Part shown: positions 1 through 64,000 of the stretch, one piece after another
Layout: every line of letters starts with the position of its first letter
Numbering within the stretch: the stretch's first letter is position 1
DNA from: Prostheceraeus crozeri
Lineage: Eukaryota > Platyhelminthes > Polycladida > Euryleptidae
NCBI GenBank assembly: GCA_907163375.1
Contig: CAJQUW010012931.1
Coordinates: 62,001 to 126,000 of the forward strand
Direction: 5' to 3'
Length of the DNA stretch: 64,000 nt
Notes under the pieces: generated by a model
Told to the model about the DNA's origin: nothing
What the model saw: only the letters and a program-made list of their open reading frames with translations
The model's database searches: none
Made by a program: the position numbers and the translations under genes

Positions 1-186
1 CTACTCCGATATATATATATATTATCAAGCATTCGACACTCAAACTATAATAATGAGTTTAACAAGCTTTGTTGTAAATTGTCATTATTTATATTCAATC
101 ACAATTTAACCTTTGAGGTGAGTTTAGTTTCTTTGACCAGACTGAATACTGCGCTATGTCATTAAGATTGTAAAGTGCAAGTTCGC

Positions 187-548
187 CTGGGCGTAGAATA
201 GAAAGATGTCCTCAGACTTGAACAATTTAAGCACAAAAATTCCTTGGCAGCCGTAGACGCTGCGTTTCGCCCTACAAGGGCTCATCAGCACGGCTCGGAA
301 TGGCCCAAACTAGCTTAAAATATCTAGAATGGCTGAACAAGCTGAAGGATTGCACAACAAGCTGCTCTGCTTTTTTTATCCTTTGCCGAGCGCTCAGCAG
401 ATAACTGCTCAGTCATTCTAGATATTTCAAGCTAGTTTGGGAAATTCCGAGCCGTACTGTAGGGCAAAACGCAGCGTCTGCTGCAGCCAAAGAATTTTAG
501 TGCTTAAATTGTTCAAGTCTGAAGACAACTTTCTATTCTGCGCTATGT
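187..548. mobile_element. Foldback MITE, copy 1
   Basis: Two long arms are inverted copies of each other (about 195-345 and 405-545). Both carry the string CAGACTTGAACAATTTAAGC in opposite orientation, followed by a shared GACGCTGCGTTT block and a CTAGCTT(A/G)AAATATCTAGAATG block. Only about 60 bp of unpaired sequence lies between them. There is no coding capacity. A diverged second copy lies at about 14,170-14,565, so this is a dispersed family. The ends are approximate and I could not identify a target duplication. Confidence 0.8.
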
Positions 549-1736
549 AATACAATAATGCTCATAATTACAAGTATTGTGACAAAATGCATGGTGTTGA
601 GCAAATTATCAGAAATTTGGTGATAAACACGGTGAAAACGATGATTTTCACGTGCTACTTTGAAAGTAGTACAGGTCAAAGGTATCAGTTGCACTGAAGA
701 TGAATATCACAAAAATTGTAATGAAAGCTTTTAAAAGCTCTTCTGTAAATGCAATTTAATGTTAAACATTTAGAAGATACTCAATTTCAAACGACTGCAA
801 CTTTTTTGTAGGTTAGCAATCAACAAGCAGTTTTTTTACTTGAAAGAATATCCCATTTCCCAAAAATATAATATCCTTAACTGAAACGTCACGACGCTTA
901 CGTTTCGTAAACGTGGAATATCATCATACCCTCAGGAGATATTGTAACCGTTTTCAAATGCTAGGTACTTCCCATTCACTCACTTCGCTGATGTGATACT
1001 CATGCCTAAATGTGAATGTTTCCATGCTTATATCTAAATTACAAGCTATGTTCTTGAGTCTTGTGTCAAACTACACGCTTATGGAAAATCTGATAGCACT
1101 GTTATGAGGATGAACGTGCTGGTTACACACTTAATCCATTTCTGCATGAATTAATTTTCAAAATAAAAATTTTTGAAAAATAGAAGTTCTCAAATGCAAT
1201 TTGCAGGCGTTTTAGGAATCGCACGAGGTTGGGAGTGGCGCCATTAAAATCACATTGATCTCCTCTTTCTTTTGGCTACACAATTTTGGCCGTTCATGGA
1301 TCGACATTGTGTTGTCCCAAAAATGTTGCTTAAAAGAAGCAACATGCATGAATGGGCAAATCGTGTTAACTGACACGCAGTTATGAAAATAAGGAGTAAG
1401 CATTAAAGCACGAGAGCAACACATTGATAACACAGATACTTTTCTCAATGCAGCGATGTACGAGTATTTGAAATTGCATGTGCATGTACTTGGACATTTC
1501 ATTATTAAACGTGCTGTATGTGCTAACACTTTCGAGAGCCAGGATATATGTCTTTAATACTGATAATGCAACTTAGCGAATGAGAAGAAAAATCAAAGAG
1601 CAATAATCCTTTCCTGAAGATTGCCTTCAAACTCTAGAATGCAGAATATATTCAAATAAGAATTTTGTATCCAATTTTGATGACACATGTTCTTGTAAAA
1701 TCATGCCAAACTTTCACGAGAGACGGAACTGTCTTG
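549..1736. other. Unassigned AT-rich intergenic DNA
   Basis: No recognisable gene, RNA or repeat. The open frames here are short, lack family motifs and look like chance frames. Confidence 0.5.
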
Positions 1737-2046
1737 TTCTAAAATTTCTAAACAAATGCATGATCTCACAGCATCCCTTGAACTACCTTCTTCCTCCCCG
1801 TTTACCACATTCGGGCCATTTCCGAATGCCACTTTGTCTGACGGTTAGACGCTCTCGTTCATTTTTAACATATGCATGTCGTATTTTTAACTCAAGTTTG
1901 TGACTTGCAACTTCTGCAATACTTTTCGCTCTATGGGCTCGAATATTCAGTTTATGTGACTTTTAAAATGTGATTTGTGATTGCTACCTGTATTTGTGAT
2001 TTTCATTTACCTGAAATAAACGCATATTATTATTATTATTATTATA
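1737..2046 (+). pseudogene. LINE 3' end fragment (CR1/L2-like)
   Basis: The short frame at 1,703-1,903 ends in a sequence of the type seen at the C-terminus of CR1/L2-like reverse transcriptase ORFs (a run of HPLN...LLPP...RRSRSF...IFNSSL). It is followed by about 120 bp of untranslated sequence, an AATAAA-like signal (GAAATAAACGC) and an (ATT)n tail at about 2,026-2,046. The two better preserved LINEs in this window end in a comparable AATAAAG..CGCCTTATTATT tail, so this is probably a severely 5'-truncated member of a related family. Not functional. Confidence 0.6.
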
Positions 2047-2703
2047 TTTGAGAGAAGCCGAAGAGCAACCGTTTTCTGGCTCCATTCCTTTTATACCCGG
2101 AGTGTCTGAGAAGATCAGAGGCGTGCTGAGGAGAGTGGACGTGCGCGTTGGCATGAAGCCAGTTACTACTCTGCAGTCCTGTTTGGTGAGGAAGCGGTTG
2201 TGGCTGGAGCTATGTGGGCGAATCCGGGCGTACTTTGGAGGAACGAAGGAAGGAACACGTGAGAGCAGTGCGAGAGGTCGACGTCATGCGCTCTGAAGTT
2301 GCCCAACATGCTGTCGACTCTTCACACCAGATAAATTTCAGTGGCATGAAGATAATTGACAGAGACACGAGCTGGAGAAAGAGGATTGTGAAGGAGGCCT
2401 GGTGGTCTAAGAAGTTTGCCTCATCTAACCGCACTAAGCACAACCTCAGTGACTTGTAGTTTTCTTAACTTTTTCTTTTTTTCCTTTTCTTACTCATTAC
2501 TTTCCTAGCATATCAGTAGTAGCACTTGACTCAATACTTCATATTGTTAGTCCAATTTCTATGCTGCATTTCATTGACTGTGTGATTTGTGACATGAATG
2601 TCATATTCATTCGCCTGACGATGGCTGGCTGTGCCGGTCGAAAGGCCTTGCCTGAATAGACAAACTTTACCGAACATCACGGTTTTTCGGCTTCTCTCAA
2701 ATA
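2046..2703 (+). mobile_element. Penelope-like element remnant with GIY-YIG domain
   Basis: The frame at about 2,208-2,459 reads YVGESGRTLEERRKEHVRAV and continues with conserved-looking Ser/His/Asp blocks. This is the second half of a GIY-YIG endonuclease of the type found at the C-terminus of Penelope-like retroelements. The unit is bracketed by an inverted ~17 bp sequence (ATTTGAGAGAAGCCGAA at 2,046 and its complement ending near 2,703), and it starts directly at the (ATT)n tail of the preceding LINE fragment. Near the 3' end is CCTGACGATGGCTGG...CCGGTCGAAAG, a form common in PLE termini. No reverse transcriptase is present, so it is heavily truncated. Confidence 0.65.
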
Positions 2704-3681
2704 TGGATACAAGTCAATCTAGCCGATTATTTGGTGGAATAAAAATTTTGTCGACCTCTATACTTCAAACCATCTTTCAAGGTATATTCAGATTAAATAT
2801 TTAGCTTTCCATAAGTTATAAAATAAATAAATAAGTCATTTGTATCTGTACATGAATTTCGAAGGAGTCTGGATCAGAAACGTCGAAAAAATTCTGAGTT
2901 CATTTACTTTGCTTGCTGGCATGAATATTTTTGGGATAGAAGCTTTGATACCGACTAAATTTTGTTTTCACAATGCCCATCCACAGCCAAAACATATAAT
3001 ACAATCAAGCAAAAGCTGCTTCATCAACTGAAAACATAGTTATTAGCCTACTCTGGTTGATTAATGGCTGTCTAACTTGACTTGTAACTATTGCCTGACG
3101 ACGCAGCAGGACCTGCGACACGTCGTGATAATTCAGTAGACGATTTACGGCAGATAGGTCTTTTTTCTTAATTACTGATTGAAACATGAGTCTGCCTCAA
3201 CACGCCATACTTGCTTTATCTAATAGCTGTCTAGTCTTGTGTCTGCACTTCTTAATGCAAGTGTTTGAATGCATTGTTGGATTTCCTGCTTATTATCAAG
3301 ATCTTCTATCAATCATAGTCGATTTGACATTTGCATTCAATTCATAGCACAATCTCACTTATCCAGACTGAATTGCTTACAATTCAACTGATTATATCCA
3401 TCCGCACAGTAATCATGCTCGCATGTAAGAAGAATCGTCAACTCGACACAATCGAATCGAACTTCGCTTGATAAACCAGCATTCTATTACGCTTGTTAGT
3501 CGTAGTCCTATCCTGCAATTCTAGAGATTAACTTACATACTGCTATAAATGACATGCATTCAGTGCCGTAGCTGCTGATTCCTGAATTTATATTTAAAAA
3601 TCAAATATAAAGTGGAAGAAATTATCTTCATGGAATATGAAGGAGACATACTGTATACATCACCCATGATATCTCCTTATT
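2704..3681. other. Unassigned intergenic DNA
   Basis: Nothing recognisable. Short open frames on both strands without family motifs. Confidence 0.5.
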
Positions 3682-4971
3682 CTTGAAAAATAAAAAATGC
3701 CATTAATAGTTTCTTCATTATAATTTCCACGAGATCTGTCGTCCAGTTCTCATCATGGTGGGTGCACTGGAAAATGGACATGAACGTTTGGCTCACTGCT
3801 ATAGACTGTTAACACCATTCAGAGAAGAAATTCTGCACACACAACGGGTCACAATATGAACTTACGGTAGAATAGATGTCTACAATAAATCAAAGTGCAT
3901 CATGACGAAATGAAGTCTTACAGTATGAAGTAGCTACGACAGTTAGACAATATGAAATCAATGAAAATTATAATCAAAACATTAAATAAGGGAAATATAG
4001 AGAAAAGTGTGCACCAGTATCTACTAATGAAAGCGAAATAGAAAAAAATGATAAAAAACATTAATTTATTTATTTTGCGTGTGCTTGACACTACCACACA
4101 TTGGTGATATTGCCTCTTTTCAGTTTGTTCCTTTGTTTAGGTCTGCTGTCAAATCCCTCCTATGACTGAGACTTCGTGTTTTTTTTACTACTCGACAGAT
4201 TCTATTTGACTCTCCAAAAGACAAGGTCCCTGTTCTTTCCACCCCTAACGTGATACATTCCTTGAAATGTGCTCGCGTATATGTGTACAAGTGTACGTTG
4301 GAAGAACTGGAAGAGTAAAGTAAATGTCCTCCATGTTCCACTCGTATCCCTGAAAGTGCCATCACTCGGCACTTACAGCAGGTTTTCCGTCCAATGCCAT
4401 AGAGCTTTTCAATTTAAAGTATCAATCTCATTTTGTCATCAGACTGGGCATTTTGTGATCACATATTCCAAGCCAGATCTGTGGGTTCAAAAAATTATCT
4501 ACTCTTTGTCTTTACCTTGGTAACTTAGTCTTTCTTTTTTTATTTACTTTTTTCTATTTCGCTTTCATTACTTTCGATTTTCATTAGTAGATACTGGTGC
4601 ACACTTTTCTCTATATTTCCCTTATTTAATGTTTTGATTATAATTTTCATATTTTTTATAACTTTTTTATATTTTTTTAAATAACTTTCATTAATTTTCG
4701 TATTGTCGAACTGTCGTAGCTACTTCATACTGTAAGACTTCATTTCGTCATGATGCACTTTGATTTATTGTAGACATCTATTCTACCGTAAGTTCATATT
4801 GTGACCCGTTGTGTGTGCAGAATTTCTTCTCTGAATGGTGTTAACAGTCTATAGCAGTGTGCCAAACGTTCATGTCCATTTTCCAGTGCACCCACCATGA
4901 TGAGAACTGGACGAAAGATCTCGTGGAAATTATAATGAAGAAACTATTAATGGCATTTTTTATTTTTCAAG
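3682..4971. mobile_element. Palindromic PLE remnant (inverted arms around degenerate GIY-YIG)
   Basis: Left arm 3,682-~4,046 is the inverted copy of right arm ~4,550-4,971, starting with CTTGAAAAATAAAAAATGCC and ending with its complement. The right arm has an extra ~55 bp T-rich insertion. The ~500 bp centre, read on the plus strand, gives a degenerate sequence similar to the linker and start of a PLE GIY-YIG module (KDKVPVLSTPNVIHSLKCAR then YVYKCT) followed by stops and frameshifts. The arrangement matches the inverted terminal repeats reported for Penelope-like elements. The family call rests on weak coding similarity plus architecture. Confidence 0.55.
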
Positions 4972-7900
4972 TAACTAAGGGACATATTTTTTCAAAGCCT
5001 TCTGAATAATCACTAATTTTGCTTTCTTTAGGCACACAAGACGGAATAGGCTCTAGCATATCTCAAGCATTCTGGCTTCTTACTTATCAGCCGTTAAACA
5101 GTTGAATGAATCAGATAGAAAAATGTCTTTCTCTAGAATTCCAGCGACATCTTTTTAACCGTCAAACGCTGCAAAAACAGCTACATGCACTGCATATGCT
5201 GCATATACTACGAGTATATATCATCGCATAGAGCTGAAATTTCACTGTCTTCGGTCATGCACACTGCAAAATGTGGGGTCAGATTTCGACTGCTATGTTA
5301 CATGTGAATAGCATTTTCAAAAGCATTTTTTTGGTAAATCTAAGGTTTTTGCGGTACCAAAAAGTCATCGCATCAAGCTTTACCGAGCGTTCCGAAAGTC
5401 CTCGCCGCTAAAATGGCTGTCATCAATCATTTTCTAAATCAACCATTAATAACAAATTAATCAAATGCAGTGCAAAGAGCAATTTTCAAACTGTCAAACA
5501 GCTTTGAGAAGTACAAAATACACTTCTATCTCAAAATTTAGTCAAATACTGGCAATTTAATCAACTCGTCTTTGTACAAAATGCTCATTTGCTTGCATGT
5601 GCACATGGCATCATTTCTGCTATTCCCCAAACGGATTCGTATCGCTTCAGTATGCTATAGACTACAATAACTATAATCATAGTTCAACTGGTGAATGCAC
5701 GTGGGTTACTGAAGTTGCACTAGGTTGCTTCAACTCGCCGTTTACTCCAGAACCATGAATAACAAACTTAATTTTTGAAAACGCAACATAGCCAAAAATT
5801 TAATGAGCTGGGAGGCACGATGCCTTTCACAAGGGCCTATCTGACCAATCGAATTCCCAAGTAAGTTTTTTCTAGTTTATCAAGTGAAATGGGTAGAGCT
5901 TCACCGGGCATGAGGCCTTGGTGATCGTGAAATTCGATGTTCTCATTGCAGAGATGGCTGACCCAGTAGTGATGCTCTTTGATTTCATAGGCTTTGCTTT
6001 TCCTGAGCTTAAAGCGGCGATCGCTTTCGGTTGAATTGAATAAAATATCTTTAATGATTTGGGTCTGGAGGTGGCAACTGCTTTCAAAGAAAATGCCTGA
6101 CGACACTTTCTCAGAATGACCGATCACTCATCCGATTTCAAAACTCGAAAATATGACATCCCTTGCCAGTTGTTATCGTAGAAATGTGTATATTTACGGT
6201 TTCATTCTAACTATTTTTAGACCTCCGTTGACACTTTCTAGTGAAGCGTCAAGAGTTCAGGAAATGTCTCGCTGGACGCTGAGTGCACTGCAGCTATGCA
6301 GTTGCTGTTGCATAATTTGCTACAGCTGTCATTGATCCTTAATTAAAAGTTATGAAACCGGCATGAACGTAATCCGTCCAAAAGACTGATGGAGCAGGCA
6401 AAGCATATTTGCAAATCCCTCTTCTGATTGAGCACAACTACCAGTGACCAATGCATGTACAACCTGTTGATTTTTCGCTCAATAGATTACTCAGTTACTG
6501 TTCTTGTCCTCTGACTGGTACAGAATGGTCAAATAAACGGCGAAATATGATGACCATGTATATATATATTTAGTTACACTATTATATAATTGAACTATAT
6601 AAGCTATAAGAACGACACAGCATATGACTACACAGCGTGCATCACATTTCACAAGAGCATAAGCTTCTCCCTAACTTATCCTGGAGCAGCAGCCACTTAT
6701 CTTAATTAAATCAATTATCGAGATGTGTAATACATACAGTGGCGGCCTGTTGTTGATTAATGGGATTTTTTACTGGTCATGTAATTCAAGGATATCATTG
6801 GATATTCATATTCCTCGGATTTGCGGGTCTATCGAGAAAACTTAAATCTAATACTTTCTCTGGGGGTCTGATCGTGCCGAACGTCGTCCGGTAGCCTTGT
6901 TAGCGGCTATAATGACATCATGTTCCTACCGATAATTGAGTGACCAGAATTTTGACGCATTTCCGGTCTAGACTAAGCTGATCAGTGTCTATCTTCATCA
7001 AGCCCTAAATGTTGACTTTCTGACACCTGAGTTGATTGATATCAGTCTGATGCTCTGAATTGTTTGCTTAATTAAGGATCTACATAATCCATTCATATGT
7101 CGCGATTAAAAAAAATCCATTTCTGTGTAAGATGACGATGAGGCAGTTTGAATTGATGATTGATTACTTTTGGAATGTAAGATAAGAATATTTCCGTCAT
7201 CACTTAGCAACGTGCTTTGCTGTCAGTTTTAAGAGAAGCAGTACCGTGACACATCACAATAATCAGAGGTGCTTGAAATATAATTCACTTCATAAAATTG
7301 AGCAATTATTTAAATCACAATGGGCTTCTACATTCCAAGTACGCTAAATACTGGAGAAGAATTTTATGGTACAAAATTAATTTCGGAGCAATTGGGATAG
7401 ATTCATTTCTGTCCATAAAATGTTTTATAAAATGGCATCATTATGCTCATAGAAATGCGACACAATAAGATGTAGAAATAATAATCCTTTGAGGAGAGCT
7501 GTAATGTCGAGAATCTGCAAGCACGTGAGTCAGCACTATACAGCACTACTCAAGTCACTCTGAATGCAGTGAGTGATAGTTATGAATTTTTGATGTAGGC
7601 ATTTGTCATTTTACAGCATGTGGTATCCTGAGCCATGGCGATAAAATCTCATATTCATTTAGCATTATTTGATATAGTCTTCATTCCGAGATAAAATCCT
7701 TTCTATAGGTGCAACAGAGCCTTTTCTATGTTAAAATGCATGAGAGTTGCAATTGTGTTAAATCAGAAATGTTTAAAGCTGTACAGTAAATTTTGTTGTT
7801 TCCGATGTCTTTATTATTGACAATAGTGACAGTTATAGTCCATTATTGGCTAATCAGTGTGAATTTGTTCTTATGAAATCACTGTTTTCGGAAAAAAGTT

Positions 7901-8600
7901 TGGACTTGTTTGATTTTTGTTTAACACTACTCGTAATATTGATGATGCTTGTCTGTTCAACTGCAAGCATTTCAACACTCCCAAAATGCAACCTGCCTAC
8001 TTGATAGGAGAAATGATTAATTTCTATCAATAGTCTAGCCGCCAGAACGAGTTTCTGCAGGGACCGTGACCGAACGCGAGACTTTCACAGAATTGTGTAC
8101 ACGCTTGGCTACTACAATTCTGCGCGGCTGCCGAGTTCAGCTGTATTCCTCTTCTAGTTATACAAGATAAAAGAAAAGCACATGTAAATCCACTTTTCAT
8201 GTGCTTCAAAACGTTCGGTAAACATTAGATTTTCTATTAACTAACTCTGATTATGTAAAAAGTGTTAAGTCCAAAACCAAAATTTTTGGCATGAAATGTC
8301 TTTAAGTCATATTCTATCATTTGCATGTACCTTTTGTCTATGAATCTAAACACCTTCACATCTAGCCAGCCTAATGTCGGCAGACGCAAAATTTTGATTA
8401 AATTTTAGCCGCAATCTCGCATGCATCACCGATCAGAAGAATCATAATAACGCAAACAAGTGATAGGAAATGACCTAGACATTCTAGGCTAGATGTCTTG
8501 ACTCTAGATTTAGAACTTTTCAGATAAAACATGGAAAATTTATTTTTTATTGAAAACGTTAATATGCTTCTCATTGGATTTCGATGTGACAGCTAATATA
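4972..8600. other. Mostly unassigned intergenic DNA
   Basis: Apart from one unrecognised frame at 5,837-6,127, I see no gene, RNA or clear repeat. The base composition is AT-rich throughout. Confidence 0.45.
5837..6127 (-). CDS. Unrecognised 96-codon frame, possible host exon or old element piece
   Basis: A 96-residue open frame with a balanced, non-repetitive composition (runs such as KAYEIKEHHYWVSHLC and GEALPISLDKLEKTYLGIRL), unlike the low-complexity chance frames nearby. I do not recognise the family. No signal peptide, membrane segment or Cys cluster is evident. There is no neighbouring exon that I can connect to it. It could be an exon of an unidentified gene or a fragment of an old transposon. 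Only composition supports it. Confidence 0.2.
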   Translation of the reverse strand: MIGHSEKVSSGIFFESSCHLQTQIIKDILFNSTESDRRFKLRKSKAYEIKEHHYWVSHLCNENIEFHDHQGLMPGEALPISLDKLEKTYLGIRLVR

Positions 8601-8603
8601 GGT

Positions 8604-8845
8604 TTTACCACCCATGTATCCACATAAGAAAATCATCAGTCAATACTCAACGATCAATCGTCGATATTGGTCAAGTCAGTTTTCCATGAATGTGAAAACC
8701 AGTCAATAGTCATTCATGGACAAATGACTGCCCTAACTAGACAACTGATTTAACTAATCGGACAACTGTTTGACCAACATTGACAATTGATCGTGTTACA
8801 TTTACTGATGATTTTCTTACGTGGATACATGGGTGGTAAAATCTA
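8604..8845. mobile_element. MITE with ~40 bp terminal inverted repeats
   Basis: The left end reads GGTTTTACCACCCATGTATC and continues CACATAAGAAAATCATCAGT; the right end is its inverted copy with one or two mismatches (ACTGATGATTTTCTTACGTG then GATACATGGGTGG). About 160 bp of non-coding DNA with smaller internal GTCAAT/ATTGAC repeats lies between them. No transposase. Confidence 0.75.
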
Positions 8846-10072
8846 TAAACACCATCAGATTTCAACTTTGGTTCCGATGATTCAAATCAAGTAGGTTTGT
8901 TTTCGAAATCCGATTGTCCATAGATTCTGGATTCCCATGTCTTCAAAATTTAGGTCAAAAATAAGTCATTTAAGAACTTTATATGAATTCTTTATGAAAT
9001 CTCAGAACATACTCTGAAAATAGTCTAGAAAATACTTGCCAGGATTAGAACCAACCGCCGGCCCGGCCGAACCGCTTTTTTGCAATGGCGATGGAAATCG
9101 CTAAAAAATCAGTGCGGTTTGCATTAAGACATTCCCCTCTATCCCTCCCCCCGCTTTAAATTGCTGATCACAAAAAGTATATCAGAAAACCACAATAAGT
9201 AAATTCTCCCCTCGGAAAAAGAGATGTAATCAAATTTTTTCAGAAGTCAAAGTTTAAATTCCTCAGAGATGCAAGGACAAATTTAGTAAAGAATCATAGA
9301 AGCCATAAGTCTCGATATCTCAACATTTCTACTTTTACTGCAGATGTCGGGCGAATGTACTTAGAAAGAAAAAAAAGGAGATCAATGAATATCAACGCTG
9401 CAATCGCGGTTTGCTTCTTCAAGGAGCAATCATAATTAACCTTAGAATATCCGACCGGAAACGAAATTAATGTAACACCCATAGAAATAGATAGTTTGTC
9501 TGAAGTTGTCTAGAATGGAAATTGATTTCCTATTATGTACATGTGTTGTTATCATGTTTCTGATTGGCAATATATGAGAAATATGTTTAAATTAGGACAA
9601 AATTGCTCAAAATGCTTGTGCATGATGACATAAGCTGGCTTGCCAAATTTGAATGAGCTTAGCATCGTAGACAGGGGTGCTTGAATATGATAGGAAATGA
9701 CTTGAAGACATTCCATGCCAAAAAACATGACTCTGGCTTTAATGCTTTTCGTTTAATCGGAGGACACATAGAAAATGTCATTTTTGCCAAAATCTCAATC
9801 TGACACCCACAGGATTAACATGCGTTTTTCTTTTATCGTGTCTGACAAAAAGAGGAGCCAGGTAGATCTCAGCAGACGTGTAGATTCCTAGTAGACATTA
9901 GGTGTACATCACTCGATGAAAGTCTCATTTTCGGCTTCTTTTCCTACACAAACTGGCTCTCTGACTCCGGGACTATACTGTGGCACATGAATGATTGATT
10001 TCAAGGCCACAGAGCATACAAAACCAGTAACTTGTGACAGTGTCATTTGTTAATTAATCACTAACTGTGAAG

Positions 10073-10144
10073 ATGTCAGAAGAATTTATGGATGCTACAA
10101 TCTCTACAAGAAAGAAGCATGGTCTCCTCAAAGTGAATGCTCAG
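10073..10144 (+). CDS. Possible first coding exon ending in a splice donor
   Basis: An ATG at 10,073 opens 24 codons (beginning MSEEFMDATISTRKKHG) that run without a stop to CAG|GTAAGA, a near-consensus splice donor at 10,144/10,145, in phase 0. The flanking DNA is unrelated to any repeat I recognise here. I cannot identify the protein, and no downstream exon was found by eye. This is an inference from a start codon, an open frame and one strong donor, so it may be chance. Confidence 0.25.
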
Positions 10145-10544
10145 GTAAGAAATGTTTGATTGACTTTATTGAGTATAATTATACTTCCGGACTTTGAAAT
10201 TGCAGTATTCACTCATTCAGTAATTTATTTGAATTTTGGACATCTATTTCCATTGCTAAGATCATCAATTTTGTTCAATATACAAAACTGATTGCAATTT
10301 TCTGTCTGTAAAATTCGTGGACAGAAAACGCATAGTGTTGCTCCGGTGCGCTTCATCGGGAACTCTTGTTATCATGAGTTGTGGTAGATGTACCATTCTT
10401 GGATTGCATGCATGATGTATGGAAATCGAGATGTCTACGTTGACCAACTGGTGGCCTTATAACAGTCGGTCACAGAGTCGCGGTCGCCAAACCCCAATTG
10501 GTACCAAACCTGGTATGTACGATATATGAAGAATTACAAGATGC

Positions 10545-10918
10545 GTCAGAATTTGAATAGAATAATTAAATATTGAATTGCATCCTCAGTTGAAAAATGG
10601 AAACAGACCTGAATAGCTGCTATTTCATCCAATATCAGGAATCATCAGAAGGCCTGGTTTACATCTCTCAACATCGACAAAAATTCCTTTTTAAAGTTGC
10701 AGCCATGCCTGGGTAAATTTGAGATTTGCAGTTAGTGAACTTTTGACGGGCATTCATTGAATATCACTTTGAGCACACTTCGAGTTGTGTCGATGTTGAG
10801 AGATGTAAACCAGGCCTTCTGATGATTTCTGACATTTGATGAAATAGCAGATATTCAGGTCTTTTTCCATTTCTCAACTGAGGATGCAACTCAATATTTC
10901 ATTATTCTATTTACATTG
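10545..10918. mobile_element. Inverted-repeat MITE (~125 bp arms)
   Basis: The arm at about 10,552-10,672 contains GAAGGCCTGGTTTACATCTC; the arm at about 10,795-10,915 carries the complement followed by the matching TTTCATC, AGACCTGAATA and GCATCCTCAGTTGA blocks. The central ~120 bp is unpaired and non-coding. No transposase, no clear target duplication. Confidence 0.75.
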
Positions 10919-11839
10919 CGTTTACAAAACGCAGTATTTATTAATTATTTCAGGCGCACTAACTTAGGCGATTTACCAGTAGTGTGTTTAAAGTGAAGCG
11001 GAGAAGGCATGAGTTGACGAGACCTTCGCCTAAGCTAATACTGAATAATAAATGACGAGACAATTCGGACTAACAACAACTCTGATGAATGAATGTCAGA
11101 AAGTAAACATACTTAGAAGAATTGACGAAATTTTCAAAATCATCGAAAATTATTCGACTAGATCTTGATAAAACTCAAATGGAAAGTTCTTTTCAAATTG
11201 GAAAATGAATGAATTGCCTTTTTAATCAATCGAAAATTTTCTTTAGAACTAATATCAAAAATTCATTATATTATTATGAAAGTGCATTTTTCCAATTGAC
11301 TTCGCGGAAAATGTGTGCGAAGCATGAAATCAGTGAAAAGACCTTAGTTGCATGAATACACTCCGATAATGCATCCTAAATGATCGTTTGTTAAGATTAT
11401 GTTGTTTTAAAATGACACTCTAATGCTACGTTCCAAAGCGTTGATTAGATATCTCCGAAGAAATAAGTCCACTGCTAAAAGATGTTGAGATAAAATAAAC
11501 TCTCATCCGTGAGACTGAATTCGATGCAAATTGATAATCGAAAATGGGAAACAAGCAGCATGAAATTAGTCCAATCACAACCAAATCTTGCAGTATCATT
11601 CTTGGGGTCATTGAGAGTGCTAACATGAAATATAACGCTAAGAGGAACGGATATCGCTGTGAACGTTGATTTGATATGTTACAGAGGCATGAATGACCTG
11701 AAGTCAAAAAGTTGCTTTTCCCCCATACTGGGGTTTGGACGGTGCTAACATAGTCAGATTTTATCTGGAGCGTTGTGGTACTTTTAGTCCGCATGCCCTT
11801 CCTACCGACTTCAAATGACACCTTCGGGACTCGACTTCT
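10919..11839. other. Unassigned intergenic DNA
   Basis: No recognisable gene. The 146-codon minus-strand frame at 11,426-11,866 has no family motif and partly overlaps the antisense of the LINE fragment that follows. Confidence 0.45.
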
Positions 11840-12024
11840 GGACCAAATGGTCGCTAGACCAAGCATGACGTTCTATCATAGCTCGACCTATATCACCACC
11901 AGCAAGACTGTCTGTTCCACTTTCCATCTCAAAAACCACATAGCGAGCTATAAGTTGAAAGTCAACGTAGGCGCTGCAAAACTGCAGCTTGAGAGCAAGT
12001 CCAGGTACCTGGGAGTAATTCTGG
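11840..12024 (+). pseudogene. Jockey-like LINE reverse transcriptase fragment, upstream part
   Basis: The frame reads SKTVCSTFHLKNHIASYKLK and then SKSRYLGVIL. This corresponds to the conserved KT...FHL...YLGV(T)LD region at the end of the palm of jockey-clade non-LTR reverse transcriptases. The frame breaks after YLGVIL at a hAT-like terminus (12,025). The next residues, ILDRSVT, are found 12.5 kb away at 24,551, so the insertion split this LINE. A dead fragment. Confidence 0.6.
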
Positions 12025-12550
12025 CAGAGTTGGAAGTGGGTCGTGGGTCAAGTTTCCCCGAAAAATCGGTGGCACTGGAGGGTCGTGGGTCAAGCTTCGT
12101 TGACCCACGTCCAGCCAGTTTGTGATCCATGGCAAATTTGACAGTCTCAGAAAGTGAACTTCAATCATGTGTGTTTTTGCTATTCATGAAAAATTAGTGA
12201 GTCAGTGTCACTGAAAGAGGTGACGGGGTGCACACAGAAAAATTTGCAGCACCATTGACTTACACACGCCTCATAAAATTTCGAAAGAGAGCGGAATTCA
12301 CACAAATTTAAGGCTCGAAGGCAATTGCCACTGTCTACTGAGAGATGAAGGCTATAAAATGTAGATACATGTTACTGTATAGAAGCATGTACATACAGTG
12401 TAGATTATCCCTATAGCCATAATGATTTTTTCTGTCTGGGTATCTAACATCAATGCAGTAATCCTAGTCTGTAGGGGACATAACTTATATCATATTTCTA
12501 CAAGTTAAATAGGTTGCACTAAGAAAGGATAGACAAGAAACAAAATCGTT

Positions 12551-13706
12551 TAATAATCATAATAAAGGCGCTTTATTTGTTTGAAGACCTCAATACTGAG
12601 AAACGTGAGATCTGAAATGATCACAACGTTACAACAAAGATGACCAAAAAAATGAAAGCAACAAAAAAAGAAAAAAGTTATCTCAATATTCCACTATTGG
12701 CTAGCCGCATCATTGTCACGATAAATGTTCGATTTCGCAAGGTAGAATTGATTTTGGACATACGAAAAGACTTTGAGCAATCATTTGCTACCGGGCACAA
12801 ATGGTGTATTGGATGAGATGTATCATTCACCAATTTATAAGATAGACGTAGACTTAAAATTCAACACCGGTTATTCAAAGGAACGAACCCGGTGCAGTCA
12901 CATGTAGAAGTACCACAAACTATACGATGGTGCTCTAGATTGTACTTTTTCCAGTATAAATTCTTGGTTTTTCTTGCAAATTGCAAAACACAGGGGCAGC
13001 ATATTCCAACACACTTCTGATACAATTTTCATAAATAGCAATTAAATCACTTTTATCAAAGAACGGTTTAAGCTGCCACGAAACTGAAAGCTTAGATGAA
13101 ACCATTTTCGTGATTTCAGTTGTGTGCGCAGACCATTTGAAATCCTCATCAATTGTCACTCCGAGAAGTTTTAGCTTCTCAACAACAGGTGTATCCACTA
13201 TACAAAATCCTGTAACATCATGACTACTGGATTGTTGAATGGAAATTTGAGCACTGTTTTCTTTCTTGATGCTCATCTTATAGTCATCGGCCCATCTGAT
13301 TGTGTCCAATAAGCAACTCTGCAAAAGGCTGTGGGTGCTGTCTTTTCCAATGGCACCAGCAATAAGTATGTCATCAGCCTATTTTGCTATGCACAAGTCT
13401 TCTTGATGGTAAACGCACAAGGCATTTGTGAAATAGCCAAACAGATTAGGGCCAATTGAAGAACCTTTTTGCTTTTAACAGGCATCAAACTGCTATAGCA
13501 ACCTTTACATCTGATTCTTTGGCATCTTGACATTAAATAATTATCAATAAAATATGTCATAAAAGGGTCGAAGTTGTCGGATAACAATTTTTCAAGTTAG
13601 AGCCTGTGTGATATCTCGTCAAATCCTCTTGTTAGGTCTATTGACAGTAAGTGGCAAGCAGCAACGTTCTTTTTCTGAATACGTCGAGTCACATGGTCCT
13701 CTAAAG
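12551..13706 (-). pseudogene. LINE-A (CR1/L2-like), reverse transcriptase C-terminal half and 3' end
   Basis: Minus-strand frames at 13,848-13,597, 13,587-13,387 and 13,324-12,935 form consecutive parts of a LINE reverse transcriptase: HLLSIDLTRGFDEISHRL (catalytic motif A region), a degraded palm, TIRWADDYKMSI (the YADD box reads WADD), KLLGVTIDEDFKWSAH and an SVLEYAAPVF thumb block. Frame changes and stops break it up. The 3' end is AAATAAAGCGCCTTTATTAT at about 12,551-12,580 (minus strand), like the LINE-B tail. It continues upstream at 15,390 after the hAT-like insertion. Confidence 0.75.
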
Positions 13707-15389
13707 CAGTGGCGAGAGCAGTTAATCGATTCCGCACGATTAATCGTGTGACCAAATCAATCGCGAGATTCTTAAATGAACAGGAATCGGGCGATTTTTT
13801 TTTGCAATGTGACTTCTCAGTGAAATTTGCTTGATGAGGTAAAAACAATGTTTCTATTCACGCTTTCACCGTTTGAGATAATTGCAATGCGCGGATGCTC
13901 GTTCCTGAGATCATGTATAGCTAGACAGAACTGCCATGTGAAATCTCTATGGGAGCTTCACACATAGCATTAAACATGTTCGCATATGTCAGGTACACCA
14001 TTTATACGAATCATGTATGTTGTCAAGGCAGTCAAGCATAGTAGGTCTCTATGACATTATATCTCCGCATTGAAATCATGTAAATATATTCATAACAATG
14101 TGTACTAATGCCTGATTCACATTTAACATGCCCACTACGAGCATAGCCCGGTAACAATTGCACTTGCAGATTCGTTAATTCGCCTGAGCATAGAAAAAAA
14201 GATGTCTTCAGAATTGTACTATTTAAGCTTAAAACTTCCTTGGTAGCAGTAGACGCTGCGCTGTTATCTCCACAAGGGCTCGTCAGTGCGGCTCGGAATG
14301 GCCCAAAATAGGCTAGCTTAAAATATTGGAATGGCTGAGCAAGCTGATGACTGCACAAAGGGCTGCTGTGTCTATCTATCCTGGCTATTCCGCGCGGCTG
14401 ATAATCCTAGAGATTATAGAGTGCCAATTTTATATATTTTTAGCTAGTCTGGGCCAATCTGAGCAGTACTGATGAACCTTTGTAAGGCGATACGTAATGT
14501 CTAAGGCACAGAATTTTTGTGCATAAAATTTTTCAAGTTTTAGGACATCTCTCTTTTGGACTTGATAATGTTTTGCAAACGTTATAAACCTAATACTTTG
14601 ATTAAAGTGATGCATAATTATGCTTATTTCAGGACTGATATAGAAGAAACGGCAAATACCTACTCTTCTACAACTATGTCCGACAAAATATGATTGATGA
14701 GAACCAAAATAGCCACAACTGGGAAATACAAATAATAATACTTCATCCATTGAGGGAACCAGTGGTAATCGATGAAATTCAAAGTATGCTCTTTATCGAG
14801 TACTTTCGATCACTGCACGCAACCATCATCAGGACCGTGCACTCGATAAAGTATATAAAAAGTATGCTCGCAAGTGTACTCGATAAAGGGCATACTTTCA
14901 ATTCCATCGTTTTCCACGGGTTCCCTCGGAATGGAAGAAAACATTCAGATCCCGTTATTTCATTCAATATACTTCATAGTACATATACATGAGTACTTCT
15001 GATGAAGAAATTGCAGTACGTCTGCAGATTTGCAGTAGAATCTTGTAAAAAGACTATCAAGACTTTTCCTGCCTTGTTTGTTACTTTTTATGTGTTCATA
15101 TTTATTATGCTATTTTCCCAAACATTTACAAATATCGCATTAATTAATAGGGTAGTTCTAATTTCAGTCTAAATAGACTGTAAGTGTCACCTGCTCACAA
15201 TTTTAATGAAAGTTATCAAACTTTTAATGAAAAATGGTCTAGAAATTAAAAGAAGATGTGAGCTAGATTAACGGTAACTTTCTATTGTCATTAAATCTCA
15301 AAATATTCAGAATCGCATGATTTTCAATTAATAGTACGCTGAGTCGCACGATTCGGAATCGTGCGAATATCGAATCGCTCCCGCCACTG
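13707..15389. mobile_element. Second hAT-like non-autonomous element, inserted in LINE-A
   Basis: Left terminus CAGTGGCGAGAGC and right terminus (inward) CAGTGGCGGGAGCG give a terminal inverted repeat that continues, diverged, for about 60 bp including CGCACGATT...AATCGTG palindromic blocks. The flanking 8-mers are CTCTAAAG (13,699) and CTCTACAT (15,390), matching at 6 of 8 positions and resembling the hAT target consensus nTCTAnAn. Excision rejoins LINE-A coding blocks: STTCALLNV upstream and LEDHVTRRIQKKN downstream. It contains a foldback MITE but no transposase. Confidence 0.65.
14170..14565. mobile_element. Foldback MITE, copy 2
   Basis: A diverged copy of the element at 187-548 with the same block order: a GAAAAAAAGATGTCTTCAGA-like start, TATTTAAGC, AGACGCTGCG, CACAAGGGCTCGTCAG, GCGGCTCGGAATGGCCCAAA, then the inverted arm. 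It sits inside the second hAT-like element. Non-coding. Confidence 0.7.
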
Positions 15390-15891
15390 CTCTACATTCA
15401 ATAATGCGCAAGTTGTCGATGATTTCTTACGATATCCATACTGATTTGATACCATACTGATCAGGCTTTTTACACAATTCAGTTTTCAATGAGTTCTTCT
15501 GGCACAGGCAGTAACGAAATAGGGCAAACATGCTCAATGCTTGGTTTTTTATTTTAGAGATGAGGATGACATCTGGGATTTTCTGAATGGTTGGAAGATC
15601 TGCTAGCTGCATACATTTGTTGCAAATAATGGTCAGAAGTTTTGCAATCACTGAAGAAAGCTTTGACCAGATGATAGACGGTATACCATCCGAACCGAGA
15701 CTTGTTTTTGGAGATGCGTTGGACAGCAAGCCAAAAGTACGGGCTTCATCAAATTCAAATGGCCCAATGTAGGGCAAAGGCGTTTTCTTAGGATATTCTC
15801 TGGATTTATCTAAGCGTTTTCTCTAGATTTTGATTCACGGTTTCTAATAGCTCGGGGACACTTTTCGTGACAGCCAATCTTCACTACTTGC
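15390..15891 (-). pseudogene. LINE-A, reverse transcriptase N-terminal part
   Basis: The minus-strand frame 15,777-15,427 reads LPYIGPFEFDEARTF... then SLGSDGIPSIIWSKLSS and NKCMQLADLPTIQKIPDVIL. This is the standard start of a LINE reverse transcriptase (the K(S/T)xGxDGIP block and the PxxWK block). A frame change then gives QYGYRKKSSTTCALLNV, the conserved Q(F/Y)GFRxxxST motif, immediately before the hAT-like insertion at 15,389. Confidence 0.75.
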
Positions 15892-17037
15892 GATGAGAAA
15901 ACCAGAGAAAAGCTTCCACAGGTACCAATGTATATACTTGTATTACGTAGCTCTCCTGACGTTTCGCCTGGTCGGCTTGATCACAGGAAGTGAAAGACGA
16001 TACAATCGTTCAGCATGGCATGATTCAACACGTGACATTCATCGAACACGTTCAGCATGGAATGATTTAACACCTGACAGACATTGGACAATAGAAAAAT
16101 TACAAAACGTACACTAAAATAGTTTAAGAACTTACTATTAAAAAGGACAAACTAAGTAGACTGTACAAATACTAAAGTTATAAAGAGAGTAAAACTAAGC
16201 AAGAGAAGATCGTTAAGAGCTAGCATGAGATAAAGATACGAAGAGCGAGAAAAAAAAACAAAAAAACAAAAACAAAAACAAAAACAAAAAAAACCGCTGG
16301 TCAGGCAATTAGCAATTTCTTACCGAAACACCCATTCATAAGAATATCTGGAGGAAAACTGTTAATGTAGATCGATTCCAAGTGAATTCGTCTCGAATAG
16401 GTGTGGAGTCCCCGGTGCAGAACCTCCCACTCAACGTCCATATGATCATGTGGATGATGGATGTGGAAATGCTCGGCCACCGCACTGTCGAGCTTCTTAC
16501 CGAACAGATGTTCCTTTACTCTTGATCCTATTGATCGCACTGTTTGTCCCACATATATCTGGTTACATGATTTGCAAGTAATCTTGTAGATGACCCCTTT
16601 CGTACCACAATCATTGGGAGATTTGGCAAATTTACAAGTGGCATCTTACAAGTACATCTTTATCTCATGCTAGCTCTTAACGATCTTCTCTTGCTTAGTT
16701 TTACTCTCTTTATAACTTTAGTATTTGTACAGTCTACTTAGTTTGTCCTTTTTAATAGTAAGTTCTTAAACTATTTTAGTGTACGTTTTGTAATTTTTCT
16801 ATTGTCCAATGTCTGTCAGGTGTTAAATCATTCCATGCTGAACGTGTTCGATGAATGTCACGTGTTGAATCATGCCATGCTGAACGATTGTATCGTCTTT
16901 CACTTCCTGTGATCAAGCCGACCAGGCGAAACGTCAGGAGAGCTACGTAATACAAGTATATACATTGGTACCTGTGGAAGCTTTTCTCTGGTTTTCTCAT
17001 TAAACACTCCGGGTACGCGTGGAACAGCACAATCTTG
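15892..17037 (-). mobile_element. Palindromic Penelope-like element (PLE-c) with 13-bp target duplication
   Basis: Two arms, 15,893-16,237 and 16,656-17,000, are inverted copies of equal length (345 bp, no indels; visibly near-identical), so the same 74-codon frame appears on both strands. Between them, on the minus strand, lies a GIY-YIG endonuclease: GVIYKITCKSCNQIYVGQT, then RVKEHLFGKKLDSAVAEHF. It is preceded by a C-x-F/H-type Cys motif and followed by an (A)nC-rich stretch at 16,246-16,296. The 13-mer CTTCACTACTTGC flanks the unit (15,879 and 17,038). No reverse transcriptase remains. Removing it restores LINE-A (NVDASSE to DWLSRK). Confidence 0.8.
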
Positions 17038-17204
17038 CTTCACTACTTGCATCAACATTTATGACCATTTTCTTAATGTCCCATATAGATCGAGTAGTCT
17101 TGAGATCAGTGCTCCCATTCTTCTTTGCGAGATAAATCAGACACCTTGTATTGCGGTAATGGTGATATAATGACCAACTGCGCTCTCGATGAGACATAAA
17201 ACGT
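17038..17204 (-). pseudogene. LINE-A, linker between endonuclease and reverse transcriptase
   Basis: The minus-strand frame reads MSHRERSWSLYHHYRNTRCL then TTRSIWDIKKMVINVDASSE. This is the basic linker region just before the reverse transcriptase; compare LYHHYKAKV...KLIWSNKMKKSK in LINE-B. It is isolated by PLE-c on one side and PLE-d on the other. The frame continues from INKRF on the far side of PLE-d. Confidence 0.7.
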
Positions 17205-17443
17205 CTAAATTGACTGCAGCGAACGGGAGGTAATTCATTTTCATGAGTTCCAACTCGTTTGGTAAATCTCCCTTGAAAAAAATTATTAGCTGCTGGTTAT
17301 CTTTTATATTGTTCCGTCCCTGTAGCCAACAGATGATGGCCCAGAAAACAAAAGCATGGTGAACGCTGAGCTTTCGCGAGACCACTCGCATCGTCTGAGC
17401 GTTGTAAAATTAACCATTAAAATCATGAGAGTGGACTACTTCA

Positions 17444-17770
17444 CTACCAACGGGTTATTTCATACTTTCTGTTGAGATCAGGTCGGTGAATATCAATCAT
17501 TTGGGCTTCAGCGATTCTAGTCTCAACAGGCGTTTTACAATGTGTCAATATCTCTACCTGAAAATCGTTGATTGTCAAAGAATTATTGTGATCATTCTTA
17601 GAATGATCAGACAGGGCACTATTGTCATTATTCATTCTCAGACTATATTCATGTTCGCGATATCTAGCTTGGAATTGTCTGCAAGTTTGACCAATGTATT
17701 TCTTGTTGCAGAACCTACAGACAAAAGAGTAAACAATAAATTTGTCTTCATACATGTAGTCATCTGGCAT
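17444..17770 (-). pseudogene. Inverted copy of PLE-d GIY-YIG endonuclease end
   Basis: 108 codons carrying CRFCNKKYIGQTCRQFQ and the trailing His/Glu block (VETRIAEAQMIDIHRPDLN), identical in translation to the last 108 residues of the frame at 21,939-22,664. It lies in the left inverted arm of PLE-d. It has no upstream reverse transcriptase of its own, so it is a by-product of the inverted terminal repeat rather than a separate gene. Confidence 0.8.
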
Positions 17771-18335
17771 ATGTTCGCAAATAGTACAATTTACATGTTT
17801 ATTTCTCTTATATTTGCAATCGAGACTTTGACAATTGAGATATTTAGCTGGTTTATTGATAATTTATAGTCATTTTTCTTATTCCGTCCGATAAGACTAA
17901 CCGGCTTTGCATCACGGACAAGAATAAATTTTTAGATAAAAATGCTGAAATTCTACAAGATACATCGACTTATCGTGAATTAGCTAAAAGTAAGAATAAA
18001 AACATCGAAAAACAAGCAAATTCTTTAATGAGAAATGTGGGTAAAAAATACCTTTCAAAAACTGAACTGGAAAAACTGATTATGACTGGAAGTAAACCAG
18101 CGTGTTTCCGGACGATGATTAAGGATCATAAAACAAAAGATGAAACGGGTTTTCCTCTAAGTCCGATAGCCGCAGTTAACAATACACCCACTGAAAAGCT
18201 AGATTGGTACAAGCAATATTTTGACGCAATTGGTTCAGTTTGTAAACAGTAACGTGAAAAACCCTGAAGAAGTCATTTTTGACCTAAAAGATAAAAAACT
18301 GAATGTGAGAGATAAGATCAGATAAGTGTCAGAGG

Positions 18336-18664
18336 ATGTTCTCTTGTGCAGGCATTGATGGTGACCCTATTGTCAGTGCTACACGTGTGGGAAAGAAAAA
18401 AGGCGAGAGGCTGGTCAAGATTGCATGCAAAGACACTCGTACGAAATATGAAGTCTTGCGAAGTCTTGAAGAAGCGAAGAATTTACGTCGGGAGGAAGAA
18501 TTCAAAAGGTTTTCTTAAATCCAGACCGAACCTTTATTCAGCAGAGCTTGATGAAAGAACTGCAGACTGAATGCAAGCGGATGCGTGATGCTGGTGAAGA
18601 TGTGGTTGTGTTCAAAGAGCAAGTTGTGAAGCGTTGTGAAATTTCAAATTTTCGAAATCGATCT
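18336..18664 (+). pseudogene. LINE-B ORF1 C-terminal remnant
   Basis: The frame at 18,336 gives a lysine-rich sequence ending in RSLEEAKNLRREEEFKRF. One frame over, it continues as FLNPDRTFIQQSLMKELQTE and then CKRMRDAGEDVVVFKEQVV to a stop at 18,664. This pattern (nucleic-acid-binding fold, then ..NPDLT..(E/Q)R...LR.E...RR..GE) is the C-terminus of ORF1 proteins of CR1/L2-like LINEs. A frameshift near 18,515 separates the two parts, and the N-terminus is missing. Confidence 0.65.
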
Positions 18665-18689
18665 TAACCCGTAGGGAAAGTCAGCGTCT

Positions 18690-19385
18690 ATACCCATCTC
18701 TGTTCCTCTCAAATGTGCAATCCTTGCAGCCAAAACACGATGAACTGTGCGCATTTGCTTCTGCAAACCTGGTGTAATTGCTCTTACTGAGACCTGGCTG
18801 TCCGATTGTGTTTCTACTGCTCAAATTTCACTACCACAATATTCAGAACCAATTCGATATGATCGAGAAGGCAAGCGAGGTGGTGGTGTTTGCGCCTACG
18901 TTCGCTCTAATACCAGGATGGAGGAAGTAGACATTGATGAAGAGCATCCAGACTGCATGGAGTGTATTTGGTTGCATTTGCTGTCAAGCAAGCTTGTGCT
19001 TTTACTGGCGTATGTTCCCGCGAATCTCAGGACTTCGCAATATGAAAGCATAATTTCCTATATTATTCGAAATGCCGATAACATCTTAGAAAAATGTCAT
19101 GAGAGCAAACTTGTCATAATGGGTGATTTGAACAAGCTACCTTGTAGCTCTTTTAAAGAGGTCCTTGGTTTGAAACAAGTGGTCAAATCTCCAATGCGTG
19201 GCCAATCAGTGCTAGACAAGATCTTTCTTGACTCGGAATTGATATGCTTCTATTCGCCTGCAAAAGTATGCTCGAATATCGGAAATGCTGACCACAAAGG
19301 CGTGTTTCTCAAACCCTCTGTTGATGTGTCTATTGACTCCATTCAAAGACGGAGAGTTTTAGACTTTCGTCGCAGCCACGTCTAA
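18690..19385 (+). pseudogene. LINE-B apurinic-type endonuclease domain
   Basis: The first conserved block (SNVQSLQPKHDELCAF) lies in a different frame from 18,747 onward, indicating a one-base shift near 18,772. The main frame contains ALTETWLSD (catalytic Glu block), GGGVCAYVR, LVIMGDLNKLP (the GDxN block) and NADHKGVFL (the C-terminal SDH-like block, here ADH). This order identifies the exonuclease-III-like endonuclease of non-LTR retrotransposons. A single TAA at 19,383-19,385 separates it from the reverse transcriptase in the same frame. Confidence 0.8.
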
Positions 19386-19400
19386 TCATTTAAAGCAAAG

Positions 19401-21272
19401 TTGAACGCTTTTGACTGGACAAGCTTTTACAGATCACACGAGGATACTCAAGAGAAATGCAATACATTCTATGATGTCATAAATAATGCATTGGGTGAAA
19501 TTCCGGTTTCAGAAGTTGAAATGACTCCACGAGATAAACCTTGGGTCACACCTATACTAAAGAACCTGATAAATTTGAAGCACATGGCATATCGCGACCA
19601 GAACTTTGAACTGTATCATCATTATAAAGCCAAGGTCACGGACGAAATAAAAAATGCAAAATTAATTTGGTCGAATAAGATGAAGAAGTCGAAGAAGGGA
19701 ATTTGGAAGGTTGTAGATAGTGTTCTTCTGAAATCCTGCGGAAAGCAAAGCGACCTGAAATCAATCACGGACAACTTCAGCTCATTAGAAGACGCTGCAG
19801 CTGCTATTAATACTCACTTTCAGAGCTTCTTTGGATCCCAGTCAGACTGGACTCAGATTCAAAGTCACATCAACAATGAACATTGTAATTGGGTACCATT
19901 AATTGATCAAGGTATTGTGCTTCAAGAGATTCAAAATTTGAATGTAAACAAATCAGCTGGCAGTGATGATTTACCCCCACGCCTTTTGAGAGAATGTGAA
20001 CATGAAATTTCTGGCCCTCTTACGCACATCATTAACCTATCAATACAATCCCAAACAGTGCCGGAGCAGTGGAAGGTGGCAAATGTGGTGCCGGTACCAA
20101 AGGTAAAGAATGCAACCGTCGATGACCTGAGACCTATATCCCTTCTACCTGTGATGAGCAAAATCCTTGAATCATCAGTTTTGAAATCAGTAAAAACCTC
20201 ACTCTTGGGGTGTTATGGAAAGGAACAATTTGGCTTCAGACCAGCTGCATCTACTCTTCATGCTCAAATTTATATCCAGGAATTTGTTACTCGCAGCATG
20301 GATTTATTAAACACTTCAGGTGTTATGCTCATTTCTTTTGACATGAGTAAAGCGTTCGATAGACTTTGTCATGCTTCCCTTATGCACTCTATGATTAAAC
20401 ATGATCTCCCTCCCAATTTTGTATTGTGGCTGTGTAACTATCTTCAAGACAGAACTCAGCGTGTTTGTTTAAATGGATACGCAAGTAGTCCTCTAATCGA
20501 TGTATGCTCCGGTGTGCAACAAGGTTCAATATTAGGGCCTTATCTATTTGCCGCACATGTCGGGTCCTTGCGGGCCTTTTCATCATGCGCCTGTATCGTG
20601 AAGTATGCACACAACATTGTTGTGTTGCTTCCTTTTGTCAAAAAAGACAATTTGAGTGAAATGTTGAGCAGAGAGATGCAGAACATGTCAGGTTGGTGTT
20701 CTTCAAACGGCTTGCTGCTAAATCAGTCCAAGACCAAAATAATGATTTTCTCTTGCACTGCCCCCAAGCCATTCATCTCATCAGACTTTGTGGTTTGCAG
20801 TACATTAAAGATTCTTGGTGTTACTTTTCAAGATGACCTCAGATGGGATGAACATGTTGAAAGAATTTGCAAGATGGCTGCACGCAGAGTAAATGCTCTA
20901 CGTATCTTGAAGAAGATTTTATCAAAAAAAGATCTTATAACTGTGTACAAGATGTATATTTTTGGAATCCTAGAGTATAACGCTCCCCTGTTTGTTGGTA
21001 TGTCAGCCAAAGAAAGCAAAAAGTTGGAAGCTATCCGAAAAAGATCGCATGCAATAACTTGTGGCAAAGGCTGTCCTTGTGACTTGTTCGTGCCTCTATC
21101 TCAACAAAGAGAGACGAGAGCACTGAATACATTCAAAACTCTGATGAGTCCAAACAGTGTATTGAACTTTCTTTCGCCAGATCAGATGACTTACTCCAAC
21201 CATTTGCGACTACCCATGATCAAAACTCGACGAAGAGCAGCTTCATTTATTCCTTTTTGTACTGTGATGTAG
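19401..21272 (+). pseudogene. LINE-B reverse transcriptase with altered catalytic box
   Basis: A long open frame (623 codons) with the standard order: a linker (NAFDWTSFY...RDKPWVTP), NKSAGSDDLPPRLL, VPEQWKVANVVPVPK, LRPISLLPVMSKILE, QFGFRPAASTLHA, ISFDMSKAFDRL (motif A), SGVQQGSILGPYLF (motif B), KYAHNIVVLLP where YADD is expected, then LNQSKTKIM, LKILGVTFQDDLRW and a thumb ending FIPFCTVM. The two catalytic aspartates of motif C are His and Asn here, so polymerisation should be abolished although the frame is open. It shares a frame with the endonuclease apart from one stop codon. Confidence 0.9.
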
Positions 21273-21439
21273 CCTATAACAAGTTTTTAACAAGAATGTG
21301 AATTTTATGTGCTTACTTGTATTTTGATCTACATGCATATTTTAGTATTACTCTGTTGCCATGAACGATTTTCAATCATTTCGAATAAAGACGCCTTATT
21401 ATTATTATTAAGATCTTTATTTCGTTGGATGTTGTAGGT

Positions 21440-22664
21440 CTATACCTATGGCATACAAGTCGTTACTGAATTTGCTTCGCGTCATTGGGATCAAATACAT
21501 AATTGTAATTTGACTGTGAAAGATTTGGAAAAATGTTTAACGTTCATAACCTATAATTATGAAATAAGCTTCGCTGAGAAAACATACTTGTAAATCCGTG
21601 GCTTCCCTATGGGTAGTCATTTTGCACCTCCTTTTGCCATCATATCCATGGATAAAATCGAAAATGAAGCTTTGAATGTATTGAAAAGTGAATACAATAT
21701 TGTGCCTAAAGTTTACCTGAGATACATCGATGATATCTTAATGGGACTTTTTGAACGTAATGATAGTCTCTTCCAGAGAATTCTGGCTATTTTTAATAAT
21801 GTAAACGATAACATTAAATTTACCATCGATGTACCTGAGGTGGACAAATCTCTAAATGTTTTGGACCTCTCAATATAAGTAGAAAATGAAAATATAAAGT
21901 ATTCGTGGTATACTAAAGAAGCTCATTCGAGTATCACTTTGAACAGAGAAAGTTGGCTTCCGAGACATGTAAAAAGTAACTTCATCATTAATACTGTAAA
22001 ACAGGTGAATGATAAATGTTCTGACATGGATAATAAAAATGAGGCCTTTCAAAAATTGGATAAAAGATTCCAGGAAAATGGTTACAAAAATGTCCACAGC
22101 AATCGCGTTGTGAAATGTAAAGACAAGAAAATAAGTAAATCGACAAAAAAAGATAAAAGTACATACTTGAAATTAGATTATATCAACGATAAATGCACTA
22201 AGAAAATCACTAAAATTGTTAATAAGCACAACTTTCCGATACAAATTATCAATAAACCAGCTAAATATCTCAATTGTCAAAGTCTCGATTGCAAATATAA
22301 GAGAAATAAACATGTAAATTGTACTATTTGCGAACATATGCCAGATGACTACATGTATGAAGACAAATTTATTGTTTACTCTTTTGTCTGTAGGTTCTGC
22401 AACAAGAAATACATTGGTCAAACTTGCAGACAATTCCAAGCTAGATATCGCGAACATGAATATAGTCTGAGAATGAATAATGACAATAGTGCCCTGTCTG
22501 ATCATTCTAAGAATGATCACAATAATTCTTTGACAATCAACGATTTTCAGGTAGAGATATTGACACATTGTAAAACGCCTGTTGAGACTAGAATCGCTGA
22601 AGCCCAAATGATTGATATTCACCGACCTGATCTCAACAGAAAGTATGAAATAACCCGTTGGTAG
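21440..22664 (+). pseudogene. PLE-d reverse transcriptase C-terminal part and GIY-YIG endonuclease
   Basis: After motif A at the LINE-B junction, the frame runs through an RT fingers/palm region, a stop before GFPMGSHFAPPFAIISMD (motif B), VYLRYIDDILMGLFE (motif C with YIDD), a thumb, and after a stop near 21,878 the frame 21,939-22,664. That frame has a Cys-rich linker (LNCQSLDCKYK...CTICEH) and the GIY-YIG nuclease YSFVCRFCNKKYIGQT...REHEYSL. The Cys-rich linker before GIY-YIG is usual for Penelope-like enzymes. At least two stops interrupt it. Confidence 0.85.
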
Positions 22665-22869
22665 TGAAGTAGTCCACTCTCATGATTTTAATGGTTAATT
22701 TTACAACGCTCAGACGATGCGAGTGGTCTCGCGAAAGCTCAGCGTTCACCATGCTTTTGTTTTCTGGGCCATCATCTGTTGGCTACAGGGACGGAACAAT
22801 ATAAAAGATAACCAGCAGCTAATAATTTTTTTCAAGGGAGATTTACCAAACGAGTTGGAACTCATAAAA

Positions 22870-23328
22870 ACATAAAACGTTTATTTATGGCCACCGTAAT
22901 CACGTTAGAGATCCAAGGTTTTTCACGTGTAGTTCGTTTCAGATTTTGGTGAAGCTACATCCACTTTCTGTGGTACATAGTCAAAAAGCATATCCTTGGT
23001 ATTATTATTCAAACTAGAGCCATTAGGAAAATAGAGCAAAACTCTACTTTTCTCATACTAGAGGAAATAAGGCAAAATTAATTGCTCAAAATTCTGAGTA
23101 TCATCATTTCAATTCACAGAGAGAACCGTCACTGAACACCATTGAGGATATAAATGAATTCTTTACCCAACAACAAAGTCCCCCACCAGATTTACCAGTA
23201 GTTCGATCAGCTCGACGAATGATATAGTTGCTCATAGCAAGTAATCCGTCGCAAACAGTACCGCCGAGCCATGTCTCGATAACACAAACAATCAGGAGTT
23301 TTAGTATAAAGGAACATTGAAATTTCAT
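22870..23328 (-). pseudogene. LINE-A endonuclease domain
   Basis: The minus-strand frame 23,328-23,104 reads VCVIETWLGGTVCDGLLAMS then RADRTTGKSGGGLCCWVKN, the ETWL and GGG(V/L)C blocks of a LINE apurinic-type endonuclease. The remainder down to 22,870 is degraded. At 22,881 the frame ITVAINKRF runs into the PLE-d insertion and resumes as MSHRERSW at 17,193. Confidence 0.7.
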
Positions 23329-23463
23329 CCAATTTATGAAACACGGATCTCAAATTAAGCAAACACATCGATGGTAGGAAATACTGCTTTGCATGTCAAG
23401 CAGATCTGCTAACAATCTTTCCATTTCGAATCACGACATTTTTGCCATTTTCTCTCCAGAATC

Positions 23464-24150
23464 TTAGTGTATCTTTGAACATTTTGTCTTCTTCCAGCTG
23501 AGATCTGGTTTAATCGTGAGAAAAAATATATTGCCTATCCTGGTGTGATTTCTTTCATTGAATGATTTTAGTTTCCATGCGTTATGAAGGCATTGAAGTT
23601 TTTCCTCGAATGATCGGAAACGAAATTTTATTGGTCTGATTTTTATTGTTTCGCTTACCAAGTCGACGTCCAGTGAGTACACTGTCCTTTAAAACAGACG
23701 AAGTATCAAGAACAGAATTAGTATTGTCCTCACAATTATTATCATCATTTAAAGTGATAGATTCTTCGATTCCAAATATGATCGAATTGCTCTTGACATG
23801 AAGTATCTTTCTACAAAGAATACATGCAATGTGGTCACCATTGATACTCGTGTTGCAAGCACTACAAATTTTATCAAACTATATGTAACTGTTCCTCCTT
23901 GAACCAACCCATTGTTTGCTGAAATATTGAAGTTATCGATGAAATGACACAATGCAGAGACAAAAGTAAACCAGCAGTAAACACTATCCATAAAAGTTGA
24001 GTGCAAATGAGGTTTGAGATCAAATTGCTCAAAAATAGTGAGGAATGAGATCAAACTGAAACCTCAACGATGATCAAAGCACACATAGTTACCATAGGAT
24101 ATGAAATTCGAGGAAGTAATATCCGGTGAAATCAATGAAACATCAATATT
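23464..24150 (-). pseudogene. LINE-A ORF1 remnant with zinc-finger block
   Basis: On the minus strand, about 23,880-23,810 reads DKICSACNTSINGDHIACIL then CRKILH, a PHD-like Cys pattern often found at the start of CR1-type ORF1 proteins. Downstream (23,682-23,464) KIRPIKFRFRSFEEKLQCLH and NHTRIGNIFFLTIKPDLS match the nucleic-acid-binding C-terminal part. Frames shift between blocks. The 5' end of the LINE is not resolved (about 24,150). Confidence 0.6.
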
Positions 24151-24549
24151 CTTCAGGTGACAGAGAGATAAGTCCAGCTCGCACGACGATCTTTTTTCAG
24201 AACGTCATTTTTTAAAACCTAAAACATCTGTGGTGCATGCACTTTGATTTTAAGATATTTTTAATAAGGCTACACGTCCATAAATCCTTGACATGTGTCA
24301 AGTGATCTGATCCACATACATCTTCATGATAAATCTTAGCAACAATTTGGATACTATAGGGCTTCTGCCTAGACCTAGAAACTTTGAATGAAAATGGAAC
24401 TAAGGATGATACCAGAAATGAAAATATACTCATGTCATTCACTCTTACAGCATGTGGGTGAAAAATGGTGTGGGTCAGTTGGGTCGTGAATGTTTTCGTG
24501 AAATGTCGGTGGGTCACATATGCCGTGGGTTGATCCATTTCCAACTCTT

Positions 24550-24780
24550 TATTCTGGACAGATCTGTCACAGTGGTCCGCACACCCTCCAGTTGCTAGCT
24601 GCCTCGCCAAGAAAGGATTCAACTCAACCGCCTCCGAACCGGTGTAGGGCGTTTCCGGGTCACCCTGGAAAGATGGGGCATCGTCAGCTCAGCGCAGTGC
24701 ACCTGCCCCACTGGTCAACAAACCCATGTCACGTACTGCCTAACTGACCTGAAGCCACGCTGCAGCCTCAGCGATGTGGA
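24550..24780 (+). pseudogene. Jockey-like LINE fragment, downstream part
   Basis: Reading from the hAT-like right end: ILDRSVT (continuation of YLGVIL at 12,024), a deletion of roughly 200 residues, then LPRQERIQLNRLRTGVGRFR and LERWGIVSSAQCTCPTGQQT. This is the LNR(I/L)RTG...W...CxC..QT motif at the C-terminus of jockey-clade polymerases. One stop interrupts it. It confirms that one LINE copy was split by the hAT-like element. Confidence 0.65.
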
Positions 24781-24999
24781 GAACCCAAACTGCGGACATA
24801 TTTGAAAATCTTTTGACTTTCTATTATGGCTTCTTATATTCTGTTGACCTGAGTCAGAATCAAGCAGGATTCGTCGTATGACGTTATACATTGGATGTGA
24901 TATCATTCGGGTTCAGGATCCACACCTCTTTCAACGTCAACGGGATAGTGAATCACTTCACAATCAAACAAAATTAGCTGTGATTCTTTAAATTTTATT

Positions 25000-25263
25000 T
25001 ACAAGCTCGCTTGCAAGGGCTGTGATCGGTTTTACATAGGTCAATCAGGTGATACGCTTCGTCATAGAGTTACTGTCCACCGCCGACAAATTCGTGATCA
25101 AATATATTCGTTCCTCCCTGTGAGTAACCATATTAGAAATTGTGCTAGTAAGATTTCTGTGCAATTTTCTATAACTCCCTTTTATAAAATGTCCATTGGT
25201 TCAACTAAATTGGATTGGGAGTATAAAGAAAAACATTTATTAAGAAATTTCATCCTCCTATAA
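25000..25263 (+). pseudogene. Penelope-like GIY-YIG fragment
   Basis: The plus frame reads LACKGCDRFYIGQSGDTLRH then RVTVHRRQIRDQIY and an SNHIRNC block: a Cys pair, YIGQSG and the following Arg/His helix of a GIY-YIG nuclease. No start, no reverse transcriptase upstream, so a detached 3' piece of another Penelope-like element. Confidence 0.65.
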
Positions 25264-26454
25264 ATGCTTCAAACTGTTAACGTTCAGATTTCATTAATTG
25301 AAATCTATGCATGCATGATTTCCATATTTTTATTAGTTTGAATTTTCGTATTCAATGCATTTCATTTCGCCTTGAGGAGCCAACACAGTTGGCAGAAACA
25401 TGTCGGCGACTCACTGAAGATCTCTGGTTTTTTTCTTTTTTCATATATTTTTTTGTGAAGGAGCCGAGCAAGCGGGCGACTACCGGCATTTGATCGATAA
25501 ACTTAGGTAAATAAGCATGCATTTTTCCAGTCTTCAATAGTCTGACAATTCTGAAAGTCTGACTTCTGACAAATTACTTGCGTTTCTTTGTATTTTGAAG
25601 ACAGTGATATACAAGTTGATTTGTCTTAAAACTTCTGCATTTTAGTATTCTAATAGCAAAGCATCTGAATCTAACTTGGAAAAAATAAATATTGGTCACA
25701 AGCCTGTCATTGCCTGTTGCTTGTGGCCTCCTGTCTACTATGGATTGCAATTATCGAGACATTCGGCCCGATTCTGGGATTATCGATTGAAAAAGAGTTC
25801 CAAAAATTGTATGCAGGATTTTTATTGATACAAAATGCAAGTCACTGTCAGATAATGTGTACCCGCACTATGAGCAGTTGAACTAAACAACAATCCGACA
25901 TCCGACAATCCGAACATTTGGAGCTTCATTTTCTATTCGGATTGGATCAAACTGTTGAAAGTTTTAAACGCAAAGCGATGATCGCTTCCATTGGATTATC
26001 CACTTTGGCGATTTCGGCTCCATCCATGTGTTGCGCAATGAATGTCTTTTGATGTCAGTTTAATATACATTACATGTATGCTTGAACCCACATTTACTTC
26101 CTGCTTCACAAGGCGAGGCGTATGACTATTATTGTAAACGTATGACGAAAAATTAGATGTTGATTTAGATGACGAGGAATGTACATGTATTGTATACAAC
26201 CATTTTGTATGAGCTTCGTTGTCGGTTTTTGTTTGCTGAGTTTTACATTGTATTTTATTGTTGCATGTGTTTTTATTTTTGTATTGAGTGCTTTATCACT
26301 TTTTTGCTACATGAATTTTTGTTATTGAGTGTTTTGTTATTCGGCTGGAGTTATTATAGGGAACAACGAAACAGCTGCTCTTATATCCCTGAGTTTTACC
26401 GGCCTCTCTCGAAAATTCATTAAGCAAACGACTACGGTACCTAAGTTAACTTAC
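25264..26454. other. Unassigned intergenic or intronic DNA
   Basis: No recognisable gene. It lies downstream (minus strand) of the glycosyltransferase exon and may be its intron, but I found no continuing exon by eye. Confidence 0.4.
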
Positions 26455-27114
26455 CTCCAACCAATATGAATTTCCCGGGCGTGAGTACATGAATGAATTT
26501 TGTATATGACCAATATCACTGTTGTCGACCCAATGTCCATCCATTGCACCTAGAACTATGCTGGCATTTAACAGATGTTCAAAAGGTCTTACACATTCGG
26601 TATCAAGATCTGCGTAAATTCCACCATAGTGCAGCATATAAAAGTATCTTACAGCATCCACTCGCATTATGTTTTGAGGAAATGATTCATAGCGCTTTAC
26701 GAACCATGGATAATATTTCTTGATGAAATTGAGGTTGTCGTGATCCGTCCATAATTTGTAAGTCCATTTTGGGTAGCACCTTTTCCAGCTGTCAGCCCAC
26801 CTCTTCATTCTTTGGGAGGGCAAAGTCGATGTCTTCCATGACTGATGAATGATTGTCGTAATTCCACTTTTTGTTGCATTTCGTGGTATAAAAAAGTCAT
26901 CGATGAAAACACTACTTGGCACTTTTACAGGAGGCATAGTTGGATGAGTAGTTTCAGTGTGCGAAATTATAACCTCAGCAGCAAAGCTCGTAGGTTTCGA
27001 TCGCACTAAAAGTAATGAATTTCGAAAAGTAAATAAAGATGCCACCACGAATGTTATACAAAAAATGCAAAATATAAAAGGCAACTTTCTTCCTTGAGCT
27101 CGCGCTGTATCCAT
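26455..27114 (-). CDS. Glycosyltransferase family 32-like protein, first coding exon
   Basis: 220 codons from ATG (27,114) to GAG|GTAAGT, a consensus donor at 26,455/26,454, phase 0. The short basic N-terminus and hydrophobic stretch (about residues 10-30, PFIFCIFCITFVVASLFTF) indicate a type II Golgi membrane anchor. A stem follows, then IIHQSWKTSTLPSQ, RCYPKWTYKLWTDHDN, ESFPQNIMRVDAVRYFYMLH and GGIYADLDTECVRPFEHLL. The DxD in ADLDTE binds the metal-sugar nucleotide in GT32 enzymes (OCH1/alpha-1,4-GalT relatives). A TTTTGCAG acceptor-like site lies just upstream of the ATG. Acceptor sugar unknown. The rest of the catalytic domain must be in exons not seen here. Confidence 0.8.
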
Positions 27115-28744
27115 GAGAAATGCTATCTGCTGCAAAATCTATGAAGTTATGCTGAGACAGAAGGCAGTTGGTCACACCAGTGTGATGCATTGATTACATA
27201 AGTTTGTGATCCGAATTCGTGAATAACGAATGATGAAGTAACGCAACTTTGCAATCATTGGAGGATGATTTGTGTTGCAACAAAATCGTATTGTAAGAGT
27301 TGTCAGCAGGCAGTAGCCACTCACTGCTAGCGTGTGTTGCCCTAAAAATAGATCGCTCTCTTCTCTCAATATTTTCTCATTCAACTTCTCGTGATTGTGA
27401 CCTATCGCAGCGATATAGATTTTCTACCTGAATGAGATAAAAATAAATGTAGCTCGGGGAAATTGTCCTGTATTATTTGAAGCATTGATAACTGTGTTGC
27501 CGGACATCGTTCCCATTTCAAATTAATATTTAAACCATGATAATGTCGCTTTCCGGGTTGTATTTTATGCTTTTTTACATCTTCTTTTTAAATGAAAATC
27601 ATCATCCTCTAGGAATCTCAGTTAACTACATAAAATAAACTAAGATTAAGCCTACTGTACAAAATATAACTGCAATGAATAGATTTGTAATGAACTTTGA
27701 AGAAAAGAAAAGATAATACATGCGAAACTACAGTATAGGTACTGAACTTGCTAGAATCGACCTACAACGTATCACCTGGAACTACTCCATGAAGAAAATG
27801 AAATAGGGAACTAGATTTGTTATAAATGGACAAGTTGGTGACCAACTGTTCATGAAATTTAATATACCTCTCAAGAGGACCGGTCTGTGTCCCATCATAT
27901 CTAGCCTCAATTCGCAAACAACTATGCCAAGCGTAATCTGTACACTACGGAAGATGCTATCAATCACCTATTTCACTGCAGATGGAAAAGGAGATAATCA
28001 TTCACGTTGTTACCTAACTTAATATATATAAAATAAGCTGACCAAGCAATTATCAAAGTGTAGATCGCACTTGTAATTTAAAAAAAAGAAAAGGAAGGGT
28101 AATACATTCTGACAGATAAACTTCTGAAAATGATTAGCGAAGTATGACTACTATGCAACATTGAAAGTGTAACAAAAGAAAAAAATAACAATAATAAGGA
28201 AAAAATTAAATGAATGAATAAAAAATAAAAAAGGAAATAAACAGCACAAATGAAAATCATTAAGCATAAATCAAAATCAAAAATAAATAAAATAAATAGT
28301 CACAAGAAACTATTGAAAATAAATGAGTAGACTGCAAAAAATGAGTGCAAGCGAATAATGTAATACATGCTGAAAATAAAAGGAAATTAGTCCTTAAAAG
28401 GACTGGTTTTGAGTTCCCTGTACCAGCTAGGAAGTCATCAGCAGGAACTCAGGTAGGATTCGTGTTTCGGCCCCAATTCCTGAACACTGAATCCCACCTG
28501 AGCGGGGCCCTGCACAGTAAAACAGTACAACTTCCACAAAGTCAAAAGTCGGGATAGTCAAAATCGATGTAAGTCAAAATCGGAAAAAAAAGAAAATCTG
28601 ATTATTCGGTTAGCAGAAAACTGAACTTAGAAAATTATCTCGCTGAATACAACCCAAATTTCAAAAACCTGTGTAAAATTCTTTGTGCCTATGTAAACAT
28701 CTTTCTATATTATTGATTAAAGAATCTTGATTATAGTCTCTAGC
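27115..28744. other. Unassigned intergenic DNA
   Basis: No recognisable gene. About 28,075-28,345 is A-rich low-complexity sequence. A GT32 5' leader exon could lie here but none can be identified. Confidence 0.4.
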
Positions 28745-29580
28745 TACTAATTATCTAAAGGTCGAAGAAGCTTTTATCACGAAATCATCAAGGGATGAAC
28801 AAATTCGACCATGTCTTATAAGTTGTTCGTTAAATACCTCGCTACCCATTTTGTACGGGATTGTATTTTCTGGGAATGTTAGGAGTGTAACAGCAAAGTT
28901 AAAATCTATATACTTTATGATACACAGACGTTCGCAAACCATAATTATTCATTAGTCATGCTCAATTTAACATCTAGGTATTCAACCTCTTTTCTATTAC
29001 TACCGCTTCTGCTCGCTTCCAAGCTACCAGGGTAAATATGCTTTATAATCTGATTAAAATGTTTATAATTTATTATACAAATGTCGTCGATGCATCTAGA
29101 AGTATTAGATGACAGTTTAGCCAGTCCCATCTTCCTATTTTTCAGTAAATTTTGCATATAAACAAATTCGCGATGTTGTAAAAACAGATCAGCTAAGAGA
29201 GGACTGCAATTCCCACCCATAGGAATGCCACTAGTCTGATGGAAAACTTGACTTCGATACGTTATAAAAAACATTTTTAAATATAAACTTAACTGCGGAT
29301 TTGAATTTGTCCTTCGTAAAGGTTGTATAGCCGTTATATTTGGATCGTGATATGAAACTTTTATCATACCCAACGCATAAATATTTTTTATGTTATGATT
29401 GTCAAAAATCAAGTCAAGTAATTTAAAAATATGTTCTTTAGCTTCACGCTGGTCCAGGTTAGTATAAAGCGTAGAGAAACTAAACACTTGTGCACTTTTA
29501 ACATTCAGACTTTGGACTTTATTATATATATTCTTGCGATTTCGGGATTTATTTTTTCGTGAATTTCTATATGATGTCAA
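28745..29580 (-). pseudogene. Penelope-like reverse transcriptase fragment
   Basis: The minus frame 29,580-28,945 contains VFSFSTLYTNL (motif A region, usually DxxxLYTNI), HQTSGIPMGGNCSPLLADLF (motif B) and SRCIDDICIINYKHF (motif C; YIDD with Cys for Tyr), followed by VEYLDVKL. A stop, then 28,942-28,751 continues FPENTIPYKMGSEVFNEQLI and RHGRICSS, the thumb block of this family. No GIY-YIG follows on this strand. Truncated and interrupted; a different subfamily from PLE-d. Confidence 0.8.
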
Positions 29581-30627
29581 CTATCTACATACAGGTGCTA
29601 CATGTAGGCCTGCAGGCCTGCAAATATAGAAATCCATGATTTTAGTCTTGCCTCGAAGAAATATGCAAAGCTTGAACAGGACTTCTTCAGAAGTCTTGAC
29701 ATGCGTCAAAGCTATTGATAAGAGTGTGGAATTAAATTATGTAGGTCTATGCAGATTTTTTCCATGTATGCTATTGCCACTTCATGGTGCTATTGTGTGC
29801 TCTATATTCAGTTGATTTGAGTGTCAAGAGGGCATTTTTATAGAATGATCATTAAAAAGACCATGATACCGTGAGGATTCAAGTTCAAATGGAAATTCAG
29901 ATTCTAGTTTAAAGCATATAATGTCACTCAAAATCGGTGAATATGTGATTTATTTCGGTATCGGAAAGTAGGCCTATTCACTTGATCATCCAAGTATTTC
30001 GTGCCCGTTTCCATTTCTTTCTAAACAATTGCATTGATCATTATGAAAATATAATGTCTATCTCATTGATTAACCAGGAACATTTTTGTTGAAAAGGTGC
30101 AGCAAAAATTTTCTCAATCTTAAATAAAGGAACAAATTGCACTTTTTGTAAACGCCGTCCACCACTATGTGAAGAACGTCACGCATAAATCATGTGTTTC
30201 GAGATTCACTATTGGTGCTAAAGAAATATTCACTGGTTCATGTCAAGAAAACACTTTTACATTCGCCATCACCTTAAAGATTAGTACTCCAATTGACAAA
30301 TGCATAAATATATTCAGCCATGCCTTCATTGGAATAGTTAATTGATGAAATAGTGAATTTTCCATAAAAGAAATTTATATTGAATTGCTAATAGAAACTG
30401 TAGTTGCATCCTCACATCATCCGTTTCAAGATATCGCAACATTTGATCCAAATGACAAAGGAGGGAGCACTATTTAGATATGAAATCAAGGCACTATTAT
30501 TTTCACATCTAATAACAAATCGCTTTCTGTTTACTTCCTTGAGTTACATCTTCCATGTTTCACCGGCCATTGGCAGTCTGCAATCTGCCAAGTGTTGTAA
30601 TAAAAGAAAGGAAGTTTGAATGAAGAC
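29581..30627. other. Unassigned intergenic DNA
   Basis: No recognisable gene or repeat. Confidence 0.45.
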
Positions 30628-30712
30628 ATATTACCTTTCAAATGACAGCCTAGATCGTCGGCGCGAAGCGCCAGACGATTTAGGCTGATCATTTGAAAGG
30701 TAATATATGCAT
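30628..30712. repeat. Near-perfect hairpin (~38 bp stem)
   Basis: Two arms pair: ATATTACCTTTCAAATGA...GCCTA...GGCGC, a GAAG loop, then CGCC...TAGGCTGATCATTTGAAA and the rest. A few mismatches only. Non-coding. Could be a very short MITE or an RNA hairpin. Confidence 0.7.
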
Positions 30713-30943
30713 TGTTACTGAACTTAAAATCTATGACATCAAAAATCCAAGATTTTGATCTGCAAAAGACTCAAATCTATGATAATTTTCTACATAGCCC
30801 ATGCAGCTCAGAACATGGAAGCATGTAAAGCTTGAGATATCTACGAGTCCAAATTGTGAACCATAGGAATCACTTCAACGTCATTTTCACTGGGAATGCG
30901 AAGATGGACGGTGAAATGCTCCTACCTCAATGGCAGTACATAG

Positions 30944-30987
30944 CAAATTTGACGGCCTTAATCATGCAATTAAGGCCGTCAAATTTG
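30944..30987. repeat. Perfect 19-bp inverted repeat, 6-bp loop
   Basis: CAAATTTGACGGCCTTAAT (30,944-30,962), loop CATGCA, then its exact complement (30,969-30,987). No following T-run, so not a bacterial-type terminator. Function unknown. Confidence 0.8.
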
Positions 30988-31137
30988 GATTTGGAGATAT
31001 ATGAACGACTTTCATAGAAAAATGACATGTGAAATATCGGCGGACAACCCTACTTACTCAGTAACAATGTCAATTCATATTCTATGCAATAAATGCCACA
31101 GCATTATGAACATTTCATAATGCAGATGAAGCATCAT

Positions 31138-33022
31138 CACGGACATCCATGATCAATATAAGATATCCAAGGGACGCTCAACTCCCATACCATGTACTGG
31201 ACTGGAGGCCAGTGACTTTGGTAGACTTAATCAATGACGGTAGTTTGTATCTGGATAAAACCATGGAACAAGTGATAGACAATTCACTTACTTTACATCA
31301 GAATCCAGCTGAATTGATTGCTGTACATACGTTGAAGTAGAATGAAGCTCCGTTTCAGCAGCATAGTTGATTAAAATGATAGAAGGAGAGCCAAAGCTGC
31401 AATATATGTTATCAATTATTATATATATTGTTTTTCTTATAATCGCCCTTATATATTATTATATATTATATTATTTTCTTTTTATAAGAAAAACAATATG
31501 TATAATAATTGATAACATATATTGCAGCTTTGACTCTCCTTCTATCATTTTAAGCTGTACATACTAATTAATACGCCCGGCCCAGTCTTGCAGAGAAGTT
31601 GTCGGAAGAATCTGTGCAGTGTACATGTACAGTACACAAACAAGCATATCATCGATGGTCAATTTCAAATAAATTGTGACTTTCTATATTCATTGATTTT
31701 CCCATTGTCTTATCTCAAGCCTCCTCTTGTATAATTATTCGGACCACTGGTGGACTTCATTCGAGAATTCAAGAGCAATGAAGCGATATAACATGTATGG
31801 TTTATTTCCGGCCTTGAATTACTCAACTTTTATTAAACGAAAATTGATGGCTATTTTTATCACAGTGATGCTTGAATGTTTTCATATTCGCTGACAAAAT
31901 TTATGCGGATTTCGTAATCAACTTAAATCCTTATCAATGCTGTTCCTGAATAGCCCAATATGGTAGGAGCTTAAAATCGTTGAGAGTCATCAATCACCAC
32001 CGCTTGGTTTACTTTTTATTATTCATTTCTTTCTTTTTTTATGATCTCCGCATTTTATGAATCACTGACATCATAATCACATTTTATTTGTTTGGCGGAG
32101 TTTTGCTTATAATTTGAAGGCCTCCTGGGTGATGCTCTATACTCACGAATTGTCTAATAAAAGATAAAAATATATTGACTTCGGCAACCACTTACGAAAA
32201 GGCACACTTGGAAACACTGGTTGCAATTTTCCACCAAAATCTTGATAAAGGATCCTCCTAAAGAATGGATATTCAAGCGATTCTTGCTTAACTTTTAGCA
32301 TTTTCATTAGTTATATACCAATCAAATTATTATCAATTTTTGATGTTTCAATCTGTCTTGTGTTCGTTTCTGATTGCATAATCGGTAGATTTTCTTTATA
32401 TTCTACTTGCGTATTATATTTTCTTTGTATTTCACTTGTATAACAATGAATGAGACATGGACATATTGTGCAATGAGTGTAGTGGCAAGTAAAATCATCA
32501 CTGATCAGTTATCATTTAGTCCATGACTCCTTTGAACAAAGGAAATAGATTATCAAAATTTTCATTACCACAATTCTCCAAAAAAACACTGCTGAATCGA
32601 TTTTTGCAAGCGAATCTCTTTTGCAGTTAGCTATGCTAATGTATGAATTTTAATGTATGCTAATGTGTGAAATGTTCTGAGTCCACACCAATGGACATTG
32701 ATGCTGCGTGCCGTAGGTGAACAATTTCAATCACTAGCAGTTGATATTGCAGCTGTTATTGACAGTTGCTTATTCTTGTTGGAGATTTGTGATTCTTTAG
32801 TCTCTTCTTGACTGGGTCCAGAATCTTTCAACAGATTCCGTGTATGAATGCGCGCTAGAGTATTGGATAATTGTTGACAACTTGTTTCACGGTTTTATCC
32901 ACATGTACACAAGCTACCGTCATTAATTAAGTGTACCAAAGTCACTGGCCCCCAGTCCAGTATATGCTCTGGGGGTTGAGCGTCCCTTAGAAATCTTATA
33001 TTAATCATAGATGTCCCTGACA
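31138..33022. mobile_element. Non-autonomous DNA element with ~150 bp inverted ends
   Basis: 31,140-31,300 and about 32,868-33,022 are inverted copies at roughly 80 percent by eye, sharing AAGGGACGCTCAAC, TACTGGACTGG.GGCCAGTG, ACTTTGGTA, AATGACGGTAG and GGATAAAACC. The ~1.57 kb between contains a younger AT-rich palindrome (31,367-31,552) and no recognisable transposase. No clear target duplication. Confidence 0.55.
31367..31552. repeat. AT-rich palindrome (~70 bp arms)
   Basis: The left arm starts AAAATGATAGAAGGAGAG and the right arm ends with its complement; pairing continues through AAAGCTGCAATATATGTTAT and beyond to a central ~45 bp TATA-rich loop. Non-coding, MITE-like, nested in the larger inverted-repeat element. 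Confidence 0.8.
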
Positions 33023-33104
33023 ATGGCATCATAGAACTTTGATCACTAAAAGTCGACTCGCTATGTCTCCGGGATTTCTTTTATACTTTATAATTATATA
33101 CTTT

Positions 33105-33262
33105 ATACTTTATATAAAATTAAAGTATACCAGATTATTGCGTAGTTGTAGAATCGTATTTCAGAATCCCTTCTACATCTGATAAAATTTGTTGCCAAGG
33201 AAAATCTTTGTAGAGAGGGATTCTATCGCGGATATCTATGGTCCTAATAATCTGGCATACTT
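33105..33262. mobile_element. Small inverted-repeat element
   Basis: ATAAAATTAAAGTATACCAG with ATTATT near 33,112 and AATAATCTGGCATACTTTAT at about 33,245 are inverted copies. About 100 bp of non-coding sequence with GAATC(C/A)..TCT repeats lies between. Confidence 0.5.
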
Positions 33263-33265
33263 TAT

Positions 33266-33420
33266 AACGGATAGAGGATAGCTATACGATTCTCTGGCAT
33301 AACTCGTGAAATTATCTGATATATCCCTCGGGCTAAAGCCCTCGGGATTCATCAAATAATTTCCCTCTCTATATCCCAGATAATCGCACGGCCATCCTCT
33401 ATCCATTACATAATCTATGG
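33266..33420. mobile_element. MITE with central CCCTCGGGC palindrome
   Basis: GGATAGAGGATAGCTATACG at 33,269 is matched in inverted form by GCACGGCCATCCTCTATCC ending near 33,411. The centre holds a perfect palindrome, CCCTCGGGCTAAAGCCCTCG plus GG (about 33,327). A related CCCGAGAGCC piece occurs at 33,453. Non-coding. Confidence 0.6.
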
Positions 33421-36400
33421 TTTTCTGGGTTGCATAGGCCTATACTTAAATCCCGAGAGCCTTCGGCTCAAACATTTTGTCAAAGATAGAAGAGCAAATT
33501 AATTTTATCAAATTTAAATAATGATATGCTTCCTTCAGAATATACATTTAAGATGAAATAATTTTGACAAATATTTCATGTACAAATTTTCAAGCCTTGA
33601 AATAAAGAGGAAATTTCAGACTTCGCTAAGCCTCGGTGTTTGGATAACAATTAGATAAATTGAAGAATTGGTTTACCCTATAATGTTAACAGTCTCAACG
33701 ATAGATACATTCGTGCATTCATAAACAGAGATTTAGCATCAAAATATACCATGTGCACATAATGTAAATTAAAGTTACAAATACTCGCTGCAAATTCAAC
33801 TGAGCCTGCGAGTAGAGAAACTAGAATGTGCCTATGGCATCTTTTTTTATGCTTTCTGTTTACGAATTTGCCTATCATTAAGACTGTTTACATTACAAGG
33901 CAAGCAATTCAATATCACCATTTAACATTACCCATTCTTATAAAGCGAGGTGATTGTCACAGCAACTAAATATTTCTTATTAAGGATAAATTATAGTTAA
34001 TAATTTAACAAAAAATTATTGAAATTTATATACATTAATTTTATATTAGGCATAAATTATATTTACCAACATTCTTGTCTCGAAAACGTGATATCGCTCG
34101 AAGTCGACCTATATTCGCTTGCACAACGTCTTTTTATATTGAACAGACATACATATATATGTACAGTGTATTGCTACATTATATATTATTATGTGTTATA
34201 TATTTTTGTATTGAAAAAATATATGACTTGGCAAAATTAGAAACTATCGAAGAAAAATGTTCAGTGAAACAAAGATGATAATTTTATTGCAGTCTAAACT
34301 TACTGTACAGGAATCAGATCACTGAATGTGTAAAGGGAAATAATGGTCTGAATAAGCTATAGCGTCTATTCTTTAAAAAGCCGCGACGGATCGTCGGCGT
34401 CCTGTGGCTTTGAGGTCGAGTGTATGGCAATAACGCTATACGATCGACCTCAGAAAGCGCAGGTCACGTCGAAATTTTTAATTAAGTGTTTACACTTCGA
34501 GACCTAAACCTTCTTCAACCAGGCGTTCGGGCACAATGAACTGATTTAATACGAATAGCACATTATCCCGGTGTCTGATCAATTACGTGACCAAGTTAAT
34601 AAATGCATCATTATTTTCAATAATATTTGTCCAAAAATAAGTCAAAATATTTCCTCTAATGCAAGGAAATCAAAAATCATTGCTAAAAGGGGGCTACATC
34701 CGCTTAAAAGTATTTTAATATTATTTTAAAGTTGTGTTGTGTGCTAGTAACACCTGCTCGACCGGTGCACTCAAAATTCTAAGAAGCTGCAATAAAGTAC
34801 GTGTTAGTAGGCCCTATATGGCTGAAAAATAAGCTGTTTCAAGTTTTAGATTGTACAACATCTTGCATTACAAAATGAATACAAACGCATTGCACCAGGA
34901 AAAAATAGCCTGGGTAAAAAGCTCCCATGTATTTCCGATGGAGAAATTGTAGCATATTGATAGTAAACACGATTTTATTGAGTTATTTCTTCAATGTCTT
35001 TTGCATCTGCAGGACATACTTTTACATATGAGTGGCTCTTTCATCCGAAATAAATAAACGAGGTATTAGGAGAAGAAATGGCACATATTTGTTGAAGTCT
35101 CTATAAACATGCTACGAAGTTATAACTCATATGAGTGCTATATTAGTCAAGGATTCTAAATAAAACCGACCACTCATTGTGGAAGAGCATATGATCTGTA
35201 GATGCATTTTATATATATCACATTGAAGAAATACTTCTTCGACTTTAATTTACAGACACCAACGCAATGAAATTATGTTTTGTAACCAATTTGCTAAAAT
35301 ACTGATTTCGTAATTACTAATCAGTACTTCCTTCGCTTTTTAATATGAAATACATTAGCTAGCAATGTACTGAATACAGTAGTTGCAATAATTTATATGA
35401 TCCATCTCTGCTGAGTTCGCTAATTTATCTTAAATGACTCTCTGGTGAAGTCTTCGTTTTGTTTTGCCAATGTATTTTCGGCTACTCGGATCACCAAGGC
35501 ACGAGAATTCATATACAACGCAAGACTTCAGCTGATTGTTCAACTTGCGATTTGATGAAAAAAGTGATTTCATAGCTTCATTAAATGTACTGTAAATCTA
35601 CCAATATGAAGAACTTGTGTAAACCAATACACCAACACTACAGTGAATGAACATGCAAATAATTACAACTGTATTCAGGACACTACTAATCAATTTCGGA
35701 TAAAGTACAATGGGAACATTAATTACGAATTCAGTATTGTAGAAGTTATTATGATAAAAAATTGCTAAAATTGTTGCATTTGGAAATACATGAGGTTTTC
35801 AATCCATTCTATTCAGTCTTATAGCAGTCAGGAGGTAGGCCTACTCAATGCAATCTAAAAATTTCAGATGCGACTTCGTTCCCTGCACAATTTCGTGCTT
35901 GCTCCCGGACAATGACTGTATTAACCAACAATATTGAGAACACGAGGTGATTGTGTAAATAGCCGACGAATCAACAATTCTTCTCGTTATTTTATCTCTG
36001 CGTAGGTGGCATGCACCATGGCAGTGACAGAAAAATCAAATAAGTAACAAGAAGAGGTAAAATGGGTCTACTGACAGCGAATACAAATGTTACTGGCCTA
36101 TTCCTTCATTCTTATTTTTAAGAAACGGAGGGTCTCATCGACATATCTTTTGACTTTTTTCTGGACAATCAAATGAATTTCTTCATTCACATGTAATTCC
36201 ATGTACAAGCGGAAAGACATTACATCCCTCAGATACTGAAAAGGTAGAAAAATTGTACTTGCAAATTAAGCAGTTGGTACATAGTTAAAAACCGGTATTC
36301 CACTGATCAGCTTTTTGGCATGCTTTAAACTATATCTTCATTTTACTGAATAAAACGGCGAGAGTAACCCCGTTTGCACTATGGTGACATTGAAGCATGG

Positions 36401-36505
36401 ATGCGGAGTCGGAGTCCTACTACTTGATCCGGACTGTGGACTTTCAACTAGACCCGAGATATAAAACAGACAAATTATTTATCTTCGTGTATAACTGTCG
36501 CTGTC
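33421..36505. other. Unassigned DNA; one repeat terminus at ~34,748
   Basis: No recognisable gene. CACCTGCTCGACCGGTGCAC at about 34,750 is the inverted counterpart of GTGCACCGGTGCGAGCAGGT at about 46,522, so it probably marks one end of another copy of that repeat family. A short imperfect hairpin (GAGGTCGA...TCGACCTC) lies at 34,420-34,460. Confidence 0.4.
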
Positions 36506-37292
36506 GTGATGTCAAATTTCTCCGTCAAACAAGAGTACAGAGACAAAAAAGTTGAAATCAAGCAAGCAATGTCGGCAGTGATGAGATCTCAACGGCGGAA
36601 AGGAAACATCCCCATTTATCAAACCATCGACAGCCCTGATATCTTGAAATCTACATGTCAGCTCCTCTCCACGATGCTTCCTCTCAACATCCCCAGTGTC
36701 CGTGGAGAGCCTCTGATAAGTAACCTATGATCTCGACTTACGGCTGATGCTGTCGACGCCATCATGTTCTGAAGAGCGAATAATGGAATGCTGTGGTGAC
36801 TTATTAACACAGGATTAAACTTAGTCAAATGAAAAAAAATTAATTCAAAATTGTGTATAGTTGATATTAGAGACATACCTGTATGAATTTTTACATCAAA
36901 ATTATTCACAAGATTTGCGAAATCTGGAAGTTCGTTTATTGAATGATTCGAAACGCCAAAAACATCATCAACAGCACGAATCCACGTGACCCGGCGGAAC
37001 AGTAATTCATTCATTTTTTTCTTCCCAATCACAACGACGAATACTGTAGGAGCCGCCAAAGGCGAACTCCACTACCGTGCCCACAGAATTAGATTGTTTA
37101 ACTGTATCACTTTGCTAGAAGTGCAAATTGAATCAAAATAATGGCACATGCAGGAACTTATTAAGTGGGCAAAAATAAAATTTTAATACCTTGCAGAGAT
37201 AGGAAAAATAGTCGTGCGTCGCTTGCGGATTGTTGTGGATTACTTCAAAATGCTCCGATCGCGGCGATTCCTTCAGATTCGAAGAATTCAGA

Positions 37293-37490
37293 TCATTGCG
37301 CAAACGTTTTCTCGATAATGTTGGGCCCTCCGATCATTTCAAAAAAAGTTAGCAGGCGCATGAAAAAACGTTCACAAACTTCTCTGTAGAACTTGACATC
37401 GTCTGTGTCTCTTTGCTGTGTGATCCGGTTGATAACAGTCACTGAAACTTCGCACAATTTGGCGTGTTTAATGTTGAACTGACTGCTCAT
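37293..37490 (-). CDS. Unrecognised 65-codon frame, possible exon
   Basis: An ATG-initiated frame, MSSQFNIKHAKLCEVSVTVI..., with a helical, non-repetitive composition (VKFYREVCERFFMRLLTFFE). I do not recognise it. A one-base shift near its end would continue the open frame for another ~40 codons to an AAG|GTATTA donor-like site at about 37,187. So it may be a decayed exon or an old element gene. Only composition and that continuation support it. Confidence 0.2.
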   Translation of the reverse strand: MSSQFNIKHAKLCEVSVTVINRITQQRDTDDVKFYREVCERFFMRLLTFFEMIGGPNIIEKTFAQ

Positions 37491-39529
37491 TGTTCGATTG
37501 CGATGGTACGAGTATTATGTCAGCAGATTGTGCCATTTCACTAACGTTACATGTTCCAATGTTTCCTTTCTAGTCAAACCATAGAAATAAATTGTTTACC
37601 TGAAGTTGAGGTTTTATTGTTGTCGATTTCTATGAGTCAAACAGAAGAAGAGACTACCTGTCTAATTCTATGACCGTGCCATTACCTCGTAGAAGACATT
37701 CATTATTTAAAATACAGTAATTCTACAAAAGCAGAAATTTCATACTGGAAGGTGCAGCAAAGTCAGGGCGGCTGGAATCGGGTTCTGTATTAAATGTCCG
37801 CCCAACAGCTTCAATGCCACGAGAATTCGGAAACGGTTAATGTCACGATAGAATTCATTACGCGACTCAGTGAGGTGTCATCGCACCAAATAAAACCTGC
37901 ACTTCAAATAAAAAGAACCTTTTATCAGTCTGTTGCATTCTATTAATGAAAAAGCGCTGTTTATCTGTGAATATTATCGGATTTTAAGTGCTACGTCATC
38001 AATCATCAAATTGTGACGTCATCATTTTTAACAGATATTTGCGGGCATTTTCAGTGAAGCTTTTCTGATAAGTAAAACGATCTTTTTCTGTTAAGTTATT
38101 TTATCATTTGTTCATTTGATCTTGTACACACAGCCTTTATTTTTGAAGAAATTGTTACATCAGACATACAAAAGCACACGGACAACACATTCGGTTGAGT
38201 TTTGTTTATTATCATTACTGTACTGCGCAAATGGATTTTCAGAGTGTCCTATAGACTGTCTTGTAGAGTACACAGCCATTCACTCAAGCAAGATGCTTAT
38301 TTTTGCTTTGTTTTATTGGAAAAGTAGAGTAATGGAATTTACACACTCAATCACTCAAAAATGCTCAGATGACTTTGAAATTAAGAGCTACTGTGATTTT
38401 AATACACCAAAAATATTCATATATTGATGACATAATGCTAAGTAGATGATTTAAATAAATCTATTATTCACTCATTCAGAAGAAGCAAGAGATTATGAAC
38501 CTTTGCACTTAGACATGGAGACCTTGAAGCACCTTGAATTGACTGTAGGCGGTTAACGATTACACCACACACACACTCACACATTCATCTAGCATTAATC
38601 ACAGAAACCAATTATCAAGGTAATATCCTTAATGGACGCATTTGATGAATGAAAGCTACTCAACGGTTAATAGGAAAGCCTTCTTTCTAGAGATGTCAAT
38701 GAACTTTGCATTTGACATCCTGCTAGGATAGCTTGAAAATGTTGAAACCTATTACTTATCTAATTCTGACAAATCGCCAATGAATTTTACACAATCTGTC
38801 TTATAAGCACCACAATTTCACAGCACTCGATTATTCACTTATGTGACAACAGTTAAAGAAAAATAATTCTTGACTGATCGAATTGTAATCGATTTAGATG
38901 GCGTATGAATTAGAGAAATATTTGACGCGTCTAATATACTTCGGCACTGTGCACATTTTATGCAGACGACAAAGCTATTCAATCTAAAATGTATTATTCT
39001 TAAGAATTCTTAAGAATCTTGATCATTATGCTACAATAACGGCTAACCCAAGGCTCGAACTGATGTCTTTGTACCTTTATCAACACGAACTCCACGAAAA
39101 TATAGCATTATGTGTATTTACATAAACATAATTTACATGCAATAAAGGAATGTTGACTAGTAGAAAAAGGATTTAAGAGACATAATTACCAGCATGGAGC
39201 AATATTTTGTGACAATGTTCAGGATGCTCGAGTTCATTTTGAAACTTTTCCCTTGGAAAGAAGCGAAGAGTTCACACTATATGAGAGAGAACTTTTTCAC
39301 AGTTGGCGAATTTCCTTCCTCAAAATACGCACGTGTTTCAAGAGTATCAGTACTACACAAGAGGTCGTGTGTTGTCGTGCTGCCATGCACAACAGCTCTT
39401 TCAGCTTTACGGGATTCGCTCGTACAGAATATTGGTTGATCATCAAATATTAGTCAGATCACTTTCACGACAAATTACGAACGAATCCCATGCAAGTGTC
39501 ATTTAATGTCATATTTATCACTCCTCTTA
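37491..39529. other. Unassigned intergenic DNA
   Basis: No recognisable gene. A short (AC)n-like stretch lies near 38,563-38,585. Confidence 0.45.
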
Positions 39530-40821
39530 TAGACAATATCATACAACTGAGATTGCTACACTTCATGTGCTATCTGATGCACTCTCGGCCGCGGATAAAC
39601 AGCGTGTTACTCTCTTTTGCCAACTTGACATGTCCGCCGCATTCGACTGCGTCGATCACAAAATCCTGCTGCTACGACTGGAGAAACACTTCGGCATCCG
39701 TGATAATGTTCTGAGCTGGATCGAGTCGTTCTTGACAAATCGCTCTCAGAAGGTAATCTACAATGACATCTTGTCTTCCAGCCGGACAATTAGCCAAGGA
39801 GTGCCACAAGGTTCTGTCCTCGGCCCATTGCTATTCAACCTATACACTGCCGAACTCTCAGACATAATCTCCTTCTACGGTGTGCGCTTCCATCAGTACG
39901 CAGATGACTTTCAGTTCTACATAGATGTTCCAGTTTCTGATTGCTTAACCGCTACTACGAAGATGTCTCGGTGTATTGATGACGTCAATTCCTGGTTGAG
40001 CTCCAACCGACTTCGACTCAACCCAAACAAGACACTTGCAATCTGGCTTGGGTGTAAGCAGCAGATAAACAAGATCTCTATGAAAGAAATTTCAATCTCC
40101 AATGCTATTGTCCAATTCCAAAAAGAAAATGCGCAACCTTGGAGTCGTTCTAGACAGAAACCTAATTCTAGCTGCACACATCAACGCAGTTTGTCGCTCC
40201 GCATATTGTTTCCTACGCCAACTCTGCCCCATCATTCGCTGCGTTACGACCTCGGCAGCAAAGACTCTAATTCACGCATTTATTACATCTCGTCTAGACA
40301 ATTGTAATTCTCTTCTCTATAGTGTCCCAGACTGTCACCTTCGTCCGCTTCAAGCGGTTCAGAACGCTGCTGCTCGCCTCATCACTAAGACTTCAAGACG
40401 TGAGCACATTACACCAGTCCTTCGTGAACTGCACTGGCTTCCAATAAAGCAGCGCATCCAATTCAAGTTGGCTGTCATCGTATATAAGACGCTACATGGT
40501 CTATCCTCCCGATACCTTACCGACGACTGCCACCCACTTGATCCGATTGGATACCGTCTTCGTTCATCCTCTGGTCCCTCCATCTGTCAGCCTACCAGAA
40601 CCCGCACCCGCATGGGCGACCGTGCTTTCTCGGCAGCGGGTCCTAGACTCTGGAATAATCTTCCTATGAACATTCGAGACTTTGAAATTGGCCTCTTCCA
40701 ATTTCGTCGCAAATTAAAGACGTTCTTGTTTTGTTCCGTGGTTTGAGCTGTACACCGGCGTTTTGATGCCTTCGGGTTTAGCGCGCCGTAAACAAATATA
40801 TGTACAATAATAATAATAATA
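39530..40821 (+). pseudogene. 5'-truncated L2-like LINE reverse transcriptase
   Basis: The frame begins mid-domain with HTTEIATLHVLSDAL, then LFCQLDMSAAFDCVDHKILL (motif A), SQGVPQGSVLGPLLFNLYT (motif B), HQYADDFQFYIDV (intact YADD) and LRLNPNKTLAIWLG. A one-base frameshift near 40,110-40,130 moves it to KKMRNLGVVLDRNLILAAHI, LDNCNSLLYSV, LHWLPIKQRIQFKLAVIVYK and a typical C-terminus (AFSAAGPRLWNNLPMNIRD) ending at 40,746. The 3' end is followed by (ATA)n/(AAT)n at about 40,805-40,821. Codon usage is GC-richer than the neighbours, suggesting a fairly recent arrival. Inactive because of truncation and the frameshift. Confidence 0.85.
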
Positions 40822-41030
40822 AGTGTGTGAGTTGAGCGTTTTGACTTGGGGCACAAATATCGGCACTAATTTCTCCGTTGCCTGTAAAAGCAAGGAACAC
40901 CAATGTCCTCTTGCTCGTCAACTTTGGATGGACACCAGTTGGTCTCAACCAAACACTTTGGTCTCAACTGATGAGGATGATGCTAAGCTTCCTTTTTATT
41001 GCTTTGTCCATGGACAGCTAGATGTCCAGA

Positions 41031-41219
41031 TTATTCTAGATGTCTATGCTTAGTCAGAGCCGGTTTTTTTCTGTCAGAGCTGTTCTGTGTGACCAGATGC
41101 TGAAGGACATAATCAATTGAATTTTCATTGAATAAAGTGATTGCATTCCTTCTGCTGTCGTCGGAAATGATTGTGAGGGATTCAAGCGGAGAATCATTTT
41201 GAAGATTAAGCTCACCCAC
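41031..41219 (-). pseudogene. Possible LINE endonuclease fragment
   Basis: The minus frame reads VGELNLQNDSPLESL then SIDYVLQHLVTQNS. This resembles the GDLNLP... and LxQxVxxPT blocks of LINE endonucleases with several substitutions. No other domain of the element is nearby on this strand. Confidence 0.35.
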
Positions 41220-42201
41220 AAGAATCAGTCGAGCTGTATCTTACGAGACACCTACTGTCCCATCAAGCTACGAAGACTGATTCTCGGGTCTTTTTCGACA
41301 AGTTTCCGCACACGACTTACAGTTTTCGCTGTGACTGATGTGACCGGTCTTCCTCATCGTTCATCATCTTTGAATGACAGTCTTTCCTCTTGAAACCGAT
41401 TGCATCACTCAAAAACTGTTCTACATGAAGGCATTACAAGCTTTGTTCGTCGAAGTTAATTAAAAAATTCAACAAGTTTACGATTTAGTTACAATTCGAG
41501 GAAAACATGTGCTCGAAAGCATGTCTTGTTTAATTCCACAATGATCAAGGTTGGCTGCTTGCACTATTGAATTGATCAAAGTAATGACTGGGGTGAATCT
41601 GATTAAATCTAGAGAAAAACAAAAAGCCGAAAAGATCACTATGACATTATAGTTTTAGAATCTTTTAATTATTTTGAAATCACATGTAGATATCCACAAA
41701 CGTTCTTAAGTAGTGAGTGAAATCAAAACAGAATCTAAAATCCAATTCAATACATGGAATTCTGCATCTTCGAGGAGCTTTTTCAACTTACCATACAAAG
41801 CTCGTGTTAATAAAGTTGCAAAGATATCAATTAGAACGTTGGGTTTGGCCTCTGTAGAGACATTTGAACACGGCCTATTGAGATACTTTGAACACGGTCC
41901 TAAGGATCTCCTAATGTTGCCGACATTGTCTCTATTAGCGGTATTGTAAGTATACACTTAGCACAATTGAAAACGCACCACCTGTCAAATCCAGCTAATT
42001 CGAAGTAAATCGCTTCGATTGAATATGGAATGAAGGACGCACGCTAATTGACATAGATATCTGCACGACGGCGGTCTGGTGGTGGGATTGCGTAATTGTT
42101 CAGATTGAATTACTGAAGCAAGCATTATTATTACCGAATTACTTAGCAAGCATGTGTTCAAATTGAACTTCGATCATGAAGTATAAAATTAACGACTTAT
42201 T

Positions 42202-43266
42202 ATGGGAAATGACGGTTTTGTGAAAAATCTTAAGATGGTGCGTCAAATGTCTGATGCCGAAAGATGGCGTGCTATTGGCATGCTTGACGATGGAATGTCC
42301 CTTCGGGCAGTCGGACGACATTTCGGTCGTTCGCATACGACGATTGCCCGACGTCTCAAGAAAGCGAGAGCAAATGGTACCGTGGCACATGCTGGCGTTG
42401 GTGCAGTTCGTCACACAACTGCTAGAGCTGACCGGCGATTGCTCAGAATGGTGCGAGGCAATCCCATACTCCCCGCAACTCTGCTACGACTGATGTGGGG
42501 CGAAAGAAGTCGCAGAGGCAACATCCTGAGCTCGGGCACCATAAGAAATCGGCTTCGAGAACAAGGACTTCGCTCAAGGAAGATGCGCAAATGCCCCAGA
42601 TTAACACCTGCGCATGTGGCACGAAGAGAGCGGTGGGCGATGCAACGAGTTCACTGGAGACTACCACAATGGAGACGTATCATCTTCACTGACGAAAGTC
42701 GGTTTCGTCTGTTCCGCAATGATGGCCGCATTCGTGTTTGGCGTGTGCCACGCCAAGAGATGCTGCAGCAACACGTCCAGCCTACTCATCAGCAACAGGG
42801 GCCATCCGTTCACGTGTGGGCAGGCATCACCCTGACGGGCAAGACCGAGCTGGTAGTGCTCAACACGAACGTGACTGGTGAGCGTTATGCTGAACTACTG
42901 CAAACGCATCTTCTGCCATTTGCGACTCGAACATTCGGAGACGTGGCCAACTGGATCCTGCAAGATGATAACGCACCTTCGCATCGTGCATACAATGTGA
43001 CGCAGCTGAAAGAAAACTTAGGGATACGGACTCTTCGCTGGCCATCAAGGTCGCCGGACATGAACCCGATCGAGCACGTGTGGGATTATCTGAAGCGCCA
43101 AGTTCAGCAGCGGGACCCGCCTCCGCAAACACTGCGTGAATTACAAGAGACAGTGGTTGCAGTTTGGCAACAAATTCCTCAAAATTTTCTGAGACGGCTC
43201 GTCCTCAGAATGCCGCGACGAATCAGTGCCTTATTGACTGCTCGCGGAGGTTATACCCGCTATTAA
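42202..43266 (+). CDS. Tc1-family transposase, intact open frame
   Basis: 354 codons from ATG to TAA without interruption, the normal length for Tc1 transposases. An N-terminal paired-type DNA-binding region (about residues 15-130) contains two helix-turn-helix units, the first at DGMSLRAVGRHFGRSHTTIA, with a GTVAHAG linker. The DDE catalytic core shows FTDESRFRL, WAGITLTGKTELVV, WILQDDNAPSH and SPDMNPIEHVWDYLK. I count 34 residues between the second Asp and the Glu, the DD34E spacing of Tc1. All three acidic residues are present. The enzyme would cut and reinsert its element at TA sites. Both matching ends and the intact frame make recent activity plausible. Confidence 0.93.
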   Translation: MGNDGFVKNLKMVRQMSDAERWRAIGMLDDGMSLRAVGRHFGRSHTTIARRLKKARANGTVAHAGVGAVRHTTARADRRLLRMVRGNPILPATLLRLMWGERSRRGNILSSGTIRNRLREQGLRSRKMRKCPRLTPAHVARRERWAMQRVHWRLPQWRRIIFTDESRFRLFRNDGRIRVWRVPRQEMLQQHVQPTHQQQGPSVHVWAGITLTGKTELVVLNTNVTGERYAELLQTHLLPFATRTFGDVANWILQDDNAPSHRAYNVTQLKENLGIRTLRWPSRSPDMNPIEHVWDYLKRQVQQRDPPPQTLRELQETVVAVWQQIPQNFLRRLVLRMPRRISALLTARGGYTRY

Positions 43267-43282
43267 CTTGTACAAGTATAGA

Positions 43283-43400
43283 TGTTATGTTTAATAATTA
43301 CTTTTCTTAATCACTAAAAGTTTGTCCTTTTCATTTACATGTTATGTTTAATAATTTCTTTTCTTAATCACTAAAATTTTGTCCTATTCATTTACATTAG
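43283..43400. repeat. Two-copy ~60 bp tandem duplication
   Basis: ATGTTATGTTTAATAATT(A/T) with CTTTTCTTAATCACTAAAA and GTCCT(T/A)TTCATTTACAT occurs twice in succession, within the Tc1 3' untranslated part. Confidence 0.8.
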
Positions 43401-43551
43401 CTGTCAATCATGTCATTAGACTCCTGACCGCCGTCGGGCCGTAGCACAGATATCTATGTCGGTTAGAATGCGTCTTCCATTCTTTATCAATCGTGTATAG
43501 CGATCAATTTGACGGATTTGACAGGTGGTGCGTTTTCAATTGTGCTAAGTG

Positions 43552-45479
43552 TAGGTGAAATGCCTTCAGGTCTCAAGCCTTACCAAAACTTTAGTTGTAT
43601 ACTTTTCAAATTCGTGTGGTTATCAAAGAATGATAAAGCAATTAAAGGAGCACTTCGGTCAATTTTTTAAGTTTGTCCGCATCGATGCTAGAGCATCAGT
43701 CAAGTTGATTTAGCGCCGTTAATTTGCAACGCGAGGCGCAGTTCTTTCGCTATACGTCGCACAATTCTCGGTGTGACGTCAGCTATGATGACAAAAACAA
43801 TGACAAGGGATGGCAGCCATACACAGCGCTGACTGCAGCACTGACGTCGTTAGATTGTCGTTTTAGAATAATCGTTTTTGCTGATGCTGGATTGGTGACA
43901 ATCTACAAATTAGAAATATGAAGAAGCTCGTGCGCGAATTCAGGAAGAAAGCGTCGGTAACTCTCGGACTAACATGTCCGCGACGTTCTATTGCTTTCAA
44001 TGTCCATGGCCGTTCTAGTCCTTTAATATTATCTAGTGTGAGATTCTATGGTCATGACAACCGATGTTAGTGTTGCGGATAGAAAAACGGACTGTCCTGA
44101 TCATAAATTGATATTCACAGAATTTACTTCAGGTGCAACACGGTTTCAGTAATTTGATTCAATTAAGATATAGCAACGTTTGCCTACAGATCGGTGTCTC
44201 ACCGAGCAGCTGAAATTACCGTCAACAAACAGCCATTGTCCATTCTAGTCCTGACTTATGCACAGTGAAAAGTCAGATTTCTATGGATATATCTATCATC
44301 TAGAATATATGTTAAAAATAGGACTTTTGTGGAATAGATAATGAACCGATTCACAAGAGCTTATAATTAGCGTTGATCAGACGAGATGAAATGATTTTCT
44401 GAAAACTAAAACAATCAGCAAGAATGACCGAAATACGTCATACACGTAAGTGATATGGATACCGTCTACACTTGTCGGAATACAATTGAAGTAGGAAATC
44501 GGATTGAAGAAGGAATAAGAATTGTCTATCTCAATTCACAATCATCTGCTAAAGTCACTAAATTCACGTCTTCATTAAATAAAACGTGTTGCACTTAAAA
44601 GAAATTCTGTGAATATCGCTTTGTGATAGTGCCTCTCTGTTCGCTTATCTGCAACAGTAGCATCGGTTGTCATGGTGCTTTCTTTATCTTTAGGCCAAGC
44701 TAGAGTCTATGAGAAGCATCACATTTCTGCCTACTCCGGAAGATATCCTAAAAGTACGATCAATTTCATGAAAATTGCAAATCAGTCCGTTTTTAAGTGC
44801 ATCAAACTCAGAAGTACATGGATTCGCATAATGGAATTTTGCGATGTTTGACGCTCTCTAACTTGCAGGACGACTGTAACTACATCTTAAGCATTGTCAT
44901 TTTATTGATGTTGCTTGGCAATCTACAAATTAGAAATATGAAGAAGAAGCTCGTGCGTGAATTTTGGAAGAAAACGTCAATAGCTCTAGCACTAAATAAG
45001 TCTGATCACTAAAAAATTCTCTCAAAGATTTAAGAATTTACTTGGATTATGTGGAAGATGGATTCGTGGTCGCTAGCCGGAATAAAGCTATGGAATCAAT
45101 TATTCTGCCAGTTTAGAATACAAGTATTAATGAATGAGCTATAGGCTTCAAAACTGATGATCCTGTACCTGTAAAACTGTGGATAGCAACATTGATGACA
45201 TTTCACTGGTTAGAATTTGAGCACTGACTGTGCTGATGATATTCTTAAACTTCAAAATAAAGATTTTTTGGATGCCTAAACTACTCATTACACAAGAATC
45301 CTAAGGAAATTCCATCCTGTCCTGGTCATGTACATGTATTGATGACATTCATTCTATGTAGATTAAATTGTTTTATCAACCAAAAGAATCGCAACATTGT
45401 AAGAGCAGCATGCATTATAACGGGTGCTTGAAACCCTTCTTTATCTCAAATAAAGTAGCGGAACATCAGTGCAACGGTT
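43552..45479. other. Unassigned DNA with one inverted and one direct repeat
   Basis: A ~100 bp inverted pair (about 44,050-44,150 and 44,580-44,682; shared CATGACAACCGATG and GATATTCACAGAATTT) brackets ~430 bp and may be a MITE. A separate direct repeat, CAATCTACAAATTAGAAATA with TGAAGAAG..CTCGTGCG, lies at about 43,899 and 44,921. No gene recognised. Confidence 0.5.
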
Positions 45480-45489
45480 CTTCTGTTTG

Positions 45490-46540
45490 AATCGGCTCTC
45501 GTACCGGTGCACCGAAATTCAATTATGATTAATTCATCTTATTTATTGTCTTAGTCCCAGCAAAAATGGGGAGGAAAATATTTAAAGTGTGAGCCAAATA
45601 TATCATTGATCACATTAGGATAACATAATTCGATTCCATTTGTCAATTCAATTCAAACTTTCAACTTTTGTATTATGATGCATCCGATGCATTTCCGGAT
45701 GTTGAGAAAAAGGTGAAAGCAGTGACAAAAATTCAATAATTCATGTTCTTGATGAATCATTTTAGGCCAAGAAATCTGAATTCCCGTCACTCCAGGATTT
45801 TAGAATCTCATTGTAAATGCTGTGTACCCCGCCATTGCACCTCTTACTAAGACAATATTGAAAGCTGCCAGTGATCCGTCCGAGAAAGTGTTCGAAGTCG
45901 AGTTATGTCGAGTTATGTCGAGATGCTGACCTTCTTGCATGATAATTTAGGCTATGTTTCCCGATAACCTGACCTTGTTCCAAACTTTTCTCCATTTCCT
46001 GATGTTTTCATGTATTTTGAAGAAATAGTCAAAATATGCACAGGATGATATAAAACCAATGATAATAGGAAAATGATATTTTCGTTTCGTGCGCTACTTG
46101 CTTAGTTGCTTAGTTTGTTGCATATCTTTATCATTTAAGTTTCATCTAGTATTAAAGAGTTCCATCAGAACTATCATTGGGACGTACGGATTAAGATTCA
46201 ACTGCAAGTATTAGCAGATGTAAATTGAAAGATACCTATAGGCCTACACGTCTGCATCAAATTCTTAGGCACTTTAGAAGCTACATTATAATGCTATATA
46301 AAATTCGAATTGAATTTGTGGAAAATGTGGACATTTATCAAGAAAAGATAGAGAACGCGCTTCCGAAGTTTTGAAGTCTTAATTCATTAACTATCACAAG
46401 ACAATCTAGAACGTGAAGCAAATTATATTTTGGCTATACTGCAAATAGTGCTTCAGTGCACCTTTTTAAAATTTTCGGTGTACCGAACAGTGCACAGGTT
46501 ATCATACCCAGTGCACCGGTGCGAGCAGGTGCTCAGACTC
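45490..46540. repeat. ~1 kb dispersed repeat, copy A
   Basis: Begins with CCGGTGCACCGAAATTC and ends with AATTTTCGGTGTACCG...GTGCACCGGTGCGAGCAGGT, so the ends are inverted-repeat-like. The same block order (GATGCATTTCC.GATGTTGAG, TCATTTTAGGCC, GAATCTCAT.GT.AATGC.GTGTACCC, ATGTCGAGATG.TGACC.TCTTGCATG, AGTGCTTCAGTGCA) recurs at 50,240-51,237. Non-coding, probably a non-autonomous DNA transposon. Confidence 0.65.
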
Positions 46541-49500
46541 GAATTTCAATGCAGCTACATGTAGGAACCAATACTTCCTGAACATTTGACAGTGAATCGT
46601 GGAGCAATGGTTTGATCAGTAAACAGATGAATTTTGATTAACGTTGTACAGGTACAGCAGAAAGTCATGGATCTAGTAAAAATAGAGATTGAAGCATCTT
46701 AACCGAAATATTATCAATTGGAATTATCAAAAGTAAAATTCATTCATGAATGGGCTATATCAATTGCTTACAAATTATCAAGAGCTTAATGCAATTATCA
46801 CAGAAATTGTAAGCTGAGATTGATAATTGCATCACAAATATTGATGTTTGGTGTAATATGGAGAAGACTGAAAATCTGAATGAAAGAAACTTTCGAAATT
46901 AGACATTTGCAGATGGAGAACGATAATGTGGTTCATAAAAGAGGGTGGAGGTTGAACTCCAGACGAGACAACGGTGCATAAATTTTTGCTGAGAGAGTTT
47001 CAGCGATCTGCACAAGCGCATATCATCAATTCATTCTTTTATACATGCATTTCCATGCTTCCCTAATGATAAAGAGCGAATTTTGCGCTTTCATAGAAAA
47101 AATGCGGTTTTCTGGCTTTTAAATAGAAATATCTCATGAAACATTCCTATGATATTTTTTCATGAGAAGCAGTCCTAGACTAAGTAAGTTTCTATCAAAC
47201 TGCAATCTGCACTGTCAATAATTTCAATCAATTTATTCCCTTGCGCATTCATTGACATAGCTACCAAATGATGAAGGACGAATTTCTTGCCTTTCATTGA
47301 AAAAAACGCGTATTTGTCTGGCTTTTGGATAGAAGTAGGTCAGCATAAATATTTGAAAAGAAGCAGTCTTAGACAAACCAAAAAAATGCAGCCCTATGAA
47401 CAGAATAAATTTTAATCTAGCTACTTATAAACTCTTACAAATGTGTCATATGAATCACCATTTAGCTGGAGATAGGAATTGCTTTCGATAAGTCGCATTT
47501 TCTCGAATGAAAATCGTGGCTTAAGTGATAGAGTCGGTCGTCTGAGGCTTTTTTACAATTTTTGCACGGACTCTTTTGTGAACAGGCTCCTGTTTACATG
47601 GGAAAGCTAAAAGGATCGAATGAGTTGTCTATATCCACCAAATTTTCATTTAATCGCACCCCATTCTTTCTTTATCATCGCCTATCGATTAAAAACGCAA
47701 TTTTGAATCTTTTTATAGTAACAGTGTGAGAATAATTGCCATCATTTAATGATACATGTAGTCGATCGTCAATCCTCTACGAGTGCAATAGGCGCCAAGA
47801 ACTCGCTTAGCATCATCAATTCTTAAACCGCAGGTAGAGAGTAGATCATAGTGAATTATTTTGACCTATTCGATAAAACTCAATTACTGAACTCAATTAG
47901 CAAAGTGCATGAGTTACAGGTGGAGTACCTAAACTGTATATTGCTATATTAGAGCTGCTTGTGGTAAAAAATATAGCTCTTCAAATGATTGACCATGCTC
48001 ACGTCAAATTAGGATAGCGTTTACTGATTTAAATAAGAATCAAAAAGTTGTATAAGAACACAAGTTCAAATTGGCACAAAGATAAGAGTTCAATATCCAT
48101 TGGGGAATAATCCAAAATCCAAAAACGACAAAGGCTCAGTTTACATATCAACTCAACATAAACTACAGCCGGATCTTGTTGACCTTAGATGTCAGTGATA
48201 ATCACAATCTACTCCTCTTGCCAAGCAACGCAGAACTTGCAAGCATCTACGGAATTCCAAACCACTTCCGTGTCATTTTGCTCGCCTTGGCTTCGATTAT
48301 ATCTCCATTCTGGATAGGGAGATCTCATAAATCGTATAGGCCACATCGTGTTATAGGGATATCGTGTTTATCGTGTTATAGGCCACATAATCCTTGGGAG
48401 CACATAATCTTTGAGCCTCATTTGACCTGGTAGAGCTGTTCGGTTGATCTTGTTCAGGTACTTCAGTACCTACGCTTGTAGTTATACACCCTGGTGTTGG
48501 TCAGTCAATGGAAATGCATGCCGTCTTCCCATTGCGAGAATATATCGAAGGGTCATTGGGTCGGAGTCGGATCCTGAGTCGTGGTAGCTGGACGGCTCCG
48601 AAACCCTGATTATCATACATTTCGCTTATTAGTCGTTAGAATTGTTGCTGCTGATTGTTACTGGTTGTTGCCACTGACTATTCAAGATGTCTATTCCAGA
48701 CAAGAAAAAGAGTGAGACAACTATTTGTATGGTGATGAATCAATTGACTTAATTTTCTGACATCCCACACTACCGGTGTGACATTCTTGTACGACACTAT
48801 CCACTGGTTATACCCCTCATCCAGAGAGACGCAATAATTCACAGATAGAGTCTCACATCAAATGCTGCCTTAAAAACTTATAAAAGTGCAGACTAGGTGA
48901 GCTAAGTCTTCTTCATTTAAAACAGGAAATTTTAATGACATTCATAAAGATCGGAATACATGAATCCAAAACCAAAGAATATGTCACACATTAAATCATA
49001 TAAGTGTGTTGGAAAATTGAACATAATAACTGAAGATGTAAGAAACCAAAAACGTCTCGGTTTTCTGATTTTTTTCAGTCGGTTTCGGTTTTTGAAAAAC
49101 TGCGGTTTCGGTTCGGTTTTGGGCTAAGAGCCGAGAACTAGCTGTTATTTATCATCATGTCTGGCAACAATGCTAAACATTTCAACTTAAATCAAAACTT
49201 ACAATGTTGAAGTCGAAATCTGAAAGCTTTGCCTTAATCGTTTTAAGTTTTTCAGTGATCTAATTGCGATTATTTGATTCATTTTGCAGAAGTATAGTTC
49301 CGATTTCCAAAGTGTTATTCGACGAAAGTATTCCAATTAAGTTAGATAAGATGAAGTTTTGTCTGAATCTCCCTCCTGCATACCAAATCAAATTATGCAT
49401 ATGCATTTAAACCTGATAGGAAAATGTCCTCACTAAAGAGTAACGGACATTGACGTTCACAAGTCGGAGATCACCGGCATGTTACTGAGACTGGGCACAT

Positions 49501-50239
49501 GATATGTTTTGACAATGCGTAGCATTGATGAGGCGAAATGATGGCGGCAACGGCGCACTAAAGAAGCCAACTGGGTTCGGGCAACAAGACAAAGGTTGAC
49601 TCAGGATCTTCATATGATACAGAATTATAATCCTTTATCGCATGTATTTTTTCTTTCAAGTTATCTTGGCATTATAAGAATGTTACTTTTATCTTTAATC
49701 AGTACTAAAATATCATCATTGACTCATTTTGTAAAGAGACTATTGTCATAATCTTATCAACACTTTTCATTCCTTCATGCGAATCTCGCAATAAATCACT
49801 AAGCGCATGATCATGATGTCTGACTCACCTCGAAAGCGCTCGCGCAAACCCAAGCATTGAGTTTTGCTACCAACAGCAGAGGGGACCTTCCGATCATATC
49901 ATGTGGGAAAATATGTAAAAGATGTAAAGGATTTTATTCTATAATTTATCTGAAATTGAATTTGTAGTTATTTTTTAGGATAGGCAGTTTTTAGGATGAT
50001 CAGTGTCAATGAGGCTACATAAATATGAATTCTAGAGGTAATCCTTACATGCACTGCAAGCTGTGCACCGGTAAAATCAGTAAAAATGACCTTAAAACTC
50101 GACAGAAAATATCCATGAATATCAGATATCTTTGACGAAACCACAAGGATTGATGACGCCACAGTTAAAATCAGTTAGCATCTGAAAAGCAATTGAATTA
50201 TTTTTACACATTTTCTGTTCTGACTAAAAAGCAGCACGG
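46541..50239. other. Unassigned intergenic DNA
   Basis: No recognisable gene. A local duplication of a CGTGTTATAGG/GGCCACAT unit occurs at about 48,330-48,390. Confidence 0.45.
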
Positions 50240-51237
50240 TCAATTTTAATTAGTACTGTGCGCGGTGCACCGAAATGTTCGAATTTCGATCAAATTGATG
50301 TTTTACTGCACAGTTTCATTTATTGCGTGGAGACAACTAACTACATTAAATCTATATATCATGAAAATAAAGCCCAAAATCAAGGATGCATCATGAATTG
50401 ACCGATGCATTTCCTGATGTTGAGAAAAATGTGGAGAAAATGTCGGCACATGTAGATAATGCAAGTTCATGATAAATCATTTTAGGCCGCGAATATTCAG
50501 TTCCAGCGACCTCAGAATTCTGGAATCTCATAGTGAATGCCGTGTACCCTGCTGTTGTTCCAATTTCTAAGATAAGACTATCTCGGTATTCCAGCGGCCA
50601 GCGATCGGTTCGAAGGATTTTTCACTATCCGGTGGTTATATCATATCAGAGAGGGACTGCTTGAAACCGCCTAATGTCGAGATGTTGACCATCTTGCATG
50701 GTACGGTAATTTGTAGATAGCGGTGACATTGCTTCGAGAATTTCTACATTTTCTAATGAGCTCTGGTATTTTGAAAAAAACGAAAATAAACTCTTCCTTT
50801 GCTATATGTATATACGGTCGTATATATTTTAAAATAATCAATTAAAAACCGGACGTTTCGTCCGCCACTGACTAAGTAACTTAATCACTTTAATTTTTTA
50901 CCATTTCTTGTTGCATATCTCCATAATATCTGATTTCATACAACTTTAAAAAATTCTATTAGAACTGTCATGGAGTCATTTGCAAGTGATGGCAAGATTA
51001 AATGTAAGGAAGCCTATACATGTAGGTCTGTTCCTTAGTGTAGGTCAAATTCCTCAGTACTATTAGAATTTTCCTTGTACTCTATAAAATTTGTATTGAC
51101 TTCTATAGAAAACATGAATATTTATCATGAAAGATGGAGACCATGCCTTCAAAATTTTGAAATTTTAAGTGACAATCTACATTATAAAGCGAAACAAATT
51201 ATAATACGGCTACCCTTTGACAAGTGCTTCAGTGCAA
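50240..51237. repeat. ~1 kb dispersed repeat, copy B (interrupted by the virus-like element)
   Basis: Collinear with copy A from CGGTGCACCGAAAT to AGTGCTTCAGTGCA. Similarity to copy A stops at about 51,237, whereas copy A continues to its inverted terminus (CGGTGTACCG). The left end of the Polinton-like element therefore lies just after this position. Confidence 0.6.
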
Positions 51238-51269
51238 CTTCAGTAGTAAGCAAGTGACAAATACTGGAT

Positions 51270-52090
51270 AGCGCAAGATGGCCGCCGTCGTGTCTGAGTC
51301 CCCCCCCTCTGGAACGACAGTGTCGTGGTGTGCCGTCCAGGTTGGCCGAGACAAGTCGCTGACGTCCCCCCCCTCTGGAACGACAGAGTGTGAGACTCGG
51401 GTGAATGGGTCCGACCGCCTGGTGGACGTGGGCGACCGTCTAGGTTGACGTGGGCGACCGTCTAGGTTGACATGGGCGACCGCCTAGGTTGTCTTGGATG
51501 GTGAAACGGAGGCCAGATTCGGATTCAGCGTGAAATTCTGCATCTGTATGGTGAATTTGAAAGCAATCGGAGATAAAAATTTTTTCGCTGACGTCCCCCC
51601 CCCTTTGTTCTAACTTTGGTTCTAGTGGACGGATTTTGTTCGTTCGACTTGCATTGGAAAGAGGATGAAACACTGCTCGACCACATGTTTGGTTGCGAGT
51701 CAATCGGAGCAGCCGTTCAAAAGTTAGAGCGGTTACAAGATTTTAGGTCGGAGCTCACCTGAAAAAATCCTAAGTGTCAGAGTGACTTTGTATGGGAAAA
51801 ATTAAAAATTTTCCAAAGTGTGGAATTTCGACCTGGGACTGTCACCAAAACATTTTTCATCAAATTTTGAAATTTCACTGACGCCCCCCCCTCTGGACAG
51901 CTTGCTTCGATTTTGGCTTCCAGTGGATGGATTTTGTCGTGCGATAGCTCGTTTGAAAGCTAAGAGTGAGACAAATTCAGTGAAAGAATTGGCTTGTTCC
52001 TATCTGTCTTCGTTTAGATGTGAGACGCCATTTAAGATTTTGGGACATTGGCGAAAAACGACAGAGTTAGATTTCGAATCAGCTTGATGT
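51270..52090. repeat. Left terminal region with C-tract repeats (probable terminal inverted repeat)
   Basis: A run of seven or more C followed by TCTGG(A/-)AC recurs at about 51,300, 51,366 and 51,886, with a partial form at 51,594, usually preceded by CTGACG. Three 22-bp tandem units with the core GGGCGACCG(T/C)CTAGG start at 51,430, 51,452 and 51,474. There is no convincing gene. Polinton ends are long inverted repeats often with tandem repeats. The matching right end is outside the window, so this is an inference. Confidence 0.45.
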
Positions 52091-52095
52091 TATTG

Positions 52096-52145
52096 TCCAA
52101 TGAGGATCATCATCCAATGAGAATCAAGCATTTCTTTATAAATAG
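52096..52145 (+). promoter_or_regulatory. CCAAT-TATA promoter of the leftmost gene
   Basis: CCAATGAG at 52,097 and again at 52,114 precede a canonical TATAAATAG at 52,137-52,145. A TCATTCC initiator-like site lies ~25 bp downstream (about 52,166). The start codon exon is at 52,251. This is the only canonical TATA/CCAAT arrangement I see in the element. Confidence 0.6.
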
Positions 52146-52250
52146 CGAGCCTTCCACAGTGAGAATCATTCCATCGTTGAATCACACGAGTGACGGACGC
52201 ACATTTTCTCTCTCTCTCTCTCTAGTTCCCTGTTCTATTATCCAACTAAA

Positions 52251-53026
52251 ATGGTAAGTCGCTACTTCCCTCCCTCTCCTCCCTTGAACGTAAACTTAAT
52301 ACAATCTTTTTTCATTTTCAGGCATCTACTCCATCTGCTGCACTAGTAGGACAAAATGGCGGTCAAACGTTACAAGGTTCGCTACGGTCAGATCATCTAC
52401 AACTGAGGCCAGTGGAAGAAACATCCAAGGTACATAATCCTACACCGCTACAGCGTAAATTTAAACAAGCCTTGCGTTATGATGATCATAGCGTAGTACT
52501 CCAAACGGGAATGCTCCCTTCCACGGATGTCAAGATAATGCACAATCAGTATGGGGACTACATACTGATCCCCGTGAGTCCGTACATTCGCCACCAACTT
52601 GATATTATTGAGGAGTACGTGACATTAAATATGGACATTCCTACTCCTCTTGCTCAAGAGTGGAAGGCGAGAGATGACAAGGATACTCCCTATAGAAAGA
52701 TTTGGGATGGTAATCACATTTGCCTACCGGTATCACATTGGTGTACTTACTATAAGAAGGATGGAGATCATTCAAAACCCATCAGATGTGATGAGCTCGG
52801 AGAAGGTACTTGGGATATCCTTTTCAAAGTGAATGGGCTATATTATGGTCGACACAAGGATAATAAAATAGCCTCTCTCTCCATGCATATGGAATCCATC
52901 CTATATATTCCGAAACCACCCAACGTGGACGACATAATTGATCAAATCCTTAACAGCAGTGGTACGAAGCGCAAGTCGGAGAAGAATGCTACATCAAAAC
53001 GCAAATCAAAGAAGGAGAATTGCTAG
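52251..53026 (+). CDS. Unknown Polinton protein with basic tail (spliced, 235 aa)
   Basis: The start codon ATG at 52,251-52,253 is directly followed by GTAAGT; the intron runs to TTTTCAG at 52,321 (68 bp). The frame then continues from 52,322 (ASTPSAALVGQNGG...) to a stop at 53,026 with no other ATG in a suitable position, so the first exon contributes only Met. The C-terminal ~30 residues (GTKRKSEKNATSKRKSKKEN) are rich in Lys/Arg and look like a nuclear localisation or DNA-contact tail. The central part has no motif I recognise. It sits under the TATA promoter and may be an early gene. Confidence 0.75.
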
Positions 53027-53060
53027 TCCTTTCCTAACTCTACCCTATGACAATTCGCTT

Positions 53061-53186
53061 ATGTGCTTTGAGTGTCGTAGACGTGGTCTTATTAGATACA
53101 TTTTACTTCTTCGTTGCCATCATATCATTTGTGTATTTTGTCGTGAAAAGCATCGATGTAATTCTTCATTTTGTAATATGTTATAG
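53061..53186 (+). CDS. Small Cys/His zinc-finger protein (41 aa)
   Basis: From ATG 53,061 the frame reads MCFECRRRGLIRYILLLRCH then HIICVFCREKHRC. The CxxC, CHxxxC, CxxC-type spacing is that of a small RING/treble-clef finger, but a complete cross-brace is not evident in 41 residues. It may instead be the end of a spliced protein, since the frame is open upstream. It starts 34 bp after the preceding gene and has no ATGCAAA motif. Related in pattern to the larger protein at 54,270. Confidence 0.5.
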   Translation: MCFECRRRGLIRYILLLRCHHIICVFCREKHRCNSSFCNML

Positions 53187-53220
53187 AACGTTTCCTTAGA
53201 TGTGTAAATTTCCGTTTTAG

Positions 53221-53769
53221 GCTTCTATCATCATTTTTATGGATTGTGAGGGTGAACCTGTACAGGAGCTGAGTGCTATTGCTATGAACAATTGGACATA
53301 TCAGATTGTTAGTGTCTATCATCAACATGCCAACTGCGATCCCAATGTTGATCAATGGGCGAGAAAACACATTCATGGACTTAATCTGAAATATTTGCAA
53401 GACTATGGCTTTTCTTGTGAAAGTGCTCTTCTTATTGACTTTAAACGATGGTTAGCTGCTTTCAATGTTATACGCATCTTTTGTAATAATCCTGGTAAGG
53501 AGAGGAAAGTATTTCCCAATCTAATCATTGATGATATTTTGCTCCCACCTTGGGATACTAGAGTGAATCAACATTATCATGAAGTCACGAAACGTTTTAA
53601 GGATTTGTGTGTTCCTATTTTGTCTGTTCGTTGTAGTAGCTACGTTCATAACCAATGCTTCTTTCCTCCTTACCTCAACACTGCCAAAGTCCTGTATGGT
53701 TATCATTGCTCGCTGTATGATAGTTACCAGCTGTATCTATTTTATCTCTTTCAAACCATTGATTTATAA
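53221..53769 (+). CDS. DEDDh-type 3'-5' exonuclease, probably spliced to the ATG exon at 52,251
   Basis: The frame opens at an acceptor (CCGTTTTAG|G, 53,220/53,221) with ASIIIFMDCEGEPVQELSAI, the first strand and Exo I motif (DxE) of DnaQ/TREX-like nucleases. A middle block, FKRWLAAFNVIRIFCNNPGK, fits Exo II. The end, YGYHCSLYDSYQLYLFYL, gives the HxxxxD of Exo III. Starting at the internal ATG (53,239) would cut off the first beta strand. Splicing from the ATG|GTAAGT donor at 52,253 gives M-ASIIIF and 183 residues. Probable roles are proofreading or end trimming in element replication. AATAAA at 53,792 follows. Confidence 0.7.
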   Translation, partial: ASIIIFMDCEGEPVQELSAIAMNNWTYQIVSVYHQHANCDPNVDQWARKHIHGLNLKYLQDYGFSCESALLIDFKRWLAAFNVIRIFCNNPGKERKVFPNLIIDDILLPPWDTRVNQHYHEVTKRFKDLCVPILSVRCSSYVHNQCFFPPYLNTAKVLYGYHCSLYDSYQLYLFYLFQTIDL

Positions 53770-53791
53770 TGCATGCTTGTTACCGTTATTC

Positions 53792-53797
53792 AATAAA
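53792..53797 (+). terminator. Polyadenylation signal AATAAA after the exonuclease gene
   Basis: AATAAA 22 bp after the exonuclease stop and before the next promoter motif. Confidence 0.5.
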
Positions 53798-53825
53798 TGT
53801 TACTATGAGAAGAGTTGTTGTTTTC

Positions 53826-53834
53826 ATGCAATGG
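53826..53834 (+). promoter_or_regulatory. ATGCAATGG, weak form of the element's start-proximal motif
   Basis: 31 bp upstream of the ATG at 53,857; differs from ATGCAAA at the seventh position. Listed because position and spacing match the other copies. Confidence 0.35.
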
Positions 53835-53856
53835 ATGGGTTAGATAAAGGGCGATC

Positions 53857-54267
53857 ATGTCTTTCTCAAACGACTGCGGAACATTACGTTTTCATAGGCA
53901 AAGTTTAAAAGGAGCTGTTCAAGATTATGTGATAAATTTTCATAAAGATGAGACCGACATCGAAGCAGTGGTTGATGATGCTAGCACTCTATTTCTAGAG
54001 TTAATGAATACATTCTCTGATAGCATTATCATGGCGCGATTAGTTGCGAAAATTAAGTTTAGTCATTTTGGAAAGCAAGAGGTGGAAAGTCGCTCTTTCC
54101 ATTTTGCTTCTTATTCAATGGAAGTGGTAGATCACCCCCAAGAATTTTTTAAAAGACATATGATAAAAATTGCCGAACGTCTTAACGCATTTAACCATCA
54201 TGGTAGCAGTCTAGTGATTGAAGCGATTTCAGATATTCACATTCAACTTTCCATAAACAAAAATTAA
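53857..54267 (+). CDS. Protein resembling the N-terminal module upstream of Polinton polymerase B (136 aa)
   Basis: ATG-initiated (MSFSND...). Acidic middle (DETDIEAVVDDASTLFLELM) and a C-terminal block, FKRHMIKIAERLNAFNHHGS then SLVIEAISDIHIQLS. This resembles the I..F...GSGW.(V/L)..I..L.(I)HI segment that precedes the nuclease/polymerase of Polinton-type DNA polymerases. Here it ends shortly after, as a free-standing protein. The polymerase itself is not in the window. The similarity is from memory of the family pattern and is modest. The next gene starts 2 bp after its stop. Confidence 0.4.
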   Translation: MSFSNDCGTLRFHRQSLKGAVQDYVINFHKDETDIEAVVDDASTLFLELMNTFSDSIIMARLVAKIKFSHFGKQEVESRSFHFASYSMEVVDHPQEFFKRHMIKIAERLNAFNHHGSSLVIEAISDIHIQLSINKN

Positions 54268-54269
54268 AA

Positions 54270-54593
54270 ATGCAGTGGTACTTGATTGTAGCACAACTGG
54301 TTTTCGAGCTATGTCTGCTCACTCTCGAAGTATATTCCTTCTGTACATGCGTCTATTATTTAGAAAAGGCTAGCAAATTCATATCTTCAAAAAGACTTGC
54401 TATAGACATCAGTAACGGTGAAACTATGTGTTGCGATGTATGTAAGCGAAAGGATGGAAATGAAAAGCGCATCTTCAAGAGATGTAAGCATGCTTTTTGT
54501 CAACGCTGTTTCATACGTAATTGCATTCAACTTTGCCAATGTAACCACTGTGATATTGCTCATTTCGAGTGTCACTTATGTCGCAATAGTTAG
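54270..54593 (+). CDS. Membrane-anchored RING-like zinc-finger protein (107 aa)
   Basis: Starts 2 bp after the preceding stop. A hydrophobic N-terminal segment (about residues 3-30, including LIVAQLVFELCLLTLEVY) predicts a membrane anchor. From residue ~54 come CCDVCKRKDGNEKRIFKRCK, HAFCQRCFIRNCIQL, CQCNHCDIAHFECHLC, i.e. CxxC...CxHxxCxxC...CxxC...CxxC, a RING-type cross-brace. RING proteins usually act as ubiquitin ligases, so modification of host proteins at membranes is possible (inference). No ATGCAAA motif, consistent with translation from the upstream gene's transcript. Confidence 0.7.
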   Translation: MQWYLIVAQLVFELCLLTLEVYSFCTCVYYLEKASKFISSKRLAIDISNGETMCCDVCKRKDGNEKRIFKRCKHAFCQRCFIRNCIQLCQCNHCDIAHFECHLCRNS

Positions 54594-54598
54594 TACCT

Positions 54599-54610
54599 AT
54601 GCAAATGTGG
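54599..54610 (+). promoter_or_regulatory. ATGCAAATGTGG start-proximal motif
   Basis: 46 bp upstream of ATG 54,645, in the 51-bp gap after the RING gene; preceded by T (TATGCAAA). Confidence 0.55.
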
Positions 54611-54644
54611 TAAAGATAGGTTTTAGCAAAGACTAACACGAAAA

Positions 54645-55001
54645 ATGGCGAAACGTAAAATGACGAAACGTAAAAGTCAAAAGTTTTCTTCAGCCATTCA
54701 AGCTCTCCGACGAATGAAAGCAAATCAGCGATACAATGCTATACGACATGCCAACGATAAATTCATTCATGAAATTATTTCTCATGTGAGAAAGTTGAGG
54801 ACGAAGAAATTAGCACCAAAACAACGAAAGTTACTTAAGCGATATGCTACGAAATTGCGTTTCATCTCCAATCCTAAAGTCACCCTTCAAAGAAAGAGGA
54901 AAACTCTAACACAAAAGGGCGGTTTCCTTTCAGCAATACTTCCGATGTTAGCTCCTGTCGTGGGTAACCTATTGGGAAATATCTTTGGCTCTAAGCGTTA
55001 A
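54645..55001 (+). CDS. Basic Polinton protein with GG-hydrophobic C-terminus (118 aa)
   Basis: Strongly basic: MAKRKMTKRKSQKF, RKLRTKKLAPKQRKLLKRYA, VTLQRKRKTL. It then ends in QKGGFLSAILPMLAPVVG NLLGNIFGSKR (read as one stretch), a glycine pair followed by an amphipathic or hydrophobic helix. This two-part design (basic body, QxGG(F) hydrophobic tail) is a recurrent small protein in Polinton/adintovirus clusters, next to the ATPase. It resembles adenovirus membrane-lytic or core proteins in layout only. Likely virion core or membrane-active protein (inference). AATAAA follows at 55,027. Confidence 0.65.
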   Translation: MAKRKMTKRKSQKFSSAIQALRRMKANQRYNAIRHANDKFIHEIISHVRKLRTKKLAPKQRKLLKRYATKLRFISNPKVTLQRKRKTLTQKGGFLSAILPMLAPVVGNLLGNIFGSKR

Positions 55002-55003
55002 TT

Positions 55004-55015
55004 ATGCAAATGTTG
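55004..55015 (+). promoter_or_regulatory. ATGCAAATGTTG start-proximal motif
   Basis: 29 bp upstream of ATG 55,033 of the ATPase; preceded by T. It lies in the 31-bp gap between genes. Confidence 0.6.
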
Positions 55016-55026
55016 AGTCTCAAAGT

Positions 55027-55032
55027 AATAAA
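55027..55032 (+). terminator. Polyadenylation signal AATAAA after the basic protein gene
   Basis: AATAAA immediately before the ATPase start codon, 25 bp after the stop of the basic protein. It could end the 53.8-55.0 kb transcript. Confidence 0.4.
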
Positions 55033-55650
55033 ATGGATTTCAGACTTCAATGTGATAAAGTTCTGACTGTATCAGGTCCATCTCATGCAGGTAAAACTGT
55101 TTTCACGCTGAATTTATTGGATAAAAGAAGGGAGTTGTTTAGGGAAGCTATCAATCGAGTGATTTGGTGTTATGGTATTTATCAACCGTCGCTGTTTCAG
55201 GAATTGCAAAGTCGCAACTTTATTCGACATGAAGGAATTATTGCAGTGGATAAACTTCAGTCTAATGATGTTGTTGTATTGGATGATTTATTAAAAGAAA
55301 GTAAGAATTCAAAAGATGTTACAGATATGTTCACTCGCGCAGCACACCATAAAAGGTGCTTTATCATCTATATCACACAAAATTTGTTTCCTGATGGAAA
55401 AGAAGCTCGTACACGAAACCTGAATACACACTATTATGCTATTTTCAAGAATCCGCGAGATAAAAGTCAATTTGAAATTTTAGCGCGACAAGTTGCACCC
55501 AGAGGATCAAAAGCCTTAATTGAAATTTTTCAAGCAGCTACTGAAAAACCATACGGTTACTTATTCATTGACTTTACGCAAGAGTGTCCGGAAGAATTTA
55601 GATTTCGAAGTGATATTTTGAAAACTCCCATGATTATCTACAAACTATGA
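55033..55650 (+). CDS. DNA-packaging ATPase, FtsK-HerA superfamily (205 aa)
   Basis: Start chosen at ATG 55,033 because the longer frame has no upstream ATG and an AATAAA/ATGCAAA pair precedes it. Walker A SGPSHAGKT (residues ~14-22), Walker B VVVLDD (~80-85), sensor TQN (~115-117), ARTRNLN (Arg region ~125-131), FKNPRDKSQ (~138-146) and a C-terminal ATEKPYGYLFIDF block. Together these are the signature of the Polinton/adintovirus genome-packaging ATPase, which drives DNA into the capsid. Normal length and all catalytic motifs present. The stop overlaps the next start (ATGA). Confidence 0.92.
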   Translation: MDFRLQCDKVLTVSGPSHAGKTVFTLNLLDKRRELFREAINRVIWCYGIYQPSLFQELQSRNFIRHEGIIAVDKLQSNDVVVLDDLLKESKNSKDVTDMFTRAAHHKRCFIIYITQNLFPDGKEARTRNLNTHYYAIFKNPRDKSQFEILARQVAPRGSKALIEIFQAATEKPYGYLFIDFTQECPEEFRFRSDILKTPMIIYKL

Positions 55651-56339
55651 GTTCTTATTCTCGCATGATTGTTATTCCTCAGGATGAATATGTACAATTG
55701 ACTGCCATGCAGCAAGTAAAGCAACCTCTTGCAAATCAAATGTATAGGAAAGAAATAGATTATCAGCAAAATGTTCACATCAAAGATCCACATCGTGCTG
55801 TATTATTACAATCGGAAACTGTTGAGCAATTAAAAAACTTGAAGAATAAGATGCGTGACTCTGTATCGACTGCAACACCTTTAGCATCTCGCGCACATGC
55901 CATATCTCTTTTCAACAGTATTGAACCCCATCTCAATGTAAATGATAGAGGAGAAATCATTACAGATGAAAATAAAGTGATTGATGCTTCACGTTATGAA
56001 GACTTGATTCAGTATGCGACACGTAGAAAGCGCCGTCAGGGCTATGTTCCACCTGGTTGGTCATACTTTCTTAAACTATTGAAAAAGCATAATGTACCAA
56101 AATTTGCTTTGAATAATGAGACATTGAAAGAACTTGATTCAACAGTGGCTACTGCTCCAATGCTTCAGACGATGAAAATGCCAACAAATTGGTTTAAGGC
56201 GTCACCTGCTACATCCCCTCCCACACTCACTAAGCAAACAAGAGGAAGAACTCGACGTAGATCTACATCGCCACTAAAACTAGTAAAAGGAAAACGTAAA
56301 ACAGCTCCTCCCAGGAAATACATGTTCTCAGACTATTAA
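55647..56339 (+). CDS. PX-like conserved Polinton protein (230 aa)
   Basis: Starts inside the ATPase stop (ATGA at 55,647). Begins MSSYSRMIVIPQDEYVQLTA, continues with a predicted helical region, then DASRYEDLIQYATRRKRRQ, the (R)YxxLI.Y.. block I associate with the conserved Polinton protein usually called PX. The C-terminus is basic (TRGRTRRRSTSPLKLVKGKR), like a DNA-contact tail. Probably a virion structural or assembly protein; exact role unknown. One base separates it from the Cys-rich gene. Confidence 0.6.
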   Translation: MSSYSRMIVIPQDEYVQLTAMQQVKQPLANQMYRKEIDYQQNVHIKDPHRAVLLQSETVEQLKNLKNKMRDSVSTATPLASRAHAISLFNSIEPHLNVNDRGEIITDENKVIDASRYEDLIQYATRRKRRQGYVPPGWSYFLKLLKKHNVPKFALNNETLKELDSTVATAPMLQTMKMPTNWFKASPATSPPTLTKQTRGRTRRRSTSPLKLVKGKRKTAPPRKYMFSDY

Positions 56340-56340
56340 T

Positions 56341-56556
56341 ATGAAGCAGATGTGTTGCTTGCCATGTAATGAGCCGCCAGAGGTGAATGTCGTTGTCACT
56401 TGCACTTGCTGCGCCAGCTCTCACAATGAAACCCCTAAGCAATGTGAACACGATCGCAAAACCGCTAAAGCTAAATGCTGCAGTTGTTGTAAATGTAGAA
56501 AGGCAAGAAAGCAAAAAGATGAGAAGGAGGAAAAAGAGTCAGTCGTCATCGACTGA
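56341..56556 (+). CDS. Cysteine-rich small protein (71 aa)
   Basis: Begins one base after the PX-like stop: MKQMCCLPCNEPPEVNVVVT CTCCAS..., then CEHDRKTAKAKCCSCCKCRK (read in sequence) and a Lys/Glu tail. About 13 of 71 residues are Cys, in CC, CxC and CxxC pairs, without a recognisable finger. Metal binding or disulfide clustering is likely. The frame overlaps the integrase start by 38 nt. I believe similar proteins occur in other Polintons but cannot name a family. Confidence 0.65.
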   Translation: MKQMCCLPCNEPPEVNVVVTCTCCASSHNETPKQCEHDRKTAKAKCCSCCKCRKARKQKDEKEEKESVVID

Positions 56557-57607
56557 ACGTTTGAAGTCAATCTATTATGATGTAAAACATCCGGCAGGAT
56601 TTGCATCGATCAAGAAATTATCAAAAGCGAGTGGTCTTCCACAATCACAAGTGAAACGATGGTTAAAGGGTCAGGCTACCTATACACTCCACAAACAAGC
56701 GAAAAAGAAGTACCGCACCCGCCATTATATTGTTCATGACATCGATGAACAGTGGCAAGCAGATTTGTGCGATGTTGCCTCCATTTCAAAACATAACTCG
56801 GGCAATAATTTTATTTTAACCGTCATTGATATTTTCTCGCGTTATGCGTGGGCTCAACCTTTAAAAACTAAAGAAGGGAAAGGAGTAGCAAAAGCATTCC
56901 AAACAATTTTTCGAGAAGGTCGGATTCCAAAAAGAATTCAGAGTGATCAAGGAAAAGAGTTTGAAAATCAGCATGTGAGAAGATTATTTGAGAGGCATGA
57001 CATTGAGTTGTTTAGTGTAAAGAGTGCTTATAAAGCTGCACTCGTTGAACGTTTTAATCGCACATTAAAAAATCGCTTGTGGCGACATTTTACTGCCAAC
57101 TTAACACAAAATTGGACAAAGGTTCTACAAGATACACTCCATGCCTACAATCACTCTATCCATCGTTCTATTGGACTCAGACCAGTAGATGTAAATGCTG
57201 ACAATGTAGATAAAGTGCGCGAATCATTCCAACGTAAACGCACTCATTTGAAAAGTGATGTGAAAATTGGTGATAAAGTTCGTATCTCAAAAGTGAAAAG
57301 TGTTTTTGCTAAAGGGTACCTTCCGAATTGGACAGAGGAGGTATTTACAGTATCAAGGATTAATCAAAAAGACTCTCCGACCACCTACAAGTTGAAAGAT
57401 TATGATAATGAAGAAATTGAGGGTAGCTTTTACCGCGATGAGATTGAGGTAGTCACTGAAAGTGAAACATATTTGGTAGAGAAAATCATTCGATGTAAAA
57501 AACGGCAAGGTGAAGAATGGTGTCTTGTTAAATGGAGTGGTTACCCTTCAAGTATGAACTCTTGGATGCGTCGTGCCGACATCTTTCATCTAAGTGATCG
57601 ACAGTGA
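56519..57607 (+). CDS. Retroviral-type integrase with C-terminal chromodomain (about 362 aa)
   Basis: Start set at ATG 56,519; the frame is open to 56,387, so a 406-residue form is possible. An N-terminal HTH-like region (FASIKKLSKASGLPQSQVKR) replaces the HHCC finger, as in Polinton c-integrases. The catalytic core shows QWQADLCDV (first Asp), RIQSDQGKEF (second Asp) and ALVERFNRTL (Glu; 33 residues between Asp and Glu by my count). An SH3-like region follows (KIGDKVRISKVKSVFAKGYL), then a chromodomain YLVEKIIRCKKRQGEEWCLV KWSGYP...SW. It would insert the element; the chromodomain may guide it to modified histones. Codes overlap with the Cys-rich gene. Confidence 0.95.
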   Translation: MRRRKKSQSSSTERLKSIYYDVKHPAGFASIKKLSKASGLPQSQVKRWLKGQATYTLHKQAKKKYRTRHYIVHDIDEQWQADLCDVASISKHNSGNNFILTVIDIFSRYAWAQPLKTKEGKGVAKAFQTIFREGRIPKRIQSDQGKEFENQHVRRLFERHDIELFSVKSAYKAALVERFNRTLKNRLWRHFTANLTQNWTKVLQDTLHAYNHSIHRSIGLRPVDVNADNVDKVRESFQRKRTHLKSDVKIGDKVRISKVKSVFAKGYLPNWTEEVFTVSRINQKDSPTTYKLKDYDNEEIEGSFYRDEIEVVTESETYLVEKIIRCKKRQGEEWCLVKWSGYPSSMNSWMRRADIFHLSDRQ

Positions 57608-57610
57608 TTC

Positions 57611-57621
57611 ATGCAAAGTTG
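57611..57621 (+). promoter_or_regulatory. ATGCAAAGTTG start-proximal motif
   Basis: 38 bp upstream of ATG 57,649; the same 11-mer occurs at 61,125. Lies in the 41-bp gap after the integrase. Confidence 0.6.
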
Positions 57622-57648
57622 TAACTAACAATGTTTAGGGTTTGAGCT

Positions 57649-58104
57649 ATGAATCCAACTGCCTCATTTTATTCACGACCCTCCTATGTAAGTGGTGGAG
57701 GACAAATTTACATCGGCGCTCGCCGCCAACGTGGAGGTAGCATACTTGGTGCACTGAAATCTGTTGTAGCACCTCTCATATCCAATGTCGGTAGATCTTT
57801 AAAACGAAATGTTTTAAGTAATGCCGTTGGCTTTGCTGGTGATGTTGCTAGTGATCTTTCCAGAGGTAGAAGTTTTAAGAGCAGTTTGTTGAATCGTGGG
57901 AAGGAACGCGGTTTAAAAACATTGAAGCAGACCTTTGCTGGTGTTACTCAAGGAAAGAAATCACCTAAACGAATGAAAAAAGGAAGGAGGAAACATCGCG
58001 GAGCTGGTAAGGCGCGATCTTCAGTCAAAAGGCATTCACGCAAACGTCGCAGAGGCTCTAATCATTCATCAGGCGCTAAACGACGACGCTGCTATAACTT
58101 CTAA
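57649..58104 (+). CDS. Core/minor capsid protein with basic tail, adenovirus pVI/pX-like layout (151 aa)
   Basis: N-terminus SFYSRP...VSGGGQIYIGARRQRGGS followed by ILGALKSVVAPLISNVGRSL, a glycine-rich segment then an amphipathic helix. The last ~40 residues are extremely basic (GKKSPKRMKKGRRKHR, RHSRKRRRGSNH). The GGG-(V/I)Y.G.R.QRG.G pattern recurs in Polinton/adintovirus proteins compared with adenovirus pVI or core proteins. The glycine pairs could be sites for the adenain-type protease encoded two genes downstream (inference). Two bases separate it from the capsid gene. Confidence 0.65.
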   Translation: MNPTASFYSRPSYVSGGGQIYIGARRQRGGSILGALKSVVAPLISNVGRSLKRNVLSNAVGFAGDVASDLSRGRSFKSSLLNRGKERGLKTLKQTFAGVTQGKKSPKRMKKGRRKHRGAGKARSSVKRHSRKRRRGSNHSSGAKRRRCYNF

Positions 58105-58106
58105 TC

Positions 58107-59384
58107 ATGGAGTGTAAAACTTCCGGTTTTTGTTTGTTCGATCAACAAGCCATACAGACAGATATTCTTAGTTCAAGTATTGTAGATTATCATCCTCGAA
58201 CAGCTGAGAATGCTGGCCCCATTGAATTTGTTATTCCTGGTGGTAGTGATGACTACATAGATTTGAGTTATGCGATGCTTGATTTGAGGTTTAGAATTCA
58301 GCAAGCAGATGGAACTGCTATTGACGATGCACATAAAGTTGGACTGAACAATTTACCATTGACTACATTACTTCGTGATGTTTCTCTAACGATTGGAGAG
58401 CAGCAGGTGGAAGGTGGTCAAAGCGATTATCCCTATAAATCATATTTCAATCATGTATCACAGTTTCATCCAGCAGCACAAAAAAGTCATATGGAAGCCA
58501 TGGGATGGTACAGAGATGAAGCAGGAAAATTTGATGTTGAAACAAACAGTGGCTTTGTAAAGCGATCTGCTATGATTAAAGATAGTAGAGTATGTCAGCT
58601 ATATGGTCCGCTGAATTTAGACTTCTTTAGACAGTCAAAGTTTTTACTGTGTAATACCAGCATGCGACTCAAGCTGACATTGAATAAGCCTGAATTTGCG
58701 CTGAATGCATTTGCTAAAGTTGACAATTTTAGAATTCATGTGGAAGATATTGCACTTTACATTCGTCGAGTAGTACCGAATCCAAGTGTCATTAGAGGGC
58801 ATGCTGAAGGCCTTAACCGCCAAAATGCCATTTACCCCGTTCAGCATACAAAGCTTCTCACCTTTACAATTCCGAAAGATCAAAAGAGTTTCATGAAAGA
58901 TGGCCTCTTTCCATCGGAAGCACCGAAGCTCCTCATGGTGGCAATGGTTGAAAATGATGCATTTAATGGTAATATAAAGAAGAATCCTTTCAATTTTAAA
59001 CACAATCAGTTAAGTGAAATTGCTTTACGTGTAAATGGTGTGAGTCATCCTGGTCCACCCTACAAACCAGATTTTGCTTCGGATCAATTTATGCGCAGTT
59101 ATGTTGATTTTATGGATGTCTTTGGCTTTTACAATACGGATGACACCAACGGACTGACTATGAAAGAGTTTAAGAGTGGATATACTATTTATGCATTTGA
59201 TTTGACTGCTGACAGCGATATTAGTGCACCCTATCGTCAAGCGAACGTGCCTCATAATATTCGTTTGGATTTGACGTTCAAAAGAACACTACCTGAGACG
59301 ATCAATGTATTAATTTATGCAGTCTTCGATTCAAATATTGAAATTACAAAGTATCGTGACGTGATTCTTCAGTATAATCGTTAA
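58107..59384 (+). CDS. Capsid protein, hexon-like (F54H12.2-like family, 425 aa)
   Basis: Characteristic blocks in order: SSIVDYHPRTAENAGPIEFV, DDYIDLSYAMLDLRFRI, LTTLLRDVSLTIGEQQVE, DYPYKSYFNHV, GPLNLDFFRQSKFLL, DIALYIRRVVPNPSVI, HTKLLTFTIPKDQKSF, ENDAFNGNIKKNPFNFKH, SGYTIYAFDLTADSD and LPETINVLIYAVFDSNIEIT. This is the widespread invertebrate family annotated as F54H12.2-like, which belongs to Polintons and which I take to be the double-jelly-roll capsid protein. I cannot prove from sequence alone that it is the hexon rather than the penton. Full length. The stop overlaps the protease start (TAATG). Confidence 0.8.
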   Translation: MECKTSGFCLFDQQAIQTDILSSSIVDYHPRTAENAGPIEFVIPGGSDDYIDLSYAMLDLRFRIQQADGTAIDDAHKVGLNNLPLTTLLRDVSLTIGEQQVEGGQSDYPYKSYFNHVSQFHPAAQKSHMEAMGWYRDEAGKFDVETNSGFVKRSAMIKDSRVCQLYGPLNLDFFRQSKFLLCNTSMRLKLTLNKPEFALNAFAKVDNFRIHVEDIALYIRRVVPNPSVIRGHAEGLNRQNAIYPVQHTKLLTFTIPKDQKSFMKDGLFPSEAPKLLMVAMVENDAFNGNIKKNPFNFKHNQLSEIALRVNGVSHPGPPYKPDFASDQFMRSYVDFMDVFGFYNTDDTNGLTMKEFKSGYTIYAFDLTADSDISAPYRQANVPHNIRLDLTFKRTLPETINVLIYAVFDSNIEITKYRDVILQYNR

Positions 59385-59845
59385 TGAGTTGGTTGACTGC
59401 TGACGATATTAAGACTAAAGTGCAGCGTAATGCAGACGAAGCGACGTTGAAAGCTTTCGATAATGTCTATTCACTCGATACCTTACCACCTGCAGTAAAT
59501 CACTATCCCATCTTTATTGTGCTAAACACTCATTCACAGAATTTAGGCGGTGAGCATTGGAAAGCGATCTTTATTGGAGAAGACCGACGTGGTGAACTAT
59601 TTGACTCTCTTGCTCAACCTCCAAATATACCAACACAGCAGTGGTTGAGAAAACATACGCGTCAATATCAGCGAAATGAACGCATACTACAACATCCACT
59701 TTCATCAACGTGTGGTGCTTTTGTACTGTACTTCATCTTAAGACGTTTACATGTATCTCGATTTGCATCTGTTATTCAAAACTTTTCATGTAATCCATCC
59801 TCTAATGAAAAAATGATTTGTAAGTTCTATCATGATTTGAAATAA
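59384..59845 (+). CDS. Adenain-type cysteine protease (153 aa)
   Basis: ATG overlaps the capsid stop by one base. Catalytic His58 in GGEHWKAIFI, Asp74 (or Glu71) in GELFDSLAQ, Gln103 and Cys110 in LQHPLSSTCGAFVLYF. The 7-residue Gln-Cys spacing and HW...D...C order are those of adenovirus-type (ULP1-fold) proteases, which mature virion precursors. The length is shorter than adenain but usual for Polintons. It lies directly after its likely substrates. An AATAAA overlaps its stop. Confidence 0.92.
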   Translation: MSWLTADDIKTKVQRNADEATLKAFDNVYSLDTLPPAVNHYPIFIVLNTHSQNLGGEHWKAIFIGEDRRGELFDSLAQPPNIPTQQWLRKHTRQYQRNERILQHPLSSTCGAFVLYFILRRLHVSRFASVIQNFSCNPSSNEKMICKFYHDLK

Positions 59846-59846
59846 A
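59841..59846 (+). terminator. Polyadenylation signal for the rightward structural block
   Basis: AATAAA overlapping the protease stop codon; no other AATAAA lies between genes from 55,033 to here, so upstream transcripts may be 3'-coterminal. Confidence 0.55.
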
Positions 59847-59870
59847 AACATCATGTTGGAAAAATTGTTT

Positions 59871-59876
59871 TTTATT
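59871..59876 (-). terminator. Polyadenylation signal for the leftward block
   Basis: AATAAA on the minus strand overlapping the TBP-like stop codon, 25 bp from the opposite-strand signal; a compact convergent pair. Confidence 0.55.
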
Positions 59877-60417
59877 TTACAATCCGCTGGGTACGTACAT
59901 ACTCAATGAGATAGTCTAGGATCATATTTGCTTGTACATGAGATTTTAGTCCAGTAATGATCACTTTACTATTATGAAAGATTGCCACATGCACAGGTAA
60001 CCAACAACTAATGAGAGCTGCAGGAAAAAGTTCGGGTTCATAACACAAACTGTAACTGCTGGTACGAATCTTCAAAAATGATAGACTGTCACTCAATTGA
60101 GTAGAGATCACCATATTGTCCACAGTCAGATTCGACATCACACACCTCTCCCTCTTCCATATCCGACGTAGTAGTCTTTGTAGCTCTAAGCGCATTGACT
60201 GCGCCGATGAATGAGAAAGGGCGCCGAGAATCTGTACAGTCCCATTTGGGAAGAGTTGAAGATTCCGTGAATTGTTCATCTTCACCACTAACATTTGAGG
60301 ACGACCCGGGTAATACTTGCTGTTTGGAAGCTGTTGGTGTAATGTTGTGAGATCGATTTTGGTATAGAGTCTGAAGCGACGGAGAATGTTGACGATGGTG
60401 TAGCGATGGCGCTTCAT
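59872..60417 (-). CDS. TATA-binding protein (TBP) homologue, two-repeat saddle (181 aa)
   Basis: From ATG 60,417 both TBP repeats are present. Repeat 1: YTIVNILRRFRLYTKIDLTT, NSKYYPGRPQMLVVKM, LQLFPNGTVQILGALS, then a helix. Repeat 2: VDNMVISTQLSDSLSFLKIR, CYEPELFPAALIS, VAIFHNSKVIITGLKSHVQA and a final helix. The YEPELFP box and the (I/L)F..(G/S)K(V)..TG blocks are TBP hallmarks. Of the four DNA-kinking Phe positions, three look conserved; the one in the first YxPxR(F) box is Pro. Overall highly diverged from cellular TBP. Likely directs transcription from the element's own promoters (inference). It overlaps the preceding minus-strand frame. Confidence 0.87.
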   Translation of the reverse strand: MKRHRYTIVNILRRFRLYTKIDLTTLHQQLPNSKYYPGRPQMLVVKMNNSRNLQLFPNGTVQILGALSHSSAQSMRLELQRLLRRIWKRERCVMSNLTVDNMVISTQLSDSLSFLKIRTSSYSLCYEPELFPAALISCWLPVHVAIFHNSKVIITGLKSHVQANMILDYLIEYVRTQRIVK

Positions 60418-60739
60418 GATGAAAGAATGAGTAAATTGAGCGATGTACCTTCCTTTTATACTTTTCCCAACTACCTTGATGAAATGTGAAGTTAGTATGA
60501 AGTTGGGAATGATAGAGTTGAATTCGCCGATTGTTGACGCGCAACCAGATGCGATTTCCAATACGTGAATGTCTTTTCATATAGAAGTATTTTAAATCCT
60601 TCATGATATGATGTAGAGATTGAAAATGACGATAAGATAAAGCAAACTCTCTTCTCACATTTCCAGTTGAATCTTTGAAATAGACGTTTCGATCATGATC
60701 CGTTTCAATACGTTGTAGGGAATCTAATTTCCAACTCAT
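60089..60739 (-). CDS. PC4-like protein 2, paralogue of 60,762-61,118, with acidic tail overlapping TBP
   Basis: The first ~110 residues (WKLDSLQRIETDHDRNVYFK, EFALSYRHFQSLHHIMKDL, NRIWLRVNNRRIQLYHSQ, GSWEKYKRKVHRSI) align along their length with the upstream protein. The beta-rich first part and the LT/LS.R.F..L helix recall the PC4/p15 coactivator fold (weak). The remaining ~105 residues are Ser/His then acidic (SDMEEGEVCDVESD) and share DNA with the TBP gene in another frame on the same strand. Either a true overlap, or the real protein is shorter or spliced. ATGCAAAT precedes the start by 35 bp. Confidence 0.6.
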   Translation of the reverse strand: MSWKLDSLQRIETDHDRNVYFKDSTGNVRREFALSYRHFQSLHHIMKDLKYFYMKRHSRIGNRIWLRVNNRRIQLYHSQLHTNFTFHQGSWEKYKRKVHRSIYSFFHHEAPSLHHRQHSPSLQTLYQNRSHNITPTASKQQVLPGSSSNVSGEDEQFTESSTLPKWDCTDSRRPFSFIGAVNALRATKTTTSDMEEGEVCDVESDCGQYGDLYSIE

Positions 60740-60761
60740 GGTGTGTGATAGTCATGTCTGA

Positions 60762-61118
60762 TTAAGATTTGCATAGTAGGGCGATGAACTCACGACGAAT
60801 AAATGTCATGATGGAGCGATGTATGTATCTTCTATACTTCTCCCAATTGTATTTGCGAAATGAGAAACAGTTTGCGGAATGAGAATGGTAGATTTGAATT
60901 TCATTTCTGTAATGTTGAAGCCAAACTTGATCACCCAGGGAGATGAATCTTAATGTTTCAAAATATTCCAAATCCCTCATGATATCATTGAGGTTGACAA
61001 ATTGTCGCCATGTTAATGTAATTCCTCTTGATGTATGACCATGAGAATTTTTGAAATGTACGTTTCCATCACGATCAACTCTGATATATTGTAGAGAGTC
61101 CAAAATCCAAGTCTTCAT
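60762..61118 (-). CDS. PC4-like protein 1 (118 aa)
   Basis: Start at ATG 61,118 (MKTWILDS...). Reads LDSLQYIRVDRDGNVHFKNS, RGITLTWRQFVNLNDIMRDL, then LGDQVWLQHYRNEIQIYHSH, CFSFRKYNWEKYRRYIHRSI. The second half looks like a diverged repeat of the first (V...R..(N/E)(V/I)....S, then F/L-T/R-aromatic-helix), so each protein may hold two copies of one small fold. The (K)xxGI(T/S)LTxxQ(W/F)xxL pattern resembles the ssDNA-binding coactivator PC4. The family call is tentative. It diverges from the WEVG gene across a 35-bp gap containing an ATGCAAA motif. Confidence 0.55.
   Translation of the reverse strand: MKTWILDSLQYIRVDRDGNVHFKNSHGHTSRGITLTWRQFVNLNDIMRDLEYFETLRFISLGDQVWLQHYRNEIQIYHSHSANCFSFRKYNWEKYRRYIHRSIMTFIRREFIALLCKS
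60767..60774 (-). promoter_or_regulatory. ATGCAAAT start-proximal motif (minus strand)
   Basis: TATGCAAATCTTA read on the minus strand, 35 bp upstream of ATG 60,739; heads the PC4-like 2/TBP unit. Confidence 0.55.
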
Positions 61119-61124
61119 GATGTT

Positions 61125-61135
61125 ATGCAAAGTTG
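61125..61135 (+). promoter_or_regulatory. ATGCAAAGTTG start-proximal motif in a divergent 35-bp gap
   Basis: 29 bp upstream of ATG 61,154 (plus) and 7 bp upstream of ATG 61,118 (minus). Orientation favours the plus gene; preceded by T. Confidence 0.6.
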
Positions 61136-61153
61136 CAGATTAGCAATATAAAA

Positions 61154-62551
61154 ATGTCGTTTTATCATATTTTGCTTAGCAATGCGGCTACAAAGAGATT
61201 TACTAGTAATCGAGCCGCACTCTTTTCTACTCCCATTGATCATGCACAACAGCTAAATGGGAATTGGGAAGTGGGTGTCACTCAACTTGTTTATAGCAAC
61301 TGTGTCTATACTTTTGATCATGAGGTGATGACTATTAATATGAGACGTACAGCTGCTTACCAATGTGAAAAGGGCTGCCGAGTATACATTCCACAGTGGC
61401 CAAAGAAAGATCTCTTATTATGTAAAAAGTTTATATATGATTTCTTGAATAAAGCGTGTAAACATATTGCCCAATTTACTCCACACAATGATGATTATAC
61501 TTATATACATCATGTAGTTGAGAAAGATTGGATTGTTGGTTTAAGTCCAAGTTTAAGAAATGATTTAGGTTACCTCGCTAGCGCCTTGACAAGCTATGAT
61601 AATTTTAACGTTAATTACCACATAAGTGCTCATAAACAGTTAATATATCGAGAGGAAGCTTATTATGTAGATCTTATTCCAAAAAATGAGAAGACGTTGG
61701 TGAAGAAGATTGTGATTAAGCCAAGAAAGACAAACATGACTCCTGAAACATTATTGAAGAAATTTAATTATCTCCTTCGAGTTGATGGTAAACAAGTGGC
61801 AACATTGACTTATATTAAATCATCTAATCATATTGCAATAAGTAAATTAAATGATGATGATCTAGTATTAGTTTGTTCAAAAGATTTTCATCAGTTCTTG
61901 CGACATCATTCTGCAGCTGTTCATGGAAAATTTAATATGCAACATTTACCATGTGAAAGGTCAAATCAATTTGATACAGAATGGACCGTATCTTTATACA
62001 GAAAGTGTGTAGAGCCTTTCGGTGGTATCTTACATGAAACAAGAGTGTTGATGCCTCGCATCATTACTTCAGTTAAATTGGTTGTAGATTATTTAAATGA
62101 AGTGATTAATGACCAACATATTTCATTTTCTGAAAAAGAAGGTACTTTGTCTCTCACTATAAGTGGAAAAGGTATTGAACTAATTATGGATAAAACTCTA
62201 ATGGACATTTTGGGTTTTGACCAAAATATCTTTAAAAGTGGTACTGTAACCAAAGCTAGCGCAGACATGTCGCTATCGCGTCGTATTAACTATTTTCAGA
62301 TATATTCCAATATTGGTGAAGATGTACGTGTGGGAGATGTTGAAGCTCCATTGCTAGCAATGATACCATACCAGCCAAAGAGCTGCAGTATTTTATCTGA
62401 GCATACTTTCAAGAAAGTGCATTATACAAAGCTGAAATCAAACTACATCCCACAAATTGATATTGCCATTTATGACGATGCTGGTGCGTTGATTCCTTTT
62501 CATAAAGATGCTGTGACAAGTATCACACTCCATTTCCGAATGAAGAGTTAA
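61154..62551 (+). CDS. WEVG-family Polinton structural protein 1 (465 aa)
   Basis: Start at ATG 61,154 (MSFYHILLSNAATKRFTSNR); an upstream TTG-only extension is ignored. The opening FY..LLSN...F..N....F...I..(A)QQLNGNWEVGVTQLVYSN is the signature of a large protein common in Polintons (FYVxLPSNxSxxxFPxNxxxxFxxxL..PIxLxGxWEVGLxEIxYP). The rest is beta-rich, with FDTEWTVSLYRKC mid-way. I take it as a second virion-surface protein, possibly the penton/minor capsid class; the exact role is unproven. The next gene is a paralogue. Confidence 0.6.
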   Translation: MSFYHILLSNAATKRFTSNRAALFSTPIDHAQQLNGNWEVGVTQLVYSNCVYTFDHEVMTINMRRTAAYQCEKGCRVYIPQWPKKDLLLCKKFIYDFLNKACKHIAQFTPHNDDYTYIHHVVEKDWIVGLSPSLRNDLGYLASALTSYDNFNVNYHISAHKQLIYREEAYYVDLIPKNEKTLVKKIVIKPRKTNMTPETLLKKFNYLLRVDGKQVATLTYIKSSNHIAISKLNDDDLVLVCSKDFHQFLRHHSAAVHGKFNMQHLPCERSNQFDTEWTVSLYRKCVEPFGGILHETRVLMPRIITSVKLVVDYLNEVINDQHISFSEKEGTLSLTISGKGIELIMDKTLMDILGFDQNIFKSGTVTKASADMSLSRRINYFQIYSNIGEDVRVGDVEAPLLAMIPYQPKSCSILSEHTFKKVHYTKLKSNYIPQIDIAIYDDAGALIPFHKDAVTSITLHFRMKS

Positions 62552-62560
62552 TGCAAACGT
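62551..62560 (+). promoter_or_regulatory. ATGCAAACGT start-proximal motif
   Basis: 40 bp upstream of ATG 62,591; it begins within one base of the preceding stop codon. Favouring 62,591 over the in-frame ATG at 62,561, which is only 10 bp from the motif start. Confidence 0.5.
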
Positions 62561-62590
62561 ATGCTAATATATTTTTCCAATGTGAATAAT

Positions 62591-64000
62591 ATGGAAAGTG
62601 AAAATAAGGACTCGTTTCTAATCTACTTGCCCAGTAATGCTTCTATGAATAAATTTCCCAAAAATAAACCATCAGACTATCGAGTAGAATTAAATCGGCC
62701 ACTGCATTTAGAAGGTGAATGGGAGGTTGGCGTTTCTAGTATTTGCTATGATAGCAATATTCAGAATGTGAATGATTTGGAAGAAATGATATTGACTCCT
62801 CGCACCCATGATGGAATAACGATGAATAATGCATTTCAGTTCCCATACAATTTAACATCAGATGGAAAGTGGAACTATGAATGGATTCAGATAAAATCAG
62901 ATTCTTATGTGCCATTTGGGAATGAGAAAATTATTAAGGCATTCAACAGTGGTAATACTTCCATCATGAAGAATAAAAATCAGAAAGCTTATGAGTTTAC
63001 TATCTATCATTGGAGTGGGAGACAGTTCCTCCGCTTTCATTCTTTTACTAAAGGTCTTACGCTGAGGTTGGATAGTGAATTCTATCCCCATCTCGGTTTT
63101 GGTCATGGACTACATCTAACGTCAATTGCTACTGCAAATGTTAGAAAAGTTTATTCAAATCGAATCAACAAATTTCATTATAGATTTAAAATATTTGATG
63201 AAGATGTTGTAGAATGCGAAGAACGCATCATTTTGAAAAAGCGTGGTGTTCAACCTTTATCACTTATTGAGTTAGTAAAACGATGGAATGAGACTGTGGG
63301 TAAGAAGTATGGAGAGAAAATTATGGCGGACAAAAATAAGTTGGTCATTCAGAAATATAATGACAAACTTACAGTTTATTTCTCTCCAACCTTGCGTCAT
63401 TTTGTAAGACATTATACACCTATTATTGGAAGCGGTGTGGTGTATGCTTCTCATGAATATCACACTAAAGCTGATTCAGTTAATGATGAATGGTGGGTGG
63501 ACATCTATGGCGATCGCATCAAGAAAATTTACCAGTCTTATGAAGAATCTAAAGTTGCTATCAATATAATGCCGCGTCTATATCATACAGTTGAAAGCTT
63601 CATTCATGTAGTAAATCCTTATATACAACAGAAGTTGAAGCATGTGATGAAAAGTAAATATGATGTAAAGACACACCACATTTCGTTTTCAATTGAAAAT
63701 CAACGCGTTGTTCTGAAACTGGGTGATGACATTCAATGTCAATTGAGTAAAAATTTGAAAAAACTCTTTGGTTTTTCAATGCTACAAACTGTGTTTGCTG
63801 CTGCGCATACGATTGGTATAGAAACACCAATGACACTTGATAAACATGAACAGCACCTTTACATTCAAAGTGATTTGATTCTACCTATTTCTGTTGGTGA
63901 GAAAAAAGAATACATTTTACGCGATTTCATTCATGATAAAGACGCTTCATATGGAATAGTCGAGAAGATGTTTGAATCTATTTTCTATCATCCCGTCGTC
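62591..64000 (+). CDS. WEVG-family structural protein 2, cut by the window end
   Basis: Open from ATG 62,591 (MESENKDSFLIYLPSNASMN; an in-frame ATG also at 62,561) to the last base with no stop. KDSFLIYLPSNASMNKFPKN then LNRPLHLEGEWEVGVSSICY fits the family signature better than protein 1. Later blocks FTIYHWSGRQFLRFHSF, LDSEFYPHLGFG, VYFSPTLRHFVRHYTPII, DEWWVDIYGDRIKKIY and KLGDDIQCQLSKNLKKLFGF fit a beta-rich, repeated-domain virion protein. At least 470 residues. A diverged tandem paralogue of the gene before it, suggesting two related capsomer or spike components. Confidence 0.65.
   Translation, partial: MESENKDSFLIYLPSNASMNKFPKNKPSDYRVELNRPLHLEGEWEVGVSSICYDSNIQNVNDLEEMILTPRTHDGITMNNAFQFPYNLTSDGKWNYEWIQIKSDSYVPFGNEKIIKAFNSGNTSIMKNKNQKAYEFTIYHWSGRQFLRFHSFTKGLTLRLDSEFYPHLGFGHGLHLTSIATANVRKVYSNRINKFHYRFKIFDEDVVECEERIILKKRGVQPLSLIELVKRWNETVGKKYGEKIMADKNKLVIQKYNDKLTVYFSPTLRHFVRHYTPIIGSGVVYASHEYHTKADSVNDEWWVDIYGDRIKKIYQSYEESKVAINIMPRLYHTVESFIHVVNPYIQQKLKHVMKSKYDVKTHHISFSIENQRVVLKLGDDIQCQLSKNLKKLFGFSMLQTVFAAAHTIGIETPMTLDKHEQHLYIQSDLILPISVGEKKEYILRDFIHDKDASYGIVEKMFESIFYHPVV

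What the first reader, a model, noticed from the sequence alone, without database searches (positions are those of the whole stretch)
53826..62560. A repeated ATGCAAA motif heads transcription units in the virus-like element
ATGCAAA (mostly TATGCAAA, then often nGTTG) sits 29, 46, 38, 35, 29 and 40 bp before the start codons at 55,033, 54,645, 57,649, 60,739(-), 61,154 and 62,591, with a weaker ATGCAATGG 31 bp before 53,857. It is absent before the seven genes that overlap or lie 0-2 bp after the previous gene. At this distance from the ATG it occupies a TATA-box-like position, so it may be the target of the element's own diverged TBP. It also equals the host octamer (Oct/POU) site ATGCAAAT in several copies, so a host factor is the main alternative.
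Basis: partly seen in the sequence, partly recalled or inferred. Interest (0 to 1): 0.92.

Follow-up and report, generated by a model that had tools for sequence, protein, structure and literature searches.

The report
Virus-like element's own promoter motif
A virus-like mobile element marks most of its separately spaced genes with its own short promoter-like sequence, a sister element uses the same sequence with one letter changed, and the element also encodes an altered TATA-binding protein that may read it.

Summary
The motif is real. ATGCAAA lies 29-46 bp before 6 of 10 separately headed genes and before 0 of 5 packed genes; random placement never reproduces this (0 of 200,000). The element is a Polinton/Maverick-type virus-like transposon: 150 of 150 scored ATPase copies are at least 99% identical. 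It encodes a genuine TBP. In 26 aligned element TBPs the C-half DNA contacts are kept, while N-half contacts F99, V122, T124 are replaced wherever a residue aligns.

New evidence: a sister family with the same gene order (ATPase 65% identical) has AAGCAAA at matching places: 5 of 7 heads, 0 of 3 packed genes in the copy read. So the box is family-specific, which disfavours an octamer/POU site. Genes at both element ends instead show CCAAT boxes, TATA-type boxes and a splice-like leader, suggesting an early/late split.

The TBP link is unproven: the sister copy has the box but no detected TBP in 16.5 kb, and another family has TBP but no box at 6 starts. I favour a late core promoter read by element-encoded TBP, possibly in trans, with host Pol II.

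The parts
51242..52044 (.). left terminal inverted repeat, beginning AGTAGTAAGC
   Evidence: boundary shared with other copies; inverted match 93.9% at the right end of copy C12455
52137..52144 (+). TATAAATA, host-type TATA box of the left-end (inferred early) gene, with two CCAAT boxes before it
   Evidence: sequence
52251..52321 (+). ATG followed by a GTAAGT...TTTTCAG intron-like leader, 73% alike to the one at the right end
   Evidence: splicing not shown
53826..53834 (+). weak form ATGCAATGG, 31 bp before 53857
54599..54605 (+). ATGCAAA box, 46 bp before 54645
55004..55010 (+). ATGCAAA box, 29 bp before the ATPase gene at 55033
   Evidence: kept in 30 of 30 near-identical copies
57611..57617 (+). 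ATGCAAA box, 38 bp before 57649
60768..60774 (-). ATGCAAA box, 35 bp before 60739(-), inside the end of the preceding frame
61125..61131 (+). ATGCAAA box, 29 bp before 61154, in the divergent gap
62551..62557 (+). ATGCAAA box, 40 bp before 62591
59872..60417 (-). TBP gene (181 aa from the first ATG)
   Evidence: Pfam TBP 70.3 bits; model pLDDT 83.3 and Foldseek matches to cellular TBPs; residues
60453..60460 (-). TATAAAAG, 43 bp before the TBP start, also coding in the overlapping 60739 frame
   Evidence: same spacing in family 2
60089..60739 (-). frame whose N-terminal part resembles 61118 (44% identical)
60762..61118 (-). 118-aa protein, weak PUR-like fold match; rival reader of the box
55033..55650 (+). 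packaging-type ATPase
   Evidence: weak AAA_14 and Pox_A32 matches below cut-off; 459 relatives
56387..57607 (+). rve integrase with chromodomain; no ATGCAAA at its head
59384..59845 (+). Ulp1/adenain-like protease, packed, no box
   Evidence: just below cut-off; the family-3 relative passes it

Best explanation
The box TA(T/A)GCAAA is the core promoter element of the element's own, probably late, transcription units. It sits where a TATA box would sit if transcription starts at or just before the start codon. The most likely reader is the element-encoded TBP, whose C-terminal half would read the 5' side as cellular TBP does and whose altered N-terminal half would accept the G-C pairs in the middle; it would recruit host TFIIB and RNA polymerase II. 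Genes at the two ends, and perhaps TBP itself, use host-type CCAAT/TATA promoters and come first. Shown: box placement, the one-letter family variant, TBP homology and residue changes, the two kinds of upstream sequence. Inferred: start sites, timing, TBP binding, and supply of TBP in trans to a family that lacks it.
For: Placement 6 of 10 heads, 0 of 5 packed genes, 0 of 200,000 random placements. Sister family: AAGCAAA in 5 of 7 heads, 0 of 3 packed genes, and no 7-mer reached 5 in 5000 draws. Relatives P0008 and P0024 begin MQT and MQI exactly 30 nt before the ATPase Met, which fits ATGCA(A/G)A there. TBP: 70.3 bits, fold match; in 26 aligned TBPs F99 is P (25 of 25 with a residue), V122 is Q (26), T124 is L or M (18 and 8), V71 is M, H or L (24 of 24), while F116, N159, V161, F190, P191, F207, T215 and the two TFIIB glutamates are kept in 26 of 26. 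Beyond the ATG in the box itself, further ATGs lie between box and start codon in 5 of 6 heads, which favours starts downstream of them. End genes have CCAAT/TATA-type boxes instead.
Against: Family-3 copy: box but no TBP detected in 16.5 kb at E 0.05 with 8 TBP queries (its left end was not reached). Family-2 copy: TBP but no GCAAA box at 6 starts. Three of four relatives of 61118 do not encode the site before 60739. The family-3 ATPase head has only AAGTTAAA and copy L062 lacks TAAGCAAA before 54645. Spacing of 29-46 bp to the ATG is loose. No start site is mapped. One AAGCAAA lies 59 bp before 61118 in the window's element.
Confidence: 0.42

Rival explanations
1. The box is the element's core promoter but is read by the host's own TFIID or another host factor; the element's TBP does something else, such as serving its own early units.
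For: Family 3 keeps a box without a detected TBP and family 2 keeps TBP without the box.
Against: The box differs by one letter between families in the same genome at corresponding heads, which a single host factor would not require; the element TBP's DNA face is changed.
Confidence: 0.27
2. The box is read by the small 61118-type protein (weak PUR-like fold), which is found in all three families.
For: Relatives are detected in families 1, 2 and 3; the top Foldseek hit of the model is a PUR repeat protein, a nucleic-acid binder by recall.
Against: Foldseek E 0.055, nothing at 0.001; no sequence match below E 0.19 in the PDB; family 2 has the protein but no box at 6 starts; the family-3 match is weak (27%).
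Confidence: 0.14
3. The box is not a promoter but another signal tied to unit starts, for example an RNA, packaging or 3'-end signal.
For: No start site is mapped.
Against: It lies on the coding strand of the following gene, also in a divergent gap (61125) and inside the preceding frame (60768-60774), so it is not a 3'-end signal; it contains an ATG, awkward in a leader.
Confidence: 0.1
4. The box is a host octamer (Oct/POU) site.
For: 3 of 6 copies are ATGCAAAT.
Against: Corresponding heads of the sister family carry AAGCAAA; 3 of 6 here are not full octamers; strand and distance are those of a core promoter.
Confidence: 0.04

Closest known systems
Beta/gammaherpesvirus late promoters (TATTWAA) read by a viral TBP mimic such as KSHV ORF24, with host Pol II
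   Same: viral TBP-type protein, altered TATA-like box before late genes, no polymerase of its own (passages of PMC12529657)
   Different: ORF24 is a mimic that lacks the TFIIB glutamates, keeps the Phe residues and needs viral partners; here a true TBP homologue keeps the TFIIB glutamates and has lost one Phe; binding untested
TBP-like proteins of large dsDNA viruses
   Same: virus-encoded TBP homologues (passages of PMC7221094)
   Different: that paper reports diverged TFIIB-contact sites and viral TFIIB partners for most of them; here the contacts are conserved and no TFIIB domain was found by Pfam in the proteins scanned
Polinton/Maverick and adintovirus elements
   Same: rve-chromodomain integrase, ATPase, protease, long TIRs, 6-bp target duplication in one copy
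   Different: a TBP and a family-specific box; TBP and TATA have 0 occurrences in PMC11071296 and PMC11071308

Membership tests
Polinton/Maverick | rve integrase with chromodomain | tested here: met
   Pfam rve 43.3 bits, Chromo 29.5 bits, both above cut-off
Polinton/Maverick | long terminal inverted repeats and 6-bp target duplication | tested here: met
   TIR about 800 bp; GATGTG duplication in copy C12455; the other copy examined, C347, shows none at the ends I took; the window copy's own right end was not found
Polinton/Maverick | protein-primed PolB | tested here: inconclusive
   1023-aa ORF with recalled PolB-like motifs; Pfam and PHROGs show only endonuclease VII, the PDB none
Polinton/Maverick | packaging ATPase and adenain-like protease | tested here: inconclusive
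   weak Pfam matches below cut-off in the window; the protease relative in family 3 passes the cut-off, its ATPase does not
Polinton/Maverick | jelly-roll capsid proteins | not tested
   no Pfam match for 58107, 61154 or 62591; no structures predicted for them
TBP | two-repeat TBP saddle | tested here: met
TBP | four intercalating Phe residues | tested here: not met
   three of four; F99 is Pro in 25 of 25 with a residue there
Octamer/POU site | ATGCAAAT kept at corresponding promoters | tested here: not met
   3 of 6 here; AAGCAAA in family-3 heads

The most novel reading that the evidence does not exclude
Polintons carry an orthogonal transcription-initiation system in the host nucleus: a TBP whose N-terminal half was re-specified (F99P, V122Q, T124L/M) to read TAWGCAAA at virion-module units while still using host TFIIB and Pol II. 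It acts after host-type CCAAT/TATA early promoters and is shared in trans between sister families that divide polymerase/TBP and virion modules between them.
Probability: 0.3. Interest if true: 0.92.

Novelty: new variant of a known kind. Interest (0 to 1): 0.76.

Why it matters
How Polintons express their virion genes is, as far as my searches show, little known. A family-specific box before most separately headed units, a one-letter version of it in a sister family, and an element-encoded TBP with a changed DNA-contact face make the question directly testable. They may also offer a natural case of changed TBP specificity.

Tried and rejected
Octamer/POU reading: disfavoured by the sister family's AAGCAAA. 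3'-end signal: rejected, because the box also lies in a divergent gap and inside a preceding frame. Conservation among near-identical copies: 30 of 30 keep both boxes of that stretch, and no change fell in the 28 bases of the four right-hand boxes in the aligned parts of 15 copies (four copies, L043, L049, L050 and L052, align only in part); with 352 variable positions in about 5500 aligned, fewer than 2 changes are expected, so this proves little. L012/L031 looked diverged but is about 98% identical with a 4-kb insertion. L050 looked diverged, but its differences look like read errors; neither is used as a diverged copy. PC4/PUR identity of 61118: only a weak fold match. No DNA relatives: IMG/VR, GTDB species genomes, phage records. 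Family switch by Fisher's test: p = 0.002 for 6:0 against 0:5, about 0.015 by hand if the AAGCAAA 59 bp before 61118 is counted. The third TBP clade (P0143) could not be sought in the genome. Literature: polinton + TATA-binding protein gave 3 papers, none opened; polinton + promoter motif, adintovirus, Maverick/polinton/TATA/transcription start, Maverick/Polinton/TBP (15 of 98 listed, none of those with TBP) were listings only; passages seen: PMC7221094, PMC11071296, PMC11071308, PMC12529657.
Full report
Observation. The 7-mer is not enriched in the window overall (22 found, 26.5 expected). Its placement is the signal: 6 of 10 unit heads, 0 of 5 packed genes, and no 7-mer with support 6 in 5000 random draws or 3000 shuffles. 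Random placement of the 8 sites gave at most 3 heads in 200,000 trials, circular shifts at most 2 in 11,801. Misses: heads 53239, 56387 (integrase) and 61118(-) have none, 53857 only ATGCAATGG; sites 56606(-) and 59768(-) are not at gene starts.

The element. The window lies in an unnamed 2.05-Gb genome (G000:C10731). The element starts at 51242 and runs beyond the window. It has a chromodomain rve integrase and, by weak matches, an ATPase and a Ulp1/adenain-like protease. A right-arm 1023-aa minus-strand ORF reads like a PolB by recalled motifs but matched only endonuclease VII. The TIR is about 800 bp; copy C12455 is about 24.1 kb with a GATGTG duplication; the other copy examined for it, C347, showed none. 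The window copy's own right end was not found. All 150 scored ATPase copies are at least 99% identical and without stops; only the best candidates are scored, so this is a lower bound for a large and apparently recent amplification.

Two kinds of upstream sequence. At both ends I see two CCAAT boxes, a TATA-type box (TATAAATA at 52137; ATATAAGC at about L033:4766-) and a leader of the form ATGGTAAG...CAG; the leaders are 73% alike. L033 has one ATGCAAA, inside the zinc-finger ORF and not within 60 bp of either right-arm ORF start. Of the boxed heads, only 61154 also has TATAAA within 80 bp, at 7 bp. The TBP gene has TATAAAAG at 43 bp, as does the family-2 copy whose TBP is 42% identical, but this stretch is coding in the overlapping 60739 frame, so its conservation may have that cause. 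Timing (early/late) is inferred.

The TBP. ORF 60417-59872(-) scores 70.3 bits to Pfam TBP. Its model (mean pLDDT 83.3) matches cellular TBPs, mostly at target-normalised TM 0.70-0.81. In 26 aligned element TBPs (window, family 2, 24 relatives), C-half positions N159, V161, F190, P191, F207, T215 and the two TFIIB glutamates are unchanged in 26 of 26; V213 varies mildly (I 20, L 3, V 2, M 1). In the N-half N69 (23 of 23 with a residue) and F116 (26) are kept, while F99 is P (25 of 25), V122 is Q (26), T124 is L (18) or M (8), and V71 is M, H or L (24 of 24). Yeast numbers are mine, assigned through the alignments; the roles are recalled and in part from passages of PMC12529657 and PMC7221094. 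The N-half contacts the 3' side and centre of the box (recalled), where TATGCAAA differs from TATAAAA. That match is suggestive, not proof.

Family 3. A search with P0041 gave 150 scored copies, 68-71% identical to it, 14 of 150 with one stop by my count. Copy C2078 follows the window's gene order from 54645 to 61154, with the ATPase 65% identical, no match for 60739 or TBP, and one extra ORF. AAGCAAA stands at 33 (54645), 30 (integrase), 43 (57649), 16 from the first or 34 from the second ATG (61118-like) and 32 bp (61154); the ATPase head has only AAGTTAAA at 34 bp, and head 6728 has none. That is 5 of 7 heads (4 of them TAAGCAAA), 0 of 3 packed genes, and no 7-mer reached 5 in 5000 draws. 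ATGCAAA is at none of these 7 heads. Of eight family-3 copies read before 54645, TAAGCAAA is in seven and absent in L062. In the window's element AAGCAAA occurs once near a head, 59 bp before 61118.

Family 2. A search with P0130 gave 150 scored TBP copies, 2 of 150 with a stop; I read one. Copy C3873 has matches to the polymerase-like, zinc-finger, 61118/60739, TBP, 53239 and 53857 proteins; no match to the ATPase, integrase, protease, 58107 or 61154 at E 0.001 in its three pieces. None of 6 starts examined has a GCAAA box; one has AAGCAAT.

Protein-level hints. P0008 and P0024 start MQT and MQI exactly 30 nt before the ATPase Met, fitting ATGCA(A/G)A; P0086, a more distant relative, has LSK at a place that would fit CTAAGCAAA or TTAAGCAAA 31 bp upstream; P0032, P0085 and P0113 fit neither form, by my own reading. 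Three of four relatives of 61118 do not encode the site before 60739 and one, P0149, could.

Reading. The box differs by one letter at corresponding heads between two families in one genome, so it is an element-specific 5' signal. An octamer site does not explain it. TBP is the best candidate reader: the element brings one with a changed DNA face, and ATGs between box and start in 5 of 6 heads favour starts near the ATG, which puts the box at TATA distance. Against this stand a box without detected TBP (family 3, 16.5 kb in three pieces, left end not reached) and TBP without box (family 2). TIR-related sequence is shared by the three families, so supply in trans is possible but untested. Host TFIID and the small PUR-like protein remain live rivals.

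Novelty. Viral TBPs and altered viral TATA boxes are known (passages). A Polinton with a TBP and a family-specific box did not appear in my searches, which cover open-licence papers only and were mostly seen as listings.

Noticed in passing
L055-L057 (family 2) and L058, L066, L067 (family 3): The copies read carry complementary gene sets: family 2 polymerase-like, zinc-finger and TBP genes without virion-module matches, family 3 the virion module and integrase without polymerase or TBP matches, with TIR-related sequence shared with the window's element. They could be a two-part system or deletion families.
   Followed up: partly
60089-61118 (-): Two related 61118-type proteins in tandem, with a weak PUR-like fold match.
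   Followed up: partly
L033:618-3689 (-): The polymerase-like ORF contains an endonuclease VII-type domain.
   Followed up: no
51412-51491: A 22-bp tandem repeat of 3.7 copies lies inside the left TIR.
   Followed up: no
17486-17869 (+) and 22173-22622 (-): Two ORFs on opposite strands share the same translation over 127 residues, which points to an inverted duplication of some 400 bp or more outside the element.
   Followed up: no
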